A stretch of DNA of 64,000 nt, taken from the NCBI RefSeq assembly GCF_001445655.1, contig NZ_LNBE01000004.1, positions 2,551,138 to 2,615,137 on the forward strand, written 5' to 3'. The notes beneath the pieces were generated by a model that made no database searches, was not told the DNA's origin, and was given only the letters and a program-made list of their open reading frames with translations. Positions 1 to 64,000 of the stretch are shown piece by piece; position 1 is the stretch's first letter, and the number at the start of each line of letters is the position of its first letter. Origin of the DNA: Streptomyces roseifaciens (GTDB lineage: Bacteria > Actinomycetota > Actinomycetes > Streptomycetales > Streptomycetaceae). A program made the translations under genes and the position numbers.

Positions 1-1
1 G

Positions 2-2614
2 CCCCAGGGGCGCGGTGGCGCCGCCTACCCGTCCGGGACCCCTCCGTACGGCAGTGAGGAGCAGGCCCGCGCGGCCGCGGCCTCCAGGCCCGAAGAGCCC
101 AAGACCGAGACCACGCTGACGACGCGGATCCGTATCAACATCCCGGGATCGCGGCCCATCCCGCCGGTCATCATGCGCACCCCCGTCGACGGCGAGGCCG
201 CGCCCGCGAGCGCGCCCGCCAAGCCGGCCGCGCCGGCCGGCGGCGGCGCCCCGGCGGGCGAGCGCAAGGCCGAACTGCCGCGCCGCCCCGCCCCCACGAC
301 GCCTCCCGGCCGCAAGCCGCAGGACCGCTCCGGCGACAAGGAGCAGGGCGCCAAGGGCGAGAAGGCCAGCGACTGGTTCGCCCCGCGCAAGTCCGGCGGC
401 CCCGCCCCCTCGGGGAGCGCGGCGGCCCGCCGGTCCGCGGCCCAGGGCGGCGCTCCCGGTGCGGGCGCGCCGCAGGGCGGTGCGCCGGCCTCCGGTGCCC
501 CGCAGCACTCCGGTCCGCGCAACGCCCCGCAGGCTCCTGCCGCCGCGGGCCCGGCCATGGGCCCGGTCGCGGGCGGTACGTCGTGGCCCGGCGACGCGCA
601 GACGACCGGTTCGGCGCCCCAGCCGCCCGCCCCGGGCAACGGTTGGCAGCGCGACACCACGATGGGCGGCACCCCCCAGGCGGGCGCGGCGCAGCGGCGC
701 GGTGCGCAGGACGACTGGCCCGGCGGTTCCTCGGCCACGGGTGCGACGTCGTGGGACGCAGGCGTGAACCCGGGCGCGAACCCGGGTATGAACGCAGGCA
801 TGAACGACATTCCGGGCGCCGGTGTGCCCGGTGGTGCGGGCGTGCCCGGCGGTGCGGGCGTGCCCGGCGGTGCGGCCGGTGGTGGCAGGGCGCAGCGGCG
901 CGGTGCGCAGGACGACTGGCCGGGCGGCCCGTCGGCCTCCCCCGCTCCCGCCGCACCCGTGGACGACTGGCCGGCCGGCCCCTCCACCACGGCCTCCACG
1001 CCGTGGCCGGGTGACCCGCAGACGACCGGTTCGATGCCGCAGCCGCCCGCCCCGGGCGCCGGCAACGGCGCGCCCTGGCCCGACGACCCGGTGAACACCG
1101 GCCCCATGGGCATCATGCAGGCCCCGGGCACGCCGCCGAGCACCAGCACGCAGTGGACCGAGCCGGAGAGCACGCAGCAGTTCCCCGCGCCCGCCATGGG
1201 CCAGGGCACCGCGGCGCCGTTCGCCCCCGCCGGAGGCGGCATCGGGCGTACGGACACCCCGCACGAGGGCGTGCCCCGCGTGCCCGCGCCGCCCGTCGGC
1301 GCGCAGTCCGCTGCAGGCGCCCCGCCGGCGGCTCCCGGCAAGGCACCCCAGGCGCCCAAGGGCGGCAAGGGAGCCAAGGGCAAGGGCGGCAGGAAGGGCG
1401 GCCCCCAGGCCCCCGCGGCCGGCGCCCAGGCCGGTGGCGCGACGCTCGTCAGCGGTGTGCCCGCCGTGCCGCCGCCCGGCCCGGGCGGCGCCGCGCAGCC
1501 CAGGAAGCCCGTGGACAGCGGTGCGCCGCGCATCGCCGTGCCCAAGCCCAAGGTGCCGGGCCCCGGCGCCGGACCGGCCGTCCCGCCGCCCCCGGCCAAG
1601 GGCGCGGCTCCCAAGGGTGCGGCTCCCAAGGGCGCCGCGAAGAGCGCGCCCGCGAAGTCCAAGCCGAAGAAGAAGGGCCGCTCCAAGCTCGTGCTGCTGG
1701 GCGGCGCGGTCGTCGGCCTGGCCGGTGTCGCCTACGGCGCCGGGCTGCTGCTCGACCACGCGGACGTGCCGAACGGCACCACCGTGCTCGGGGTGAACAT
1801 CGGCGGCTCCTCCAAGGAGCAGGCCGTCCAGAAGCTCGACTCCGCGCTCGGCGACCGGGCGACGAAGCCGCTGAAGGTCTCCATCGGCGGCAAGGAGGCG
1901 GAGCTCAAGCCGTCCGTGGCGGGTCTGTCCATCGACACCCAGGCCACGGTGCGCGCGGCGGCCGGGCGGGACTACAACCCGCTGACCGTCATCCCCTCGC
2001 TCATCGGCGGCACCCGCAAGGCCGAGCCCGTGATCGTCGCCGACGAGGAGAAGATCGCGGACGCGCTCAAGACGCTCGCGGGCGAGTCGGGCGCGGCCAA
2101 GGACGGCACGATCAAGTTCGAGCCGGGCAAGGCCGTGCCGGTCTACGGCAAGCCGTACGAGGGCATCGACGGCGACAAGGGCGTCGACGCCGTCGCCAAG
2201 GCGTACAAGGACCGTGCCGCCACGGGCCAGGAGGCCACGGTGACGCTGCCGAGCGCGAGCCAGCAGCCGAAGGTGAGCAACGCCGAGGTCGACCGGATGA
2301 TGAAGGAGTTCGCGAAGCCCGCGATGTCCGGTCTGGTCACGGTGCGCACGGACGCGGTGCACAGCATCCAGTTCGGCCCGGAGCGCTCGCTGCCGCAGAT
2401 CCTCTCCGTCAAGGAGATCAACGGCAAGCTCGTCGAGAACTACGACCTCGAAGCGCTCAAGGAGCTGTACGGCACCAAGTTCAAGGGCGTCCTCATCCAG
2501 CGCGGCAACGGCAGCAAGACGGAGGTCACTCCGCAGGACGTGGTCGGTGCGCTGCGCAAGGCGCTCATGGGCAAGACGCCCGCCGAGCGGATCGGGACCA
2601 TCCCGCTCGGCTGA
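2..2614 (+). CDS. Large disordered membrane-anchored protein with putative peptidoglycan-binding (YoaR/VanW-N type) domain, 5' partial
   Basis: The frame is open from the first bases of the window, so the real start lies upstream; 870 residues are visible. Roughly the first 550 are low complexity, rich in Pro, Gly and Ala, with internal repeats: a block QRRGAQDDWPGG occurs twice, GVPGGA three times in a row (about 826-886), and blocks resembling WPGDxQTTGSxPQPPAPG twice. A basic stretch (KSKPKKKGRSK) precedes one hydrophobic helix (about residues 562-584), giving a cytoplasmic N-terminus and an extracellular C-terminus. The C-terminal 280 residues contain VLGVNIGGSSKEQAVQKL, resembling the putative peptidoglycan-binding domain PF12229 found before VanW modules; no VanW module follows. 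A wall-associated role is inferred from that domain only. A strong hairpin follows the stop. Confidence 0.75.
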   Translation, partial: PQGRGGAAYPSGTPPYGSEEQARAAAASRPEEPKTETTLTTRIRINIPGSRPIPPVIMRTPVDGEAAPASAPAKPAAPAGGGAPAGERKAELPRRPAPTTPPGRKPQDRSGDKEQGAKGEKASDWFAPRKSGGPAPSGSAAARRSAAQGGAPGAGAPQGGAPASGAPQHSGPRNAPQAPAAAGPAMGPVAGGTSWPGDAQTTGSAPQPPAPGNGWQRDTTMGGTPQAGAAQRRGAQDDWPGGSSATGATSWDAGVNPGANPGMNAGMNDIPGAGVPGGAGVPGGAGVPGGAAGGGRAQRRGAQDDWPGGPSASPAPAAPVDDWPAGPSTTASTPWPGDPQTTGSMPQPPAPGAGNGAPWPDDPVNTGPMGIMQAPGTPPSTSTQWTEPESTQQFPAPAMGQGTAAPFAPAGGGIGRTDTPHEGVPRVPAPPVGAQSAAGAPPAAPGKAPQAPKGGKGAKGKGGRKGGPQAPAAGAQAGGATLVSGVPAVPPPGPGGAAQPRKPVDSGAPRIAVPKPKVPGPGAGPAVPPPPAKGAAPKGAAPKGAAKSAPAKSKPKKKGRSKLVLLGGAVVGLAGVAYGAGLLLDHADVPNGTTVLGVNIGGSSKEQAVQKLDSALGDRATKPLKVSIGGKEAELKPSVAGLSIDTQATVRAAAGRDYNPLTVIPSLIGGTRKAEPVIVADEEKIADALKTLAGESGAAKDGTIKFEPGKAVPVYGKPYEGIDGDKGVDAVAKAYKDRAATGQEATVTLPSASQQPKVSNAEVDRMMKEFAKPAMSGLVTVRTDAVHSIQFGPERSLPQILSVKEINGKLVENYDLEALKELYGTKFKGVLIQRGNGSKTEVTPQDVVGALRKALMGKTPAERIGTIPLG

Positions 2615-2646
2615 CGGCCCGCCCGTCCGGCCGGCCGACAGGCCGT

Positions 2647-2681
2647 GCGAGCCCCCGCGCCCCCGTGGCGCGGGGGCTCGC
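2647..2681 (+). terminator. Rho-independent-type hairpin after the peptidoglycan-binding-domain gene
   Basis: Perfect 15-bp GC-rich arms (2647-2661 and 2667-2681) with a 5-nt loop lie 33 bp after the stop. There is no U-tract, as is usual in Streptomyces. It separates the upstream gene from the ABC/two-component operon. Confidence 0.7.
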
Positions 2682-2698
2682 TCCCGTCGGGGCACCCA

Positions 2699-2712
2699 TG
2701 ACATCTGTCATC
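2699..2712. promoter_or_regulatory. Palindromic operator candidate ATGACA-TC-TGTCAT upstream of the ABC exporter operon
   Basis: A perfect 6-bp inverted repeat with a 2-bp spacer lies about 60 bp upstream of the ABC ATPase start. NarL/LuxR-type response regulators commonly bind short dyads of this layout, and the operon encodes one (5818-6465). Autoregulation is inferred, not shown. Confidence 0.4.
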
Positions 2713-2771
2713 GCCAGGACCGTACGGCTGACACTGCCGCGGACCCCCGCCGGCGGGACAGGATGGTGGAC

Positions 2772-3728
2772 ATGACCACCACAGCAGTCACGTACACGGG
2801 GGACGGGCGCCGCACCGGCGCTCCCGTGGTCAGTTTCGAGAACGTCAGCAAAAGCTACGGCGCGGTGCGTGCCGTAGCCGATCTGGACCTGCAGCTGTAC
2901 CCGGGCGAGACCGTCGCCCTGCTCGGCCCCAACGGCGCCGGCAAGTCCTCCACCCTCGACCTCCTCCTCGGCCTGAGGAACCCCGACGCGGGCCGGGTCG
3001 AGCTCTTCGGCACCAGCCCGCAGCAGGCCGTCGCCCAGGGCAAGGTCGGCGCGATGCTGCAGTCCGGCGGCCTGATGGAGGACGTGACCGTCCGCGAGAT
3101 CGTGAAGCTCGGCTGTGATCTGCACCCCCGTCGCCACCCCGTCGACCAGGTGCTCGCCGCCGCCGATCTCACCGAGATAGCCGACCGCCAGGTCAACAAG
3201 CTCTCCGGCGGCCAGGAGCAGCGGGTGCGGTTCGCGCTCGCGACGGCCGGCGCCAACGAGCTCATCGTGCTGGACGAGCCCACGACCGGCATGGACGTCT
3301 CCGCCCGCCAGGCGTTCTGGGGCGTCATGCGCCAGCAGGCCCAGGCCGGGCGCGCCATCCTCTTCGCCACGCACTACCTCGAAGAGGCCGACGCCATCGC
3401 CGACCGCGTGATCGTGCTGCACCGCGGGCGGGTCCTCGCGGACGGCTCGGCCGCCGAGATCAAGGCGAAGGCCGGGGCCCGCCGCATCGTCTTCGACCTG
3501 GACGGGCACATCGGCGAAGCCGCCCTGCGCGAGCTGCCGTTCCTGTCCTCCCTGGAGATATCCGGCCGCACGGTGCGCATCCAGTCGCACGACGCGGACG
3601 CCACGGTCCACGCCGTCTACGGGCTCGGCCTCTACCCGCGCAACCTGGAGGTCGCGGGGCTCGGCCTGGAGCAGGCCTTCATCGCCATCACCGACGCTGC
3701 CACAGCCGAGGAGGCGGCCCTGTGCTGA
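2772..3728 (+). CDS. ABC transporter ATP-binding protein (ABC-2 exporter)
   Basis: The ATPase subunit energises the permease encoded next. It shows Walker A GPNGAGKSS near residue 52, the signature LSGGQEQRVRFALA near 142, Walker B LIVLDEPTTGMD near 164 and the H-loop FATHYLEEAD near 200. An accessory domain of about 80 residues follows, as in drug and antibiotic ABC-2 ATPases. I chose ATG 2772; ATG 2763 lies nine bases upstream but leaves no space for the AGG ribosome-binding site at 2759-2762. The operon continues with a permease, a DesK-type kinase and a response regulator on the same strand. That arrangement typically exports lipids, drugs or peptides and senses membrane state; the substrate cannot be told from sequence. 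Confidence 0.9.
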   Translation: MTTTAVTYTGDGRRTGAPVVSFENVSKSYGAVRAVADLDLQLYPGETVALLGPNGAGKSSTLDLLLGLRNPDAGRVELFGTSPQQAVAQGKVGAMLQSGGLMEDVTVREIVKLGCDLHPRRHPVDQVLAAADLTEIADRQVNKLSGGQEQRVRFALATAGANELIVLDEPTTGMDVSARQAFWGVMRQQAQAGRAILFATHYLEEADAIADRVIVLHRGRVLADGSAAEIKAKAGARRIVFDLDGHIGEAALRELPFLSSLEISGRTVRIQSHDADATVHAVYGLGLYPRNLEVAGLGLEQAFIAITDAATAEEAALC

Positions 3729-3813
3729 TCTCCTCGGGGGACGACCCCCGGACCCCCGGCCGCAACCACAGCCCCACCGCAGTGCTCGGATCCGTTTCGC
3801 GAGGCGCAGTCTG

Positions 3814-4557
3814 ATGAACACCCTGATCAAGCTCGAGATCGCGCGCACCCTGCGCAACAAGAAGTTCATGTTCTTCTCGGTGATCTACCCCGCCGCCCTC
3901 TATCTGATGATCGCGGGCGGCGCGAGCACCACCGAGATCGTCGGGGGCACCGGGCTGACCCTGCCGCTGCTGATGATGGTCTCCATGGCCTCCTTCGGCG
4001 CGATCACCGCCGTCCTCGTGGGCAACAGCGAGCGGATCGCCAAGGAGCGCGAGAAGGGCTGGGTGCGCCAGCTGCGCCTGACCGCCCTGCCCGGCCGCGG
4101 CTACGTGACGGCGAAGGTCGCCTCCGCCGCCGTGGTCTCGCTCCCCTCGATCCTGGTGGTCTTCCTGGTCGCCGTGCTCGTCAAGGACGTCCGGATGGGC
4201 GCCGCCTGGCAGTGGTTCGCGCTCGTCGGCGCGATCTGGGCGGGCAGCATCGTCTTCGCCGCGCTCGGCGTGGCCGTCGGCTACCTCGCCACGGGCGACG
4301 CCGTCCGCCCCATTACGATGATCATCTACTTCGCGCTGTCGATGCTCGGCGGCCTGTGGATGCCGACCACCACCTTCCCCACGTGGCTGCAGAAGGTCGC
4401 GGAGTGGACGCCCACCTACGCGTACGCAGGTCTCGGCCGGTCGATCGAGCAGGCGAACGCCCCCGAGGCCAAGCACGTGGCGCTCCTCGCGGTCTACCTC
4501 GTGCTGTTCGCCGGCATGGCAGCCTGGCTGTACCGCAAGGACACCCGCAAGTCCTGA
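3814..4557 (+). CDS. ABC-2 type transporter permease
   Basis: A 247-residue polytopic membrane protein with about six hydrophobic segments. The N-terminus NTLIKLEIARTLRNKKFMFF is typical of ABC-2 permeases, and a central FALSMLGGLWMPTTTFP segment matches the ABC-2 loop and helix that usually precedes the last periplasmic turn. It pairs with the ATPase ending 85 bp upstream to form the exporter. GAGGCG at 3801-3806 is the ribosome-binding site. The 35 bp before the histidine kinase contain no obvious terminator, so the four genes 2772-6465 are probably one transcript. Confidence 0.88.
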   Translation: MNTLIKLEIARTLRNKKFMFFSVIYPAALYLMIAGGASTTEIVGGTGLTLPLLMMVSMASFGAITAVLVGNSERIAKEREKGWVRQLRLTALPGRGYVTAKVASAAVVSLPSILVVFLVAVLVKDVRMGAAWQWFALVGAIWAGSIVFAALGVAVGYLATGDAVRPITMIIYFALSMLGGLWMPTTTFPTWLQKVAEWTPTYAYAGLGRSIEQANAPEAKHVALLAVYLVLFAGMAAWLYRKDTRKS

Positions 4558-4591
4558 GCGGACGCCGGAAGACCAGGAAGACAGGCAGGAC

Positions 4592-5821
4592 ATGGCAGCA
4601 CGACCGCGGCGCCGGAACCCATGGCGAGCCGCCATGGAGGTCCATGACGACCCGTCGTACACCATCGGCATCGGCATGGAGCCCGACAACCGCCGCCAGG
4701 TGATCATCAAGCTCATCTGGATCGCCATCTGGTTCGCCTACATGGCGGCCCCCGTCGAGGACGTCCTCGGCGACCACCACACCCTGACCGGCGACGTCTT
4801 CGGCGGCTGCGGCCTCGCGGTCTTCGTCGCCGGCTACCTCGCCCTGGTCTTCCGTCACACGTCCCGTCCCCTGGAGCGCGCCCGCGTGCTCGGCGCGCTC
4901 GCCGCGCTGCTGACCGTCGCGGTCGTGCTGTCCCTCACACTCGGGGGCGCCTGGCTCGTCCTCTTCGTCTACGTCTGCGTCGCCTCCGGCGCGGTCCTGC
5001 CGACGAAGCTGTCCCGCATCATGATTCCGCTGGTCACGGGGGTACTGGCGGGACTCGGTGCGATGACGCCGGGCGCCCCCGAATACCTGGCCGCCCTCGT
5101 CGTCCCGGCGCTGCTCGGCGGCTTCGCGATGGTGGGGGTGCGTCAGATGGCGATGACGACCCGCGCGCTGCGCGAGGCGCGCGCCACGGTCGCCCACCTC
5201 GCCGCCAACGAGGAGCGGCTGCGCCTCGCCCGCGACCTGCACGACCTCCTCGGGCACTCCCTGTCCCTCATCACGCTCAAGAGCGAGCTGGCCGGGCGGA
5301 TGCTCCCGGACCGGCCCGAGCAGGCGGCCCGGCAGGTCGCCGACATCGAACGGGTCAGCCGCCAGGCCCTGGTGGACGTCCGGGAGGCGGTGAGCGGCTT
5401 CCGCCGCCCCACGCTGGAGGCCGAGCTGGCCGGTGCCCGGACGGCCCTGGCCGCGGCCGGCATCGCCGCCGACCTCGCCCGCGCCGCCACCGACCATCCC
5501 GACCTGCCGCCCGACGAGGAGGGCGCGCTGGCCTGGGCGCTGCGGGAGGCGGTGACCAACGTGGTGCGGCACAGCGCCGCACAGCGCTGCGAGATCACGC
5601 TGACCGAGGAGGGCGACGAGCTCTGCCTGACCGTCGGCGACAACGGCCGCGGCCCCCAGGGCGGCCCTCCGGGCAACGGCCTGACGGGCCTGTCCGAGCG
5701 GCTCCACCTCGCCGACGGCCGCCTGGAGACCGGCCCGGGCCCGCGAGGCGGCTTCCGCCTGCGCGCATTCGTCCCTCTCTCGCGCAGCCTCGCCCCGGAG
5801 CGGCCTACGCTGTCGTCGTGA
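4592..5821 (+). CDS. Sensor histidine kinase, DesK/HisKA_3 family
   Basis: This is a 409-residue membrane sensor kinase. About five or six hydrophobic segments fill residues 40-175. A HisKA_3 dimerisation helix follows, with the phosphoacceptor in RLARDLHDLLGHSLS (His near residue 216), and then a HATPase domain with the N-box ALREAVTNVVRHS and G-box DNGRG. The lack of a large extracellular loop suggests sensing within the membrane. The start at 4592 is supported by AGGCAGG just upstream. The stop overlaps the GTG of the response regulator (GTGA, 4 bp), implying translational coupling. Although DesK-like, no desaturase is nearby, so I do not assign desK; control of the adjacent exporter is the likely job. 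Confidence 0.9.
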   Translation: MAARPRRRNPWRAAMEVHDDPSYTIGIGMEPDNRRQVIIKLIWIAIWFAYMAAPVEDVLGDHHTLTGDVFGGCGLAVFVAGYLALVFRHTSRPLERARVLGALAALLTVAVVLSLTLGGAWLVLFVYVCVASGAVLPTKLSRIMIPLVTGVLAGLGAMTPGAPEYLAALVVPALLGGFAMVGVRQMAMTTRALREARATVAHLAANEERLRLARDLHDLLGHSLSLITLKSELAGRMLPDRPEQAARQVADIERVSRQALVDVREAVSGFRRPTLEAELAGARTALAAAGIAADLARAATDHPDLPPDEEGALAWALREAVTNVVRHSAAQRCEITLTEEGDELCLTVGDNGRGPQGGPPGNGLTGLSERLHLADGRLETGPGPRGGFRLRAFVPLSRSLAPERPTLSS

Positions 5822-6465
5822 CAGACCAGCACCACCTTGCCGATCCGGCCGGCCGACGCATCATCAGAGTCCTCCTCGCGGAGGACCAGTCCATGGTCAG
5901 GGAGGCGCTGGCGGCGCTGCTCGGGCTCGAGGACGACATCGAGGTCGTCGCCCAGGTCGCCCGGGGCGACGAAGTCCTCGACGCCGCCCGCGCCCACGAC
6001 CTGGACGTGGTCCTGCTCGACATCGAGATGCCCGGGATGACGGGGCTCGACGCGGCCGCCCTGGTCCGCCGCGAGCTGCCGGCCCTCAAGGTCGTGATCC
6101 TCACGACGTTCGGGCGCCCGGGCTACATGCGCCGGGCCATGGAGTCCGGCGCGGAGGCCTTCCTCGTCAAGGACGCGCCCGCGGCCCAGCTCGCGGACGC
6201 CCTGCGCAGGGTGCTGCGCGGCGAGCGCGTCATCGACCCCACCCTCGCGGCGGCGGCCCTCGCGGAGGGCGCCAATCCGCTGACCGACCGCGAGCGGGCG
6301 GTGCTGCGGGCCTCCGCCGACGGGTCGACCAACGCGGAGCTGGCCAGAGCGTTGCACCTGTCGAACGGGACCGTCCGCAACTACCTCTCGACGGCCATCC
6401 AGAAGACGGGCGCCCGCAACCGCGCCGAGGCGGTGCGGATCGCGCGGGACAAGGGCTGGCTGTGA
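5818..6465 (+). CDS. NarL/LuxR-family response regulator
   Basis: A 215-residue two-domain response regulator. The receiver domain shows the acidic pair EDQ near residue 22, the phosphoacceptor Asp68 in VVLLDIEMPG, the Thr in ILTTFGRPG and the Lys in FLVKDAPA. The C-terminal LuxR-type helix-turn-helix runs from about 156 and contains LTDRERAVLRA and NAELARALHLSNGTVRNYLS. The GTG start overlaps the kinase stop by 4 bp. The dyad at 2699-2712 upstream of the operon is a plausible target. The same kinase/regulator/ABC-2 arrangement is common in Gram-positive bacteria for envelope-damage responses. Confidence 0.92.
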   Translation: MTDQHHLADPAGRRIIRVLLAEDQSMVREALAALLGLEDDIEVVAQVARGDEVLDAARAHDLDVVLLDIEMPGMTGLDAAALVRRELPALKVVILTTFGRPGYMRRAMESGAEAFLVKDAPAAQLADALRRVLRGERVIDPTLAAAALAEGANPLTDRERAVLRASADGSTNAELARALHLSNGTVRNYLSTAIQKTGARNRAEAVRIARDKGWL

Positions 6466-6505
6466 CGGCCGGGCGGACGGCGGCGGGCGCCGCGCCCGGC
6501 GCCCG

Positions 6506-7339
6506 TCAGTTGAGCATCGCCCGGGCCGCCCGGGCCTGCCGGCGCACCGTCTCCGCGACCGTCGGCTCCAGCGCGTCGATGACCTCCGCGTACTCCTCCA
6601 TCTCGTGCGCGCCCGCCACGAAGTCGCCGCGCTCCACGAGCAGCTCGGCGCGCTCGTAGCGGAGCCTGGCCGGGTGGCTGGGCAGCAGCAGGGACAGCTC
6701 GACGGCCCACAGCTGGACGTCGCTGCGCTCGGGGCGGGCCGCGGCCCAGGCACGGATGTTGTTCAGCACCCGCAGCACGATCTCCACCGGCTCCGCGGGG
6801 GAGAACACCGAGGGGGCGAGCGGGGTGCCCGTCGCGCCCGCGACCAGCAGCCCCGCCTCCTCCTCGGACAGGATCCGGCCGCCGTCGAAGGGGTCGGCCA
6901 GGGCGTGCCCGCCGAGGGGGTCGCCGAAGCCGACGACGAAGTGACCCGGCAGCGCCACCCCGTACACCGGCGCCCCGGCCCGCCGCGCGACCTCCATCCA
7001 CACGACGGACAGCAGGATCGGCAGCCCGCGCCGCCGCCGGAGCACCTCGGTCAGCAGCGAGGACTCCAGGCGCCGGTAGTCGGCCGGGGAGCCGTGGAAG
7101 CCGCACCGCTCGCCCAGGAGCTCCGCGAGCGCCTCCGCCCACCGGCGGGGGGCGGCCTGCCGGCCCAGCGCGGGGAGCAGCCCGGCGAGCCGGTCCAGCT
7201 CTATCTGCGCGGCGTCGATCGCCTCCTCGCCCGGCTCCGGGTCGGCCTCCGCGGCGATCAGCAGGCACAGCAGCGCGAGGTCGGGCCGCTCCTCGCGCGC
7301 CGCCTCCGCGAACCGCTGCCGTCCGGTGGTGTCGTTCAT
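6506..7339 (-). CDS. SirB1-type transglutaminase-like protein
   Basis: A 277-residue protein of the SirB1 family: an N-terminal transglutaminase-like core followed by a short TPR-like tail (AELLVERGDFVAGAHEMEEY region). The hallmark EVLRRRRGLPILLSVVWMEVAR followed by GVALPGHFVVGF (about residues 105-150) is easily seen; the family is usually considered catalytically uncertain. The ATG at 7339 has a strong GGAGG upstream. It lies 40 bp downstream of, and convergent with, the response-regulator gene, so it is not part of that operon. The cellular role in actinomycetes is unknown. Confidence 0.8.
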   Translation of the reverse strand: MNDTTGRQRFAEAAREERPDLALLCLLIAAEADPEPGEEAIDAAQIELDRLAGLLPALGRQAAPRRWAEALAELLGERCGFHGSPADYRRLESSLLTEVLRRRRGLPILLSVVWMEVARRAGAPVYGVALPGHFVVGFGDPLGGHALADPFDGGRILSEEEAGLLVAGATGTPLAPSVFSPAEPVEIVLRVLNNIRAWAAARPERSDVQLWAVELSLLLPSHPARLRYERAELLVERGDFVAGAHEMEEYAEVIDALEPTVAETVRRQARAARAMLN

Positions 7340-7452
7340 GGTGCCTCCGCCTCCCGCCTTCCATGGTGCGCGCCGGTCGCGCCGACTGTGCATTCCGCCG
7401 GACTCCCGCCACGGCGAGGGTCCGGCGGAGCAGACGATCACCGTAATCGGCG

Positions 7453-8469
7453 CTAAGGGCGCTCCGCGCAGCGATAGTGGTACGCGTGGTGCGTCGTGAA
7501 GCCCATCTCGTCGTAGAGCGCCGTCGCCGCGCCGTTGTCCGTCTCCACCTGCAGGTACGCCGCCGAGGCGCCCTCGCTCAGCGCCTGCTCGGCGAGGCGC
7601 GCCATGACCTGCGTGGCCAGCCCGCGCCTGCGGTGCTCCGGGCTGACGGCCACCGCCGAGAAGCCCGCCCACCGGCCGTCCACCACGCACCGCCCGACGG
7701 CCACCGGGCCCTCGTCCGGCGCCCCGGGGACCGTCGCGAACCACACCGAGGGCCCGCCGCCCAGCACGGCGAGGGCGTCCTCGGTGCCGCCGTCCGTGCG
7801 CCCGTAGGCGCGCAGCCACGCCTCGTCGGGGGTGCGCGAGAGCTGCACGTGCTCCGTGGCCGCCCCCGTATCCGCTATCGGCGCCAGCGCCGCCGTCCGC
7901 ATCAGGGCGTGGCGCTCCTCGGTCCAGCCCCGCCGTGCCAGCTCGGCGTCCAGGAGGGCGTCCTGCTCCGGGTCCCCGGTGGTGATCTGGACCAGCGCGG
8001 GCAGGGAGCGCTCGGCGTACCAGGCGGTCACCCGGTCCACGGCCTCCGGCAGCGGCAGCCCGCAAGGGCCGAGGGGCAGGACCGAGTTGGCGCGGGCGGT
8101 GAAGCCGCCCGCCGCGCGCAGGGTCCAGGCGCCGAGCCGTGCGGTCTCCCGCGCCGGCCAGCCCCGGGTCGCGATCTCCTGGAGCTCGCGCACGGTCGCC
8201 GCGGGGCCGCGGCGGCGGGGCGGCGGGCCGGGGACGACCTTGCCGGCCACGAGCGAGGCCTCGTCGAAAGTGACAATCTCTCCGGTCCGCCGTGTGATCC
8301 GCAGCACGCCGCCCTCCCAGGAGGTGAGGGTGCCGACGGTGTCCGTGAACCGCTCGGAAGATCCTTCCGAAGACCCTGCGGAAGGGTTCAGACGGCGTAC
8401 GGATACCCTTTTTCCCACATCAGCGGTACTGATCCTGATTTCCAGCCGTCCGCCCGTGGTGAATTCCAC
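7453..8469 (-). CDS. GNAT acetyltransferase with N-terminal SH3-like (Rv0428c-type) domain
   Basis: A 338-residue protein. The first 80 residues form a small beta-rich domain (GKRVSVRRL, ITRRTGEIVTFDEASLVAGKVVP) resembling the SH3-like domain seen before GNAT modules in actinobacteria such as Rv0428c. The C-terminal half carries the acetyl-CoA motif AVSPEHRRRGLATQVMARLAEQ and a closing LYDEMGF motif typical of N-acetyltransferases. The acceptor is unknown. The GTG start at 8469 is preceded by GAGGAG. It is divergent from fdxA, with 114 bp between them. Confidence 0.82.
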   Translation of the reverse strand: MEFTTGGRLEIRISTADVGKRVSVRRLNPSAGSSEGSSERFTDTVGTLTSWEGGVLRITRRTGEIVTFDEASLVAGKVVPGPPPRRRGPAATVRELQEIATRGWPARETARLGAWTLRAAGGFTARANSVLPLGPCGLPLPEAVDRVTAWYAERSLPALVQITTGDPEQDALLDAELARRGWTEERHALMRTAALAPIADTGAATEHVQLSRTPDEAWLRAYGRTDGGTEDALAVLGGGPSVWFATVPGAPDEGPVAVGRCVVDGRWAGFSAVAVSPEHRRRGLATQVMARLAEQALSEGASAAYLQVETDNGAATALYDEMGFTTHHAYHYRCAERP

Positions 8470-8489
8470 AGCTCTCCTCGCCCCTCTTG

Positions 8490-8518
8490 TTCGTCAAGTG
8501 CCCGGGAACGGAGATACT
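8490..8518 (+). promoter_or_regulatory. Candidate promoter of fdxA
   Basis: A -10-like GATACT at 8513-8518 lies 17 bp after a weak -35-like TTCGTC (8490-8495) in the divergent spacer between the GNAT gene and fdxA. Alternative -35 registers exist (TTGTTC at 8487). The predicted leader is about 60 nt. Confidence 0.3.
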
Positions 8519-8583
8519 AGGTGTGGGCATCGACGACGCCGCGCTCCCGCGCGAGATGAGCCCTACCGAGGAGGAACGACAGC

Positions 8584-8916
8584 GTGACCTACGTCATCGC
8601 GCAGCCTTGTGTCGACGTGAAGGACAAGGCGTGCATCGAGGAGTGCCCCGTCGACTGCATCTACGAGGGTTCCCGGTCCTTGTACATCCACCCGGACGAA
8701 TGTGTCGACTGTGGTGCCTGTGAGCCGGTCTGCCCCGTCGAGGCGATCTTCTACGAGGATGACACTCCCGAGGAGTGGAAGGACTACTACAAGGCGAACG
8801 TCGAGTTCTTCGACGAGCTCGGTTCGCCCGGTGGCGCCTCGAAGCTCGGCCTGATCGAGCGCGACCACCCCTTCATCGCCGCGCTGCCCGCGGACATCAA
8901 CCCGGCGGAGCACTGA
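8584..8916 (+). CDS. fdxA: Seven-iron ferredoxin [3Fe-4S][4Fe-4S]
   Basis: A 110-residue electron carrier. The cysteine pattern is CVDVKDKACIEECPVDC in the N-terminal part and CVDCGACEPVCP further on, the signature of Azotobacter-type 7Fe ferredoxins; the C-terminal acidic extension with EEWKDYYKANVEFF is also typical. It is cytoplasmic and probably supplies electrons to cytochromes P450 or other oxidoreductases. The start is GTG at 8584, after GGAGGAACGAC. The aminotransferase gene follows 89 bp downstream on the same strand; fdxC next to dapC is also the order I recall in mycobacteria (Rv1177-Rv1178). Confidence 0.95.
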   Translation: MTYVIAQPCVDVKDKACIEECPVDCIYEGSRSLYIHPDECVDCGACEPVCPVEAIFYEDDTPEEWKDYYKANVEFFDELGSPGGASKLGLIERDHPFIAALPADINPAEH

Positions 8917-9005
8917 CCCGAGCGGCCACCCCGGCCCCGTACGGCCGCCGCCGTGCGGGGCCGCGGCGTATCGCCGGTCACCCCCAGAGCAAGAGAGCGA
9001 ACACC

Positions 9006-10103
9006 GTGAGCGCAGTCTCCTCCCGCCTCCCCGTCTTCCCCTGGGACCGGCTCGCCCCCTACAAGGCGAAAGCGGCAGCCCATCCCGGCGGAATAGTGGA
9101 CCTCTCGGTCGGCACGCCCGTCGACCCGGTGCCCGCGCTGATCCAGCGGGCGCTCACCGACGCCGCCGACAGCCCCGGCTATCCCACGGTGTGGGGCACG
9201 CCCGCGCTGCGCGACGCGCTGACCGGCTGGGCGGAGCGCCGGCTGGGCGCCCGGGACCTGGCGCACACCAACGTGCTGCCGATCGTCGGCTCCAAGGAGC
9301 TGGTGGCCTGGCTGCCGACGCAGCTCGGCCTCGGCGCGGGCGACAAGGTCGCCTACCCGCGCCTGGCCTACCCGACCTACGAGGTCGGCGCGCGCCTCGC
9401 GGGCGCCGAGCCCGTCGTCTACGACGACCCCACGGAGCTCGACCCCACGGGCCTGAAGCTGCTCTGGCTCAATTCTCCGTCCAACCCCACCGGCCGCGTC
9501 CTGTCCGCCGAGGAGATGCGCCGCACCGTCGCGTGGGCGCGCGAGCACGGGGTGCTGCTCTTCAGCGACGAGTGCTACGTGGAGCTGGGCTGGGAGGCCG
9601 ACCCCGTCTCCGTCCTGCACCCGGACGTCTGCGGCGGCTCCTACGAGGGCATCGTCGCCGTGCACTCGCTCTCCAAGCGGTCGAACCTGGCCGGCTACCG
9701 CGCGGCCTTCCTGGCCGGCGACCCCGCCGTCCTCGGTGAGCTGCTGCAGATCCGCAAGCACGGCGGGATGATGGTCTCCGCCCCGGTCCAGGCCGCCACG
9801 GTCGCGGCCCTGGGGGACACGGCGCACGTGACCGAGCAGCGGGCGCGCTACGCCCGCCGCCGCGACGCCCTGCGGGCCGCCTTCGAGGGCGCGGGCTTCC
9901 GCATCGAGCACAGCGAGGCGTCGCTGTACCTGTGGGCCACGCGGGACGAGCCGTGCTGGGACACCGTCGCGGCCATGGCCGAGCTCGGCATCCTGGTGGC
10001 GCCCGGCGTCTTCTACGGGGAGGCCGGGGAGCGGTTCGTGCGGGTCGCCTTCACCGCGACCGACGAGCGGGTCGAGGCGGCGGTCCGCCGCCTGGCGCAG
10101 TAG
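9006..10103 (+). CDS. dapC: Succinyldiaminopimelate transaminase (class I/II aminotransferase)
   Basis: A 365-residue PLP enzyme that converts N-succinyl-2-amino-6-ketopimelate to succinyl-diaminopimelate on the way to meso-DAP and lysine. It starts LPVFPWDRLAPYKAKA and has VDLSVGTPVDPVP, as in actinobacterial DapC. The PLP-binding features are NSPSNPTGRVLS, the Asp in LLFSDECYVELGW and the Schiff-base lysine in VHSLSKRSNLAGYR (near residue 224). GTG 9006 is the only reasonable start. The partner gene dapE lies 1.8 kb away. A perfect palindromic terminator follows 17 bp after the stop. Confidence 0.92.
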   Translation: MSAVSSRLPVFPWDRLAPYKAKAAAHPGGIVDLSVGTPVDPVPALIQRALTDAADSPGYPTVWGTPALRDALTGWAERRLGARDLAHTNVLPIVGSKELVAWLPTQLGLGAGDKVAYPRLAYPTYEVGARLAGAEPVVYDDPTELDPTGLKLLWLNSPSNPTGRVLSAEEMRRTVAWAREHGVLLFSDECYVELGWEADPVSVLHPDVCGGSYEGIVAVHSLSKRSNLAGYRAAFLAGDPAVLGELLQIRKHGGMMVSAPVQAATVAALGDTAHVTEQRARYARRRDALRAAFEGAGFRIEHSEASLYLWATRDEPCWDTVAAMAELGILVAPGVFYGEAGERFVRVAFTATDERVEAAVRRLAQ

Positions 10104-10120
10104 CCGCCCGCAAGGGAGCA

Positions 10121-10164
10121 CACGCGAGAGGGCCCGGGAGACGTCTCCCGGGCCCTCTCGCGTG
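10121..10164. terminator. Bidirectional terminator between dapC and a convergent secreted-protein gene
   Basis: A perfect 20-bp inverted repeat (10121-10140 / 10145-10164) with an ACGT centre that is itself palindromic, so the whole 44 bp is self-complementary. It lies between two convergent stop codons and would serve both. Confidence 0.85.
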
Positions 10165-10181
10165 CTCGTGCGTGCGCTGGG

Positions 10182-10595
10182 TCAGCCGCCGATCGGGAGC
10201 TGGCCGCCGCCGAGGGGCAGGCCCTTGGCGTTGACGCCGTTGGCGGCCTGGGTGGCCTGGCCCGCGAGCCCGGAGGTGGCGCCCGCGGCCTGGCCGGCGA
10301 CCTTCTGGACGGCGGGGGTGGCGGTCTTGGCGGCCTTGCCGGTGGCGTCGGCGGCACCCGGGACGGTGGTCTTGATGGCGCTGGTGCCGACGCCCGTCAC
10401 GGTGTCCCCGGCCTTGTGGGCGGCCGCGTCGACGTTGGTGCCGAGGTTCGCGCCGTCCACCGCGGTCAGGCCGCTCGCCAGGTCGGTGGCCTGCGGGGCG
10501 GCGCTCGCCGCTCCGGCCGCGCCGAGGACGGGTGCCGCACCGGCGGCTACCAGCAGGGCGGCCCGGGCGATCCGACGCGTCAGGGGGAGGGACAT
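10182..10595 (-). CDS. Small secreted Ala/Gly/Thr-rich protein of unknown function
   Basis: A 137-residue protein with a clear Sec signal peptide: basic MSLPLTRRIARAA, hydrophobic core, and a cleavage site at about ASA-AP near residue 33. The mature part is low complexity (Ala, Gly, Thr, Val) without cysteines or recognisable motifs, ending GGGQLPIGG. The pattern suggests an exported surface or matrix-type polypeptide; I cannot assign a function. The ribosome-binding site AAAGGAG stands 4 nt before the ATG. A good -10/-35 pair lies about 115 bp upstream (10712-10740). Confidence 0.75.
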   Translation of the reverse strand: MSLPLTRRIARAALLVAAGAAPVLGAAGAASAAPQATDLASGLTAVDGANLGTNVDAAAHKAGDTVTGVGTSAIKTTVPGAADATGKAAKTATPAVQKVAGQAAGATSGLAGQATQAANGVNAKGLPLGGGQLPIGG

Positions 10596-10711
10596 GATGC
10601 TCCTTTGGCGGAGTTGAGGACGTTGGCTGTCCGGCGAGCGGACGCAGTGACTACCGCGCGAATCCGTGGAAGGTTGCGGTGCGCCACGGTAAAGAGTTGG
10701 TAATGCGTCGC

Positions 10712-10740
10712 ATTATCTGTCCCCCTAAAAGCGGGGCAAA
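10712..10740 (-). promoter_or_regulatory. Candidate housekeeping-type promoter for the small secreted protein gene
   Basis: Read on the minus strand, TTTGCC (10740-10735) and GATAAT (10717-10712) are separated by 17 bp. The predicted leader is about 110 nt. The spacer 10596-10882 is relatively AT-rich and otherwise holds nothing I recognise. Confidence 0.4.
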
Positions 10741-10882
10741 ACGGGCGCGCGGTATGCAGGTCGGGAAGGCTGACAAGCCTTTAGTCACAAGGAATTCCCG
10801 GGAAATCCGGACGCCTGGGGCGGGCGTTGCCCATTAAGCGCGCGGGGCTGTTGTGCCTACCTCCGGCGGGGGGACGCTCGCA

Positions 10883-11854
10883 CTACTGAGCGGTCGTGAT
10901 CCGTACCTCTGCGGCCGCGTTCCCGGGGGAATTCCCGGCCTCCGCCGCGCCCTCGCCGTCCTTGCGCCAGCCGTCCCGCGAATCGGCCGCCGTCCACACC
11001 CGGCCGCCGAAGGCGATCCGCTCGATCCGCAGTTCGGTCGCGTGGGCCACCGCCCACGAGGCCAGCTGCCAGCCGCGCCGCTCCCGGCCGCTCCCGGCCG
11101 GCTCGCCCGGCCCCGTCGCCCTGTCCGGCACGGGCACCGCCAGCGTCCGCGCGGCGGCACCGCCCGCCACGCCCGAACCGCCGCCCCCCGGGGCCGCCAG
11201 GGTCTCCGCCGCCGGCACCGCCGCCGCACCGAACTCCCGGCGCAGCTTGGCCCGTACCGCCGCGACGTCCCCCTTCTTGCCGTCGCTCGGGCTCGTCGTG
11301 CAGCTGAAGGCCGCCACCGCCCGGCCCGTGAGCGCCGACGACAGCAGCGACGCGTCCGGCTCGTGCTTGGCGTACGCCTGCGGGAAGCCGCTGCGCTGCA
11401 CCTTCTGCGCGGCCACCGTCAGCGGCAGCCGCGAGTAGCCCGGCACCTCCACCAGGTGGTCGTAGAACTTCCCCGCCGCGTACACGGGGTCGGTGATCTG
11501 CCGCGCGGAGCCCCAGCCCTGCGTGGGCCGCTGCTGGAACAGCCCCAGCGAGTCCCGGTCGCCGTGGTGGATGTTGCGCAGCCCCGACTCCTGCATGGCC
11601 GTGGCCAGGGCGATCGTCACCGCCCGCTCCGGCAGCCCGCGCTCGGACCCCACGGCCGAGATCGTCGCCGCGTTCACCGCCTGCTCGGGCGAGAGGGAGT
11701 ACGAGGCGCCGTCGGCGCGCACCGTGCAGCGCGGCGCTCCCGGGCCGCCCGTCACCAGCTGGGCGATCCCGTAGCCGATCAGCGCCAGCAGCACGGCGCA
11801 GGCGGCCACGATGCGCAACACGCGGCCACGTCGGGTGACGAAGATCCGGGACAT
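10883..11854 (-). CDS. Membrane-anchored lysozyme/transglycosylase-like protein
   Basis: A 323-residue protein with a basic N-terminus and one hydrophobic helix (about residues 14-33), so probably a signal anchor. Residues 55-170 resemble the lysozyme-like fold: the Glu in [21 protein letters not shown] followed by [11 protein letters not shown] matches the catalytic-Glu motif and the G-L-F-Q-Q-R signature of actinobacterial SLT-like wall hydrolases. The C-terminal part is variable and low complexity. Extracellular peptidoglycan remodelling is inferred; a purely structural role is possible. It is divergent from dapE with 90 bp between the starts. Confidence 0.7.
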
Positions 11855-11944
11855 GCGGCCCACGTTACTGGAGAGGACAGGTGGCGGCCCGGGGCCGCCC
11901 TCCGGCCCGGCCGCGCCCGCACCGCCCGGGCTAGAGTCGCACGC

Positions 11945-13024
11945 ATGGATGACGCCGCACTCGACCTGTCCCTCGACGCCGCCGCCCTCACCGCCCAGCT
12001 CGTCGACGTCCCGTCCGAGAGCGGGAGCGAGAAGACGCTGGCCGACGCCGTCGAAAACGCCCTGCGCGCACTGCCGCACCTGACGGTGGACCGGTACGGC
12101 AACAACGTCGTGGCCCGCACGAACCTGGGCCGCGCCGAGCGCGTCGTGCTCGCCGGTCACATCGACACCGTCCCCATCGCCGGCAACGTCCCCTCCCGGC
12201 TGGACGAGGACGGCTTCCTGTGGGGCTGCGGCACCAGCGACATGAAGTCCGGCGTCGCGGTGCAGCTGCGCATCGCCGCCACCGTGCCCGAGCCCAACCG
12301 CGACCTGACCCTCGTCTTCTACGACAACGAGGAGGTCGCCGCCCACCTCAACGGCCTCGGCCGCATCGCCGACGCCCACCCCGACTGGCTCGCCGCCGAC
12401 TTCGCCGTCCTCCTGGAGCCCTCCGACGCCCAGGTCGAGGGCGGCTGCCAGGGCACCCTCCGGGTCCACCTGCACACCGCGGGCGAGCGCGCCCACTCCG
12501 CACGCAGCTGGATGGGCAGCAACGCCGTCCACGCCGCCGCGCCGATCCTCGCCCGCCTCGCCGCCTACGAGCCGCGCCGCCCCGTCATCGACGGCCTGGA
12601 GTACCACGAGGGCCTCAACGCCGTGCGCATCGAGGGCGGCGTCGCCGGCAACGTCATCCCCGACGCGTGCACCGTCACCGTCAACTACCGCTACGCGCCC
12701 GACCGCAGCCCCGCGGAGGCCCTGCAGCACGTCCGCGAGGTCTTCGCGGACTGCGGCGTCGCCGGGCTCGTCGTGGACGACGAGTCGCCCGGCGCGCTGC
12801 CCGGGCTGTCCCACCCCGCCGCCGCGGCGTTCATCGAGGCCGTCGGCGGGACGCCCAAGCCCAAGTTCGGCTGGACCGACGTCTCCCGCTTCAGCGCGCT
12901 CGGCGTCCCCGCCGTCAACTACGGCCCCGGCGACCCGACGCTCGCCCACAAGCGGGACGAGCGCGTCCGCGCCTCGCTGATCAACGACTGCGAGGAGCGG
13001 CTGCGCGCCTGGCTGACCGCCTGA
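11945..13024 (+). CDS. dapE: Succinyl-diaminopimelate desuccinylase
   Basis: A 359-residue M20 zinc peptidase-family enzyme that removes succinate from N-succinyl-LL-DAP, the step after DapC. Metal ligands and catalytic residues are visible in order: His and Asp in [10 protein letters not shown], Asp in [11 protein letters not shown], Glu-Glu in FYDNEEVA, Glu in [13 protein letters not shown], and the late His in [11 protein letters not shown] dimerisation domain lies between ([16 protein letters not shown]). The next gene (LOG) starts 67 bp after the stop on the same strand, so the two may be cotranscribed. Confidence 0.95.
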
Positions 13025-13091
13025 CCCGGCGGGTCACCGCGCGCGTGGGCCTACGCTGAACAGCAACGATCTGCAGCGGAGGGAGCACGGC

Positions 13092-13841
13092 ATGGCACAT
13101 CCCGAAGGATCGCGCGCGCGGCGGGAGCAGCGCCGGGGGCCGGTGGTACGCCGGTACGGCCAGATGCAGGCGGGCACCACGGACCAGCACCTGCTGGACA
13201 CGAGAGGGGCCGCGGACTGGGTCCACGAGGACCCCTTCCGGGTGATGCGCATCCAGTCCGAGTTCGTCGAGGGCTTCGGGGCCCTCGCCGAACTGCCGCC
13301 CGCCATCAGCGTCTTCGGCTCGGCCCGCACGCCCCGGGACTCGCCGGAGTACGAGGCCGGCATCGCCATCGGGCGCGGCCTCGTCGAGTCGGGCTTCGCG
13401 GTCATCACGGGCGGCGGGCCGGGCGCGATGGAGGCCGCCAACAAGGGGGCGACGGAGGCGGGCGGCATCTCCGTCGGCCTCGGCATCGAACTGCCCTTCG
13501 AGCAGGGGCTCAACCAGTACGTCAACCTCGGCGTCGACTTCCGCTACTTCTTCGTGCGGAAGACGATGTTCGTGAAGTACGCGAGCGGATTCGTCGTCCT
13601 GCCGGGCGGACTCGGCACGCTGGACGAGCTGTTCGAGGCGCTCACCCTCGTCCAGACCAAGAAGGTCACGCGCTTCCCGATCGTCCTCTTCGGCTCCGCC
13701 TACTGGGGCGGCCTGGTCGACTGGTTCCGGGACACGCTCATCGCCGGAGGCAAGGCCGGCCCGAACGACCTGCACCTCTTCCACGTCACGGACGACGTGG
13801 AAGAGGCGGTGCGGCTGGTCACGAAGGAGGCGGGGGCCTGA
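13092..13841 (+). CDS. LOG-family protein (TIGR00730, Rossmann fold nucleotide phosphoribohydrolase-like)
   Basis: A 249-residue protein. Residues 70-235 form the LOG domain: ISVFGSART, ITGGGPGAMEAANKGA and the family signature VLPGGLGTLDELFEAL (PGGxGTxxE). LOG proteins cleave cytokinin riboside 5'-monophosphates or similar nucleotides; in bacteria such as M. tuberculosis (Rv1205) this releases cytokinin-like bases. The first 45 residues are a basic, probably flexible extension. It lies downstream of dapE and converges on the folP-like gene, with a GNRA-looped hairpin between. Confidence 0.88.
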   Translation: MAHPEGSRARREQRRGPVVRRYGQMQAGTTDQHLLDTRGAADWVHEDPFRVMRIQSEFVEGFGALAELPPAISVFGSARTPRDSPEYEAGIAIGRGLVESGFAVITGGGPGAMEAANKGATEAGGISVGLGIELPFEQGLNQYVNLGVDFRYFFVRKTMFVKYASGFVVLPGGLGTLDELFEALTLVQTKKVTRFPIVLFGSAYWGGLVDWFRDTLIAGGKAGPNDLHLFHVTDDVEEAVRLVTKEAGA

Positions 13842-13868
13842 CGGACCCCGCCGCGCCGGATCCCCGCC

Positions 13869-13894
13869 GGGCCACCGCGGAAACGCGGTGGCCC
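13869..13894. terminator. Hairpin with GAAA tetraloop between convergent LOG and FolP2 genes
   Basis: A perfect 11-bp GC-rich stem (13869-13879 / 13884-13894) is closed by a GAAA loop. It lies in the 107-bp spacer between two convergent stop codons. Confidence 0.6.
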
Positions 13895-13948
13895 GCGAAG
13901 GAGAACGACCGGCTGCGCCGGACTCCGTCCGTCGGGTCGTGGGTGCGG

Positions 13949-14809
13949 TCAGGCCAGGCCGCGGCGGGTGGCTGCCGGCGCGCGGTGGCCTGCGATGGAC
14001 GCCACCATTTCCAGGATTTGCTTGGTCTCCGCCACCTCGTGCACGCGGTAGACCTGCGCGCCCAGCCACGCCGAGACGGCCGTCGTCGCGAGCGTGCCCA
14101 GGAGGCGTTCCTTCACCGGCTTGTCGAGCGTCTCGCCGACGAAGTCCTTGTTCGACAGCGAGACCAGCACCGGCCAGCCCGTCTCCGCCATCTCGCCGAG
14201 CCGCCGGGTCGCCTCCAGCGAGTGCCGGGTGTTCTTCCCGAAGTCGTGCCCGGGGTCGATCATGATGCCGTCGCGCCGGACGCCCAGCGCCACCGCGCGC
14301 TCGGCCAGCCCGAGCGTGACCCGCAGGATGTCCGCCATCACGTCCTCGTACTCCACCCGGTGCGGGCGCGTGCGCGGCTCCACGCCGCCCGCGTGCGTGC
14401 ACACCAGGCCCACGCCGTAACGGGCCGCGACCTCGGCCAGCTTGGGGTCCACGCCGCCCCACGCGTCGTTCAAGAGGTCGGCGCCGGCCTCGCACACCGC
14501 CTCGCCCACGTCGTGCCGCCAGGTGTCGACGCTGATCACCACGTCCGGGTGGCGCCTGCGGACCTCGGCCACGAAGCCGACCGTCCGCCGGGCCTCCTCC
14601 TCGGCGGTCACCTCCTCGCCGGGGCCGGCCTTCACCCCGCCGATGTCGATGATGGCGGCGCCCTCCGCGACGGCCTGCTCCACCCTGGCCAGGGCGGGCT
14701 CGTCGCTGAACGTCGCACCCTGGTCGTAGAAGGAGTCCGGCGTCCGGTTGACGATCGCCATGATCACCGGCTCGTGCGCATCGAACTCGCGTCGTCCCAG
14801 CCGCAGCAT
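13949..14809 (-). CDS. folP2: Dihydropteroate synthase paralogue (FolP2 type)
   Basis: A 286-residue TIM-barrel protein of the DHPS family. It carries NRTPDSFYDQGATF where functional DHPS usually reads N-V-TPDSFSDGG, and DIGGVKAGPGEEVT where the canonical enzyme has DIGGESTRPG; the ESTRP loop that binds p-aminobenzoate and sulfonamides is thus absent. Pterin-site elements are retained (ISVDTWR, LNDAWGG, DPGHDFGKN). This matches the M. tuberculosis Rv1207 paralogue, described as lacking normal DHPS activity, and the neighbours match too (LOG gene, DivIVA-like gene, tag). True folate synthesis probably depends on another folP outside the window. Confidence 0.85.
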   Translation of the reverse strand: MLRLGRREFDAHEPVIMAIVNRTPDSFYDQGATFSDEPALARVEQAVAEGAAIIDIGGVKAGPGEEVTAEEEARRTVGFVAEVRRRHPDVVISVDTWRHDVGEAVCEAGADLLNDAWGGVDPKLAEVAARYGVGLVCTHAGGVEPRTRPHRVEYEDVMADILRVTLGLAERAVALGVRRDGIMIDPGHDFGKNTRHSLEATRRLGEMAETGWPVLVSLSNKDFVGETLDKPVKERLLGTLATTAVSAWLGAQVYRVHEVAETKQILEMVASIAGHRAPAATRRGLA

Positions 14810-14911
14810 GTCCCTACTCCCTCTCGGTGGTCCGCAGCGACCTTAACCGTCAGTGCGGCATGGCACGATCGGGGTGGACGGAAACGCAGTCCGTGTTCCT
14901 GGGAGATGGTC

Positions 14912-15292
14912 GTGTTCTGGTTCCTGCTCATCGCGCTGGTCGTGGTGGTCGCCGCGGTCGCGCTCTTCGTCGCCGGAGGCGGAAGCGGCGCGGCGCTGCC
15001 CGAGGCCGCGGCCGACCGGACCGTCTGGCCGCTCCCCGCGGACCGCCCCATGGCCCGCGCCGACGTCGAGACCCTGCGCCTGCCCGTGGCCCTGCGGGGC
15101 TACCGCATGGCGGAGACGGACGAGGCCCTGGACCGCCTCGGCGCCGAGCTCGCCGAGCGCGACGCCCGCATCGCCGAGCTGGAGGCCGCCCTCGCGGGCG
15201 CGCAGGCCGCGGCCATGGCCGGCGGCGCGAAGGCCGGCCCCGAGAAGGGCGAGAGCCGCGACCGCCACGAGGACGAGGGGGAGAAGGAATGA
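14912..15292 (+). CDS. DivIVA-domain membrane protein (Rv1209-like)
   Basis: A 126-residue protein with one N-terminal transmembrane helix (FWFLLIALVVVVAAVALFV), then a DivIVA-type motif RPMARADVETLRLPVALRGYRMAETDEALDRLGAEL and a coiled coil (RDARIAELEAAL) ending in a charged tail. GTG 14912 is chosen because GGGAG at 14901-14905 is then six bases away; ATG 14906 would abut it. Its stop overlaps the tag start (ATGA), implying translational coupling. A role at the membrane, perhaps in wall growth or polarity, is inferred from the DivIVA motif. Confidence 0.78.
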   Translation: MFWFLLIALVVVVAAVALFVAGGGSGAALPEAAADRTVWPLPADRPMARADVETLRLPVALRGYRMAETDEALDRLGAELAERDARIAELEAALAGAQAAAMAGGAKAGPEKGESRDRHEDEGEKE

Positions 15293-15885
15293 GCGGCGCA
15301 CCGGTCATAGGGGCGGACGGGCTGCACCGCTGCCCGTGGGGCCTCGAAGCGGAGTCCATGGCGGACTACCGCGTCTACCACGACACCGAATGGGGCCGCC
15401 CCGTGCGCGGGGACGACGCCCTCTACGAGCGGATGTGCCTGGAGGCCTTCCAGTCCGGGCTCTCGTGGCTGACGATCCTGCGCCGCCGCGAGGGCTTCCG
15501 GGCCGCCTTCGCCGGCTTCTCCATTGCCAAGGTCGCGGCCTTCACCGACGCCGACGCGGAGCGGCTGCTGGCCGACCCCGGCATCATCCGCAACCGCGCC
15601 AAGATCACGGCCACGATCGCCAACGCGCGGGTCGCGGCGGAGGGGGCACCCGGTGAGCTGGACGCCCTGATCTGGTCCTACGCCCCGGAGCGGGCCGCCG
15701 CGCCGCGCACGGCCGCCGACGTCCCGGCGGTGACGCCGGAGTCGACGGCCCTCGCCAAGGACCTCAAGAAGCGGGGCTTCCGCTTCATCGGGCCGACGAC
15801 GGCGTACGCACTGATGCAGGCGTGCGGGCTGGTGAACGACCATCTGGCGGGGTGTCACGCGAGGGAGAGCGCGGGGGCCCGCTGA
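15289..15885 (+). CDS. tag: DNA-3-methyladenine glycosylase I
   Basis: A 198-residue base-excision enzyme that removes 3-methyladenine from alkylated DNA. Family features: HRCPWGLEAESMADYRVYHDTEWGRP at the N-terminus, the Glu-containing ERMCLEAFQSGLSWLTILRRREGFR, IIRNRAKI, and the zinc-snap residues (Cys14, His34, then a C-terminal His/Cys cluster VNDHLAGCHAR). The ATG overlaps the upstream stop by 4 bp, so it is coupled to the DivIVA-like gene, the same pairing as Rv1209-Rv1210 (tagA) in M. tuberculosis as I recall it. Confidence 0.95.
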   Translation: MSGAPVIGADGLHRCPWGLEAESMADYRVYHDTEWGRPVRGDDALYERMCLEAFQSGLSWLTILRRREGFRAAFAGFSIAKVAAFTDADAERLLADPGIIRNRAKITATIANARVAAEGAPGELDALIWSYAPERAAAPRTAADVPAVTPESTALAKDLKKRGFRFIGPTTAYALMQACGLVNDHLAGCHARESAGAR

Positions 15886-15939
15886 CGCCGGGCCCGGCCC
15901 GCCGGGCTCCGGCGGTGCCGAGCGGAGCTCAACCCGTAC

Positions 15940-16740
15940 TCAGCGCCCCACGAATCGCGGCTTCTCCTTCTTCAGGAACGCGTCCACCGCGATCCCGTGG
16001 TCCTCGGAGGCCCCCGCGCGGGTCTGCAGCTCGTCCTCCTTGGCCAGGGCCTCGGTCAGGGGCCGCCCCGCCCCGTAGGCGAGGCACTCCTTGATCGCGG
16101 CGTAGGCCCCGGTGGGCCCCTCGGCCAGGCGCCGGGCGACGGCCGTGGCCTCCGCGGCCAGCTCCGCCGCCGGCACGACCTTGTTGGCGATGCCCAGCTC
16201 GTACGCCTCCTGCGCCGGCACGTTGCGCGGGAACAGCAGCAGGTCCGAGGCCCGGCTGTGGCCCACGAGGCGCGGCAGCGTCCAGGAGACCCCCGAGTCG
16301 GCGGTCAGGGCGACCCCGGCGAAGGAGGTGTTGAACGCGGCGGTGTCGGCCACCACCCGGTAGTCCGCGGCGAAGGCGAACCCCGCCCCGGCGCCGGCGG
16401 CGACCCCGTTCACGCCCGCCACGACCGGCTTCGGCATGCCGGCGATGGCCGTGACGATGGGGTTGTAGTGCTCCTTGACCGTCGTCATGGTGCTCCCCGT
16501 GCCGTTCTCACGGTCGGCGGCCAGCGACTCGACGTGCTCCTTGAGGTCCTGCCCGACGCAGAAGGCGCGCCCGGTGCCGATGAGCAGCACCGCCCGGACG
16601 GCGGCGTCGGCCCCGGCCCGCTGCAGGGCGTCGCGCAGGGCGGCCTTGGTGTCGGTGTTCAGCGCGTTCATCGCGTCGGGACGGTTCAGCGTGATCGTCG
16701 CGAGCCCGTCCGTCACCTCGTACAGCACGGAGTCGGCCAT
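15940..16740 (-). CDS. Enoyl-CoA hydratase/isomerase family protein
   Basis: A 266-residue crotonase-fold enzyme. Oxyanion-hole segments are visible as GTGRAFCVGQDLKEH near residue 60 and PVVAGVNGVAAGAGAGFAFAADYRV near 110; LPRLVGHSRASDLLL and ANKVVP follow. In the positions usually filled by two catalytic Glu of classical hydratases it has Ala/Asp-type residues (ADSGVSW), so an isomerase such as the PaaG/ECI group is possible. The ATG at 16740 follows a purine-rich site (GAGGGAGG on the coding strand, about 13 bp upstream). It converges with tag, 54 bp apart. Confidence 0.85.
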   Translation of the reverse strand: MADSVLYEVTDGLATITLNRPDAMNALNTDTKAALRDALQRAGADAAVRAVLLIGTGRAFCVGQDLKEHVESLAADRENGTGSTMTTVKEHYNPIVTAIAGMPKPVVAGVNGVAAGAGAGFAFAADYRVVADTAAFNTSFAGVALTADSGVSWTLPRLVGHSRASDLLLFPRNVPAQEAYELGIANKVVPAAELAAEATAVARRLAEGPTGAYAAIKECLAYGAGRPLTEALAKEDELQTRAGASEDHGIAVDAFLKKEKPRFVGR

Positions 16741-17060
16741 GTGCCGGTCCCTCCCTCGTCGCAAGCCCCGTCGGCGTCGTTCCGGGCCCAGCATGCCGGA
16801 GATCACCGGACACCGATATGTGACCTGCGTCAAAGAAACCGGCCACAGATGCATGGTCGAAGCGGCGCAGTATCGCAGTCCGATCGCCGAATTGAGTGGT
16901 TTTGCGTGATCGCGTTGCCGAAGGGATACGGACCGATGTTGTTCATTGGGTCACGCGATGCGAGATAATGGCCTGGAAGCAATGTGTTCGATGCCGGTGA
17001 CGCGGGCCTGTCGTGGGGCCGTCGGCTGACGATGAGCTGGTTTCAGGAAGGGGAACGAGC
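16741..17060. promoter_or_regulatory. 320-bp divergent spacer with promoter-like element for the DUF3117 gene
   Basis: A GATAAT -10 candidate lies at 16964-16969 with TTCATT (16942-16947, 16-bp spacer) or TTGTTC (16939-16944, 19-bp spacer) as -35. A start site near 16976 would give a leader of about 85 nt. I find no other structure in this spacer. Confidence 0.4.
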
Positions 17061-17228
17061 ATGGCGGCCATGAAGCCGCGGACGGGCGATGGCCCGCTCG
17101 AGGTGACCAAGGAGGGGCGGGGCATCGTCATGCGGGTTCCGCTCGAAGGCGGCGGTCGGCTCGTCGTCGAGCTGACCCCGGATGAGGCCGAGGCCCTCGG
17201 AGACGCCCTGAAGAAGGTTGTCGGCTGA
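17061..17228 (+). CDS. DUF3117 small protein
   Basis: A 55-residue protein beginning AAMKPRTGDGPLEVTKEGRG and ending in a helical segment LTPDEAEALGDALKKVVG. It is a short, strongly conserved actinobacterial family (Rv1211 in M. tuberculosis) of unknown function; the pattern is a small beta-sheet followed by a helix, like a small dimeric binding protein. GAAGGGGAACGAGC gives the ribosome-binding site. It is monocistronic: its own promoter-like element lies upstream and a 17-bp hairpin lies 25 bp after the stop. Confidence 0.9.
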   Translation: MAAMKPRTGDGPLEVTKEGRGIVMRVPLEGGGRLVVELTPDEAEALGDALKKVVG

Positions 17229-17253
17229 CGCACGCCGAACCACCGTTCTTACG

Positions 17254-17291
17254 CTGCCCCGGCAGCCGGTCCGCACCGGCTGCCGGGGCAG
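17254..17291. terminator. Terminator between the DUF3117 gene and a convergent O-methyltransferase gene
   Basis: A perfect 17-bp stem (17254-17270 / 17275-17291) with a 4-nt CCGC loop lies between convergent genes. Confidence 0.8.
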
Positions 17292-17383
17292 TGGTGCATC
17301 CGGGGTGCGCCGCGCGCGGCGGCGGTCCGGGGCGGCGGCGCCGGCCCCGGGGAGCGCCCGGCGGGCGGGGTGCCCGCGCCGGG

Positions 17384-18049
17384 TCAGCCGCGCCGGGCCG
17401 CGCACAGCAGCCCGTCGCCCACCGGCAGCAGCGACGGCACCAGCACCCGCGACTCGCGCACCGCCCGCAGCAGCTCGCGCAGCCGCTGCACCTCGGCGGG
17501 CTGGGCGGCGGAGTCGACCGTGCGGCCGTCGGCGAAGACGCCCTCGAAGCAGACGAGGCCGCCGGGCCGCAGCAGGCGCAACGATTCGGCTAGATAGTCC
17601 AGGCACTCCAGCCGGTCGCCGTCGCAGAAGACCAGGTCGTAGCCGCCGTCGGCGAGACGCGGCAGCACCTCCAGGGCGCGGCCGGGGATGAAGCGCGCGC
17701 GGTTGCCCGCGAAGCCCGCCGCGCGGAACGCCTGCCGGGCGAACTGCTGGCACTCGGGGTCGCTGTCCACCGTCGTGAGCACGCCGTCGGGCCGCATGCC
17801 GTGCAGGAGGTGGATGCCGGAGACGCCGGTGCCCGTGCCGATCTCGGCCACCGCCTTGGCGTCCACCGCCGCGGCGAGCAGGCGCAGCGCGGCGCCGGTG
17901 CCGGACGACACCGAGCGCAGGCCTGCCTCCAGGGCCCGGTCCCGGGCCCAGCGCAGCGCCTCGTCCTCGGCGACGAACGCATCGGCGAACGCCCAGCTCG
18001 TCTGCCGGTTGCCGGTAATGGCCCTCTCCTGTCCCCGTAGTCGACGCAA
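17384..18049 (-). CDS. SAM-dependent O-methyltransferase (class I, CCoAOMT-like)
   Basis: About 221 residues. The SAM-binding motif I is AVAEIGTGTGVSGIHLL, followed by VLTTVDSDPECQQFAR, YDLVFCDGD and LRPGGLVCFEGVF, the pattern of cation-dependent O-methyltransferases. The substrate is unknown. The start is uncertain: no ATG or GTG is in frame near the conserved N-terminus. I use TTG 18049 (MRRLRGQERAITGNRQ). A strong AGGAGAGG stands just before an in-frame ATT at 18019, which could be a rare start. It is divergent from the ECF sigma gene, the same arrangement as Rv1220c/sigE. Confidence 0.8.
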   Translation of the reverse strand: MRRLRGQERAITGNRQTSWAFADAFVAEDEALRWARDRALEAGLRSVSSGTGAALRLLAAAVDAKAVAEIGTGTGVSGIHLLHGMRPDGVLTTVDSDPECQQFARQAFRAAGFAGNRARFIPGRALEVLPRLADGGYDLVFCDGDRLECLDYLAESLRLLRPGGLVCFEGVFADGRTVDSAAQPAEVQRLRELLRAVRESRVLVPSLLPVGDGLLCAARRG

Positions 18050-18073
18050 CCGTGACTGTATCCGCTGACCACG

Positions 18074-18099
18074 GGAACCCGCAGATGGGACCGTGCGTT
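18074..18099 (+). promoter_or_regulatory. ECF-sigma-type promoter GGAAC-N17-CGTT upstream of sigE
   Basis: GGAAC at 18074-18078 (GGGAAC from 18073) and CGTT at 18096-18099 are separated by 17 bp. This fits the GGAAC-N16/17-CGTT consensus of SigE-type ECF factors. The predicted leader to the ATG at 18203 is about 97 nt. Autoregulation by the downstream sigma factor is inferred. Confidence 0.55.
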
Positions 18100-18202
18100 G
18101 AAGGGGCGGGACGGCAAATGGAGGGGATGGCCGGGAGGACGGGGGAAGCAAGACCAAATGCAGGTCAAAATTCCTTATCCGGAGCTAACGGGCGGGATGG
18201 AT

Positions 18203-18979
18203 ATGGTAGGGGCTCTACTGGACACCACCAGAGCCGACAGGGGAGGTGCGGCTGCGGCCGACGACCGTCGGGGAGTGCTCAAGCGCTTTCGCAGGTCCGC
18301 CGGCGAGCCGAAATCCGTGACCAAGACCGCTGACCGTTCGCGCACCAACGACTCCGCACAGACCGCGACCTTCGCCACCGATGCGGACTCGCAGGCGTGG
18401 ACGCCTCCCACCTGGGAGGAGATCGTCAGCACGCACAGCGCCCGCGTCTACCGCCTGGCCTACCGCCTCACCGGCAACCAGCACGACGCCGAGGACCTCA
18501 CGCAGGAGGTCTTCGTCCGGGTCTTCCGGTCGCTCTCCACGTACACCCCCGGCACGTTCGAGGGGTGGCTGCACCGCATCACCACCAATCTCTTCCTGGA
18601 CATGGTCCGGCGACGCCAGCGCATCCGCTTCGACGCGCTCGGCGAGGACGCCGCGGAGCGGCTCCCCAGCCGCGAGCCCTCCCCCCAGCAGCACTTCAAC
18701 GACACGCACTTCGACGCGGACGTCCAGCAGGCGCTGGACACGCTCGCCCCGGAGTTCCGCGCCGCCGTCGTCCTGTGCGACATCGAGGGCCTGTCCTACG
18801 AGGAGATCGCCGCGACGCTCGACGTGAAGCTCGGCACGGTCCGCAGCCGGATCCACCGCGGCCGCTCCCACCTGCGCAAGGCCCTCCAGCACCGCTCGCC
18901 CGCCGCCCGGGCCGAGCAGCGTGCCGTGGCGGGCGTGGCCCCCGGCGTTCCTGTCAGTGGGGAGGTAGGGATCGCGTGA
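18203..18979 (+). CDS. sigE: ECF RNA polymerase sigma factor (SigE-like)
   Basis: A 258-residue ECF sigma factor. Region 2 spans [30 protein letters not shown] and [22 protein letters not shown]; region 4 is [42 protein letters not shown]. An unusual 60-residue Ser/Thr/Asp-rich extension precedes region 2. ATG 18203 is chosen because GGCGGG lies six bases upstream and an ECF-type promoter sits 104-130 bp upstream. The GTG of the anti-sigma gene overlaps the stop. Context (anti-sigma, HtrA, TatB) points to an envelope-stress regulon like M. tuberculosis SigE. This is not the same locus as the cseABC-linked sigE of S. coelicolor. Confidence 0.9.
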
Positions 18980-19800
18980 CCGGTTCAGGCGGTCAGTCCC
19001 CCGCCGAGCACCATCTCGGCGACCGCCTCGCGGCCCTGGTCGACGGGGAGTTGGGACACGATTCTCGGGAGCGGGTGCTCGCCCACCTGGCGACCTGCTG
19101 GAAGTGCAAAGCCGAAGCCGACGCGCAGCGCCGGCTCAAAAACGTGTTCGCGGAAGCGGCGCTCCCGCCGCTCTCCGAGAACTTCCTGGCCCGGCTGCAG
19201 GGCCTGGCCGGGGGCGATCCCCGCGCCCCGCTCGGCGCGGACCACGACGGCTGGGCCGACCGGGACCACCCGGATGCCCGGGAGGGCCACGAGGGCCCCG
19301 GAGGGCCGGGAAAAGCCGGCCTCGGCGCCCGGGCTGACTCCCTCGCGCCCCTCGGCCTCATCCCCGGCGGTGCCGCCCGGCCCCGCGAGGGCGGCTTCCG
19401 GATCCACGAGATGCCCGAGCCGCCCCGCGGTGGCATACGGGGGCGGCGGATCGCCTTCGCCGCCGCCGGGGCCGTCTCGCTGGCCGCGTTCGCCCTCGGC
19501 GGCGCGGCTCCGCTGACCTCGGTCGCCGGCCCCCAGGGCCCGCGCGCCGAGAACCCGCGCACCGCGACCACCCCGCTGTCGGCCTCTTCGGCATCCTCGG
19601 CCGCCGGGCGCGACCGGCGCCTCGCCCGCTCCGCCTCGCAGGGCGGCGCCGGGGGCTCCGGCGGGTCCGCCCCGTCGGCCGCCGTGCCGGTGCGGGAAGT
19701 GTCCCTGCTGCGCCCCTCCGCGGCGCCCCTGCTGCCCCCGCTGATACGGAGGGGGCACCCGGCACCGGGAGCGCCGCCGGGGGACACCGCCCGGCGCTGA
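18976..19800 (+). CDS. Zinc-finger anti-sigma factor (RseA-like)
   Basis: A 274-residue protein. Residues 10-60 form a ZAS domain: [37 protein letters not shown] contains the HxxxCxxC zinc motif of redox- or stress-responsive anti-sigma factors. A hydrophobic stretch near residues 155-175 ([20 protein letters not shown]) may be a transmembrane helix, followed by a low-complexity Pro/Ser/Ala tail that would be extracytoplasmic. GTG overlaps the sigma stop by 4 bp (GTGA). It should hold SigE inactive at the membrane until the signal is received; the HtrA-like protease downstream is a candidate for its turnover. Confidence 0.85.
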
Positions 19801-19908
19801 CCCCCGCCCGGGCCCCCTGCGCACTTGTGTGCAGACCTGGTTGAATTCCTGTGGGCCGCGCATCCCTCGGGCGATGCCGTGCGCCCTCCGGCGATCGGTG
19901 GGGAGAAC

Positions 19909-22002
19909 ATGGACGAGGGGAAGGCGCGGACGTCCGCGCCGCAGTGGTGGAGCCGCCCGCGCCCGGCCGGGCCGGCCCCGGCCGAGCACGAGGGCCCGCA
20001 GTTCCTGGACGAATCCCCGTCCCCGGCGGACGAGCCGTCCCCCTCGGAGGCGGAAACGCGCCTGCTGCCGCAGTACGGCCCGGATGCGCCCGCGCCCGAC
20101 GACTCACCGACGCGCCCGCTGCCGCCGTACGGCCGGGAAGGGTCTTCCGGCGCCGCGCCCTCACCCGCCCCGCAGGCCGGCCAGGACGCCGTGCGCGGCC
20201 GGCCCGACCGGTCGGCGACGGCTCCGCTGCCCCCGTACCGCCCGGACGAGGCTTCCGCCGCCGGGCCTGTGACGGGGCAGTCCGCCGAGGACGTCACGCG
20301 CCCGCTGCCTGCGTTCGGGGCCGAGGAGGCTTTCGCCGCCGGGCCGGAGGCCGGCCGGTCCGGCCAGGGCCCCACGCCGCCGCCCGCGCCGGATGCGGCT
20401 TCCGGTGCCGCGCCGGGCGTCGGGCAGTCCGCCCAGGACACCACGTACGCCTCCGGCGCCGTCCCCGCCTACGGGGCCGACGCCTCTTCCGGGGCCGGGA
20501 CCGGGGCCGTTCCGCTGCACGCTCCCGATCCCTACGGCACGCCTCCGTACGGGCGGCCGGGGCCGTGGGCGCCTGCGCCGCCCGTTCAGCGGCCGGTCAC
20601 GCCGCCGCAGGGCACGCTGCTGCCGCCCGCAGGGCCCGTCGTAGGGCCGCCCGCGCCGCAGGGGGCTGCCTTTCCGTCGTCCGGCATGACGCCGCCGCAG
20701 GGCACCCCGCTCCCGCCCGCAGGGCCCGCCGCGCCGCAGGGTGCTGCCTTTCCGCCGCCCGGTGTGACGCCGCCGCACGGCACTCCCGTTCCTCCCGTGG
20801 GGATGACGCCCGCACACGGCACCCCGGGGCCGTGGCAGTACGACCCCTGGGCGGCCGCGTCCGCGGCCCGTGCCGCGGAGCCCGTTCCGGGGAAGCGCGG
20901 CCGCGGGCGGCTGCTCGCCGGGGCGCTGCTCGTGGCGCTGGTCGCCGGCGGCATCGGCGGCGGCGTCGGGGCGTATCTGGAGCGGGACGGCGCCATGGGC
21001 CGTCACGTCAGCCTGCCCCAGGCCACCGCGGACCGCTCGGCGCGCGCCCCGGGCAGCATCGCGGGCATCGCCGCCCGCGCCCTGCCGGGCGTGGTGACGA
21101 TCCACGTCCGCGGCGGCAGCGACCAGGGCACCGGCACCGGCTTCGTCCTCGACAAGGAGGGCCGCATCCTCACGAACAACCACGTCGTGGAGCCCGCGGG
21201 AGCCGCCGGTGACATATCGGTGACGTTCAGCAGCGGTCAGACCGCCAAGGCCACCCTCGTCGGCCGGGACAGCAGCTACGACCTCGCCGTGATCAAGGTT
21301 TCGGGCGTGTCCGGCCTGACCCCCCTCGCCCTCGGCAACTCCGACTCCGTCCGCGTCGGCGACTCCGTGATCGCCATCGGCGCCCCGTACGACCTCGCGG
21401 GCACGGTCACGACGGGGATCATCAGCGCCAAGGAGCGCCCGATCACCGCGGGCGGCCGGAAGGGTGACGGCAGCGACGTCAGCTATGTCGACGCCCTGCA
21501 GACCGACGCCCCGATAAACCCGGGCAATTCGGGTGGTCCGCTGGTGGACTCGGAGGCCCGGGTCATCGGCATCAACAGCGCGATCCGTTCCGCGGGCGAC
21601 AGCGGGGACCTCGGCGGCGGCCAGGGCGGCAGCATCGGCCTGGGCTTCGCCATACCGATCAACCAGGCCAAGCGGGTGGCCGAGGAGCTCATCAACACCG
21701 GCAAGGCCACCCACCCGGTCATCGGCGTGACGCTGGACATGGGGTATTCGGGCGACGGCGCCCGGGTGAACACCAAGAGCGGCGACAGCGCGCCCGTCAC
21801 CCCCGGCGGCCCGGGCGACAAGGCCGGCCTCCGGGCGAACGACGTGATCAAAAAGGTCGACGGAGTGGCCGTGCACAGCGGCCAGGAGCTTATCGTCAAG
21901 ATCCGCAGTCATCGTCCGGGCGACCGGCTCACGCTGACCGTGGAGCGGGACGGCCGGGAGCGGGCGGTCGAGCTGACCCTCGGCTCCGCGGGCGCCCGCT
22001 GA
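19909..22002 (+). CDS. HtrA/DegP-like trypsin-fold serine protease with PDZ domain and long Pro-rich N-terminus
   Basis: A 697-residue protein. Residues 1-320 are disordered and Pro/Ala/Gly-rich with repeats: TPPQGT/TPPHGT-xPPxG units occur about four times (20590-20810), and PLPPYG-type units several times further upstream. One transmembrane helix follows (LLAGALLVALVAGGIGGGVGAYL, near residue 345). The extracytoplasmic trypsin domain shows the triad His in TNNHVVEP, Asp in SSYDLAVIKV and Ser in NPGNSGGPLVD, then a C-terminal PDZ domain (KAGLRANDVIKKVDGVAV). ATG 19909 has GGGAG upstream. Placed after sigma and anti-sigma, it probably degrades misfolded exported proteins and feeds back on the pathway. 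Confidence 0.92.
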   Translation: MDEGKARTSAPQWWSRPRPAGPAPAEHEGPQFLDESPSPADEPSPSEAETRLLPQYGPDAPAPDDSPTRPLPPYGREGSSGAAPSPAPQAGQDAVRGRPDRSATAPLPPYRPDEASAAGPVTGQSAEDVTRPLPAFGAEEAFAAGPEAGRSGQGPTPPPAPDAASGAAPGVGQSAQDTTYASGAVPAYGADASSGAGTGAVPLHAPDPYGTPPYGRPGPWAPAPPVQRPVTPPQGTLLPPAGPVVGPPAPQGAAFPSSGMTPPQGTPLPPAGPAAPQGAAFPPPGVTPPHGTPVPPVGMTPAHGTPGPWQYDPWAAASAARAAEPVPGKRGRGRLLAGALLVALVAGGIGGGVGAYLERDGAMGRHVSLPQATADRSARAPGSIAGIAARALPGVVTIHVRGGSDQGTGTGFVLDKEGRILTNNHVVEPAGAAGDISVTFSSGQTAKATLVGRDSSYDLAVIKVSGVSGLTPLALGNSDSVRVGDSVIAIGAPYDLAGTVTTGIISAKERPITAGGRKGDGSDVSYVDALQTDAPINPGNSGGPLVDSEARVIGINSAIRSAGDSGDLGGGQGGSIGLGFAIPINQAKRVAEELINTGKATHPVIGVTLDMGYSGDGARVNTKSGDSAPVTPGGPGDKAGLRANDVIKKVDGVAVHSGQELIVKIRSHRPGDRLTLTVERDGRERAVELTLGSAGAR

Positions 22003-22164
22003 CGCCCGCGTCCTCCGGGGCCGGCCCGGGGCGGGCCCCGGAACCGTCGCCGGCGTCGGCTTTGGCCTGATCTTGCCCCAGGTGTATCCCTTCGACCCCG
22101 CAGGGCCAGGTACCGTGATAGGTGGCCTGGACCGTCGGCCATTGACGCATCAAGGAGCTTCAAC

Positions 22165-22629
22165 GTGCTCGACATAGGACCCCTCGAGCTGGTCGCGCTC
22201 GTGGTGCTCGCTGTGCTCATCTTCGGACCGGACAAGCTGCCGAAGATGATCCAGGACGTGTCCCGCACGCTGCGCAAGATCCGGCAGTTCTCCGAGAGCG
22301 CCAAGGAGGACATCCGCTCCGAGCTGGGCCCCGAGTTCAAGGACTTCGAGTTCGAGGACCTCAACCCCAAGACGTTCGTCCGCAAGCACGTGCTGGACAA
22401 GGACGAGCTGGGCCTGAAGGAGATCCGCAACGGCTTCGACCTCAAGTCGGAGATGACCGAGGTCGCCGACGCCGTCCACGGCCGCAGCGGCGACACGACG
22501 GCGGCCCCGTCCTCCGGAGCCGCCCAGGCTCCCTCGAACGGCGGCTCTCCCGCCCGTCCGGACCTGCTCAAGAAGCAGGACAAGCCGGACCCCGGAGAGC
22601 GTCCTCCGTTCGACTCCGACGCCACCTGA
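22165..22629 (+). CDS. tatB: Sec-independent protein translocase subunit TatB
   Basis: A 154-residue Tat component. The N-terminus LDIGPLELVALVVLAVLIFGPDKLPKMIQDVSRTLRKIRQF gives one transmembrane helix, the hinge FGP and the amphipathic helix typical of TatA/B; the acidic, helical C-terminus and length fit TatB. GTG 22165 follows AAGGAG at 22152-22157. It works with TatA and TatC encoded elsewhere to export folded twin-arginine proteins. Its location after the sigE-htrA block reproduces the mycobacterial order as I recall it (Rv1221-Rv1224). Confidence 0.93.
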   Translation: MLDIGPLELVALVVLAVLIFGPDKLPKMIQDVSRTLRKIRQFSESAKEDIRSELGPEFKDFEFEDLNPKTFVRKHVLDKDELGLKEIRNGFDLKSEMTEVADAVHGRSGDTTAAPSSGAAQAPSNGGSPARPDLLKKQDKPDPGERPPFDSDAT

Positions 22630-22747
22630 GTACCGCGCATCCCGTGCGCCATTGACGGGGGTGGCTATCCTCCCTGTGTTTGGGGTGAAGTCGTCCGAGG
22701 GGGGCGGGCTCGCCCAGGACACCGGGCAACAAGGAGGCGCCGCGCAG

Positions 22748-23479
22748 ATGGAGACGACGAGTCGGGTTGGGGCTCAAGGGGCCGGCACGGCCGACGCGTC
22801 CGCCGCGGACGCCGCAGCGCAGGACGCACCGGGCGTGCCCGCCGACAGGCGGGCGGTCGACGGCTATCTGCGGGCCTCGTTCCCCTGGTACGGCCTGGAC
22901 GAGGCCTACACCGGGCCGCGCTGGCTGATGCAGGTCGGCACCGCCGCCGACGGGACGGTGGAGCACGGCTCCACGGGCCACGGCGAGGAGCCCACGCTGC
23001 GCAGCGAGCGCGCCGATCCCCACGCCGCCAAGCAGCGGTTCGCGGTCGTCGTGACCGTCGCCAGCCGCCCCGGCCGCCGCAGCGCCGACGGCACGGGCGT
23101 CCTGGAGGCCACCTCGGTCTCCTCCGCGGCGTGGCTGGCCGGGTCGGGGCTGCTGTCGTGCACCTGGCCCGCGCAGATGGAGCGGGCGCTGCGGCAGGAC
23201 TGGCTCGACCAGCAGACGGCCCTCGCCTGGGAGCTGGCGGACCACCTGGACGACCCGGCGTGGTCGACGCTGTCGCTCCCGGTGGACGGCGTGCCCACCG
23301 ACTTCCGCTACCGCGAGTCGGAGTACGGCTGGGTGCTCGCCGGATCCGCCACGGACGAGGGCGGGGACGGCCGCGCCGGTGCCGGCGGCGGGGTGCACAT
23401 CGGGGCGTACGGCCGGGGCATGAGCGCCTACGGCATGGGCTTCTCGGTGATCAAGGACATCACGGCCTACCGGGGCTGA
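22748..23479 (+). CDS. Conserved actinobacterial protein of unknown function
   Basis: A 243-residue soluble protein. After a 40-residue Ala-rich N-terminus it has VDGYLRASFPWYGLDEAYTGPRWLMQVG, a Trp-rich segment WLAGSGLLSCTWPAQMERALRQDWLDQQTALAWELADHL, and a C-terminal GWVLAGSATDEGG...HIGAYGRGMSAYGMGFSVI. I recognise no catalytic motif. ATG 22748 is preceded by AAGGAGGC with about nine bases spacing; earlier in-frame ATGs lack a site. It follows tatB by 118 bp on the same strand and could be read through from it. Confidence 0.75.
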   Translation: METTSRVGAQGAGTADASAADAAAQDAPGVPADRRAVDGYLRASFPWYGLDEAYTGPRWLMQVGTAADGTVEHGSTGHGEEPTLRSERADPHAAKQRFAVVVTVASRPGRRSADGTGVLEATSVSSAAWLAGSGLLSCTWPAQMERALRQDWLDQQTALAWELADHLDDPAWSTLSLPVDGVPTDFRYRESEYGWVLAGSATDEGGDGRAGAGGGVHIGAYGRGMSAYGMGFSVIKDITAYRG

Positions 23480-23600
23480 CGGCCGCCGGGCGGCTCCCGC
23501 CGGGGCCGCCGGTCACCCGCTGGGCCCTCCCGGGCTGCGAGTGCCGTTGCGCCGGGCTTGAATTTCCGGCAGGGGGCAGCACTCGGAGAGGTGATGAGCC

Positions 23601-23789
23601 ATGCCAGGCAAGTTCGAGATGTACGAGGACAACTCCGGCAAGTACCGCTACCGCCTTAAGGCGGGCAACGGCGAGATCATCGCCGTCGGCGAGTCGTACA
23701 ACAGCAGGTCGGCCTGCGAGAAGGGCATCGAGTCCGTGAAGCAGAACGCGGCCTCGGCACCGGTGAAGGACCTGGGGCACCAGAGCTAG
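23601..23789 (+). CDS. YegP-family (DUF1508) small protein
   Basis: A 62-residue protein with the single DUF1508/YegP repeat: GKFEMYEDNSGKYRYRLKAGNGEIIAVGESYNSRSACEKGIESVKQNA. The family forms small beta-beta-alpha units; E. coli YegP has two repeats, here there is one. Function is unknown, perhaps stress-related. The GAGAGGTG site precedes the ATG. A tail-to-tail gap of 64 bp separates it from the convergent mrp gene. Confidence 0.85.
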   Translation: MPGKFEMYEDNSGKYRYRLKAGNGEIIAVGESYNSRSACEKGIESVKQNAASAPVKDLGHQS

Positions 23790-23853
23790 CGGTGCGCGCT
23801 CCGGCGCGCGGACAGGGCCGAAGGACAGCCTGCCCGCGCGTCGGCGCGACCGG

Positions 23854-25011
23854 TCAGAACTTGTTGCGCGGCGTGATGCCCAGCGACATTCCGGAGAGGC
23901 CGCGCTGCCGGCCGCCGAGCTTGCCGGCGATGGCGCGCAGCGCCGCACCCGCCGGGGACTCCGGGTCCGTCAGGACCACCGGCTTGCCCTCGTCGCCGCC
24001 CTCGCGCAGGCGGACGTCGATGGGGATGGAGCCCAGGACGGGTACGTTGGTGCCCGTGGTGCGGGTCAGGCCGTCGGCGACGACCTGGCCGCCGCCGGTG
24101 CCGAAGACGTCGACCATCTCGTCGCAGTGGGGGCAGGGCAGCCCGGACATGTTCTCCACGACGCCGACGATCTTCTGGTGCGTCTGCACGGCGATCGATC
24201 CGGCCCGCTCGGCGACCTCGGCGGCCGCCTGCTGAGGCGTCGTCACGACGAGGATCTCGGCGTTCGGCACGAGCTGCGCGACCGAGATCGCGATGTCGCC
24301 CGTGCCCGGGGGCAGGTCGAGCAGCAGGACGTCCAGGTCGCCCCAGTAGACGTCGGCGAGGAACTGCTGGAGGGCGCGGTGGAGCATCGGGCCGCGCCAC
24401 ACCACCGGGGCGTTGCCCGGGGTGAACATGCCGATGGAGATGACCTTCACGCCGTTCGCCGACGGCGGCATGATCATGTTCTCGACCTGGGTGGGGCGGC
24501 CCTCCGCGCCGAGCATGCGCGGGACGGAGTGGCCGTAGATGTCCGCGTCCACGACGCCGACCTTCAGCCCGTCGGCCGCCATGGCCGCCGCGAGGTTGAC
24601 CGTGACGGAGGACTTGCCGACGCCGCCCTTGCCGGACGCCACCGCGTACACCCGGGTGAGCGAGCCGGGCTTGGCGAAGGGCACCTCGCGCTCGGCCGTG
24701 CCGCCGCGCAGGGAGGCCGCGAGCTCGCGGCGCTGCTCGTCGCTCATGACGTCGAGCTCGACCGTGACGCCCGTGACGCCGGTGACGCCCGAGACGGCGG
24801 CCTGCACCCGGCTGATGATCGTCTCCCGCATGGGGCAGCCGGAGACCGTCAGGTAGACCGCCACCGCGACCGAACCGTCCGCCGCGATCTCCACCGATTT
24901 GACCATCCCCAGGTCGGTGATGGGTCGCTGGATCTCGGGGTCGTTCACCGTCGCGAGCGCGGCGCGGACCGCGTCCTCGCTCGGGGACGTTCCGTTCGTG
25001 TCGGTAGCCAT
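23854..25011 (-). CDS. mrp: Mrp/ApbC-type iron-sulfur cluster carrier ATPase
   Basis: A 385-residue protein. Residues 12-90 form a MIP18/DUF59 domain (ATVNDPEIQRPITDLGMVKSV, LTVSGCPMRETI). The P-loop ATPase domain has the deviant Walker A VASGKGGVGKSSVTVNLA, DADIYGHSVPRML, LLLDLPPGTGD, and the CxxC in ENMSGLPCPHCDE that binds a bridging [4Fe-4S] cluster between subunits. It delivers Fe-S clusters to apoproteins in the cytoplasm. It is probably monocistronic; DUF1003 and MgtE-N genes lie 44 bp upstream on the same strand and may feed into it. Confidence 0.95.
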   Translation of the reverse strand: MATDTNGTSPSEDAVRAALATVNDPEIQRPITDLGMVKSVEIAADGSVAVAVYLTVSGCPMRETIISRVQAAVSGVTGVTGVTVELDVMSDEQRRELAASLRGGTAEREVPFAKPGSLTRVYAVASGKGGVGKSSVTVNLAAAMAADGLKVGVVDADIYGHSVPRMLGAEGRPTQVENMIMPPSANGVKVISIGMFTPGNAPVVWRGPMLHRALQQFLADVYWGDLDVLLLDLPPGTGDIAISVAQLVPNAEILVVTTPQQAAAEVAERAGSIAVQTHQKIVGVVENMSGLPCPHCDEMVDVFGTGGGQVVADGLTRTTGTNVPVLGSIPIDVRLREGGDEGKPVVLTDPESPAGAALRAIAGKLGGRQRGLSGMSLGITPRNKF

Positions 25012-25055
25012 ACGGACGATGGTACGGCGCGTGAGGGGGCCTCCGGAAAGAGCCG

Positions 25056-25661
25056 TCAGCGGTCGCGTTCCTCACTCTCCGCGGGGAATACGCGGCGCTG
25101 TTCCAGTTCCTTGACGAGCTCCTGGAACTCGGAGCGGATCCAGTCGCGCGTCGCGACCTCGCCGAGGCCCATCCGCAGCGCGGCGATCTCCCGGGTGAGG
25201 TACTCCGTGTCCGCGATCGACCGCTCGTTCTGCTTCCGGTCCTGCTCCAGGTTGACCCGGTCGCGGTCGTCCTGGCGGTTCTGCGCGAGGAGGATCAGCG
25301 GCGCCGCGTAGGAGGCCTGCAGCGACAGCATCAGGGTCAGGAAGATGAAGGGATAGTTGTCGAACCGCAGGTGCCCGGGGACGGTCGTGTTCCACACCAC
25401 CCACAGGATGATGACGACCGTCATCCAGACGATGAACCGCCCCGTCCCCAGGAAGCGCGCGATCCGCTCCGAGGTGCGGCCGAACGCCTCCGGGTCGTAC
25501 TCCGGCAGCCAGCCGCGCCGCTTGACCCGCGGCAGGTCCAGCCGGACGCGCGGTCGGGCGTGCGGGTGCGGGTGCACGGCCTCCGCCTGCGCCCGGACGC
25601 GTTCGGCCCGGTCGGGGCGGTGCCCCGGGGTGCCCTCGCGTCCCCGCTCACTGCCCGCCAT
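25056..25661 (-). CDS. DUF1003 membrane protein
   Basis: A 201-residue protein with a basic, His/Arg-rich N-terminus (to about residue 60), two transmembrane helices (FIVWMTVVIILWVVWN and YPFIFLTLMLSLQASYAAPLILL) and a C-terminal coiled coil (DRVNLEQDRKQNERSIADTEYLTREIAALRMGLGEV). AFGRTSERIARFLGTGRF is the typical DUF1003 entry. Its ATG lies inside the end of the upstream MgtE-N/CBS gene (14-bp overlap), so the two are translationally linked and likely act together. The function of the family is unknown. Confidence 0.9.
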   Translation of the reverse strand: MAGSERGREGTPGHRPDRAERVRAQAEAVHPHPHARPRVRLDLPRVKRRGWLPEYDPEAFGRTSERIARFLGTGRFIVWMTVVIILWVVWNTTVPGHLRFDNYPFIFLTLMLSLQASYAAPLILLAQNRQDDRDRVNLEQDRKQNERSIADTEYLTREIAALRMGLGEVATRDWIRSEFQELVKELEQRRVFPAESEERDR

Positions 25662-26946
25662 CGATGCCCTCCGGCAGCTCGGTCATGCCCGGCGCCCCGT
25701 GGTGCAGCTCGGTCTCGCGCCAGTCCTCGGGCAGCAGGTGGTCCAGGACGTCGTCGACGGTGACCGCGCCCAGCAGGGAGCCGCTCTCGTCGACGACGGG
25801 CGCGGCGACCATGTTGTACGTGGCCAGGTAGCTGGTGACGGCCGGCAGCGGGGTGCCCGGCGGCAGGGGCCGCAGATCGGTGTCCACGATCGAGCCGACC
25901 AGCGTGAAGGGCGGGTCCCGCAGGAGCCGCTGGAAGTGGACCGTGCCGAGGTACTTGCCGGTGGGCGTCTCGTCCGGCGGCCGGCACACGTACACCTGGG
26001 CGGCCAGCGCGGGGGAGAGGTCGCGGTTGCGCACGCGCGCGAGGGCGTCGGCGACGGTCGCGTCCGGGCGCAGCACGATCGGCTCGGTCGTCATCAGACC
26101 GCCCGCGGTCCGCTCCTCGTACGCCAGGAGCCGGCGCACGTCCGCCGCCTCGTCCGGCTGCATGAGGGTCAGCAGCCGCTCCTTGTCGTCCTCCGGGAGC
26201 TCCGAGAGCAGGTCGGCCGCGTCGTCCGGGTCCATGGCCTCCAGGACGTCCGCGGCGCGCTCCTCCTTGAGCTTGCCGAGGATCTCGATCTGGTCGTCCT
26301 CCGGGAGCTCCTCCAGGACGTCCGCGAGCCGGTCGTCGTCCAGCGCCGCCGCGACCTCCGAGCGGCGCTTGGGGGAGAGGTGGTGCAGGACGCTGGCGAG
26401 GTCGGCGGGGCGCAGCCGCTCGAACGTCGCGAGGAGGCTCGCGGCGCCCTGCCCGTGCTCCTCCAGGGAGAAGCCGGTGACGGCCGACCACTCGACGGTG
26501 AGCGTCTCGCCCTTGCGGCGCAGGGCCCCGCCCTTGCCGCGGCGCACGAAGACCTTGTCGATCTCCCAGTCGCGGCGGGCGGGCAGCTGGATGATCGCTA
26601 CATCGAGGACGGTCACCTCCTCGCCCCCGTCGACCAGACGTACGCGCCGGTCGAGCAGCTCGCCGAGGACCAGGGTCTCGGTGGGGCGCTGCTCGAAGCG
26701 CCGCATGTTGATCACGCCCGTGGTGATGACCTGGCCGGACTCCACGCCCGTCACCCGCGTCATGGGCAGGAAGATCCGGCGGCGGCTGACGACCTCCACG
26801 ACCAGGCCCAGGACGCGGGGCGGCCGGCCGCCGACGCGGAGCATCGCGACGAGGTCCTGGACGCGGCCCACCTGGTCGCCGTTGGGGTCGAAGACCGCCA
26901 CGCCCGAGAGGTGCGACACGAAGACCCGGTGGGCGCCTGCTGCCAT
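25648..26946 (-). CDS. MgtE N-terminal domain + CBS protein lacking the MgtE channel domain
   Basis: A 432-residue soluble protein. Residues 1-160 contain PRC-barrel-like segments (VFVSHLSGVAVFDPNGDQVGRVQDLVAML; TVLDVAIIQLPARRDWEIDKVFVRR). Residues 165-275 form the MgtE N-domain of alpha-helical repeats (LRPADLASVLHHLSPKRRSEVAAALDDDRLADVLEELPEDDQIEIL). Two CBS domains follow (MTTEPIVLRPDATVADAL; LVGSIVDTDLRPLPPGTPL). The membrane channel of true MgtE is absent. ATG 26946 has GGAGG eight bases upstream. It overlaps the DUF1003 gene, suggesting a Mg/nucleotide-sensing module acting on that membrane partner. A homologue with this build is Rv1232c, as I recall. Confidence 0.88.
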   Translation of the reverse strand: MAAGAHRVFVSHLSGVAVFDPNGDQVGRVQDLVAMLRVGGRPPRVLGLVVEVVSRRRIFLPMTRVTGVESGQVITTGVINMRRFEQRPTETLVLGELLDRRVRLVDGGEEVTVLDVAIIQLPARRDWEIDKVFVRRGKGGALRRKGETLTVEWSAVTGFSLEEHGQGAASLLATFERLRPADLASVLHHLSPKRRSEVAAALDDDRLADVLEELPEDDQIEILGKLKEERAADVLEAMDPDDAADLLSELPEDDKERLLTLMQPDEAADVRRLLAYEERTAGGLMTTEPIVLRPDATVADALARVRNRDLSPALAAQVYVCRPPDETPTGKYLGTVHFQRLLRDPPFTLVGSIVDTDLRPLPPGTPLPAVTSYLATYNMVAAPVVDESGSLLGAVTVDDVLDHLLPEDWRETELHHGAPGMTELPEGIDGGQ

Positions 26947-27114
26947 GCCGCGCACCTCCTCCGTGGTCCGGTGTCCGGTTCAGGCTAACGTGACCGGGTT
27001 CTCCCCGGCGCGGGGGAGACGCCCGTCCGGACTGCTTGCTTCCGCCTGCGGGCGGCACGGGTACGCTGCCGTACTCCAGCGGCTGAACAGGGCTGAACAG
27101 GAGGCAGGAGCGAC

Positions 27115-27897
27115 GTGCGAACCCGGAAGGCGGCTCTCGTGGGAGCGCTGTGCGCCGGCCTGTCCGTGGCGCTCACCGCCTGCGGCGGCGGTGGTGGTGC
27201 CGAGGACCCCGACGCCGGGACCAACGGCGTGGGCAGGCTCGACCCCGCGAAGATCCAGGACAAGGCGCGGTCGGCGGCGCGGGACGCCTCCTCCGTCCAC
27301 CTGTCCGGCAGCGTCGTCAGCCAGGGGCGCACGTACAAGCTCGACATGCGGCTGAAGCGGGACGGCGGGACGGGCCGGGTCGCCTCCGACGCCAGCACCT
27401 TCGAGCTGCTGCGGGTCGGCGACGAGCTCTTCCTCAAGGCGCCCGCGGCGTTCTGGTCGCGCGGCGACAAGGACGCCAAGGACGGCAAGGGGGACGGCGC
27501 GGCCGCCGCGGGCAAGCTGGAGAAGAAGTACGTGAAGGTGCCGACCGGCGACCCCGCGTACCAGCAGTTCAAGGGCTTCACCGACAAGGACGTCCTGCTC
27601 GACGGGCTCATCGGCCTGCACGGCAAGCTCGCCCGCGGGGAGCACGGCACCGTGGCCGGCACCCCCACCATCCGGGTCAACGGCGCCGGCGGCTCGGGCG
27701 GCACGCTCGACGTCTCCCTCATGGACACGCCGTACCCCCTGCGCGTCCGGCGCGCGGGCGGGGCGGGCCAGCTGGAACTGTCGGACTGGGGCAAGGACTT
27801 CGCCCTGGCGCCCCCGCCGAAGCAGGACACGGTCGACTACGGCAAGCGGATCCCCTCCGGGGGAGAGGGATCCTCACTACCGGGTCCGGCGAAGTAG
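27115..27897 (+). CDS. Secreted lipoprotein (LppX/LprG-like) of unknown function
   Basis: A 260-residue protein with a lipoprotein signal: basic start RTRKAALVGALCAGLSVALTACGGG with lipobox LTAC near residue 20. The mature part starts with a Gly/Asp linker and then ARDASSVHLSGSVVSQGRTYKLDMRLKRDGGTG, reminiscent of the LppX/LprAFG lipid-carrier fold, whose members bind membrane lipids outside the cell. Identification with that family is tentative. GTG 27115 follows AGGCAGGAG. It is divergent from the MgtE-N gene. Confidence 0.75.
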   Translation: MRTRKAALVGALCAGLSVALTACGGGGGAEDPDAGTNGVGRLDPAKIQDKARSAARDASSVHLSGSVVSQGRTYKLDMRLKRDGGTGRVASDASTFELLRVGDELFLKAPAAFWSRGDKDAKDGKGDGAAAAGKLEKKYVKVPTGDPAYQQFKGFTDKDVLLDGLIGLHGKLARGEHGTVAGTPTIRVNGAGGSGGTLDVSLMDTPYPLRVRRAGGAGQLELSDWGKDFALAPPPKQDTVDYGKRIPSGGEGSSLPGPAK

Positions 27898-27990
27898 CTC
27901 CGCGGCTCGCGCCGCCTCTCGGCGTACCGGGCCTCTCGCTCGGCCACGCCATGTGCTTCCGCCGCGATGGCGAGACGCCCGACGGCGGTG

Positions 27991-28082
27991 TCCGGCGTGC
28001 CGGGCTGTGCGTAACTCTCGAAACAAGGCCGGGCCGGCACCGCCGGTCAGGTGCGTCCCGGCCGGGCGCCGCTGCGGCGGAG
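27991..28082. repeat. Dispersed intergenic repeat, copy A (degenerate)
   Basis: Contains GTCCGGCG-TGCCGG (27991-28004), CCGGCACCGCCGG (28035-28047) and GCGCCGCTGCGGCGGA (28067-28082), the same three blocks found at 32745-32823 and 37990-38140. The first two blocks can pair as a hairpin. It lies in the 216-bp spacer 27898-28113, where I see nothing else. Confidence 0.5.
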
Positions 28083-28113
28083 ACGTGCGGGGCGCCCGGA
28101 ACGACAGCCGCTC

Positions 28114-28638
28114 CTAGCGGCCCGCGCGCCGGCCCCTCCGGAGGAGTTTCGGGAGTGCCGCGGGCATCGGGCGGCGCGTCGTCGCCGGTGTCGGGAGCGG
28201 GCGGGCCGTCAGGGCCGTGTCCGGGAGCGCCGCCGTGGCCCCGGTCGGCTCCAGGCGCAGGACGCGGCAGCCCTCCGCCCACCGCTCCGTGACCCGCTCC
28301 GCATCCGGCGCGTTCAGCCGCTTCGCCTTCAGCTCGGCGACCGCCGCCGTCCACGCCTCGCCCCCGGCCGGGAGCTCGGCGACGCGCGCGGTCCAGGAGA
28401 CCAGGCGCCCGCCCTTGTCCTTGCTGCGGACGGTCACCGTCGCCTCGGCGCCGTCGGCGAGCCCGAGCCCGTCCAGCGGCTGCTCACCGGTGCCGCCGAC
28501 GAGGTGGACGGCCCCCTCGTGCCACACGTGCCACAGCGCACGGCTCGGCCCCGCCGGTCCCTGCACCCAGATGAGGCCGGACTTCTTCGTGGCCTCCTCG
28601 ATGAGCGCCCGGTCGAGCAGCTCCTGCGTCTGTGTCAT
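28114..28638 (-). CDS. Hypothetical protein, possible pyridoxamine-phosphate-oxidase-like split barrel
   Basis: A 174-residue protein. Residues 15-110 (TKKSGLIWVQGPAGPSRALWHVWHEGAVHLVGGTGEQPLDGL, ATVTVRSKDKGGRLVSWTARVAEL) alternate short beta strands as in FMN-binding split barrels, but no clear flavin-binding residues stand out, so the fold assignment is a guess. A Pro/Arg-rich tail ends the protein. ATG 28638 faces the divergent EamA transporter 52 bp away. Confidence 0.7.
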   Translation of the reverse strand: MTQTQELLDRALIEEATKKSGLIWVQGPAGPSRALWHVWHEGAVHLVGGTGEQPLDGLGLADGAEATVTVRSKDKGGRLVSWTARVAELPAGGEAWTAAVAELKAKRLNAPDAERVTERWAEGCRVLRLEPTGATAALPDTALTARPLPTPATTRRPMPAALPKLLRRGRRAGR

Positions 28639-28690
28639 GCGGCCTACTGTATGCGCCGGTGCCCGCGACCAGGAGATCTACCCTGGACGG

Positions 28691-29641
28691 GTGACCAGTG
28701 CCCGTACGCGCAGCGATGCCCCGCCCGGCGCGACCGCCGCCCGGGCCGAGACCGCCCACCCCCACCCCGGCGTCCGTACGGACCTGTTCCTGCTCGCGAT
28801 CGCCATCTCCGGCATCTCCCTGTCGGCTCCCCTGATCGCCGCGACCGCCGCCCCCGCCCTGGCCATCGCCTTCTGGCGCAACGCCATGGCCGTGGGCGCC
28901 CTGACCCCCCTCGCGCTCGTCCGGCACCGCGCCGAGCTCCGCGGCATCGGCCGCCGGAACCTGCTGCTGGCCGTGGCCGCCGGCGCGCTCCTGGCCGTCC
29001 ACTTCGGGGTGTGGCTGCCGAGCCTGCACATGACGTCGGTGGCGTCCTCGACCGCCCTGGTCACCACCACCCCGATCTGGACGACGCTCCTGATGCGCCT
29101 GCGCGGACACCGGCCGCCCGCGCTGGTGTGGGCGGGCACCGCCCTGGCCTTCCTGGGCGTGGTGATGCTGACCGGCGTCGACCTGTCCCTGTCCCCGCGG
29201 GCCCTCGCGGGCGACGCGCTGGCCCTCTCCGGCGGCATGGCGGCCGCCGGCTACGTCCTGCTGGGCGCGGAGGTGCGCCGGACGGTGGGCACGGTCACGT
29301 ACAGCTACGTCTGCTACGCGACGACGACCGTCCTGCTGCTCGCCGCGTGCCTGTTCTCCGGCTCGTCCCTCGCGGGCTACAGCGGGGACACCTGGCTGAA
29401 GCTGGCCGTGCTGACGGTCACCGCGCAGCTGCTCGGGCACTCGCTGATCAACCGCGTGGTCAAGGGGCTCGGCCCGTCCGTCACCTCGACGGCGATCCTC
29501 CTGGAGACCCCCGGCGCGGCCCTGATCGCCGCGCTGTGGCTGGGGCAGACCCCGCCCGTGGCCTCCTGTCCCGCGCTGGCGGTGATCCTGGCCGGGCTGG
29601 GCCTCGTCATCATGGCCGGCCGCGCGGCGAAGAAGGGCTGA
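28691..29641 (+). CDS. EamA-family (DMT superfamily) transporter
   Basis: A 316-residue polytopic protein with about ten hydrophobic segments in two EamA repeats (residues about 30-165 and 175-310). Typical pieces are LSAPLIAATAAPALAIAFWRNAMAV, HMTSVASSTALVTTTPIWTTLL and the second-repeat equivalent LGPSVTSTAILLETPGAALIAALWLG. Members export amino acids, nucleosides or metabolites; the substrate is unknown. GTG 28691 is the likely start, leaving a 30-residue hydrophilic N-terminus. The stop lies inside a four-unit 11-bp tandem repeat. Confidence 0.88.
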   Translation: MTSARTRSDAPPGATAARAETAHPHPGVRTDLFLLAIAISGISLSAPLIAATAAPALAIAFWRNAMAVGALTPLALVRHRAELRGIGRRNLLLAVAAGALLAVHFGVWLPSLHMTSVASSTALVTTTPIWTTLLMRLRGHRPPALVWAGTALAFLGVVMLTGVDLSLSPRALAGDALALSGGMAAAGYVLLGAEVRRTVGTVTYSYVCYATTTVLLLAACLFSGSSLAGYSGDTWLKLAVLTVTAQLLGHSLINRVVKGLGPSVTSTAILLETPGAALIAALWLGQTPPVASCPALAVILAGLGLVIMAGRAAKKG

Positions 29642-29673
29642 AGAACGGCTCAAGAACGGCTGAAGAGCGGCTA
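29630..29673. repeat. Four-copy 11-bp tandem repeat bridging two convergent stop codons
   Basis: Four consecutive 11-bp units (29630, 29641, 29652, 29663) follow the pattern AAGAACGGCTN with one or two changes each. The array starts inside the EamA C-terminus and ends at the last base of the corA stop codon. The downstream CAGCCGTTC is complementary to a unit and could close a hairpin. Confidence 0.7.
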
Positions 29674-30777
29674 GAGCCAGCCGTTCCGCTTGAAGCCGCG
29701 GTGGATCGTCACACAGATGGCGACCGTGACGACCATGACCGCCGGATAGCCGTACTTCCAGTGCAGCTCCGGCATGTGGTCGAAGTTCATCCCGTAGATC
29801 CCGGCGATCATCGTCGGCACGGCGAAGATCGCCGCCCAGGACGTGATCTTCCGCATGTCCTCGTTCTGCGCCACCGATGCCTGCGCGAGGTTGGCCTGGA
29901 GGATGGAGTTCAGCAGGTCGTCGAAGGACAGCACCTGCTCGTGGACGCGGGCGAGGTGGTCGGCGACGTCCCGGAAGTACTTCTGGATGTCCGGGTCGAC
30001 CAGCCGCATCGGCCGCTCGCTGAGCTGCTGCATCGGCCGCAGCAGCGGGGCGACGGCCCGCTTGAACTCCAGCACCTCGCGCTTGAGCTGGTAGATCCGG
30101 CCCGCGTCGCCGCCGCGCGAGGCGCCCTTGCCGGCGGGCGAGAAGACATCGATCTCCACCTCGTCGATGTCGTCCTGCACGGCGTCGGCGACGGCGATGT
30201 AGCCGTCCACGACCTGGTCGGCGATCGCGTGCAGGACGGCGGAGGGGCCCTTGGAGAGCAGCTCCGGGTCGTCCTGGAGGCGGTGGCGCAGCGCGCGCAG
30301 CGAGCCCTGGCCACCGTGCCGGACGGTGATGATGAAGTCCGGCCCGGTGAAGCACATCACCTCGCCGGTCTCGACGACCTCGCTGGTGGCGGTGAGCTCG
30401 GCGTGCTCGACGTAGTGGATGGTCTTGAAGACGGTGAACAGCGTGTCGTCGTAACGTTCCAGCTTGGGCCGCTGGTGGGCGTGGACGGCGTCCTCCACGG
30501 CGAGCGGGTGCAGCCCGAACACCGCGGCGATGCCCGAGAACTCACGCTCCGTCGGCTCGTGCAGCCCGATCCAGGCGAAGCCGCCGCCGGTCCGCACCCG
30601 GCGCATCGCCTCGGCGGGGCTGACGTGGTCGCTGAGGCGCTTGCCGTCGCGGTAGACGGCGCAGTCGACGACCGCACTGCTGACGGACGGGTCCCGGGTC
30701 GAGTCGTACTCGTACGGCAGGGCGCCGCGGCGCAGGGCGGGGCGGACGGCCTCACGCAGATCACGGATCATCGACAT
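29671..30777 (-). CDS. corA: CorA-type magnesium/cobalt channel
   Basis: A 368-residue CorA protein, a homopentameric divalent-cation channel. The long N-terminal cytosolic domain (VVDCAVYRDGKRL, FAWIGLHEPTEREF, LHPLAVEDAVHAHQRPKLERY) leads into the stalk helix and two C-terminal transmembrane helices; the signature YGMNFDHMPEL (GMN) lies between them, and the protein ends in a basic RGFKRNGWL. ATG 30777 has AAGGAG seven bases upstream. A 506-bp AT-richer spacer with short repeats precedes it. From memory, corA closes the mycobacterial block as well (Rv1239c). Confidence 0.95.
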   Translation of the reverse strand: MSMIRDLREAVRPALRRGALPYEYDSTRDPSVSSAVVDCAVYRDGKRLSDHVSPAEAMRRVRTGGGFAWIGLHEPTEREFSGIAAVFGLHPLAVEDAVHAHQRPKLERYDDTLFTVFKTIHYVEHAELTATSEVVETGEVMCFTGPDFIITVRHGGQGSLRALRHRLQDDPELLSKGPSAVLHAIADQVVDGYIAVADAVQDDIDEVEIDVFSPAGKGASRGGDAGRIYQLKREVLEFKRAVAPLLRPMQQLSERPMRLVDPDIQKYFRDVADHLARVHEQVLSFDDLLNSILQANLAQASVAQNEDMRKITSWAAIFAVPTMIAGIYGMNFDHMPELHWKYGYPAVMVVTVAICVTIHRGFKRNGWL

Positions 30778-31283
30778 GGCAGGGCTCCTTCACGGGCCGG
30801 CCGCCAGCCGGTGCGGAGCGCGAGTGCAACGCGGCCCGGAACGTGGACGTGAGGCCCTGTACGGCGGGAGGCCGTGTGCGGGACACGTCCGCAAATCGGA
30901 CGGCGCTTCGTGCGGTGCGGCGAGGCTGACGGCAGTTCGCGGAGAACTTCGCAGAGAAGCAGAGAACTTCGCGGAGAACACGGAACAAAGCGGGACGAAG
31001 GCGCTCTTCCGTCGGCGCTGCGGGCGCAAAAGAACTTCCGGGAAAACGTCGGCGGCACTGCCGAGGGCGGAAGATCTCAGATCACGAGGAGTGCGTCCGG
31101 AGCGAAGGGACGGGAGAACTGTCGGTACTGCACGGTCGACTAGGATCCACCGCAGCCCCACCTCCTCCGGCCGGTCCCCGCTGAGGGACGAACGTAACTC
31201 CCTGACCAGAGGTCAAGGCTAGCAGCCACTTGACCCGTCAATACCCTCCTTTGCCCGTTCGATACGCGTTCTATGCTCACTGC
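30778..31283. other. 506-bp divergent spacer between corA and the SUFU gene
   Basis: No convincing gene. GAACTTC (GAA-N-TTC dyad) occurs at 30944, 30964 and 31032; the first two sit in an 11-bp direct repeat GAGAACTTCGC spaced exactly 20 bp (30942 and 30962). The segment 30930-31050 is noticeably richer in A than its surroundings. A -10 element for the downstream gene is at 31272-31277. Confidence 0.5.
31251..31277 (+). promoter_or_regulatory. Candidate promoter giving a leaderless SUFU transcript
   Basis: TATGCT at 31272-31277 stands six bases before the ATG at 31284, so initiation would fall at or next to the start codon. A TTGCCC at 31251-31256 is a possible -35 (15-bp spacer, short). No ribosome-binding site precedes the ATG. 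Confidence 0.4.
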
Positions 31284-31868
31284 ATGTCAGACGTTCTCGC
31301 ACTGGTCGAGGCCCGGCTCCGGACAGCCCTGGGCGAACCGGACGCGCGCGCAGCGGTGACCTTCCTCGGCACGGACCGGATCGAGGTCCTCCGCTTCCAT
31401 GACGGGGACGTCGTGCGCTACGCCACGCTCGGCATGTCCGCCCAGCCGATGGCCGACCCGACGGCCGTGATCGCCGACCCGCTCCGCGGGCCCCGCGCCG
31501 AGCTGGTCCTCTCCGTCCGCGCCGGCCTCGCCGACACCGACAAGGTGCTGCGGCCACTGGCCGTCCTCGCCGCCTCCCCCCAGGTGGAGGGCCTGATCGT
31601 GGCGCCCGGCGCCTCCCTCGACACCGGCGAACCGCTCTGGCCCGGGGCGCCCTTCACCTCCGTCCTCGTCGCCGAGTCCGGCGGTCTGGTCGAGGACCTG
31701 GAGCTGGACGAGCCGATGGACCCCGTCCGCTTCCTCCCGCTGCTGCCCATGACCCCCAACGAGGCGGCCTGGAAGAGGGTGCAGGGAGCGGCCGCGCTGG
31801 AGGAGCGGTGGCTGAGGAACGGCACCGACCTGCGTGACCCGATGCGCTCCGGGGTACCCCTGGGATGA
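31284..31868 (+). CDS. Suppressor-of-fused (SUFU) domain protein
   Basis: A 194-residue protein spanning one SUFU domain (PF05076-like): VLALVEARLRTALGEPDARAAVTFLGTDRIEVLRF, VVRYATLGMSAQPM, RAELVLSVRAGL, and LLPMTPNEAAWKRVQGAAALEERW near the end. Bacterial SUFU proteins are often immunity-type or scaffold proteins in toxin systems, but in actinomycetes this copy looks like a stable core gene. No toxin gene is adjacent. The gene appears to lack a ribosome-binding site and may be leaderless. Confidence 0.85.
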   Translation: MSDVLALVEARLRTALGEPDARAAVTFLGTDRIEVLRFHDGDVVRYATLGMSAQPMADPTAVIADPLRGPRAELVLSVRAGLADTDKVLRPLAVLAASPQVEGLIVAPGASLDTGEPLWPGAPFTSVLVAESGGLVEDLELDEPMDPVRFLPLLPMTPNEAAWKRVQGAAALEERWLRNGTDLRDPMRSGVPLG

Positions 31869-31942
31869 CCGTCCGGGCCGTCGACGTCCGGACGGGTGAT
31901 CGTCCTTGACGCGGCGGCGGCCTGGGAGGACCGTTGGAGGTT

Positions 31943-32593
31943 ATGAGGGGCGAACCCAGTTGCCCGAAGTGCGGTGGCCGGGTGCGAGCGCCCGGTCTCT
32001 TCGCCGACTCCTGGCAGTGCGACGTCCACGGCACGGTGCACCCTCTGCAGCCCGTCGTCCCGCCGAGCGTGGAGGCCCTGGCCGTCGTCGTCAACCGGGC
32101 CCGGGTGCCCGTGTGGATGCCCTGGCCCCTGCCCGTCGGCTGGCTCTTCACCGGCGTGGTCTGCGCGGGGGACGACCGCAGCGGCGGGCGGGCCACCGCC
32201 GTCGCCTGCTCCGGCCCCAGCCCCCTTGGCGGCCCCGGTGAGCTGCTCCTCGTGGCCGAGGAGCTCGGCGTCGGCCTCGGCGCGCGCTACGCGGGCGTCG
32301 CCGGCCCCGACCCCGGCCCCTACCTCCGCGTCGACCGCTCCCCGCACGCCAAGGTCCACGCCGCCGGCCGCCCCACCCCCCTCTGGCACGTCGAGGGCGC
32401 CCCGGAGGACCGGGCCGTCTTCGCGGGCGAGGCGCGCGGGCTGTGGCTGTGGGCCGTGGTCTGGCCGGAGCAGTCGGGACTGCTGATGTACGACGAACTG
32501 GTCCTCACGGACCTGCGGGACGCGGGGGCGGAGGTCGACCTCCTGCCGTGCGGGGCGCTGTCGCCGCGCCTGCTGCCACCGGCGGGGCGCTAG
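31943..32593 (+). CDS. Conserved zinc-ribbon-like protein (DUF6758-type)
   Basis: A 216-residue protein. The N-terminus RGEPSCPKCGGRVRAPGLFADSWQCDVHG holds CxxC plus a later Cys-x-x-His, a zinc-ribbon pattern. The rest is rich in Trp, Gly and Pro (VWMPWPLPVGWLFTGVVCAGDD, PTPLWHVEGAP, GLWLWAVVWPEQSGLL) and recognised only as a conserved Streptomyces family without assigned function. Start choice: ATG 31943 has GGAGG only two bases away; TTG 31934 (three residues longer) is an alternative with GGGAGGA upstream. It follows the SUFU gene by 74 bp and may share its transcript. Confidence 0.8.
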   Translation: MRGEPSCPKCGGRVRAPGLFADSWQCDVHGTVHPLQPVVPPSVEALAVVVNRARVPVWMPWPLPVGWLFTGVVCAGDDRSGGRATAVACSGPSPLGGPGELLLVAEELGVGLGARYAGVAGPDPGPYLRVDRSPHAKVHAAGRPTPLWHVEGAPEDRAVFAGEARGLWLWAVVWPEQSGLLMYDELVLTDLRDAGAEVDLLPCGALSPRLLPPAGR

Positions 32594-32610
32594 CCCGCCG
32601 ACCCGGCGCG

Positions 32611-32668
32611 GGGCCTTCGGCCGACCGCCCCCGCTGCCCGGGCCTTCGGCCGACGGCCCCCGCTGCCC
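32611..32668. repeat. 29-bp tandem direct repeat (two units)
   Basis: Units 32611-32639 and 32640-32668 begin GGGCCTTCGGCCGAC and differ at one position. Each contains the self-complementary GGCCTTCGGCC, so each could form a small hairpin. It is part of the 405-bp gene-free spacer 32594-32998. Confidence 0.7.
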
Positions 32669-32744
32669 GGGGCGCCGGGCCCTCGGCCTGCTGCCGCCTG
32701 CCGGGTCTCGTTCCGCCGCGGCGGCGATCTGGCACAGCGGACGT

Positions 32745-32823
32745 GTCCGGCGGTGCCGTACGAGCTCAGGTGCGCTCGGCACCGCCGGGTTCCACCGTGG
32801 TGGTTGCGCGCCGCTGCGGCGGA
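32745..32823. repeat. Dispersed intergenic repeat, copy B
   Basis: Blocks GTCCGGCGGTGCCG (32745-32758), CGGCACCGCCGGG (32777-32789) and a 22-bp block at 32802-32823 beginning GGTTGCGCGCCGCTGC. The 22-bp block is identical in copy C (38017-38038). The first two blocks are inverted relative to each other and can form a hairpin. Confidence 0.65.
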
Positions 32824-32862
32824 TGAACGGCGCGGGGGCGTCTTCGGCCGGCGGCCGAGCAG

Positions 32863-32891
32863 CCCGGGCGGGCGCCCGGGCGGGCGCCCGG
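32863..32891. repeat. 12-bp GC tandem repeat
   Basis: CCCGGGCGGGCG occurs at 32863-32874 and 32875-32886, with a further partial unit to 32891. Simple-sequence repeat in the gene-free spacer before the PHP gene. Confidence 0.6.
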
Positions 32892-32998
32892 CTCGCGCGG
32901 CGTGCGGGCCCGGCAGTCCGCGCGCGGCCCGGTGCGAGCCTTCGCGCCGGTTATCCTGAACCGGTCCCTGTCCGCCGTCAGTCGTGAGGAGTCGTGTC

Positions 32999-33862
32999 GT
33001 GCGCATCGACCTGCACACCCACTCCACGGCCTCGGACGGTACGGACACCCCCGCCGAGCTGGTCCGCAACGCGGCCGCCGCCGGGCTGGACGTCGTGGCG
33101 CTCACCGACCACGACGGCGTCGGCGGTCACGCCGAGGCCATCGCGGCGCTCCCCGCCGGGCTGACCCTCGTCACCGGCGCCGAGCTCTCCTGCAGGCTCG
33201 GCGGCCCGGACGGCTTCAGCGTTCACATGCTGGCCTACCTCTTCGACCCGCTGGAGCCCGAGCTGGCCCGCGAGCGGGATCTCGTCCGCGACGACCGCGT
33301 CCCCCGCGCCCGCGCCATGGTCACCAAGCTCAACGAGCTCGGCGTCCCGGTCAGCTGGGAGCGCGTGGCGCAGATCGCGGGCGACGGCGCCGTCGGCCGG
33401 CCGCACGTGGCCACCGCCATGGTCGAGCTGGGCGTCCTGGACAGCGTCTCCGACGCCTTCACCTCCGAGTGGCTCGCCGGCGACGGCCGTGCCTTCGTCG
33501 AGAAGCACGAGCTGGATCCCTTCGACGCGATCCGCCTGGTCAAGGCGGCCGGCGGGGTCACCGTCCTCGCGCACCCGTTCGCGCTCAAGCGCGGCAACTG
33601 CGCCTCCGAGAGCGCGATAGCCGAGCTGGCCTCGGCCGGGCTCGACGGCATCGAGGTCGACCACATGGACCACGACGCCCCGACCCGCGCCCGGCTGCGC
33701 GGCCTGGCCGCCGACCTCTCCCTGCTGACCACCGGCTCCAGCGACTACCACGGCAGCCGCAAGACCTGCGCGCTCGGCGAGTTCACGACCGATCCGGAAA
33801 TCTACGGCGAGATCACGCGCCGGGCCACGGGCGCGTTCCCCGTCCCCGGCGCCGGCGGCTGA
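32999..33862 (+). CDS. PHP-domain phosphoesterase
   Basis: A 287-residue PHP (polymerase and histidinol phosphatase) domain protein. Metal ligands are visible: IDLHTHSTASDGT (HxH), LTDHDGVGGH, TGAELSC, a central RPHVATAMVE, VLAHPFAL and the closing GSSDYHG. Members hydrolyse nucleoside 3',5'-bisphosphates or other phosphate esters (TrpH/RNase AM-like). GTG 32999 is chosen because GAGGAG at 32986-32991 has seven bases spacing. It is separated from its upstream neighbour by a repeat-rich spacer. Confidence 0.88.
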   Translation: MRIDLHTHSTASDGTDTPAELVRNAAAAGLDVVALTDHDGVGGHAEAIAALPAGLTLVTGAELSCRLGGPDGFSVHMLAYLFDPLEPELARERDLVRDDRVPRARAMVTKLNELGVPVSWERVAQIAGDGAVGRPHVATAMVELGVLDSVSDAFTSEWLAGDGRAFVEKHELDPFDAIRLVKAAGGVTVLAHPFALKRGNCASESAIAELASAGLDGIEVDHMDHDAPTRARLRGLAADLSLLTTGSSDYHGSRKTCALGEFTTDPEIYGEITRRATGAFPVPGAGG

Positions 33863-34032
33863 CCGCACCCACCCCTCTTCCGGGTCCGGTCGCGTACGCA
33901 CGTCCCCATCCCTGTGATGCCGTGCGCGGGTGACCGCGCCCGTACGCCCCTGCCCGCGCCGCCCGTACGCCCGTACGGGCCCGGCGGGCGTCCCGCACCT
34001 GCTCGCACCACCCACTCCCGCAAGGCTCAACT

Positions 34033-34638
34033 GTGTTCGACTTCGCCGTCTTCGGATCCCTCTTCCTCACCCTTTTCGTGATCATGGACCCGCCCGGGAT
34101 CACCCCGATCTTCCTGGCGCTCACCTCGGGCCGCCCGGCCAAGGTCCAGCGCCGGATGGCCTGGCAGGCGGCCGCGGTCGCCTTCGGCGTGATCACCGTC
34201 TTCGGGCTCTGCGGCCAGCAGATCCTGGACTACCTGCACATCACCACCCCCGCCCTGATGATCGCGGGCGGCCTGCTCCTGCTGCTGATCGCGCTGGACC
34301 TGCTCACGGGCAAGTCGGAGGAGCCGACGCAGACCAAGGACGTCAACGTGGCGCTCGTGCCGCTCGGCATGCCGCTGCTGGCCGGCCCGGGCGCGATCGT
34401 CTCGGTGATCCTCGCGGTGCAGCACGCGGACTCCGCCGGCGCGCAGATCTCGGTGTGGGCGGCGATCGCCGCCATGCACGTCGTGCTGTGGCTGGTGATG
34501 CGCTACTCGCTGCTGATCATCCGGGTGATCAAGGACGGCGGCGTGGTGCTGGTGACGCGGCTCGCGGGCATGATGCTCTCGGCGCTCGCCGTCCAGCAGA
34601 TCATCAACGGCATCACGCAGGTGATCGCGGCCAAGTGA
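34033..34638 (+). CDS. MarC-family integral membrane protein
   Basis: A 201-residue polytopic protein with six hydrophobic segments. The family signature FLTLFVIMDPPGITPIFLALT lies at the N-terminus and the second half carries LVPLGMPLLAGPGAIVSVIL, the internal repeat of the MarC/UPF0056 fold. Transport function is unproven. GTG 34033 is the start. A 24-bp perfect stem terminates both this gene and the convergent small gene. Confidence 0.9.
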   Translation: MFDFAVFGSLFLTLFVIMDPPGITPIFLALTSGRPAKVQRRMAWQAAAVAFGVITVFGLCGQQILDYLHITTPALMIAGGLLLLLIALDLLTGKSEEPTQTKDVNVALVPLGMPLLAGPGAIVSVILAVQHADSAGAQISVWAAIAAMHVVLWLVMRYSLLIIRVIKDGGVVLVTRLAGMMLSALAVQQIINGITQVIAAK

Positions 34639-34659
34639 CGGCCTCCGCCGCACGGGCGG

Positions 34660-34710
34660 CGAACGGCGACACCCCCGTACGGACAGTCCGTACGGGGGTG
34701 TCGCCGTTCG
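34660..34710. terminator. Bidirectional terminator after marC-like gene
   Basis: A perfect 24-bp stem (34660-34683 / 34687-34710) with a CAG loop lies between convergent genes. Confidence 0.85.
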
Positions 34711-34738
34711 CGAAGGAGCGTCGGCGCCGCTGCGCCCG

Positions 34739-34891
34739 CTACTGTGCCGCGGAGGTGGCTGGGCGGATGTAGATGCGCTGGCCGGTGGAAGCGGCCTGCT
34801 GCACGATCCGGTTGACGGAGGCGGCGTCCACGACGGTGCTGTCGACGGCCGAGCCGTCGACGTCGTCCAGGCGCATGATTTCGAAGCGCAA
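34739..34891 (-). CDS. Small conserved 50-residue protein of unknown function
   Basis: Sequence RFEIMRLDDVDGSAVDSTVVDAASVNRIVQQAASTGQRIYIRPATSAAQ. It starts with a beta strand, then a helix (ASVNRIVQQAAS) and an end strand (RIYIRP), resembling a tiny alpha-beta fold. TTG 34891 is chosen because GGGAG lies six bases upstream; ATG 34876 is an alternative. I recall near-identical small proteins across Streptomyces, but no function. An unusually AT-rich spacer (to 35095) separates it from the divergent NYN gene and probably holds both promoters. Confidence 0.65.
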   Translation of the reverse strand: MRFEIMRLDDVDGSAVDSTVVDAASVNRIVQQAASTGQRIYIRPATSAAQ

Positions 34892-35095
34892 GGGCTTCTC
34901 CCTTCGTCTGATCCTCCTGAGGAGAACTGCATGGCTGACGGAGCACGCCGCGTCGGCGGGGCGCGTTCCGTACGGGTACAACGAGGTTACCCCTGAAAAC
35001 ATTCCCTACGCTAAGGAAATTTTTAACTTGACTAAGAGTTGTTAAATCCGTGCAACGGAACGTGTCCGTCGTGTAACCGAACGAGATGACATCCT

Positions 35096-36013
35096 ATGGC
35101 TGACTCCCCCGAGCACCTGCACGCGATCGCCGCCGCCGTCGAGCGCACCAACGACCTCCTGACGCGCGTGCTGGCCGAGGTCGCGACCACCCCGTCCACC
35201 CACGCGATCTTCGTCGACGCCGGCTACGTGTACGCCGCGGCGGGCCGCCTCGTCGCCGGCACCGAGGACCGCCGCTCCTTCGACCTCGACGCCGAAGGGC
35301 TGATCGAGGCCTTCATCGACCGGGCGCGCACGATCTTCCCCGACAGCCGGCTGCTGCGCGTCTACTGGTACGACGGCGCCCGCCGCCGCATCCACACCAC
35401 CGAGCAGCAGCGCATCGCCGAGCTCCCCGACGTCAAGGTCCGCCTCGGCAACCTCAACGCCAACAACCAGCAGAAGGGCGTCGACTCCCTCATCCGCACC
35501 GACCTGGAATCGCTCGCCCGCCACCGGGCCATCAGCGACGCGGCCCTCATCGGCGGCGACGAGGACCTCGTCTCGGCCGTCGAGGCCGCCCAGGGCTACG
35601 GCGCCCGCGTCCACCTGTGGGGCATCGAGGCGACCGGCGGGCGCAACCAGGCCGAGCCGCTGCTGTGGGAGGTGGACAGCCAGCGCACCTTCGACCTCGA
35701 CTTCTGCAAGCCGTACGTCACCCGGCGCCCCGTCGCCGAGCTCTTCGCGGACGCCGCCTCCGCGGGCTGGCCCGCACCCGGCCGCGACGACGTGCGCTTC
35801 GTCGGGGCCCAGGTCGCCGCCCAGTGGCTGGCCTCGCGCGGCCGCGACACCGTCGCCGAGCTGATGCCCGGCCACCCGATCCTGCCCGGCGCCGTCGACC
35901 AGGAGCTGCTCGTCGAGGCCGAGGCGCTGCTCGGGCTCTCCCTGCGCGGGCACGCGGACCTGCGGCGGGCGCTCCGGGACGGGTTCTGGGACCACTTGCA
36001 GACGCAGTTCTGA
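35096..36013 (+). CDS. NYN-domain (PIN-like) RNase family protein
   Basis: A 305-residue protein. Residues 35-180 form a NYN domain: AIFVDAGYVYAAAGRL, YDGARRR, KGVDSLIRTDLESLARHRAISDAALIGGDEDLVSAVEAAQGYGARVHLWG, with the conserved acidic residues of PIN-fold nucleases (Asp in VDAGY, VDSLIRTDL, GGDEDLV). The C-terminal 100 residues (GAQVAAQWLASRGRDTVAELM, LLGLSLRGHADLRRALRDGFW) are helical and may bind RNA. RNase or tRNA/rRNA processing is inferred from the fold. The stop region is duplicated in tandem downstream. Confidence 0.85.
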   Translation: MADSPEHLHAIAAAVERTNDLLTRVLAEVATTPSTHAIFVDAGYVYAAAGRLVAGTEDRRSFDLDAEGLIEAFIDRARTIFPDSRLLRVYWYDGARRRIHTTEQQRIAELPDVKVRLGNLNANNQQKGVDSLIRTDLESLARHRAISDAALIGGDEDLVSAVEAAQGYGARVHLWGIEATGGRNQAEPLLWEVDSQRTFDLDFCKPYVTRRPVAELFADAASAGWPAPGRDDVRFVGAQVAAQWLASRGRDTVAELMPGHPILPGAVDQELLVEAEALLGLSLRGHADLRRALRDGFWDHLQTQF

Positions 36014-36035
36014 CCACCTGCGCACGCAGTTCTGA
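35992..36035. repeat. 22-bp tandem duplication containing the NYN gene stop codon
   Basis: 35992-36013 and 36014-36035 are adjacent 22-bp units differing at three positions, each ending ACGCAGTTCTGA. The second copy repeats the last codons and stop after the real stop. Confidence 0.7.
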
Positions 36036-36245
36036 CCGCGCGGTTGCGGCGGCCCGGCCGCGCGGCCGTCCGCACAGGCGGCCGGGCCTCCCTCGGATAG
36101 GACGAACTCCGCGGTGAACGCGCGTGCCGGAAATGCATACGGGGAAGCCGAGTGGAACCCTGGCAGGGGGTCGTGGCCACCGGCCCGGCCACCCCTGACG
36201 GGGATCCCCGACCCGCAATCCGGAACAGAAACGAGGCGATCGGCC

Positions 36246-37040
36246 ATGTCGCTCACTGACCGTGCCGTGCCCGGGGCACCGTGCTGGGTGAGCCTGCTGA
36301 CCGGCGACCTCGCCGCGTCGCAGGCCTTCTACGGTGCCGTCATGGGCTGGACCTTCCGCCGCGGCAGCCTCGGCGAGGACTTCTCCGTCGCACTCTCCGA
36401 CGGCAGGCCCGTCGCCGGCATCAGCAACGTCGCCCGCCGCATGGGCGTCAACGTCAAGGTCCCCGTCTCCTGGACGTCCTACTTCGCCGTCGAGAACGCC
36501 GACGTGACCGCCTCGCGCATCCGTGAGCGCGGCGCCACCGTCGCCGTCGGCCCGCTCACCGTCGGGCCCGGCCGCGCCGCGCTGGCCGCCGACCCCGCGG
36601 GGGCCGTCTTCGGCTTCTGGGAGGGCAAGACCCTGCGCGAGTGGAGGATCGGCCGGCAGGGCGCCCCCGCCTGGCTGGAGCTGCGCACCCGCGACGCCTT
36701 CGCCTCCGCCATCTTCTACGGCGAGGTCTTCGAGTGGGCCACGGGACGTCCCGACCGCTGCGAGGTCCGCTACGAGGACGAACTCGTCATGGTGCGGTCC
36801 GGCGGCCACACCGTGGCCTGCCTGCGCGGCGGCGCCATCGAGGCCGCCCCCGACCCGCAGGTCCGGCCGCGCTGGCACGTCTACTTCTGCGTCGACGACG
36901 TCGAGAAGGCCGTCGAGTCCGCGCTCGCCGCCGGCGGCACGGTGGTCGCCGAGCCGGGGGAGTCGCAGGTGGGGCACGAGGCGACGCTGCGCGACCCCGA
37001 CGGCGGGCTCTTCACGGTCACGACGGCCACGAGGAGCTGA
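36246..37040 (+). CDS. VOC-family protein with two glyoxalase-like domains
   Basis: A 264-residue protein with tandem vicinal-oxygen-chelate modules (about residues 10-130 and 140-262): PCWVSLLTGDLAASQAFYGAVMGW and then APAWLELRTRDAFASAIFYGEVFEW open the two halves; DPAGAVFGFWEG and DPDGGLFTVTTATRS close them. The usual metal His/Glu set is incomplete, so a binding or resistance role is as likely as catalysis. The start follows AACGAGGCGATCGGCC. It converges with the hydrolase gene 33 bp away. Confidence 0.85.
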   Translation: MSLTDRAVPGAPCWVSLLTGDLAASQAFYGAVMGWTFRRGSLGEDFSVALSDGRPVAGISNVARRMGVNVKVPVSWTSYFAVENADVTASRIRERGATVAVGPLTVGPGRAALAADPAGAVFGFWEGKTLREWRIGRQGAPAWLELRTRDAFASAIFYGEVFEWATGRPDRCEVRYEDELVMVRSGGHTVACLRGGAIEAAPDPQVRPRWHVYFCVDDVEKAVESALAAGGTVVAEPGESQVGHEATLRDPDGGLFTVTTATRS

Positions 37041-37073
37041 CCGCTCGCGGGCCGGCTGTTCACGGGACCGGGC

Positions 37074-37934
37074 TCAGGACAGGTCCCAGAAGCGGACGAG
37101 CGCCTCCGCCGTCGGGCCGGGGCGCTCGGCGTTGGGGGAGTGCTCGGCGCCCTCCACGACCGTACGGACCGCCGACAGCTCCTTCGCCATCGCGTCGATC
37201 GACGGCACCGGCCAGGCGTAGTCCACGGCGCCCGAGATCACGTGCTTGGGCAGCGGCACCGCCGCCAGCTCCGCCGTACGGTCCGGCTCGGCCGTCAACT
37301 GCCTGCCCGTCGCCATCAGTTGCTCGGGCGCCGTGCCCATCCAGCGGCGGCGCAGGAACGCGTCGAGCTCCGGCGGGACGGGCGCGGCCGGCGCGCTCTC
37401 CCCGTCCGCCCTGCGCATCTCCAGCCACACCGTGCCCATGTCGTACGCGCCCAGCGCCGCGACCAGGAGCCGCGTGCGCTCCTGCTGCGCGGCGCAGATC
37501 GCGGCCGGGCCGCAGCTCATGATGGTCAGCGACCGGAACGGGGACGCGTCGTCCAGCACCGCTGCGCGCGAGATCAGCCCGCCGAGCGAGTGCCCCAGCA
37601 GGTGCACCCCGCCGCCGTCGCCGCCGAGGGCCTCCGCCTGGGCGAGGACGTCGCGCGCCAACTCGCCCAGCGCGTACGCCGCCTCGTCCCGCGGCCCCTC
37701 GGTCTCGTGCTGCCCGCGCCCGTCCACGGCGACGGCCCGGTACCCGGCCGCCGCGATCGGCTCCAGCAGCGCGATGAAGTCCTCCTTGCTGCCGGTGAAC
37801 CCCGGCACGAGCAGCACGGTGCCGCGCGGCGGTGAGGAGGGCTGCGCATCGTGCACGGCGAACTCCCCGCGGGAGGTGGACAGCCGGTGGGCGCGGGCGC
37901 ACGGGGGCAACGTGAGGAAGGGGGGCCTGCTCAT
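37074..37934 (-). CDS. Alpha/beta hydrolase
   Basis: A 286-residue alpha/beta-fold hydrolase. TVLLVPGFTGSKEDF is the oxyanion segment, VDGRGQHET follows, and the nucleophile is Ser in LLGHSLGGLISR; the late SGAVDYAWP (Asp) and EGAEHSPNAE (His) complete the triad. Substrate unknown. The ATG at 37934 lacks a strong ribosome-binding site. A repeat-containing spacer (37935-38214) separates it from the helicase gene on the same strand, with a terminator between. Confidence 0.88.
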   Translation of the reverse strand: MSRPPFLTLPPCARAHRLSTSRGEFAVHDAQPSSPPRGTVLLVPGFTGSKEDFIALLEPIAAAGYRAVAVDGRGQHETEGPRDEAAYALGELARDVLAQAEALGGDGGGVHLLGHSLGGLISRAAVLDDASPFRSLTIMSCGPAAICAAQQERTRLLVAALGAYDMGTVWLEMRRADGESAPAAPVPPELDAFLRRRWMGTAPEQLMATGRQLTAEPDRTAELAAVPLPKHVISGAVDYAWPVPSIDAMAKELSAVRTVVEGAEHSPNAERPGPTAEALVRFWDLS

Positions 37935-37989
37935 GGGTCGAGGCTAACGCGGTGCGGTACGGGGGGTGCGCCCCGGGCGCTGCGGATGT

Positions 37990-38140
37990 CCGGCACCGCC
38001 GGGCTCCCCGGTGGCGGGTTGCGCGCCGCTGCGGCGGAGGGAACGGCCCCGCTCCCGCCCTTCCACCGTTTCCCGGGGGCGCAGCCCCATCCCCGGCGCG
38101 GGGCTGCTCAGCCCACCACCGGCGTATCCGGCGGTGCCGG
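37990..38140. repeat. Dispersed intergenic repeat, copy C
   Basis: CCGGCACCGCCGGG (37990-38003), a 22-bp block (38017-38038, identical to 32802-32823), a further GGAACGG shared region, and TCCGGCGGTGCCGG (38127-38140). The outer blocks are inverted and could pair to enclose about 120 bp. Confidence 0.65.
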
Positions 38141-38157
38141 ACCGGCCGGTGGAACGG

Positions 38158-38199
38158 CGAAGGCCGGTCACCCCACTGCAGTGGGACGACCGGCCTTCG
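38158..38199 (-). terminator. Terminator of the DEAD-box helicase gene
   Basis: A 12-bp outer stem (38158-38169 / 38188-38199) encloses a second palindrome (38172-38185), giving a long GC hairpin 15 bp after the helicase stop. Confidence 0.75.
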
Positions 38200-38214
38200 T
38201 CAGTGGACCTGGCG

Positions 38215-40683
38215 TCAGGCGTCCACGTCGGCCTTGGCCTTGGGCGCAGCGGCCTTGCGCGTGCGCTTCGGCTTCTCCGCCGCCTCGGCCGGGGCCTCCG
38301 CGGCGTCCGCCTTGGGAGCGGCGGCCTTACGGGTGCGCTTGGGCTTCGCCTCGGCGTCCGCCACGGGCTCGGCCACCGCGGCGGCGGCCTTCTTCGTGGT
38401 GCGGGTGCGCTTGGGCTTCGCCTCGGCGGCCTCGGCGGTGCCGACCGCGGCCTCGGCCTCGGCCTTCTTGGCCGCGGCGGTCTTGCGGGTCCGCTTGGGC
38501 TTCTCCGCGACCTCGGTCGCGGCCTCGGCCACCGGCTCCACCGCGGCCGCAGCCTTCTTGGTGGTGCGGGTGCGCTTCGGCTTGACCTCGGCCTCGGCCT
38601 CGACGGCCGGCTCCGCCACGGGGGCGACGGCGGCCTTCTTGGCGCGGGTGCGCTTGGGCTTGGCCTCGACGGTCTCCACGACCTCGGTCGCCTCGGCGGC
38701 GACCTCGGCGGGCGCGGCCTCGGCCTTCTTGGCGCGGGTGCGCTTCGGCTTGGCCTCGGCCGGAGCCTCGGTCACGGCCACGGCCTCGGCGACGACCTCC
38801 GCCACGGGGGCGGCGGCAGCCTTCTTGGCGCGGGTCCGGCGGGCCGGCTTGGCCTCGGCCTGCTCCTGGGCCTCCTGGGCCGGAACGACCGGCGCGGCCT
38901 CGACCGGGGCGGTCTCGACGGGCGCGGTCTCGACGGGAACCGTCTCCGCCGGCACGAGCGCGGCAGCGGCCTCCGGCTTCGCGGCGCGCGTACGGCGGCG
39001 GCGCGGCTGGGCCGGAACCTCCGCGGTGGGCGCCGCGACGGCGGTCTCGGCGGGAGCGGCGGCCTCGGTGGTCACCACGGTCTCCGTGGCGGCCGGCGTC
39101 ACGGCTGCGGCCGGGCCCGAACCGCCGCGCGTACGACGGCGGCGACGCGGCTTCGACGGCGTGGCGGGCGCGCCCTCGGCCACCGGTGCGGCGGACGCGA
39201 CCGGAGCGGACGCGGTCTCGGCGCCGAGCGCCGATCCACCGCGGGTGCGGCGGCGCTGACGCGGCGTACGCGTACGGGCGGGACGCTCCTCGGACTCCTG
39301 GCGCGGGCCGCGGTCGCGGTCACGGCCACGGTCACCGCCGCGGTCGCGGTCACCGCCACGGCCGCCGCGGGCACCACGGCCGCCGGTCTCGCCGAGGTCC
39401 TCGATCTCCTCCGCCGCGAGCCCGGCACGGGTCCGCTCGGAGCGCGGCAGTATGCCCTTCGTACCGGCGGGGATGCCCAGCACCTCGTACAGGTGCGGGG
39501 AGGTGGAGTACGTCTCCTCCGGCTCGTCGAACGGCAGCTCGAGCGCCTTGTTGATGAGCTTCCAGCGCGGGATGTCGTCCCAGTCGACCAGGGTGACGGC
39601 CGTGCCCGACTTGCCCGCGCGGCCGGTGCGGCCGATGCGGTGCAGGTAGGTCTTCTCGTCCTCGGGGGACTGGTAGTTGATGACGTGGGTGACGTCGTCG
39701 ACGTCGATGCCGCGGGCGGCGACGTCGGTGCAGACCAGGACGTCGACCTTGCCGTTGCGGAAGGCGCGCAGCGCCTGCTCGCGGGCGCCCTGGCCGAGGT
39801 CGCCGTGGACCGCGCCGGAGGCGAAGCCGCGGCGGACGAGCTGGTCGGCGATGTCCGCGGCGGTGCGCTTCGTGCGGCAGAAGATCATCGCGCGGTTGCG
39901 GCCCTCGGCCTGCAGGATGCGGGCGACCATCTCCGGCTTGTCCATGTTGTGGGCACGGAAGATGTGCTGCGCGATGTTGGCGTGGGTCTGGCCCTCGTCG
40001 TCCGGCGAGGTGGCGCGGATGTGCGTGGGCTGGGACATGTAGCGCCGCGCCAGGGAGATGACCGCGCCCGGCATGGTGGCCGAGAAGAGCATGGTCTGGC
40101 GCTTGGCCGGGAGCATCGTGATGATGCGCTCGACGTCGGGCAGGAAGCCGAGGTCGAGCATCTCGTCGGCCTCGTCCAGGACGAGGGCCTTGACGTGCGC
40201 GAGGCTGAGCTTCTTCTGGCCGGCGAGGTCGAGCAGGCGGCCGGGGGTGCCGACGATGACGTCGACGCCCTTCTTGAGGGCCTCGACCTGCGGCTCGTAG
40301 GCACGGCCGCCGTAGATCGCCTGGACGCGCACGTTGCGCACCTTGCCGGCGGTCAGGAGGTCGTTGGTGACCTGCTGGCACAGCTCACGCGTGGGGACGA
40401 CGACGAGCGCCTGCGGGGCGTCGGTCAGCTGCTCGGGGCGGGCCCGGCCGGCCTCGACGTCCGCGGGGACGACGACGCGCTCCAGGAGGGGCAGGCCGAA
40501 GCCCAGCGTCTTGCCGGTGCCGGTCTTGGCCTGGCCGATGACGTCGGAGCCCGAGAGGGCGACCGGGAGCGTCATCTCCTGGATCGGAAAGGGGTGCACG
40601 ATGCCGACGGCTTCGAGCGCTTCGGCAATCTCGGGGAGGATTCCCAGATCTCGGAAAGTCGAGGGGTTCGAAGGAGTGGACAG
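38215..40683 (-). CDS. DEAD-box RNA helicase with long PKRTR-repeat basic tail (RhlE-like)
   Basis: About 822 residues. Helicase motifs in order: Q motif FRDLGIL...GIVHPFPIQ, I AKTGTGKT, PTRELCQQ, II LDEADEML, III SATMP, HGDLGQGAREQAL, and VI HRIGRTGRAG. The second half is disordered: an Arg/Gly/Asp block (about 39280-39390) and then Ala/Glu/Val-rich spacers separating seven PKRTR motifs plus one PARRTR, resembling histone-H1-like tails. No ATG or GTG lies between an upstream ATG at 40986 and the Q motif, so I propose CTG 40683, preceded by GAAGAGG. It probably acts in RNA decay or ribosome assembly. From memory, rhlE borders the ferritin-like gene in mycobacteria as here. Confidence 0.85.
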   Translation of the reverse strand: MSTPSNPSTFRDLGILPEIAEALEAVGIVHPFPIQEMTLPVALSGSDVIGQAKTGTGKTLGFGLPLLERVVVPADVEAGRARPEQLTDAPQALVVVPTRELCQQVTNDLLTAGKVRNVRVQAIYGGRAYEPQVEALKKGVDVIVGTPGRLLDLAGQKKLSLAHVKALVLDEADEMLDLGFLPDVERIITMLPAKRQTMLFSATMPGAVISLARRYMSQPTHIRATSPDDEGQTHANIAQHIFRAHNMDKPEMVARILQAEGRNRAMIFCRTKRTAADIADQLVRRGFASGAVHGDLGQGAREQALRAFRNGKVDVLVCTDVAARGIDVDDVTHVINYQSPEDEKTYLHRIGRTGRAGKSGTAVTLVDWDDIPRWKLINKALELPFDEPEETYSTSPHLYEVLGIPAGTKGILPRSERTRAGLAAEEIEDLGETGGRGARGGRGGDRDRGGDRGRDRDRGPRQESEERPARTRTPRQRRRTRGGSALGAETASAPVASAAPVAEGAPATPSKPRRRRRTRGGSGPAAAVTPAATETVVTTEAAAPAETAVAAPTAEVPAQPRRRRTRAAKPEAAAALVPAETVPVETAPVETAPVEAAPVVPAQEAQEQAEAKPARRTRAKKAAAAPVAEVVAEAVAVTEAPAEAKPKRTRAKKAEAAPAEVAAEATEVVETVEAKPKRTRAKKAAVAPVAEPAVEAEAEVKPKRTRTTKKAAAAVEPVAEAATEVAEKPKRTRKTAAAKKAEAEAAVGTAEAAEAKPKRTRTTKKAAAAVAEPVADAEAKPKRTRKAAAPKADAAEAPAEAAEKPKRTRKAAAPKAKADVDA

Positions 40684-41113
40684 GATCTTGCCTCTTCTGT
40701 GAGACGCGGCGGCGCTGGGCGGCGAAGGGGGTCGTACAGGTCGTACGGACCGCGCCGGAGTACTGTCCGGCCTGGGGACGCCGGATGGCGCGGGACCACT
40801 GCCTTCGCTCGAGCACACGTGCCGCGAGCGGATCCCTCCTGGTGCACACGTCTCGTGTGCGCCGCGCGGAGGGCGGTCGGTTTTGGAAGCCGATCGGGCC
40901 ACCGACCGGGCATCCGCTGGAGGTCCAGGGGCTGGGGCGAGAAGACGCCCCCGGAAGACACAGCATGGGACTGCCTGCCGACACACTCGACAGGCGCATT
41001 ACCACTGTACCCCGGAAAGGCGCATGTGTGTCCGGACAATCCTTCGGACAGATCCGGATGAAGTAGCTGACCTGGGCCTTCACCGGGTTGCGAAGCGGGC
41101 TATTGTGCGCTCC
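40684..41113. promoter_or_regulatory. 430-bp divergent spacer between helicase and ferritin-like genes
   Basis: For the plus strand, TATTGT at 41101-41106 with CTTCAC 17 bp upstream (41078-41083) would give a near-leaderless transcript of the gene at 41114. For the minus strand the spacer may supply a long helicase leader of 300 nt or more, as is common for cold-shock-type helicases. An alternative in-frame ATG for the helicase (40986) lies here. Confidence 0.35.
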
Positions 41114-41860
41114 ATGGAGACGTCCGACAACGCTGAGAACGCCAACGAGCCCGCCGAGGCGCTCACCGGGATCGCCGCCCAGGACTGGGCTCAGGCATCC
41201 GCCGACCCGCAGTACCGCGCGGCGGTCGTGGACCTGCTGGGCGCGCTCGCCTACGGCGAGCTGGCCGCCTTCGAGCGCCTCGCCGAGGACGCGAAGCTGG
41301 CCCCCACGCTGGACGACAAGGCAGAGCTGGCGAAGATGGCCGCGGCGGAGTTCGGCCACTTCCAGCGGCTGCGCGACCGGCTGGCCGCGATCGACGCGGA
41401 GCCGACCGGCGCCATGGAGCCCTTCGCGGCCGCCCTCGACGAGTTCCACCGCCAGACCGCGCCGTCCGACTGGCTGGAGGGCCTGGTCAAGGCCTATGTG
41501 GGCGACTCGATCGCCAGTGACTTCTACCGCGAGGTGGCGGCCCGGCTGGACTCCGACACCCGCGCCCTGGTGCTGACCGTGCTGGACGACACGGGGCATG
41601 CGACCTTCGCGGTCGAGAAGGTGCGCGCCGCGATCGAGGCCGAGCCGCGCGTGGGCGGCCGCCTCGCGCTGTGGGCGCGCCGGCTGATGGGCGAGGCGCT
41701 CTCGCAGGCGCAGCGCGTGGTCGCCGACCGCGACGCGCTCTCCACGATGCTGGTGGGCGGCGTGGCCGACGGCTTCGACCTCGCGGAGGTCGGGAAGATG
41801 TTCTCCCGGATCACCGAGGCGCACACCAAGCGCATGGCGGCGCTGGGCCTCGCGGCCTGA
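41114..41860 (+). CDS. Ferritin-like (MiaE-type fold) protein
   Basis: A 248-residue mostly helical protein. The four-helix ferritin-like bundle carries GALAYGELAAFERLAEDA and MAAAEFGHFQRLRDRL (ExxH), then YVGDSIASDFYREV and VLDDTGHATFAVEKV, a carboxylate/His set consistent with a di-iron site similar to tRNA hydroxylase MiaE. Whether it modifies tRNA is not known; the actinobacterial family is uncharacterised. It is divergent from the helicase gene, an arrangement I recall as Rv3210c/Rv3211 in mycobacteria. Confidence 0.85.
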   Translation: METSDNAENANEPAEALTGIAAQDWAQASADPQYRAAVVDLLGALAYGELAAFERLAEDAKLAPTLDDKAELAKMAAAEFGHFQRLRDRLAAIDAEPTGAMEPFAAALDEFHRQTAPSDWLEGLVKAYVGDSIASDFYREVAARLDSDTRALVLTVLDDTGHATFAVEKVRAAIEAEPRVGGRLALWARRLMGEALSQAQRVVADRDALSTMLVGGVADGFDLAEVGKMFSRITEAHTKRMAALGLAA

Positions 41861-41902
41861 CGCCCCCGGCCCGGGCTCCGGCCCGGGCCGCTCCGGCCCT
41901 CT

Positions 41903-42181
41903 TCAGGCCGTGGCTGATCGGCGGGCCCGGTCCCCCTGGCGCAGCAGCAGGGACAGCAGGGCCACGGCCACTCCGAGTGACACCGCCAGCGTGGCCGGCG
42001 TGTGGCCCGGGCCGAGGACCGAGTGGGCGAGCAGGGCGCCGAAGAGCGCCGCGACGGGACCGGTGGCCAGCGTCAGGGTCCGGGAGCGGAACTGCCCGTA
42101 CCGCTCGGGCAGCCAGCGCAGGGCGCCGTAGGAGACGGCGAGTCCGATGAGGACCGAGCCGAGCGCTTCCCACAAGATCAT
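41903..42181 (-). CDS. Small membrane protein
   Basis: A 92-residue protein with three hydrophobic segments (ILWEALGSVLIGLAVSYGALRWL, LATGPVAALFGALLAHSVLG, TLAVSLGVAVALLSLLL). The short hydrophilic tail RQGDRARRSATA would be cytoplasmic. No family with a function is recognised. A purine-rich GGGAGGGAAG precedes the ATG at 42181. It converges with the ferritin-like gene, 42 bp apart. Confidence 0.65.
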   Translation of the reverse strand: MILWEALGSVLIGLAVSYGALRWLPERYGQFRSRTLTLATGPVAALFGALLAHSVLGPGHTPATLAVSLGVAVALLSLLLRQGDRARRSATA

Positions 42182-42300
42182 GGTCACTTCCCTCCCGTGC
42201 CGGGGCGAGGAGCGGGTGCAAACCGGTCGAAGCCGTACTACCCCTCGGGGATGCGTGGCAACCCTCGTCCGGTCTGCACCGGGGTGTACCGGTAAAGACA

Positions 42301-42340
42301 ACGGCGGGGCCCCGGTGATTCCTCACCGGGGCCCCGCCGT
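42301..42340 (-). terminator. Terminator after the DUF3107 gene
   Basis: A perfect 18-bp stem (42301-42318 / 42323-42340) with a TTCC loop lies 31 bp beyond the DUF3107 stop, insulating the small membrane protein gene downstream. Confidence 0.8.
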
Positions 42341-42371
42341 GCGAAGCCTCTGCAGCCTCCGAAGCGCGGGC

Positions 42372-42599
42372 TCAGAGCGCGCCGAAACCGACCTTGCGGG
42401 TCGCGGGCTCGCCGATCTCCACGTAGGCCAGGCGCTCGGACGGGACCAGGACCTTGCGGCCGCGGCTGTCCTCCAGGCTGAGCAGCGGTGCCTTGCCGGC
42501 CAGCGCGTCGGAGATCGCCCGCTCGACCTCCTCGGCACTCTGCGTGCTCTCGATGACGATCTCGCGCGGCGCGTGCTGCACGCCGATCTTGACCTCCAC
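42372..42599 (-). CDS. DUF3107 protein (TB9.4-like)
   Basis: A 75-residue protein: EVKIGVQHAPREIVIESTQSAEEVERAISDALAGKAPLLSLEDSRGRKVLVPSERLAYVEIGE. The beta-alpha-beta-beta pattern suggests an ATP-binding-like small fold; members are strongly conserved in actinobacteria, and the mycobacterial one (TB9.4, Rv3208A) sits beside a TetR gene just as here. Function is unknown. GTG 42599 is the start, 60 bp after the TetR stop, so the two may be cotranscribed. Confidence 0.92.
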   Translation of the reverse strand: MEVKIGVQHAPREIVIESTQSAEEVERAISDALAGKAPLLSLEDSRGRKVLVPSERLAYVEIGEPATRKVGFGAL

Positions 42600-42659
42600 G
42601 GCTTATGTCCCTCCGAAGGTGTGGGTATTCGTCCACACATTAGCCGGTCGGGCGCCGGG

Positions 42660-43298
42660 TCAGCCCTGCTCGGGGGCGTTCTTCGGGAAGCCCGCGATGC
42701 CGCGCCACGCGAGCGAGGTCAGCAGCTGGACGGCGGTCGCGCGGGGCACCGTGCTCTCGCTGGAGAGCCAGTAGCGCGCGACCACCTGGGAGACGCCGCC
42801 GAGGCCCACGGCCAGCAGCATCGCCTCGTCCTTCGACAGGCCCGTGTCCTCGGCGATGACGTCGCTGATCGCCTCGGCGCACTGCAGCGAGACCTTGTCG
42901 ACGCGCTCGCGCACGGCCGGCTCGTTGGTCAGGTCGGACTCGAAGACCAGGCGGAAGGCGCCGCCCTCGTCCTCCACGTACGCGAAGTAGGCGTCCATGG
43001 TGGCCGCGACGCGCTGCTTGTTGTCGGACGTGGAGGCCAGCGCGGTGCGCACCGCGTGCAGCAGGTTCTCGCAGTGCTGGTCCAGCAGGGCCAGGTAGAG
43101 GTCGAGCTTGCCGGGGAAGTGCTGGTAGAGGACCGGCTTGCTGACGCCCGCCCGCTCGGCGATGTCGTCCATCGCCGCCGCGTGGTACCCCTGTGCGACG
43201 AAGACTTCCTGGGCTGCGCCCAGCAGCTGGTTGCGTCGGGCTCGGCGCGGCAGGCGCGTGCCCCGCGGCCGCGCCTCGGTCTGCTCGATGGCTGTCAC
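42660..43298 (-). CDS. TetR/AcrR-family transcriptional regulator
   Basis: A 212-residue repressor-type protein. The N-terminal helix-turn-helix reads RRNQLLGAAQEVFVAQGYHAAAMDDIAERAGVSKPVLYQHFPGKLDLYLALL; the all-helical C-terminal ligand domain follows (YVEDEGGAFRLVFESDL, DEAMLLAVGLGGVSQVVARYWL). GTG 43298 is chosen because GGGAGG is five bases away; ATG 43310 precedes it. It pairs with DUF3107 downstream. Targets are unknown; the upstream spacer (43299-43472) contains TTGACA-like repeats that could be an operator or promoter. Confidence 0.9.
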   Translation of the reverse strand: MTAIEQTEARPRGTRLPRRARRNQLLGAAQEVFVAQGYHAAAMDDIAERAGVSKPVLYQHFPGKLDLYLALLDQHCENLLHAVRTALASTSDNKQRVAATMDAYFAYVEDEGGAFRLVFESDLTNEPAVRERVDKVSLQCAEAISDVIAEDTGLSKDEAMLLAVGLGGVSQVVARYWLSSESTVPRATAVQLLTSLAWRGIAGFPKNAPEQG

Positions 43299-43472
43299 GC
43301 CGCCTCCCATGATCGTTCACTGCACGGTGTGCACCGCGTCCGCCATCGTACTTTTGGGTAACCCGGGCGTGCGTGGTCGGAGCGGAGAATTTCACGGACC
43401 GGACGCTGTGGGAAGTTGACAAAATCCTGACAATTGGCGCAGCTCAGCCCATGGCCCCGCGGTCATTCACGA

Positions 43473-43703
43473 TCAGCGGTAGTCGTCCTCGTCCAGGTCC
43501 ACGACACGCGCCTGCTCGGCGACGTCCGCCATGTTGGCCGTGGTGGGGTCCAGGAGGGCGAGCGGGTCGTCGCGGTGCTGGGCGAGGTCGGCGTGCTGCT
43601 CCGCGGCGTCCGCTTCCGGGGCCTCTGCGTCGAATTCCGTCACGTCGGCGTCCTCCTCGTCGAAGTCTTCGAACGTCTCGGGGTCGCTCGGGTCGACAGG
43701 CAT
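43473..43703 (-). CDS. Small very acidic protein of unknown function
   Basis: A 76-residue protein, PVDPSDPETFEDFDEEDADVTEF at the start and ADVAEQARVVDLDEDDYR at the end, dominated by Asp and Glu with no basic cluster or cysteine. It is probably largely disordered and may act as a protein partner or charge mimic; nothing firmer can be said. The ATG at 43703 follows GAAAGAGG. It lies between TetR and the divergent alpha/beta hydrolase gene. Confidence 0.65.
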   Translation of the reverse strand: MPVDPSDPETFEDFDEEDADVTEFDAEAPEADAAEQHADLAQHRDDPLALLDPTTANMADVAEQARVVDLDEDDYR

Positions 43704-43844
43704 GCGGAACCTCTTTCCGGTATCCGGGATGTGCGCCCTCGTACTCCTTGCGGTCGAGCCTAGGAGACAAGGCCCCGGGCCGCCAGGTGATCTGTGACGC
43801 CCGCCACAACAGGCCCGGCGTGATCGTCTCGTAACATTGCCCGC

Positions 43845-44828
43845 ATGTCTTCGACCGAGTCACCGGATGCCCGCACCGTCCCCGTGGTGCCTCCCGGTCG
43901 GCCCTCGCGCGTCAGCGAGGGCGAGGAGGTCCGTACGGTGACGCTGCCCGGCGTCACGCTGGCCGTGCGCTCCCGCCCGCCCCGGACCGAGGGGCTGCCG
44001 CCCGCGCTCTGCATCCACGGCCTCGGCGGCTCCTCGCAGAACTGGTCCGCGCTCATGGAGCTGCTCGCCGGCGACACCGCCTGCGAGGCGCTCGACCTGC
44101 CCGGCTTCGGCGACTCCCCGCCCCCGGACGACGGCAACTACTCGATCACCGGCTTCGCCCGCGTGGTCATCCGCTACCTCGACGCGAGCGCCCGCGGCCC
44201 CGTGCACCTCGTCGGCAACTCCATGGGCGGCGCCATAGCGACCCGCGTGGCCGCCGTCCGCCCGGACCTCGTCCGCACGCTCACCCTGATCTCGCCCGCG
44301 CTGCCCGAGCTGCGCCCGCAGCGCACGGCGGTGCCCACGGCGCTGCTCGCGATGCCCGGCGTGGCCTCCCTCTTCGCCCGGATGACGAAGGAGTGGACAC
44401 CCGAGCGGCGTACGCGTGACGTCCTCGCCCTCTGTTACGGAGACCCCGGACGGGTGACATCCGAGGGCTTCGCCCTGGCCGCCGCGGAGTACGAGCGGCG
44501 GCTGGAGCTCCCCTACTTCTGGGACGTCATGGCCCGCTCCGCACGCGGAGTGGTCGACGCATACACCCTTGGGGGCCAGCATTCGCTGTGGCGGCAGGCG
44601 GAACGCGTCCTTGCCCCTACTCTTCTGGTCTACGGAATGCGCGACCAGCTCGTCTCCATCCGGATGGCCCGCCGTGCCAGCAGGACTTTCCGCGACTCGC
44701 GGCTGCTGACACTGGTGGATTCAGGACATGTCGCCATGATGGAGGACCCGGACGCGGTGGCTCGTGCCTTCCGCGACATCCTCGTGGACACCGACACTGC
44801 CGATCGGAGCGCCTCGCCTCGTGGGTAA
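43845..44828 (+). CDS. Alpha/beta fold hydrolase
   Basis: A 327-residue protein. ALCIHGLGGSSQNW is the oxyanion segment, LDLPGFGDSPPP follows, and the nucleophile Ser is in HLVGNSMGGAIATRVA; the closing Asp (YGMRDQLVS) and His (LVDSGHVAMMEDP) complete the triad. A cap domain lies between (LFARMTKEWTPERRTRDV). Substrate unknown. The last 8 bp overlap the start of the DUF3152 gene, so the two are translationally coupled. Confidence 0.9.
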   Translation: MSSTESPDARTVPVVPPGRPSRVSEGEEVRTVTLPGVTLAVRSRPPRTEGLPPALCIHGLGGSSQNWSALMELLAGDTACEALDLPGFGDSPPPDDGNYSITGFARVVIRYLDASARGPVHLVGNSMGGAIATRVAAVRPDLVRTLTLISPALPELRPQRTAVPTALLAMPGVASLFARMTKEWTPERRTRDVLALCYGDPGRVTSEGFALAAAEYERRLELPYFWDVMARSARGVVDAYTLGGQHSLWRQAERVLAPTLLVYGMRDQLVSIRMARRASRTFRDSRLLTLVDSGHVAMMEDPDAVARAFRDILVDTDTADRSASPRG

Positions 44829-46671
44829 ACACAGCGCACGCGCCCCCCGCGCCGTCTCCCGGCCCGCCGCGCCCACCGCTCCCGGTGCGGGCGGCGGACA
44901 GGGAGCGGCCGGCCACGAGCCCGCGGCCGCCCCGGGGGAGGGCGAGGGCGACCCGCTCCACGACCCCGCCAGACCTGCGGGCCCGGTGGGCCAGGCGGGC
45001 CCCGACGGGTTCCCGGGGCAGCGCCAGGAGGTCGGCGTCGGCTGGGGCGTCATCGGAGTGCAGCGCGCCCCTGCGGCGGACGCGGGGGCGTACGGGCCGG
45101 GGAGCGTGCCCGGCTACGACACGCGGCTGGCCGGATACCTCGGCGGGTACGGAACGGGTCAGGACGCGGCGGCCTACGACGCCTCTTTCGACGCTCCCTA
45201 CGCCTCCTCCTACGCCTCCTCCGATTCCTCTTACGCCTCCTCCTACGAGGCGGGTCACGACACGTCCTATGACACGTCCGCGTCCTACGGCACGTCCTCG
45301 TCCTATGACGCGTCCTATGACACGGCCTACGACAGGGATGCCGCCGGACCTGCGGCCGCCACGGATGCCGCCGGGCACGCCGCCTACGTGGACCAGGCGT
45401 ACTCCGCGTACTGGCTGGGAGGCGCCCCCGCCCCCTCCGCCCCCGCACCGGACGGCGGCCTGGGCGACGATCCGGGCAGTGTGCTGACCGACGTCCACGC
45501 GCGCGTGGACGTCGGTCAGCACACTGCCCGGATCGTCGCCCAGGCCGCCGTCCGGTGCGGGGGCGGAGGGGGCGGGGGCGCCTCCCAGCCAGTACGCGGA
45601 GTACGCCTGGTCCACGTAGGCGGCGTGCCCGGCGGCATCCCTGTCGTAGGCCGTGTCATAGGACGTGTCGTGACCCGCCTCGTAGGAGGAGGCGTAGGGA
45701 GCGTCGAAAGAGGCGTCGTAGGCCGCCGCGTCCTGACCCGTTCCGTCCCCGCCGCTGCAGCCGCCCCCGGCGGCGGGCGCGGCCCCGCGCGCGGGGCGGC
45801 CGGCGGGGCCGGCCCCGCCGGCCGCCCGGCCCGTCCCCGCACCGGCGGCTCCCGCGGCGCCCCCTCCGCGAAGCCCGGCGGCGCCGTGGCGCGCACGGCC
45901 ACCGGCGTGGCCGCGGCCGTCGTGACGGCCGTGCTCGCCGTCGTCGTCGCCGGACAGGTCGAGGACGGCACCGAGACCCAGGCGCAGGCCCGCCCGGCGG
46001 ACGTCGAGCGGCAGAGCCCGGACGCCGCCTCCCGCTCCGACAGCCGCCCGACGCCCAACGGCGGCGTCGCCGCGCCGGTCACGTACGAGCAGAAGATGGA
46101 CCGCAAGTACCCCCTGGACGCGAAGGCCAAGGGCAGCGGCTCCTTCGACACGGTCGGCGGGCACGACCGCGCTCCCGGCCGGGGCGACGTGGTGCACTAC
46201 CGCGTCGACGTGGAGAAGGGCCTGCCGCTCGACGGCGAGCTCTTCGCCACCGCCGTGCACCGCACGCTCAACGACGAGCGCAGCTGGGGCCACGGCGGCA
46301 CCCGCACCTTCGAGCGGGTCTCCTCCGGCGACGCCGACTTCGTCATCACCCTGGCCAGCCCGGGCACCACGGCCGCCTGGTGCGCCAAGTCGGGGCTCGA
46401 CACCACGCAGGACAACGTCTCCTGCGACTCCGCCGCCACCGACCGCGTCATGATCAACGCCTACCGGTGGGCGCAGGGCGCTGCGACGTACGGCGACAAG
46501 ATGCACGCCTACCGGCAGATGCTCATCAACCACGAGGTCGGCCACCGCCTCGGGCGCGACCACGAGTCGTGTTCCAAGGAGGGCGCGCTCGCCCCGGTGA
46601 TGATGCAGCAGACCAAGTTCCTGACGTCGGACGGCGTCACGTGCAAGCCGAACGCCTGGCCCTATCCGTGA
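44821..46671 (+). CDS. DUF3152 metallopeptidase-like membrane protein carrying an internal inverted duplication
   Basis: A 616-residue protein as it stands. Residues 1-105 are Pro/Gly/Ala-rich; 107-227 come from the left arm of a large palindrome, with a Ser/Tyr/Asp-rich repeat (YASSY, SYDT units). Residues 228-312 are the antisense reading of the same DNA and look unnatural (Val/Gly/Arg-rich). A transmembrane helix at about 359-380 (TGVAAAVVTAVLAVVVAGQV) is followed by the extracellular DUF3152 domain with the metzincin-type HEVGHRLGRDH (His571, Glu572, His575, His581) and a later APVMMQQTK. GTG 44821 overlaps the hydrolase stop by 8 bp. DUF3152 next to TetR/DUF3107 and moeZ is a block I recall from mycobacteria (Rv3206c-Rv3208A). 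Confidence 0.85.
   Translation: MGKHSARAPRAVSRPAAPTAPGAGGGQGAAGHEPAAAPGEGEGDPLHDPARPAGPVGQAGPDGFPGQRQEVGVGWGVIGVQRAPAADAGAYGPGSVPGYDTRLAGYLGGYGTGQDAAAYDASFDAPYASSYASSDSSYASSYEAGHDTSYDTSASYGTSSSYDASYDTAYDRDAAGPAAATDAAGHAAYVDQAYSAYWLGGAPAPSAPAPDGGLGDDPGSVLTDVHARVDVGQHTARIVAQAAVRCGGGGGGGASQPVRGVRLVHVGGVPGGIPVVGRVIGRVVTRLVGGGVGSVERGVVGRRVLTRSVPAAAAAPGGGRGPARGAAGGAGPAGRPARPRTGGSRGAPSAKPGGAVARTATGVAAAVVTAVLAVVVAGQVEDGTETQAQARPADVERQSPDAASRSDSRPTPNGGVAAPVTYEQKMDRKYPLDAKAKGSGSFDTVGGHDRAPGRGDVVHYRVDVEKGLPLDGELFATAVHRTLNDERSWGHGGTRTFERVSSGDADFVITLASPGTTAAWCAKSGLDTTQDNVSCDSAATDRVMINAYRWAQGAATYGDKMHAYRQMLINHEVGHRLGRDHESCSKEGALAPVMMQQTKFLTSDGVTCKPNAWPYP
45141..45754. repeat. Spacer-less long inverted repeat (palindrome) inside the DUF3152 gene
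   Basis: Left arm 45141-45501 (361 bp) and right arm 45502-45754 (253 bp) are reverse complements, meeting with no spacer at 45501/45502. I find one substitution (45148 against 45747). The left arm has three extra blocks: 33, 48 and 27 bp. Each extra block is flanked by a short direct repeat (encoding YASSY, SYDT and DAAG), so slippage deletion in the right arm or expansion in the left explains them. The outer ends share a 7-bp CGGCGGG/CCCGCCG microhomology. The centre coincides with a codon boundary of the gene. Confidence 0.95.
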
Positions 46672-46676
46672 TCCAA

Positions 46677-46717
46677 TGTCTCGTTTTCCGGGATGATTCA
46701 TCTCTGGATATGAGACA
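46677..46717. promoter_or_regulatory. Paired inverted TGTCTC half-sites upstream of the ABC importer leader
   Basis: TGTCTCGTTTTCC starts at 46677 and its inverted relative GGATATGAGACA ends at 46717; both fit TGTCTC-R-T-W-T. Inside, TCTC-N7-GAGA (46701-46715) forms a second dyad. A TTGGAC (46720-46725) directly downstream could be a -35, with transcription starting close to the leader ATG at 46757. Confidence 0.45.
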
Positions 46718-46756
46718 CCTTGGACAGGGGGCGAAAATTCGTTCAGTGTTCTGCGC

Positions 46757-46849
46757 ATGTCGCACCACCACGCCCCCGAGACCGCCGGCTTCGAGCTGGC
46801 GCTGATCGGCGTGGCCGCGCACAGCGTCGCCGACATTCACTGTCGCTGA
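46757..46849 (+). CDS. Putative 30-residue leader peptide of the peptide ABC importer operon
   Basis: A short frame reading MSHHHAPETA, then GFELALIGVA, then AHSVADIHCR and stop, 181 bp before the substrate-binding protein gene. It has three consecutive His and ends Cys-Arg. Actinobacteria often have short Cys-containing leader peptides ahead of sulfur or amino-acid transport operons that act by ribosome-mediated attenuation; this one resembles them in length, position and end. No clear ribosome-binding site is visible and a leaderless start is possible. The C/T-rich stretch from 46850 to 47030 has no obvious terminator. Confidence 0.5.
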   Translation: MSHHHAPETAGFELALIGVAAHSVADIHCR

Positions 46850-47030
46850 GACCGCACTCTTCCCCCGAGCACTTCCCCGCGCCTGCACTTCCGCGTTTCC
46901 GCACGCAGCGTCGCGTCCGCCGGGGGGCGGTCCGGCGCCTCCGCGCTCCCTTCCACCGCCTTCCGTGGGTGCTTCCGGCTCAGCAGCTCACCCCCTCGCT
47001 CTCCCGCTTCCGCGAAAGGCCTCCTTCGTC

Positions 47031-48749
47031 ATGCGTCAACTTCCCGCGATATCCCGCCGTGTGGCGGCCGCCGCCGTCAGTGTGGTCCTGATCGGGGGCG
47101 CGGCAGCGTGCGGCCCGGAGGAGAGCGGCGCCAAGGGCGGCGGCGCCGACGGCGCGCCCGAGAAGGGCGGCACGCTCACGGTGCTCAACAGGGCACCGCA
47201 GAAGCAGTTCGACCCGGCCCGCCTGTACACCTCCGGCGGCGGCAACATCCCCTCGCTCGTCTACCGCACCCTCACCACCCGCAACCGCGAGAACGGCGCC
47301 GAGGGCACGAAGGTCGTCCCCGACCTCGCCACGGACACCGGCACCCCCAGCGACGACGCCAAGACCTGGACGTACAAGCTGAAGGACGGCCTCAAGTACG
47401 AGGACGGCTCGCCCATCACCTCCGCCGACATCAAGTACGGCGTCGAGCGCTCCTTCGCCGCCGAACTCTCCGGCGGCGCCCCGTACTTGCGCGACTGGCT
47501 CATCGGCGGCGACAGCTACCAGGGCCCCTACAAGGAGAAGAAGGGCCTCGACTCCATCGAGACGCCCGACGCGAGGACCATCGTCTTCAAGCTGAAGAAG
47601 TCCGAGGGCGACTTCCCCTACTTCGCCACCTCCACCCAGTTCGCCCCCGTGCCCAAGGCCAAGGACACCGGCGCCAAGTACGCCGAGCACCCGGTCTCCT
47701 CCGGCCCGTACAAGGTCGTCAAGAACGTGGGCGACGGCGAGCAGATGACGCTGGAGCGCAACACCCACTGGTCGGAGGAGACCGACAAGGAGCGGCACGC
47801 CTACCCCGACCGGATCGAGGTCAAGTCCGGCCTGTCCCCGGCCGTCATCAACCAGCGGCTGTCGACCGGCTCCGGCGCAGACGCCGCCGCGGTGACCACC
47901 GACACCAACCTCGGCCCGGCCGAGCTCGCCCAGGTCACCGGTGACAAGAAGCTCGCCGGCCGGGTCGGCACCGGCCACTTCGGCTACACCAACTACCTGG
48001 CGTTCAACCCCGAGGCCAAGCCCTTCGACGACCCGAAGGTCCGCCGGGCCGTCGCCTACGCGATCAACCGCACCAGCGTCGTCAACGCCGCCGGCGGCTC
48101 CTCGCTCGCCGAGCCCGCGACGACGTTCCTGCCCAACCAGAAGTCCTTCGGGTACACCGCGCACGACCACTTCCCGGCGGGCGCCAAGGGCAATGCGGCC
48201 AAGGCCAAGGAGCTGCTGAAGGAGGCCGGTCACGAGAACGGCCTGGAGATCACGCTCACCCACTCCACCGCCCAGAACTTCGAGACCAGCCCCGAGATCG
48301 CGACCGCGATCCAGGCGGCCCTGAAGGAGGCCGGCATCACGGTCAAGCTGGAGGGCCTGGAGGACAACGACTACGAGGAGAAGGTCCACAGCGTCGACAA
48401 GCAGCCGGCGCTCTTCCTGGCCCACTGGGGTGCCGACTGGCCCTCCGGCGGCCCCTTCCTCGCCCCGATCTTCGACGGCCGGCAGATCGTCAAGGACGGC
48501 TACAACTTCAACGCCTCCCGCCTCGACGACTCCAAGATCAACGACGAGATCGACGAGATCAACAAGATCACGGACCACGACGCCGCCGCACAGCGCTGGG
48601 GCGCGCTCGACAAGAAGATCGGTGAGCAGGCCCTGACCGTGCCGCTGTTCCACCCGGTCTACAAGCGCCTCTACGGCAAGGACGTCAAGAACGTCGTCAT
48701 CAGCAACTGGACCGGTGTCCTCGACGTCTCGCAGGTCGCGGTCAAGTGA
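47031..48749 (+). CDS. Oligopeptide-type ABC transporter substrate-binding lipoprotein
   Basis: A 572-residue SBP family 5 (OppA/DppA) lipoprotein. The signal RQLPAISRRVAAAAVSVVLIGGAAAC ends in lipobox GAAAC near residue 27. Typical family sections: GGTLTVLNRAP, LATDTGTPSDDAKTWTYKLKDGLKYEDGSPITSADIKYGVER, VSSGPYKV, FDDPKVRRAVAYAINR. It captures peptides (or nickel/heme complexes, which use the same fold) outside the cell and passes them to the permeases. The stop overlaps the next gene's GTG by 4 bp (GTGA); the whole operon 47031-52421 is tightly coupled. Confidence 0.93.
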   Translation: MRQLPAISRRVAAAAVSVVLIGGAAACGPEESGAKGGGADGAPEKGGTLTVLNRAPQKQFDPARLYTSGGGNIPSLVYRTLTTRNRENGAEGTKVVPDLATDTGTPSDDAKTWTYKLKDGLKYEDGSPITSADIKYGVERSFAAELSGGAPYLRDWLIGGDSYQGPYKEKKGLDSIETPDARTIVFKLKKSEGDFPYFATSTQFAPVPKAKDTGAKYAEHPVSSGPYKVVKNVGDGEQMTLERNTHWSEETDKERHAYPDRIEVKSGLSPAVINQRLSTGSGADAAAVTTDTNLGPAELAQVTGDKKLAGRVGTGHFGYTNYLAFNPEAKPFDDPKVRRAVAYAINRTSVVNAAGGSSLAEPATTFLPNQKSFGYTAHDHFPAGAKGNAAKAKELLKEAGHENGLEITLTHSTAQNFETSPEIATAIQAALKEAGITVKLEGLEDNDYEEKVHSVDKQPALFLAHWGADWPSGGPFLAPIFDGRQIVKDGYNFNASRLDDSKINDEIDEINKITDHDAAAQRWGALDKKIGEQALTVPLFHPVYKRLYGKDVKNVVISNWTGVLDVSQVAVK

Positions 48750-49750
48750 CCACCGATCTGCTGACCACCAAGGAACCGGAGGCGGGAGCCGTTCCCGCCT
48801 CCGGCGCCCGGCAGGTCCTGCGGCGGCTGGGAGCGCGCAAGTCCGCGCTCGCGGCCGCCGCCGTGCTGGGCCTGCTCGTCCTCGTCGCCGTCGCCGCGCC
48901 CCTGCTGGCCGCGCTGGAGGGCCAGGACGCGAACACGTACCACGACACCCTGGTCGACTCCGCGCGCGGCGGCGTGCCCTTCGGCGACTTCGGCGGCATC
49001 AGCGCCGAGCACTGGCTGGGCGTCGAACCGGGCACCGGCCGCGACCTGTTCGTACGCCTCGCCTACGGCGCCCGCGTCTCGCTGCTCGTCGCCCTCGGCG
49101 CCACCCTCGTCCAGGTGCTCATCGGCGTCGGCGTGGGCGTGGCCGCCGCCCTGGGCAGCCGCTTCGTCGACAGCGCGCTCAGCCACCTCACCGACGTCAT
49201 GGTCGCCATGCCGATGCTGGTCTTCGCCATCGCCCTGATGGCCGTCGTCCCGGCGGACTTCCCGCGCCCGGTGCTGCTCGTCATCGCCATCGGGCTGCTG
49301 GCGTGGGGCGGGATGGCGCGCCTCGTGCGCGCCCAGACCCTGGCCCTGATGAAGCTCGACTTCGTCTCGGCCGCCCGGCTGACCGGAGGCTCCACCTGGC
49401 GGGTCGCCCGGCGCGAGCTGCTTCCCTCGCTCGCCGCCCCCGTGATCACCTACGCGGCCGTCCTGCTGCCGACCAACATCGTGCTGGAAGCGAGCATGTC
49501 CTTCCTCGGAGTCGGCGTGAAGCCCCCGACCCCCTCCTGGGGCCACATGCTCTCGTCGGCCACCACCTGGTTCCGCGCCGACCCCATGTACGTGCTGCTG
49601 CCGGCGCTCATGCTCTTCGTCACCACGCTCGCCTTCACCGTCCTCGGCGACGGGGTGCGCACGGCGCTCGACCCGCGCGAGGCCTCACGGCTCCGCGTCG
49701 GCCGGAACCGGCGCAAGGCGCGCACGAGCGGCGCAGGAGGTGCGGCGTGA
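48746..49750 (+). CDS. ABC transporter permease, DppC-like
   Basis: A 334-residue permease with the N-terminal OppC-type helix (ALAAAAVLGLLVLVAVAAPLLAAL), the short extracellular loop HWLGVEPGTGRDLFVRLAYGARVSLLVAL and the EAA loop VRAQTLALMKLDFVSAARLTGGSTWRVARRELLP that docks to the ATPase. About six transmembrane helices. Here the DppC-type subunit is encoded before the DppB-type one, the reverse of the usual order. GTG starts overlap at both ends by 4 bp. It completes the importer with the genes beside it. Confidence 0.93.
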   Translation: MTTDLLTTKEPEAGAVPASGARQVLRRLGARKSALAAAAVLGLLVLVAVAAPLLAALEGQDANTYHDTLVDSARGGVPFGDFGGISAEHWLGVEPGTGRDLFVRLAYGARVSLLVALGATLVQVLIGVGVGVAAALGSRFVDSALSHLTDVMVAMPMLVFAIALMAVVPADFPRPVLLVIAIGLLAWGGMARLVRAQTLALMKLDFVSAARLTGGSTWRVARRELLPSLAAPVITYAAVLLPTNIVLEASMSFLGVGVKPPTPSWGHMLSSATTWFRADPMYVLLPALMLFVTTLAFTVLGDGVRTALDPREASRLRVGRNRRKARTSGAGGAA

Positions 49751-50736
49751 CCGGATACGTCCTGCGGCGCGCCGCAGGCGCGCTCGCCGTCCTCCTCGTG
49801 CTCTCCGCCGTCGTCTACGCGACCTTCTACATCGCGCCCGGCGACCCCGCCCGCCTGGCCTGCGGCCCGCGCTGCAACCCCGAGCAGATCGCCCAGGTCC
49901 GCGAGCAGCTCTCCCTCGGCGACCCCGTGTACGTCCAGTACTGGCACTTCCTGCAGGGCATCGTCGCCGGGCACGACTACTCCACCGGCACCGCGGTGCT
50001 GCACTGCGACGCACCCTGCTTCGGTTTGTCGTACCAGAACAACCAGCAGGTCACCGACATGCTGATCGACCGGCTGCCCGCCACCGCCTCGCTCGCGGTC
50101 GGCGCCATGGCCGTCTGGCTGCTGCTCGGCACCGGCACCGGCCTGCTGTCCGCGCTGCGCCGCGGCGGGATCACCGAGCGGGTGCTGACCTGGCTCACCC
50201 TCGCCGGAACGGCCACGCCGGTCTTCATCAGCGGCCTCGGCCTGCTGATGCTCTTCTGCGCCTACCTGGCCTGGCTGCCCTTCCCGTCCTACGTGCCCCT
50301 CACCGACGACCCGGAGCAGTGGGCCTGGAACATGCTGCTGCCGTGGGCCGCGCTCGGGCTCCTGGAGTCGGCGAAGTACGCCCGGCTCACCCGCAGTTCC
50401 GTGCTGGAGACCCTGGCCGAGGACCACATCCGCACCTTCCGCGCCTACGGGGTCGCCGAGCGCTCCCTCGTCACGCGCCACGCCCTGCGCGGCGCCGTCG
50501 CGCCCGTCATCGCCCTGACGGCGGCCGACTTCGGGTCCATGTTCGGCAACGCGGTACTCACCGAGATGATGTTCGGCCTGCCCGGCATCGGGCAGCTCCT
50601 GGTGCACGCCACCAAGAGCCTCGACCTGCCCGTGGTCGTCGCCGTCGTGATGGTCACCGGCACCGCCGTCGTCATCGCCAACATCGTGGCGGACGTGCTC
50701 TACGCCGTCGCGGACCGAAGGGTGGCCCTGCGATGA
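49747..50736 (+). CDS. ABC transporter permease, DppB-like
   Basis: A 329-residue permease. TGYVLRRAAGALAVLLVLSAVVYATFYIAPGDPARLACGP is the classic OppB/DppB opening (helix plus FYIAPGDPA). The extracellular part contains four cysteines (CGPRC and CDAPC), unusual and possibly disulfide-bonded. The EAA loop reads VLETLAEDHIRTFRAYGVAERSLVTRHALRGAVAP. Start GTG 49747 overlaps the upstream stop, and its own stop overlaps the ATPase ATG (ATGA). Confidence 0.93.
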   Translation: MTGYVLRRAAGALAVLLVLSAVVYATFYIAPGDPARLACGPRCNPEQIAQVREQLSLGDPVYVQYWHFLQGIVAGHDYSTGTAVLHCDAPCFGLSYQNNQQVTDMLIDRLPATASLAVGAMAVWLLLGTGTGLLSALRRGGITERVLTWLTLAGTATPVFISGLGLLMLFCAYLAWLPFPSYVPLTDDPEQWAWNMLLPWAALGLLESAKYARLTRSSVLETLAEDHIRTFRAYGVAERSLVTRHALRGAVAPVIALTAADFGSMFGNAVLTEMMFGLPGIGQLLVHATKSLDLPVVVAVVMVTGTAVVIANIVADVLYAVADRRVALR

Positions 50737-52421
50737 CGTCCGAAACCCGCACGACCGGCTCGCCGGCGCCCGCAGCCGCGGCAGCGGACGGACCCCTGGT
50801 GGCCGTCTCCGGCCTCTCCGTCACCTTTCCGGCCGGGCCCGGCGGCCGGGCCGGAGGCGGCCTCGTACGGGCCGTCGACGACCTGTCGTTCACCCTCCCG
50901 CCGGGTGGGTCCCTCGGCATCGTCGGAGAGTCCGGATCGGGCAAGTCCACGGCCGCCTACGCACTGCTGGGGCTGCACCGGGACACCGGCGCCGAGGTCA
51001 CCGGCGCGGTGACCGTCGCCGGTCACGACGTACAGGCCGCCGGCGACGCCGCCCTGCGACGGCTCCGCGGCGGCGTCGCCGCCATGGTCTTCCAGGACCC
51101 GCTCTCCTCCCTCGACCCCTACCAGGCCATCGGCGACCAGATCGCCGAGGTCTACCGCGTCCACCGCCGCGACGCCTCCCGCCGTGCGGCACGCGCGCGT
51201 GCCGCCGAGGTGCTGGACCGCGTGGGCATCCCGGACGCGGCCCGCCGCGCCCGCTCCCGCCCGCACGAGTTCAGCGGCGGCATGCGCCAGCGCGCCCTCA
51301 TCGCGATGGCCCTCGCCTGCGAACCGCGCCTGCTGGTCGCCGACGAGCCCACCACCGCCCTCGACGTCACCGTCCAGGCCCAGATCCTCGACCTCCTGCG
51401 CGACCTGCGCGCCGAGACCGGCATGGGCCTCGTCCTGGTCACCCACGACCTGGGCGTGGCGGCCGGAAGCGTCGACGAGCTGCTCGTGATGAAGGACGGC
51501 CGCGCCGTCGAGCGCGGCCCCGTCCGCACCCTGCTCGACACCCCGGGCGAGACGTACACCCGCGACCTCCTCGCGGCCGTCCCGCGGGTGAACGTCCGCC
51601 GCCCGGGCGCGGGCGCGCGGGCCGCCCGCGCGGACGAGGCGCCGCTGCTCGAAGCCACCGGCCTCACCAGGCGGTTCGGCCGCGGCAAGGACGCCGTCAC
51701 CGCCGTCGACGACGTCTCGCTGACCGTACGGCCCGGCGAGACCGTCGGCGTCGTGGGGGAGTCCGGCAGCGGCAAGACCACCCTCGGCCGCATGCTCGTC
51801 CGGCTCCTCGCCCCCACCGGCGGCGAACTGCGCTACCAGGGACGCGACATCGGCGGCCTGAAGGAGCGCGAACTGCGTACCTTCCGCAGCGAGCTGCAGA
51901 TGGTCTTCCAGGACCCCGTCTCCTCGCTCAACCCCCGGCGCAGCATCGGCGAGTCGATCGCCGACCCGCTGCGCGCCGCCGGGAAGCTCGACGAGGCCGC
52001 GATCGTCGCGCGCGTGCGGGAGCTGCTGGAGCGCGTCGGGCTCGACCCCGGCGCCTACCACCGCTACCCGCACGAGTTCAGCGGCGGCCAGCGGCAGCGC
52101 GTCGGCATCGCGCGGGCCCTCGCGCCCGAGCCGAAGCTGATCGTCTGCGACGAGCCCGTCTCCGCGCTCGACGTCACCACCCAGGCGCAGGTCGTGCGGC
52201 TGCTCGGCGAGTTGCAGCGCGACCTCGGCCTCGCGCTCGTCTTCATCGCCCACGACCTCGCGGTCGTACGGCAGGTCAGCGACCGGCTCGTCGTGATGCG
52301 CGGCGGCCGGATCGTCGAGGAGGGCGCGGCCGACACCGTCTACGAGCAGCCCCGGCACGCCTACACCAAGGGCCTGCTCGCGGCGGTCCCGCGGCTCGAA
52401 GGGGCCGAAGCCGCCGCATAG
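50733..52421 (+). CDS. Fused dipeptide ABC transporter ATPase (DppD-DppF type)
   Basis: A 562-residue protein with two complete ABC domains in one chain (about residues 20-285 and 305-555). First: [61 protein letters not shown]. Second: [65 protein letters not shown]. The Leu-x-Pro-rich C-termini after each H-loop resemble the oligopeptide C-terminal region. It energises both permeases. A 14-bp hairpin lies 52 bp downstream. Confidence 0.94.
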
Positions 52422-52472
52422 CGCGAGGCAACGCCTCATCTCCTGGAAAGTCACCTCTGTTCACCCCTTCCG

Positions 52473-52504
52473 GTGGCGCGACGGACAACCGTCCGTCGCG
52501 CCAC
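52473..52504 (+). terminator. Terminator of the peptide ABC importer operon
   Basis: A perfect 14-bp stem (52473-52486 / 52491-52504) with an AACC loop lies after the fused ATPase gene and before the glycosyltransferase cluster. Confidence 0.75.
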
Positions 52505-52592
52505 GGGCGAGCCCGCATAGCGTGCTTCCGCTGCCGTTCGGCGGTCACGAGCCACAAGAGGGCGACCACAAGGGACAGACGGGGGTGCGTGC

Positions 52593-54164
52593 GTGCGCGT
52601 GGGACTCCTTACGGAGGGTGGGTATCCGTATGCCTCGGGTGAGGGCGGCCAGTGGTGCGACCGGCTCGTGCGGGGCCTGCCCGGGCACGACTTCGAGATC
52701 TGCGCCCTGAGCCGGCGCGCCCGGCAGGACGCGGGCGGCTGGTGCGATCTGCCGGAGCACGTCCGGCGCGTGCGGACGGCTCCTCTGTGGGGGGATCCGG
52801 CCGGGGCCGTGGGGCGCGCGCACCGCTCGTACGGGCGCCGGGAACGGCGCCGCTTCGGTGCCTATTTCGCCGGGCTGGCCGAGGCGCTGACCGCCACCGT
52901 CGAGCCCGGCCCCGACGACCGCAGAGATCAGGCGTACCGTTTCGCCGACGCCCTGCACGGCCTCGCCGACCTCGCCCGCGACGCCGGCGGCCTCGGCTCG
53001 GCCCTCCGCTCCGAACAGGCCCTGCGCATCCTGGAGACCGCCTGCCGCACCCCCGGGTCCCACCCCGCGGCCTACGGCATCCGCGTCGCCGACCTCCTCG
53101 CCGTCACCGCCCTCCTGGAGCGCGCACTGCGCCCCCTGTCCCTCGACTGGTACGGCACCGGCACCGACCGCGGGCTCGCGGGCGTCGATCTGTGCCACGC
53201 CACCACCGCCGGCCCCGCCGCCCTCCCGGGACTGCTGGCCAAACGCTTCTTCGGCACTCCCTTCCTCGTCACCGAGTACGAGGTGCGCCTGCGCGCCTAC
53301 TACCTCAACAGCGCCGCCAGCGCCGCCGGCCTCTCCCTGCCCGTCCGCACCCTGCTGTCCGCCTTCCACCGGCAGCTGACCGCCGAGATCTACGCCGGCG
53401 CCGACATCATCACCTCCGGCGACGCCCAGGTACGGCGCTGGCAGGAGCGCTGCGGCGCCGGCGCCGCCCGGCTGCGCACCGTGCACCCCGGCCTCGACCC
53501 CGCCCCCTACGAGGGCGTGGGGGAGCGGGCCGAGACCGGCGACGACGGCACGGACGACGGCCGGACCGTCCTGTGGGCCGGAGGCAACGCCGACCCCTTC
53601 CTGTGGGAGGCCCTCGCGGCCCTGCGCCGGGCCGAGCCCGAGGTGCAGCTGCGGATCGCCGCGCCCCCGCTGCCCGGCGTCCAGCCCGCGTTCGGCGTCT
53701 CCTACGCCCCCGAGGCGACCCCCGACACCTACGCCACCGGCACCGTCGTCGTCCTCGCCGGAGGCGCGGAGACCTTCCCGCTGCCGCTTGTCGAGGCCAT
53801 GCTCTGCGGGCGCGCCACCGTCGCACCGGACTGCGCCACCGTCCGCGAAGTCGTCGGCGGCACCGGCCTCGTCGTCCCGCCGCGCGACCCCGGCGCCCTC
53901 GCGGAGGGCTGCCTGGAGCTGCTGCACGACCCCGGCCGAAGAGCCAGACTCGGTGCCGCCGCCCGCGCCCGCGCCCTCGAACTCTTCACGACCGAAAGGC
54001 ACGTGACGGACTTCCACGGCATCTACCTCGAACTCATCTCCCGTGCCCCCGCACGCGAGGACACCGCCGACCCCGCCGTCCCCTTCTCCCGCGCCGCGGA
54101 AGCCCGCGCACCGATCGACCTGACGCCGCGCCAGTCCTCCCCGACCTGGGCAGGGCGCCCATGA
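52593..54164 (+). CDS. GT4-family glycosyltransferase with DUF3492-type N-terminus (PelF-like)
   Basis: A 523-residue GT-B enzyme. The N-terminal half opens RVGLLTEGGYPYASGEGGQWCDRLVRGLPGHDFEI, the DUF3492 signature of PelF-type polysaccharide glycosyltransferases. The C-terminal half has TVLWAGGNADPFLWEAL, and the sugar-nucleotide motif GGAETFPLPLVEAMLCGRATVAPDCATVREVVGGTGLVVPP, with the E-x7-E pattern in modified form. The C-terminal 40 residues are variable. Start GTG 52593. The stop overlaps the ATG of the membrane protein gene (ATGA). With the epimerase and spherulin-like genes it suggests synthesis of an extracellular glycan. Confidence 0.88.
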   Translation: MRVGLLTEGGYPYASGEGGQWCDRLVRGLPGHDFEICALSRRARQDAGGWCDLPEHVRRVRTAPLWGDPAGAVGRAHRSYGRRERRRFGAYFAGLAEALTATVEPGPDDRRDQAYRFADALHGLADLARDAGGLGSALRSEQALRILETACRTPGSHPAAYGIRVADLLAVTALLERALRPLSLDWYGTGTDRGLAGVDLCHATTAGPAALPGLLAKRFFGTPFLVTEYEVRLRAYYLNSAASAAGLSLPVRTLLSAFHRQLTAEIYAGADIITSGDAQVRRWQERCGAGAARLRTVHPGLDPAPYEGVGERAETGDDGTDDGRTVLWAGGNADPFLWEALAALRRAEPEVQLRIAAPPLPGVQPAFGVSYAPEATPDTYATGTVVVLAGGAETFPLPLVEAMLCGRATVAPDCATVREVVGGTGLVVPPRDPGALAEGCLELLHDPGRRARLGAAARARALELFTTERHVTDFHGIYLELISRAPAREDTADPAVPFSRAAEARAPIDLTPRQSSPTWAGRP

Positions 54165-55240
54165 CCACGCCCCTGAGGGACGGCAGCGCACCGGCCGCCG
54201 CCGGCATAGCCGCCCCCCGCACCGACCCGGTGAAGGCTCTCCTGCACCGTCACCACGGGCTGTGCGCCCGCGCCGTGGACCCCCTGGAGATCGCCGCCGT
54301 CCTGGAGGACGGGGGCCTCACGGACCGCGCCGCGGCCGAGTGCCGGCACCGCGACGTCTTCTCCCTCTCCGACGAGCTCTACGCCCGTGCCGAGCGCGAG
54401 GAGCCCGCCCGGCCCGCGCCCGGCGCGGCCTGCGACGCGGGGGCGCTCGCACACACGGTGCGCGCCCCGTGGCGCTTCGCCGGGCTGCTCGCCGGCGCCT
54501 GGCTCGTCGCGTACGCCCTCCTCGGCGGCCCCGCCCTCGCCGTGCTGCTCTCCGGTCATGCCCCCGGCCCTCTCCCCGGCGGCGTTTCCGGCCACGTGAG
54601 CGGCCCGGGACCGGTGGACCTCCTACGCGCCGCAGCCCCGGTCGCCGTCGCCCTCGCGTGCGGTCTCGTCCCCGCCCTGTGGTGCGCACGGTGGTTCACC
54701 GGGCGCGTGCGGCACGCCCTCGCCGCCAGTCGCTCCCGCGCCGAGTTCCGGGCCCGCGCCTGGCCCCTGCTCCTCACGTCCGTAGGGCTGTTCACGACCG
54801 CCCTGGGCACGCTCCTGTGGTCCGCGCGGGCCGCCCTGGGAGCTCCCGCCGTCCCACCCGGCGAGCTCGTCGCCGTCACCGCGCTCGGCGGGCTGCTCTT
54901 CCTGGCCCGGCTGCTCACCGCCCGCGGCTTCGGACGGACCGCCGCCGTCGCCGTGCTGACCGCCTGCGGCGTGGAAGCGGCCGCACTCGCCGCGGCGGCG
55001 CTGGGCGCGGGAGCCCCGGGGGCGGGGCCGTTCGCCGCGGCGCCGTTCGCCGCGCCCGCCGTCGCCTGGGCCGCCGGTGCCTACGGACCCGCCGCCATAC
55101 CCCTCGTGGCCTGCGCACTCCCCGCGCTCGCCCTCCTCGTCCACGCCCTGACCGCGCTCTCCCGGGCCTCCGCCCACCGCTGCGGGGCGTTCGCCCCCGT
55201 CCCCGCCGACCCCGGAGAGGCCCCCGTCCGGGCCCGGTGA
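54161..55240 (+). CDS. Polytopic membrane protein of the glycosyltransferase cluster
   Basis: A 359-residue protein. A soluble N-terminal region of about 100 residues (VKALLHRHHGLCARAVDPLEIAAVLEDGGLTDRAAAECRHRDVFSLSDELYARA) precedes about seven hydrophobic helices (for instance FAGLLAGAWLVAYALLGGPAL, AVALACGLVPALWCARWF, LVAVTALGGLLFLARLL). No transporter or flippase signature is recognised, but its 4-bp coupling to a polysaccharide glycosyltransferase suggests a role in polymer export or in anchoring the enzyme, much as PelG accompanies PelF. This is inference from context. Confidence 0.75.
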   Translation: MTTPLRDGSAPAAAGIAAPRTDPVKALLHRHHGLCARAVDPLEIAAVLEDGGLTDRAAAECRHRDVFSLSDELYARAEREEPARPAPGAACDAGALAHTVRAPWRFAGLLAGAWLVAYALLGGPALAVLLSGHAPGPLPGGVSGHVSGPGPVDLLRAAAPVAVALACGLVPALWCARWFTGRVRHALAASRSRAEFRARAWPLLLTSVGLFTTALGTLLWSARAALGAPAVPPGELVAVTALGGLLFLARLLTARGFGRTAAVAVLTACGVEAAALAAAALGAGAPGAGPFAAAPFAAPAVAWAAGAYGPAAIPLVACALPALALLVHALTALSRASAHRCGAFAPVPADPGEAPVRAR

Positions 55241-55284
55241 CCGCATCCGTCCCACCGCACACCCCCGTCAGAGGAGCAAGCAAG

Positions 55285-55338
55285 ATGACCGTTCACCCCA
55301 TCCGCACCGCCGGGCGAGAGCGAGGGCGCGACCGATGA
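55285..55338 (+). CDS. 17-residue upstream small frame coupled to the epimerase gene
   Basis: ATG 55285 is preceded by GAGGAGC at a good distance and reads MTVHPIRTAGRERGRDR before a TGA that overlaps the epimerase ATG (ATGA at 55335-55338). The epimerase itself has no strong ribosome-binding site of its own, so this short frame may bring ribosomes to it. The peptide itself may have no function. Confidence 0.4.
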   Translation: MTVHPIRTAGRERGRDR

Positions 55339-56249
55339 GGGTTCTGTTGCTCGGTGCCAACGGCTACCTCGGCCGCTACGTGGCCGACCGGCTGCTCGCC
55401 GACCCCGCCGTCCAGCTCACCGCCCTCGGCCGCGGCGACGACGCGGACGTCCGCTTCGACCTCGCCACCGGCAGCCCCGGCGCGCTCACCCGCTTCCTCA
55501 ACGCCGTCCACCCCGGCGTCGTGATCAACTGCGCGGGCGCCACCCGCGGCGGCGCCCGCGACCTCACCCGCCACAACACCGTCGCCGTCGCCACCGTCTG
55601 CGAATCGCTGCGCCGCAGCGGCTGCGGGGCCCGCCTCGTCCAGCTCGGCTGCTCCTCCGAGTACGGGCCCTCCCAGCCCGGCTCGTCCACCGCCGAGGAC
55701 GCCGTCCCCCGCCCCGGCGGCCCGTACGGGGTGAGCAAGCTCGCCGCCACCGAGCTCGTCCTCGGCTCCGGCCTCGACGCCATCGTCCTGCGCGTCTTCT
55801 CGCCCGTCGGCCCCGGCACCCCCGCCGGCTCCCCGCTCGGCAGGCTCGCCGACGCCCTGCGCCGCGCCATGCAGAACGGCGACAGCGAGCTCAAGCTCAG
55901 CGGCCTGGGCGTCCAGCGCGACTTCGTCGACGTCCGCGACGTCGCCCGCGCCGTGCACGCCGCCTCCCTCTCCGCCGCCCAGGGCGCCGTGAACATCGGC
56001 ACCGGCCGCGCGGTCAGGCTGCGCGAGGCCGCGGCCACGCTCGCCCGCGTCGCCGGATACGGCGGCTCCCTCCACGAGCTGGACGACCCCCACCTGGGCA
56101 CCCCGCCCGCCTACCCCTACCCCGACGGCTGCGGCAGCTGGCAGCAGGCCGACGTGCGCACCGCCCGCGACCGGCTCGGCTGGCGCCCCCGCATCGGCCT
56201 GGAGGAGTCCCTGGCCGACATCTGGATGGAGGCCGCGTGTCGCATCTGA
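55335..56249 (+). CDS. NAD-dependent epimerase/dehydratase
   Basis: A 304-residue extended short-chain dehydrogenase. The Rossmann motif is RVLLLGANGYLGRYVA (GxxGxxG); the catalytic Tyr/Lys is in GGPYGVSKLAATELVL, with the Ser-containing GCSSEYGPSQPG before it. Later, QRDFVDVRDVARAVHAA and INIGTGRAVRLRE-like segments match sugar-nucleotide epimerases. It probably makes a modified nucleotide sugar for the adjacent glycosyltransferase. The start may depend on translational coupling from the 17-codon frame upstream; the end overlaps the spherulin-like gene by 13 bp. Confidence 0.88.
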   Translation: MRVLLLGANGYLGRYVADRLLADPAVQLTALGRGDDADVRFDLATGSPGALTRFLNAVHPGVVINCAGATRGGARDLTRHNTVAVATVCESLRRSGCGARLVQLGCSSEYGPSQPGSSTAEDAVPRPGGPYGVSKLAATELVLGSGLDAIVLRVFSPVGPGTPAGSPLGRLADALRRAMQNGDSELKLSGLGVQRDFVDVRDVARAVHAASLSAAQGAVNIGTGRAVRLREAAATLARVAGYGGSLHELDDPHLGTPPAYPYPDGCGSWQQADVRTARDRLGWRPRIGLEESLADIWMEAACRI

Positions 56250-57019
56250 GCCCGCCCGGGCAGCGCCGGTCCCGCGCCGTCCGCGAGGCCCCGCTGCGCT
56301 TCGGGGTCCCGGGCTTCGCGCACCCCCTGCTCGCCCCCGCCGAATGGGGCGAACTCCTGCGCACCGACGTCCCCGTGGAGTGGGTCGTGCTCGGCAGCGG
56401 CGCCATGGCCGCCCCGGGCGGGACGGCCTCCGGAGGCCCCGGCGACCGCCCGGACCCGTATCGCGTCGCCGCCGCCGCCCGGCTGCGCGAGGCGGGCATC
56501 CGGGTCCTCGGCCACCTGGACCTGCGGTTCGGCGAGCGCCCCCTCGGCGAGGTGCTCTCCGAGGCCCAGCGCTATCTGAACTGGTACAAGGTCGACGGGT
56601 TCGCCCTCGACGCCACCCCCGCGGACCCCGCCGCCCTGCCCGGCACCCGGCGCACCGTCGCCTCCCTGCGGACGATCCTCGACCGGGCGTACGTCGTGCT
56701 CGTCCACGGCACCCATCCCTCGCCCGGCTACGCCGACCTCGCCGACCAACTCGTCACGTTCTACGGGCCCTGGTCGGCCTACCGCTGGTCGCAGGTCGCC
56801 GAGTGGACCGCCGACTTCCCGGCGGCCCGCTTCTGCCACCTCGTGCACGGCGTCCCCCGTGCCCACCTGGACGAGGCGCTGCGCCTGGCCCGCTGGCAGG
56901 GCGCCGGCACGATCTACTTCACCGACCGGACGGACCGGGACGAAGCGGACCCCTGGGAGGTGATGCCCGGCTACTGGGACGAGATCGTCTCGCGCATCGG
57001 ACCGGGTGTCTCGGAATGA
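56237..57019 (+). CDS. Spherulin-4-like protein (glycoside hydrolase-type barrel)
   Basis: A 260-residue protein of the spherulation-specific family 4. Family segments: LRFGVPGFAHPLLAPAEWGELL, a barrel strand VEWVVLGSG, LREAGIRVLGHLDLRFGERPLGEV, YLNWYKVDGFALDATPADPA, LVHGTHPSPGYADLADQLVTFYGPW and IYFTDRTDRDEADPWEVMPGYWDEIV. Bacterial spherulin-4 proteins are thought to be TIM-barrel polysaccharide-degrading or -processing enzymes and are often found beside pel-like clusters. GTG 56237 lies within the epimerase gene end. No signal peptide is visible, so it may act inside the cell. Confidence 0.85.
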   Translation: MSHLSPPGQRRSRAVREAPLRFGVPGFAHPLLAPAEWGELLRTDVPVEWVVLGSGAMAAPGGTASGGPGDRPDPYRVAAAARLREAGIRVLGHLDLRFGERPLGEVLSEAQRYLNWYKVDGFALDATPADPAALPGTRRTVASLRTILDRAYVVLVHGTHPSPGYADLADQLVTFYGPWSAYRWSQVAEWTADFPAARFCHLVHGVPRAHLDEALRLARWQGAGTIYFTDRTDRDEADPWEVMPGYWDEIVSRIGPGVSE

Positions 57020-57106
57020 GACGGGGCGTGGCAGGGTTACAGGGGAAGAACCGAACGCCGCCTGTATGTTCCCCGCGCGAGCGGGGACGCCTCTCCTGGA
57101 GACCCC

Positions 57107-58285
57107 GTGTCGCTGCCACCCCTGGTCGAGCCGGCTGCCGAGCTCACCGTTGACGAGGTTCGTCGGTACTCCCGCCACCTGATCATCCCGGACGTCGGTA
57201 TGGACGGGCAGAAGCGCCTGAAGAACGCGAAGGTGCTCTGCGTGGGGGCCGGCGGCCTCGGTTCCCCCGCGCTGATGTACCTGGCCGCCGCGGGCGTGGG
57301 CACGCTCGGCATCGTGGAGTTCGACGAGGTCGACGAGTCGAACCTGCAGCGCCAGATCATCCACAGCCAGGCGGACATCGGCCGTTCGAAGGCCGAGTCC
57401 GCGCGGGATTCGGTGCAGGGCATCAACCCGTACGTGAACGTCGTCCTGCACGAGGGCCGGCTCGAGGCCGACAACGTGATGGAGATCTTCTCCCAGTACG
57501 ACCTGATCGTCGACGGCACCGACAACTTCGCCACGCGCTACCTCGTCAACGACGCCTGCGTGCTGCTGGGCAAGCCGTACGTGTGGGGCTCCATCTACCG
57601 CTTCGACGGCCAGGCGTCCGTCTTCTGGAGCGAGCACGGCCCCTGCTACCGCTGCCTGTACCCCGAGCCCCCGCCGCCGGGCATGGTGCCCTCCTGCGCC
57701 GAGGGCGGCGTGCTGGGCGTGCTGTGCGCCTCGATCGGCTCCATCCAGGTCAACGAGGCGATCAAGCTCCTCGCGGGCATCGGCGATCCGCTGGTCGGCC
57801 GTCTGATGATCTACGACGCCCTGGAGATGACCTACCGCCAGGTCAAGGTCCGCAAGGACCCCGAGTGCGCGGTCTGCGGCGAGAACCCGACCGTCACGGA
57901 GCTCATCGACTACGAGGCGTTCTGCGGCGTCGTCTCGGAGGAGGCCCAGGAGGCCGCGGCCGGCTCCACGATCACTCCCAAGCAGCTCAAGGAGTGGCTC
58001 GACGACGGCGAGAACATCGACGTCATCGACGTCCGCGAGCCGAACGAGTACGAGATCGTGTCGATCCCCGGCGCCCGGCTGATCCCGAAGAACGAGTTCC
58101 TGATGGGCACGGCCCTGCAGGACCTGCCGCAGGACAAGCGGATCGTCCTGCACTGCAAGACGGGTGTCCGCTCCGCGGAAGTCCTCGCGGTGCTGAAGGC
58201 GGCGGGCTTCTCCGACGCGGTGCACGTGGGCGGCGGCGTGATCGGCTGGGTCCACCAGGTCGAGCCGGACAAGCCGGTGTACTAG
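57107..58285 (+). CDS. moeZ: Adenylyltransferase/sulfurtransferase MoeZ
   Basis: A 392-residue fusion of a ThiF/MoeB adenylation domain (about 15-260) and a rhodanese domain (about 280-390). Motifs: RYSRHLIIPDVGMDGQ, VGAGGLGSPALMYLAAAG, DGTDNFATRYLVND, the zinc pairs CYRCLYP and CAVCGE, and the rhodanese active-site Cys in LHCKTGVRSAEVL. It activates and thiolates small sulfur-carrier proteins (MoaD, CysO, ThiS types) for molybdopterin, cysteine and secondary-metabolite biosynthesis. GTG 57107 has GGAG five bases upstream. Confidence 0.96.
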   Translation: MSLPPLVEPAAELTVDEVRRYSRHLIIPDVGMDGQKRLKNAKVLCVGAGGLGSPALMYLAAAGVGTLGIVEFDEVDESNLQRQIIHSQADIGRSKAESARDSVQGINPYVNVVLHEGRLEADNVMEIFSQYDLIVDGTDNFATRYLVNDACVLLGKPYVWGSIYRFDGQASVFWSEHGPCYRCLYPEPPPPGMVPSCAEGGVLGVLCASIGSIQVNEAIKLLAGIGDPLVGRLMIYDALEMTYRQVKVRKDPECAVCGENPTVTELIDYEAFCGVVSEEAQEAAAGSTITPKQLKEWLDDGENIDVIDVREPNEYEIVSIPGARLIPKNEFLMGTALQDLPQDKRIVLHCKTGVRSAEVLAVLKAAGFSDAVHVGGGVIGWVHQVEPDKPVY

Positions 58286-58300
58286 ACCTTCACTTTTGTG

Positions 58301-58342
58301 TGAGTAAGGGGCTCCCCACCATGGTGGGGAGCCCCTTACTCA
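58301..58342. terminator. 42-bp perfect palindrome terminator between moeZ and the convergent hydrolase
   Basis: Arms of 21 bp (58301-58321 / 58322-58342) are perfectly complementary with no unpaired loop base in sequence. The last three bases are the stop codon of the convergent gene, so the signal overlaps a coding end. Confidence 0.85.
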
Positions 58343-59911
58343 TGAGCAGGTCGTGCCCCGGGCCGGGGCCTTGCCCTCCAGCAAGTAGCCGTTGACGGTG
58401 CGCACCATGCACGCGTTGCCGCTGTTGTACGCCCCGTGCCCCTCGCCCTTGTACGTGACCTCCACGGCGACGTCCTTGCCCAGGCCCTCCGCCATGCGGT
58501 GCGCGCCCGCGTACGGCGTTGCCGGGTCGCCGGTGTTGCCGATGACGACGATCGGGGCGGAGCCCTGCGCGCTCACGTCGATCGTCTTCCACTTGCCCTC
58601 GACGGGCCAGCCCGTGCAGCCGAGGAGCGACCAGGCGGCGGACTCCCCGAAGACCGGGGACGCGGCCCGGAAGTCCGCCAGGCGGCCCTTCACGTCGTCG
58701 GCGGTGTAGCGCTGCCGGGCGTCGGCGCAGGAGATCGCCCGGTTGGCCGGCCCGAGGTTGCTGTAGCGGCCGTCGGAGCCGCGGCCGGTGAGGAGGTCGT
58801 AGAGCAGCAGCAGGGTGTCGCCGCTGCCCTTGTTCATGGCTTCCTGCAGGCCCTGCGTCAGGAACTTCCAGGTCTCCTTGGAGTACAGCGCGGACGCGAT
58901 GCCGTTGACGGCCTCGTCCTGGGTCAGCTTGCGGCCCTGGCGCGTCGGCAGGGGCTGCGCGTCGAGCTTCTTGAGCAGGGCGACGATCCGCTCCTGCGTG
59001 GGGCAGCGGGACGCCTGGGCCGAGGAGGCGCAGTCCTTGAGGTAGTTGTCCAGGGCGAGCTGGAAGCCCTTGGCCTGGCCGAGGTTGCCCTGCACGGGGT
59101 CCTGCGTGGGGTCGACCACCGCGTCGAGCACGGCGCGCCCCACGTTGCCGGGGAACGTGTGGGCGTAGACGCCGCCGAGCTCGGTGCCGTAGGAGATGCC
59201 GAAGTAGTTGAGCTTGTCGTCGCCCAGGGCGGCCCGCAGGCGGTCCATGTCGCGGGCGGCGCTCAGCGTGTCGACGTGCGGCAGGAGTTTGGCGGAGTTC
59301 TTCGCGCAGGCGTCCACGAACGCCTTGTTCGTCGCGAGGGTGGTCCGCTCCTCGGCCGCGTCGTCCGGCGTGCCGTCGATCTGGCTCGCGGCGTCGTTCT
59401 CCTTGTCGCTCAGGCAGCGGACGCCCGCGCTCTCGCCCACGCCCCGCGGGTCGAAGCTGACCAGGTCGTAGCGCTCGCGCAGCTTTTCGTAGCTGGTGGC
59501 CAGGCCCGGCAGGGTGGCCACGCCGGAACCGCCGGGGCCGCCGAAGTTGAAGACGAGCGAGCCCAGGCGCTTGTCCTTGTCCCGGGCCTTCGTACGGATC
59601 AGGGCGAGCTCGATCTTCTCGCCGTCGGGCTTGGCGTAGTCCAGCGGGACGGGGAGCTTCGCGCACTCCCACGCCTTGCCGGGGGCCTTGCCGTCGCTGC
59701 CCTGGGCGGCGGTCGGCGCGGAGCACGCCGTCCAGCGCAGCCGGACGTCGGGGGCGCGGTCGCCTCCGGAGGCGCTCTTGGCGTCCCCGGCGGCCGGGGA
59801 GTCGCCGCTGCCGCAGCCGGTGGCGGCGAGGGCCGTCACGAGCGCGATGCCGGCGCCGAGGAGGGCGGTGGTGGCCCGAGGGGTGGTGGCCCGAGGCCGT
59901 AGGGAACTCAT
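58340..59911 (-). CDS. Secreted lipoprotein alpha/beta hydrolase (tripeptidyl aminopeptidase-like), copy 1
   Basis: A 523-residue lipoprotein. The signal ends in lipobox AATGC near residue 33. After a variable stretch comes the S33 peptidase-like core: LPVPLDYAKPDGEKIELALIRTKA, LVFNFGGPGGSGVATLP (oxyanion), VSFDPRGVGES, nucleophile Ser in YFGISYGTELGGVYAH, and VIGNTGDPATPY plus GEGHGAYNS (Asp and His). The family includes Streptomyces tripeptidyl aminopeptidases that process secreted proteins or take up peptides. Its closest relative is the gene at 61214-62809 on the same strand, with one unrelated gene between. Confidence 0.92.
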   Translation of the reverse strand: MSSLRPRATTPRATTALLGAGIALVTALAATGCGSGDSPAAGDAKSASGGDRAPDVRLRWTACSAPTAAQGSDGKAPGKAWECAKLPVPLDYAKPDGEKIELALIRTKARDKDKRLGSLVFNFGGPGGSGVATLPGLATSYEKLRERYDLVSFDPRGVGESAGVRCLSDKENDAASQIDGTPDDAAEERTTLATNKAFVDACAKNSAKLLPHVDTLSAARDMDRLRAALGDDKLNYFGISYGTELGGVYAHTFPGNVGRAVLDAVVDPTQDPVQGNLGQAKGFQLALDNYLKDCASSAQASRCPTQERIVALLKKLDAQPLPTRQGRKLTQDEAVNGIASALYSKETWKFLTQGLQEAMNKGSGDTLLLLYDLLTGRGSDGRYSNLGPANRAISCADARQRYTADDVKGRLADFRAASPVFGESAAWSLLGCTGWPVEGKWKTIDVSAQGSAPIVVIGNTGDPATPYAGAHRMAEGLGKDVAVEVTYKGEGHGAYNSGNACMVRTVNGYLLEGKAPARGTTCS

Positions 59912-59963
59912 TCCACCGACTGTACGGAGGTGAAGGCGGTGGAGCAGCCGCCGCGTGGAGGCG

Positions 59964-61076
59964 TCACCCGGCGCGCAGGGGCGCACAGCCCATTTGCGCG
60001 GCGACGGCGTCCACGTAGCGGGGGAAGGCCTCGCGCGGGTCGTCCAGACGGGTGTGGGTGCGGCCGGGGCCGCTGCGCATGGTGAAGACGGTGGGCCTGC
60101 CGTCGCAGTCGGCCCGGACCAGGGCTCCGGCCGCGTCGATGCTGCCCTGCGCCCGCCAGCCGGGGGCCGGCGGGCGGTCGCCGGTGAGGCCGTCGAAGAG
60201 GGCGACCAGGCGGGGCCTGCCGGTGGTCAGGAAGCGGGCCGCCCAGCCCTGGGCGCCCGCTATGGCGCAGCTGTGGAAGTCGCTGCTCGTGGCGGGGCTG
60301 GTGGCTGTGCTGGTGGCGGGGGCCGGGCCGGTGGCGGGGGCCGGGCTTGTCCTCCTGCCCTGACTCCCGCCCTGGTTCCGGCTCTGATTCAGGCCCTGGG
60401 CCAGGCCTGGGATGCCGCAGCGGTCTCGTTCGGTGTCCGAGGGCGGGGGAGCGGAGGGATCGTGGTGCAGGCGGATCGGGGGGAGCGTCGTGCAACTGGT
60501 GGCCTTCGTGGCCTTGTTGGCCGCCCTGACCAGCAACTCGCCCGTGGTGGCGGGGGAGAGGGCCGCGATGCTCTTCAGCGTCACCACCGACGGGCGGCCG
60601 TCCACGTCGCAGCTCTCCGGGAGGACCAGGGCGCCCGTGCCGGAGGCGGCGGTGAAGCCCGGCAAGCCGTCGGGGAGGGGGGTGTCGCCGTCCCCGAATA
60701 ACTCGCCCAGCCACGAGCGGCGGTCGCCCTCCTGGCGCGGTCCCGTGCCCAGGCGGAGGTCCACCTGCTGCTCGTACGCGCCGAGGCCGTGGCCGCCGCG
60801 CCAGCGGAGCGAGCAGTGGCCGGTGGGGCGCCCGGGTGCGGGTGCGCTCTCGTCGGCGGTGCGGTCGTGGTCGCCGCGGCGGAACGGGGCCTCGTCCTCG
60901 GGCCAGGCGCCCCAGCAGTACGAGCGCCCGCCGAGCGGCGTGGACTGCGTCTGCCAGAGCGCCACGAGGGCGGCCACCAGCGCGGCGATGGCCAGGGCGC
61001 CGGTGAGGGCCCGGGCCCTGCGGTCGGCCTGTTCGCCGGTGGTGTGCGGCGTCCTGAACGGCGTCTTGTACGGCAC
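59964..61076 (-). CDS. Membrane-anchored hypothetical protein between two paralogous hydrolases
   Basis: A 370-residue protein. A transmembrane helix near residues 25-43 (ALTGALAIAALVAALVALWQ) follows a basic N-terminus; the rest should be extracytoplasmic. Two similar halves are visible, each with a Gly/Asp-rich LPGF or GW region, LVLPESCDVDGRPSVVTL versus LVRADCDGRPTVFTM, hinting at an internal duplication. A central stretch of Gln/Asn/Ser then Pro/Ala/Thr repeats (SPAPATGPAPATSTATSPATS) links them. I recognise no family. GTG 61076 has a GGGGGGAC site upstream. Confidence 0.7.
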   Translation of the reverse strand: MPYKTPFRTPHTTGEQADRRARALTGALAIAALVAALVALWQTQSTPLGGRSYCWGAWPEDEAPFRRGDHDRTADESAPAPGRPTGHCSLRWRGGHGLGAYEQQVDLRLGTGPRQEGDRRSWLGELFGDGDTPLPDGLPGFTAASGTGALVLPESCDVDGRPSVVTLKSIAALSPATTGELLVRAANKATKATSCTTLPPIRLHHDPSAPPPSDTERDRCGIPGLAQGLNQSRNQGGSQGRRTSPAPATGPAPATSTATSPATSSDFHSCAIAGAQGWAARFLTTGRPRLVALFDGLTGDRPPAPGWRAQGSIDAAGALVRADCDGRPTVFTMRSGPGRTHTRLDDPREAFPRYVDAVAAQMGCAPLRAG

Positions 61077-61213
61077 TGTCGTCCCCCCGAACTTGCTTCG
61101 TCGTCCGCGGAACTGCTGTGCGGGCGATCGTAGTGCGAGCCACTGACATTCGACCCCGAATCCGGATCGATCACGCCTTGGGCCTCCGCCACCGGTGATA
61201 TGTGCTATGTGTG

Positions 61214-62809
61214 CTATGAGCAGATCTTGTCTGTTTCCGGCACCGTACCGTTCAGCAGGTAGGCGTCGACCGCCCCCTTGACACAGGCGTTGCCGCTGTC
61301 GTAGGCGCCGTGCCCCTCGCCGCGGAACGTCAGCACGGCCGCCACGCCCGGCCCCAGCTCCTGCGCCATCCGCTTCGCTCCCTCGTAAGGGGTCGCGGGG
61401 TCACCGGTGTTGCCGACGACGAGGACCGGCGCGGAGCCCTTCGCGCTCACGTCGGGCGTCCGCCACGCGCCCTTCACCGGCCATCCCGTGCACTGGGTCA
61501 GGCTCCAGGCCATGAAGTCCCCGAAGACGGGGGACGCCTTGCGGAACGCGGGCACGCGCGGCTCGATCTCGGCCGCGGTGTAGCGCTGCGCGAAGTCCGC
61601 GCAGGTGATGGCGTTGAGGGACGACTGCAGCGTGCTGTAACGGCCTTCCTGGCCGCGGCCGTTCATGGCGTCGCCGAGGGAGAGGAGCAGCCGCCCGTCG
61701 CCGTTCTCGGCGTCCTCGATGCCCTCGGTCAGGTAGTCCCAGAAGTCCTTCGAGTAGAGGGACTGGGCGATGCCGCTCGTGGCCAGGGAGCGGGTCAGCT
61801 CGCGCCCGCCGGCGCCCGGGATCGGTTCCTTGCCCAAGCGCTGGAGGAGCGCGCTGATCTGCTCCTCCGTCGGGCAGTTGTCCGACGTCCTCGTGCAGGC
61901 CTCCATGTAGTTGGTGAGCGCGAGCTGGAAGCCCTGGGTCTGGCCGAGGGCGCTCTGCACGGGGTCCGCGCCGGGGTCCACCACGCCGTCGAAGACCGCG
62001 CGCCCCACTTTGTCCGGGAACAAGTGGGCGTAGACGCCGCCCAGTTCCGTGCCGTACGACACCCCGAAGTAGTGCAGCCGGGCGTCGCCCAGGACCTGGC
62101 GCATCAGGTCCATGTCGCGGGCGGCGTTCTCCGTGCCCACGTGCGGGAGGACCTTGCCGGACCTGCCCTCGCAGCCGGCGGCGTAGGCCGTCACCCGGTC
62201 CACCAGGGCCTTCTGCTCCGGCTTCGTGGCCGGGGTGGCGTCTGCGGCGTAGTACGCGTCGAGCCGTCCGTCGTCCAGGCAGGTGACGCCGCTGCTGCGG
62301 CCCACGCCCCGCGGGTCGAAGCTGACCAGGTCGTAGCGGGTGCGCAGGTTCTCGTAGTCGGCGGCGAAGGCCGGGAGCGTGGTGATGCCGGAGCCGCCGG
62401 GGCCGCCGAAGTTGAAGATCAGCGAGCCGATGCGGCGGGCCTGGTCCGTGGCCTTGGCCCTGATCAGGGCGATGTCGATGGTGTTGCTGTTGCTTCTGGG
62501 CTTGGCGTAGTCGAGCGGCGCGTGGAGGGTCGCGCACTCCCAGTCCGGGCCCGGGGCCCCGCCCGACGATCCGCTCTGCGCCGCGGTGGGGGGCGGGCAG
62601 GGCTTCCAGGCCGGCTTCTGGCGGGCGGCGTCCTGGGCGGCCGCCCCTGCGCCCGGACCTGCGGCCGCCCCTGCGCGGGTGGTCTCGTTCGCATGGGTGG
62701 TCCCGCGCGGGTTGCTCGCGCCGCTGCCGCTGTTGCCTGTGCAGCCCGCCGCAGTGACCGCCAGGAGTGCGGCGGTGAGTATGCCCCTTGCCCGTGCGGA
62801 TCTGGTCAC
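61214..62809 (-). CDS. Secreted lipoprotein alpha/beta hydrolase (tripeptidyl aminopeptidase-like), copy 2
   Basis: A 531-residue lipoprotein with lipobox TAAGC near residue 23, paralogous to 58340-59911 along its length. The core includes LHAPLDYAKPRSNSNTIDIALIRAKA, LIFNFGGPGGSGITTLP, VSFDPRGVGRSS, nucleophile Ser in YFGVSYGTELGGVYAH, and VVGNTGDPATPY with GEGHGAYDSGNAC. The mature N-terminus is longer and more Gly/Ala-rich than in copy 1. GTG 62809 starts it; a dense G-run element lies about 65-80 bp upstream on the opposite strand. Confidence 0.92.
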   Translation of the reverse strand: MTRSARARGILTAALLAVTAAGCTGNSGSGASNPRGTTHANETTRAGAAAGPGAGAAAQDAARQKPAWKPCPPPTAAQSGSSGGAPGPDWECATLHAPLDYAKPRSNSNTIDIALIRAKATDQARRIGSLIFNFGGPGGSGITTLPAFAADYENLRTRYDLVSFDPRGVGRSSGVTCLDDGRLDAYYAADATPATKPEQKALVDRVTAYAAGCEGRSGKVLPHVGTENAARDMDLMRQVLGDARLHYFGVSYGTELGGVYAHLFPDKVGRAVFDGVVDPGADPVQSALGQTQGFQLALTNYMEACTRTSDNCPTEEQISALLQRLGKEPIPGAGGRELTRSLATSGIAQSLYSKDFWDYLTEGIEDAENGDGRLLLSLGDAMNGRGQEGRYSTLQSSLNAITCADFAQRYTAAEIEPRVPAFRKASPVFGDFMAWSLTQCTGWPVKGAWRTPDVSAKGSAPVLVVGNTGDPATPYEGAKRMAQELGPGVAAVLTFRGEGHGAYDSGNACVKGAVDAYLLNGTVPETDKICS

Positions 62810-62870
62810 CTGCTCATCGTCCGGGCGGGGAGCTGCCGGTGCGCGCGGGGTGGGGCGTACGGGTTACGCA

Positions 62871-62889
62871 GGGGGTGGGTGGGGATGGG
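62871..62889 (+). other. G-quadruplex-forming motif upstream of hydrolase copy 2
   Basis: GGGGGTGGGTGGGGATGGG gives four G-runs with loops of one, one and two bases, among the strongest types of quadruplex motif. The surrounding spacer 62810-62947 is purine-rich on this strand. Confidence 0.6.
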
Positions 62890-62947
62890 TGGATTGTGTG
62901 GGTGCGTGTGGGAGTGGGGGTCCGTGGTTGTGTTGGCTACAAACCCT

Positions 62948-64000
62948 CTACAGGGGGACGAATGTGATCTCTGTGGCCTTGACGCTCACCCACACCGGTG
63001 TGCCTTCCGCGAGGCTCAGCTCGGCCGCGGCGGCCGGGGTGATCTCCGCCACGACGTCCGGCTCGCCCGTGACGAGGACGCGCAGGCGGCCGCCGTGGGC
63101 GGTGATCTCGCGGACCGTGCCCTGCCAGGTGTTGCGGGGGCTGCCGGGGGTCGGGCGGACCGTGTGGAGGGAGACCGCCTCCGGGGGGACCACGGCCAGG
63201 CCTGTCGTCGGCTCGTGGCTGTCGGCCGTCGTGAGGGCGGCGCCGTCGTCCAGGAGGAGGGTTCCTTCCGCGGTCGACTTGCCCGGCCACGCGTTGCGGC
63301 CCAGCATGCGGGCCACCCAGGGCGAGCGGGGGTGGCGCGTCAGCTCCGCCGGCGTCGCGTACTGGACGGTGGCGCCGTCCTCCAGGACGAGGACGTGGTC
63401 GGCCAGGGACACCGCTTCGACGGGGTCGTGGGTGACGATGAGGCAGACGCCGGGGAAGTCCGCGAGGTGGGTGCGGAGGGTGTGGCGGACGGCGGAGCGG
63501 GCCGACTGGTCGAGGGCGGCGAGGGGCTCGTCGAGGAGAAGCAGCCGGGGGCGGGCGGCCAGGGCCCGGGCCAGGGCCACGCGTTGGGCCTGGCCGCCGC
63601 TGAGGCTCGCCGGCCTGCGGTGGGCGAGGGTGCCCACGTCCAGGCGGTTCAGCCAGTACCGGGCGCGGCGGTGTGCCTCGGCCCTGGGGACGCCCTGGGC
63701 GCGGAGGCCGTAGGCGGTGTTGGCGAGGGCCGTGAGGTGGGGGAAGAGGGAGGTGTCCTGCGGGACCCAGGAGATGCGGCGACGGTGCGGGGGCTCTTCG
63801 GCCATGTCCTCGTCGCCCAGGTGCAGGGGGGTGGCCGTCGCGCGGGTCGTCAGGCCCAGGAGGGCTCTGAGCAGGGTGGTCTTTCCTGCGCCGTTCGGGC
63901 CCACTACTGCGATGGTCGTGCCTGCGGGTGCGTTGAGGGTGGTGGTGGTTGCGCCCGTGACCGTGGTGCGCAGCGGGTGCGGGGTGGGGGCGGGGCCGGG
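62948..64000 (-). CDS. ABC transporter ATPase, molybdate/sulfate type (CysA/ModC-like), 5' partial
   Basis: Open to the right edge of the window, 350 residues visible. ABC motifs: GPNGAGKTTLLRALLGL, Q-loop ISWVPQDTSLFPHLTALANTAYGL, signature LSGGQAQRVALARALA, Walker B LLLLDEPLAALD, and H-loop IVTHDPVEAVSLADHVLVLEDGATVQ. A C-terminal TOBE-type domain follows (WQGTVREITAHGGRLRVLVTGEPDVVAEITPAAAAELSLAEGTPVWVSVKATEITFV), as in ModC and CysA importers. The permease and binding protein should lie beyond the edge. Molybdate is favoured by the TOBE-like end and the neighbouring moeZ, but sulfate is possible. Confidence 0.88.
   Translation of the reverse strand, partial: PGPAPTPHPLRTTVTGATTTTLNAPAGTTIAVVGPNGAGKTTLLRALLGLTTRATATPLHLGDEDMAEEPPHRRRISWVPQDTSLFPHLTALANTAYGLRAQGVPRAEAHRRARYWLNRLDVGTLAHRRPASLSGGQAQRVALARALAARPRLLLLDEPLAALDQSARSAVRHTLRTHLADFPGVCLIVTHDPVEAVSLADHVLVLEDGATVQYATPAELTRHPRSPWVARMLGRNAWPGKSTAEGTLLLDDGAALTTADSHEPTTGLAVVPPEAVSLHTVRPTPGSPRNTWQGTVREITAHGGRLRVLVTGEPDVVAEITPAAAAELSLAEGTPVWVSVKATEITFVPL

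Follow-up and report, generated by a model that had tools for sequence, protein, structure and literature searches.

A spacer-less palindrome in a DUF3152 gene of Streptomyces roseifaciens is most likely a fold-back artefact

Geometry of the palindrome and the reading frame

The window analysed here (the whole stretch of 64,000 nucleotides taken from the Streptomyces roseifaciens assembly) carries a DUF3152 gene with a PF11350 profile score of 198.1 bits (curated cut-off 25.1), and a long palindrome occupies the low-complexity linker of this gene (Table 1). Global alignment of the left arm (361 bp) with the reverse complement of the right arm (253 bp) revealed one mismatch, three gaps and zero spacer, confirming the two spacer-less, reverse-complementary arms described in an earlier sequence-only reading. 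The three extra left-arm blocks reported there, flanked by short direct repeats, were also recovered; they measured 33, 48 and 27 bp, and the exact direct repeats at their borders were 16, 14 and 12 bp long, respectively. The left arm without these blocks was identical to the right arm except at 1 of 253 bases, and the innermost 139 bp of either arm were perfectly complementary. The palindrome is not a product of chance, since the next best inverted repeat in the window (spacer up to 20) had arms of only 26 bp.

The single substitution noted in the earlier reading exists (position 45747), but the inverted copy proper probably contains none. The mismatch lies in a stretch that matches the forward linker of S. 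hiroshimensis, and the inverted copy proper therefore probably ends near position 45746 without a substitution. As judged from the sequence, the mismatch is better read as the resumed flank than as a mutation in the copy; an A-to-C base error is a possible alternative. The weak quasi-palindrome beside the right arm is possibly a second, short fold-back and was not counted as proof of one.

Table 1. Features of the DUF3152 gene and its palindrome (window coordinates).
Feature	Position	Strand	Basis
DUF3152 gene, 615 aa as assembled; start VGKHSARAPR... as in relatives	44824..46671	+	PF11350; start by comparison with relatives
Left arm A in the original orientation; repetitive linker rich in Asp, Tyr, Ser and Ala	45141..45501	+	Alignment; collinear with S. 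hiroshimensis
33-bp block, left arm only; 16-bp direct repeat at edges	45199..45231	+	
48-bp block, left arm only; 14-bp direct repeat	45263..45310	+	
27-bp block, left arm only; 12-bp direct repeat; homologous stretch in S. hiroshimensis	45336..45362	+	
Fold point CACGCG/CGCGTG; S. hiroshimensis has these 12 bases here but no inverted copy	45496..45507	.	
Right arm A', reversed copy of A minus the three blocks; copy proper stops near 45746	45502..45754	-	
Forward linker resumes; 26/30 bases match S. hiroshimensis	45744..45773	+	
Weak zero-spacer quasi-palindrome beside right arm; 23-bp arms, 91%	45788..45833	.	

Translation confirmed that the reading frame is open across both arms. The openness of the antisense half, which the earlier reading had singled out, proved to be ordinary: in the DUF3152 genes of eight relatives, 3298 of 3463 windows of 81 codons had no in-phase antisense stop. 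Selection for an open antisense frame was rejected, as such openness is ordinary for the composition of the gene. It had also been argued that a right arm of 253 bp could not be a simple insertion into an in-frame ancestor. The event is indeed not a simple insertion, but it poses no frame problem. Protein comparison showed that about 51 bp of the ancestral linker gave way to an insert of 243 bp, counted to the codon at 45745 at which the forward gene continues. Both lengths are multiples of three; the frame puzzle disappears because one stretch was exchanged for the other and not plainly inserted. The database version of the window protein (P0001, 427 aa) uses a GTG start at 45388, within the left arm and 188 codons past the start supported by relatives, and this gene model looks truncated.

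State of the linker in relatives

Comparison with DUF3152 homologues, as the earlier reading had proposed, showed that residues 228-312 are absent from the relatives examined, which carry an ordinary linker instead. This was seen in the DNA of S. hiroshimensis (L038) and in five proteins (P0002-P0006) from S. rectiverticillatus, S. aureoversilis, S. roseifaciens and two further strains. The linker of these relatives reads ...HARVPAP... or ...HARVPGAD..., and the window sequence turns back after HA. At the corresponding place S. hiroshimensis has a perfect natural 12-bp palindrome, CACGCGCGCGTG, whose centre is identical to that of the long palindrome but which is followed by no inverted copy. 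The window protein shares its N-terminus, the linker up to the fold point, a membrane-like segment and the domain with the DUF3152 proteins (PF11350) of verticillate Streptomyces; it differs from them in the linker, where 81 residues, almost all antisense-encoded, stand in place of about 17.

The linker is repetitive and its length differs among relatives. A counterpart of the 27-bp block is present in S. hiroshimensis DNA and, by eye, one of the 48-bp block in the S. rectiverticillatus protein; that of the 33-bp block is less clear, as this stretch of the linker varies. Because counterparts of the blocks occur in relatives, the left arm represents the original state, from which the right arm was copied in shortened form.

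We also searched for the insert elsewhere. A search with the insert alone (residues 229-312) returned one cluster, the window's own P0001, among 2429 candidates, defined as proteins of 0.55 to 1.75 times the query length that share 5-residue words. With residues 90-400 as the query, and scoring restricted to the 7988 candidates that had most words in common with it, 18 proteins were found, all of which except P0001 cover at most 45% of the region. The P0001 cluster, the only instance of the same junction that turned up in a search for independent isolates or assemblies, has four member sequences and could include a second assembly with this junction. A second full copy in the genome was rejected as the source: with 40 of 295 candidates scored, the matches comprised the site itself and pieces of at most 47 query bases.

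These comparisons bear on the idea that the palindrome is under selection for a function, such as control of the gene through a giant hairpin in its mRNA. A transcript through the palindrome would be predicted to form a very long hairpin; however, the palindrome is absent from the relatives examined, it lies in the middle of the gene and its open antisense frame is ordinary. As no relative found carries the palindrome, this explanation was rejected, and we give it next to no credence.

Fold-backs elsewhere in the assembly

Recurrence was examined by scanning 61 stretches of the same assembly (1,255,200 bases including the window) for inverted repeats with a spacer of up to 40 and an ungapped score of at least 30. 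Long inverted repeats with near-zero spacer were identified at four sites: the window (139-bp arms, zero spacer), L078 (159-bp arms, spacer 8; and 84-bp arms, spacer 39), L085 (96-bp arms, spacer 0; and 94-bp arms, spacer 16) and L105 (68-bp arms, spacer 16). An inverted repeat at L181 (32-bp arms, spacer 2) has the size of an ordinary terminator and was not counted as a site. The same scan gave no site in three genomes of the same genus (G051, G060 and G064; 400,000 bases each, 1,200,000 in total) and none in 60 loci of relatives (249,894 bases), 6 of which fall inside the control stretches with an overlap of about 22 kb. The fold-backs thus recur inside one assembly and are absent from the related assemblies scanned, in a sample that is small and not random, the window having been chosen for its palindrome. 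With the window left out, 3 sites in 1.19 Mb compare with none in roughly 1.43 Mb of control sequence after removal of the overlap (P about 0.09). Taken alone the site count is weak evidence, and the nature of the sites decides more than their number: the four share the fold-back form, and their genes are unrelated.

At L078 (L078:4018-4543; G000:C4 about 2,639,000-2,639,550) two back-to-back fold-backs, in the order A A' B' B, lie in a repetitive linker and break a gene that we take to be TerD-like. Its open frame is 303 aa. When 101 genomes were searched for this gene, 92 matched, and the frame is at least 500 aa in 81 of the 91 other genomes that have it. The number of short cases was 10, and in 5 of them a contig starts within 320 bp, downstream of the match. 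In G018, similarly, the contig ends 197 bp upstream of the matched DUF3152 region; linkers of this kind thus end contigs in other drafts, in G018 for the DUF3152 gene and in five genomes for the L078 gene. The folded copy at L078 is without one 63-bp tandem unit that is present in the forward arm. The sequence-only reading had held that the three diverged blocks in the window argue against an artefactual copy; this argument fails, as the folded copy at L078 likewise lacks a repeat unit.

L085 (L085:3908-4336; G000:C4 about 2,778,900-2,779,340) also has two back-to-back fold-backs in the order A A' B' B, which meet at a run of 11 G and are flanked presumably by a DUF742-type gene and a CvnD-type GTPase gene. 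In the P-loop region, 6 bases distinguish the forward copy B from the folded copy B'; in B, 5 of them are changes to G and one is A to C. G060 agrees with the folded copy B', and the usual P-loop GFGVGKTT was read in L157, L160, L161 and L162 (4 of 7 relatives' loci, those read in the right strand). A damaged forward copy next to a correct reversed copy is the pattern that bad base calls would give. Sequence errors at the junction are thus clear at L085; the window site has no cluster of base errors, its sole mismatch being better read as resumed flank.

L105 (L105:19178-19329; G000:C4 about 199,180-199,330) carries a 68-bp inverted repeat with a 16-bp spacer in a presumably regulator-like gene, where antisense sequence replaces a short linker and the frame is still open. 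This linker was normal in 5 of 7 relatives fetched; the other 2 had no match to the motif used.

Separately, the assembly contains a run of 19 C at L111:4045-4063, possibly another base-calling error, and N-runs of 80 bases (L077:139-218, just past the end of the window) and 2,202 bases (L195:10218-12419). The N-runs may be scaffold gaps and were not used as proof of gaps.

Origin of the palindrome and comparison with known systems

Very probably, the palindrome is not chromosomal sequence and arose as an artefact, by fold-back during library preparation and/or assembly. At the window the forward sequence is followed directly by its own reverse complement and turns at a natural short palindrome, the relatives have an ordinary linker, similar fold-backs occur at three other sites, and base errors are found at one of them. 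An artefact is favoured because of the recurrence at four sites, the altered conserved genes and the G-directed base errors at a sister site; the open frames at the window and at L105, and the lack of a base-error cluster at the window, count against it. Of the two options named in the sequence-only reading, a template-switch inverted duplication and a fold-back artefact, the fold-back geometry was right, but the lean towards a real event is not borne out.

The palindrome would have arisen in vitro or in silico, probably in the following order. A single strand at CACGCGCGCGTG, in the GC-rich linker, could form a hairpin with the stem CACG/CGTG and the loop CGCG. Folded in this way, the strand would act as its own primer and be extended in reverse along its upstream part, which would yield reads running A then A'. 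Local assembly over a GC-rich gap, presumably one of low coverage, may then have taken up such fold-back molecules, with repeat blocks skipped at the 12-16 bp direct repeats, and the downstream flank would have been joined where the folded copy and the forward gene share the short similarity CGTnCCCGCCG. The k-mers usually used in assembly are longer than direct repeats of 12-16 bp, and the deletions are therefore better explained by slippage on a real molecule, whether in vitro or in vivo, than by an error of the graph alone. On the same ground of repeat length, a graph shortcut was rejected as the sole cause of the three deletions; we tentatively prefer slippage of the polymerase during library preparation or the closing of gaps on short overlaps.

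The hairpin at CACGCGCGCGTG could self-prime in a test tube or in a cell alike, and a real, recent event in vivo must be weighed. A broken or stalled strand would have folded at the 12-bp palindrome, copied itself for about 245 nt and returned further downstream through a short similarity, while slippage removed pieces of the new arm. The centre has a short inverted repeat and the point of return has microhomology, which does not separate an event in vivo from an artefact; the result is in frame, and palindrome formation in vivo has reportedly been recorded for Streptomyces (Qin and Cohen 2000). Such an event must, however, recur at four sites in 1.26 Mb and at none in the controls, must break one conserved gene (L078), cannot explain why a forward copy carries G-directed errors when the reversed copy next to it is correct (L085), and is shared by no relative found. 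The genome also encodes SbcD (188.4 bits; cut-off 77.65), a part of a hairpin-attacking nuclease. We regard an event in vivo as unlikely. We likewise give a poor chance to its wider form, in which the lineage truly carries several near-perfect palindromes (70-160 bp arms) in conserved genes; these would reflect recent self-primed template switching at natural GC-rich palindromes, tolerated despite SbcD, and at least one gene would have gained a long in-frame antisense-encoded segment. Another real rearrangement, such as an inversion or tandem duplication present in part of the sequenced culture, might have been rendered as a palindrome by the assembler; the repetitive linker of variable length would suit this, but four sites in unrelated genes with the same fold-back form make it highly improbable.

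Taken together, these data indicate that the palindrome is most likely not a real feature. If it is a fold-back artefact, antisense-encoded 'novel' protein segments can arise in GC-rich draft genomes through fold-back errors, and a scan for near-zero-spacer inverted repeats with arms longer than about 60 bp provides a cheap flag for such places. Until the reads are checked, none of the gene models that overlap the four sites should be taken as evidence of new domains.

Related artefacts are known. Published reports describe library chimeras of a forward strand and its inverted complement at natural inverted repeats or palindromes (PMC10908179) and fold-back reads in long-read data (PMC12870357); artificial palindromes are also reported to follow whole-genome amplification (PMC6218980). 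Like the chimeras of PMC10908179 and PMC12870357, the window sequence follows the forward strand, reverses at a natural palindrome and continues as the inverted complement of itself. Those reports concern reads, whereas the window form stands in a finished assembly, has three repeat-block deletions and rejoins the gene. The in-vivo route to palindromes reported for Streptomyces (Qin and Cohen 2000) would yield the same centre as in the window by self-primed copying at a short inverted repeat; the window differs from it in that the copy is bounded on both sides by gene sequence, several sites occur in one assembly and one of these carries base errors.
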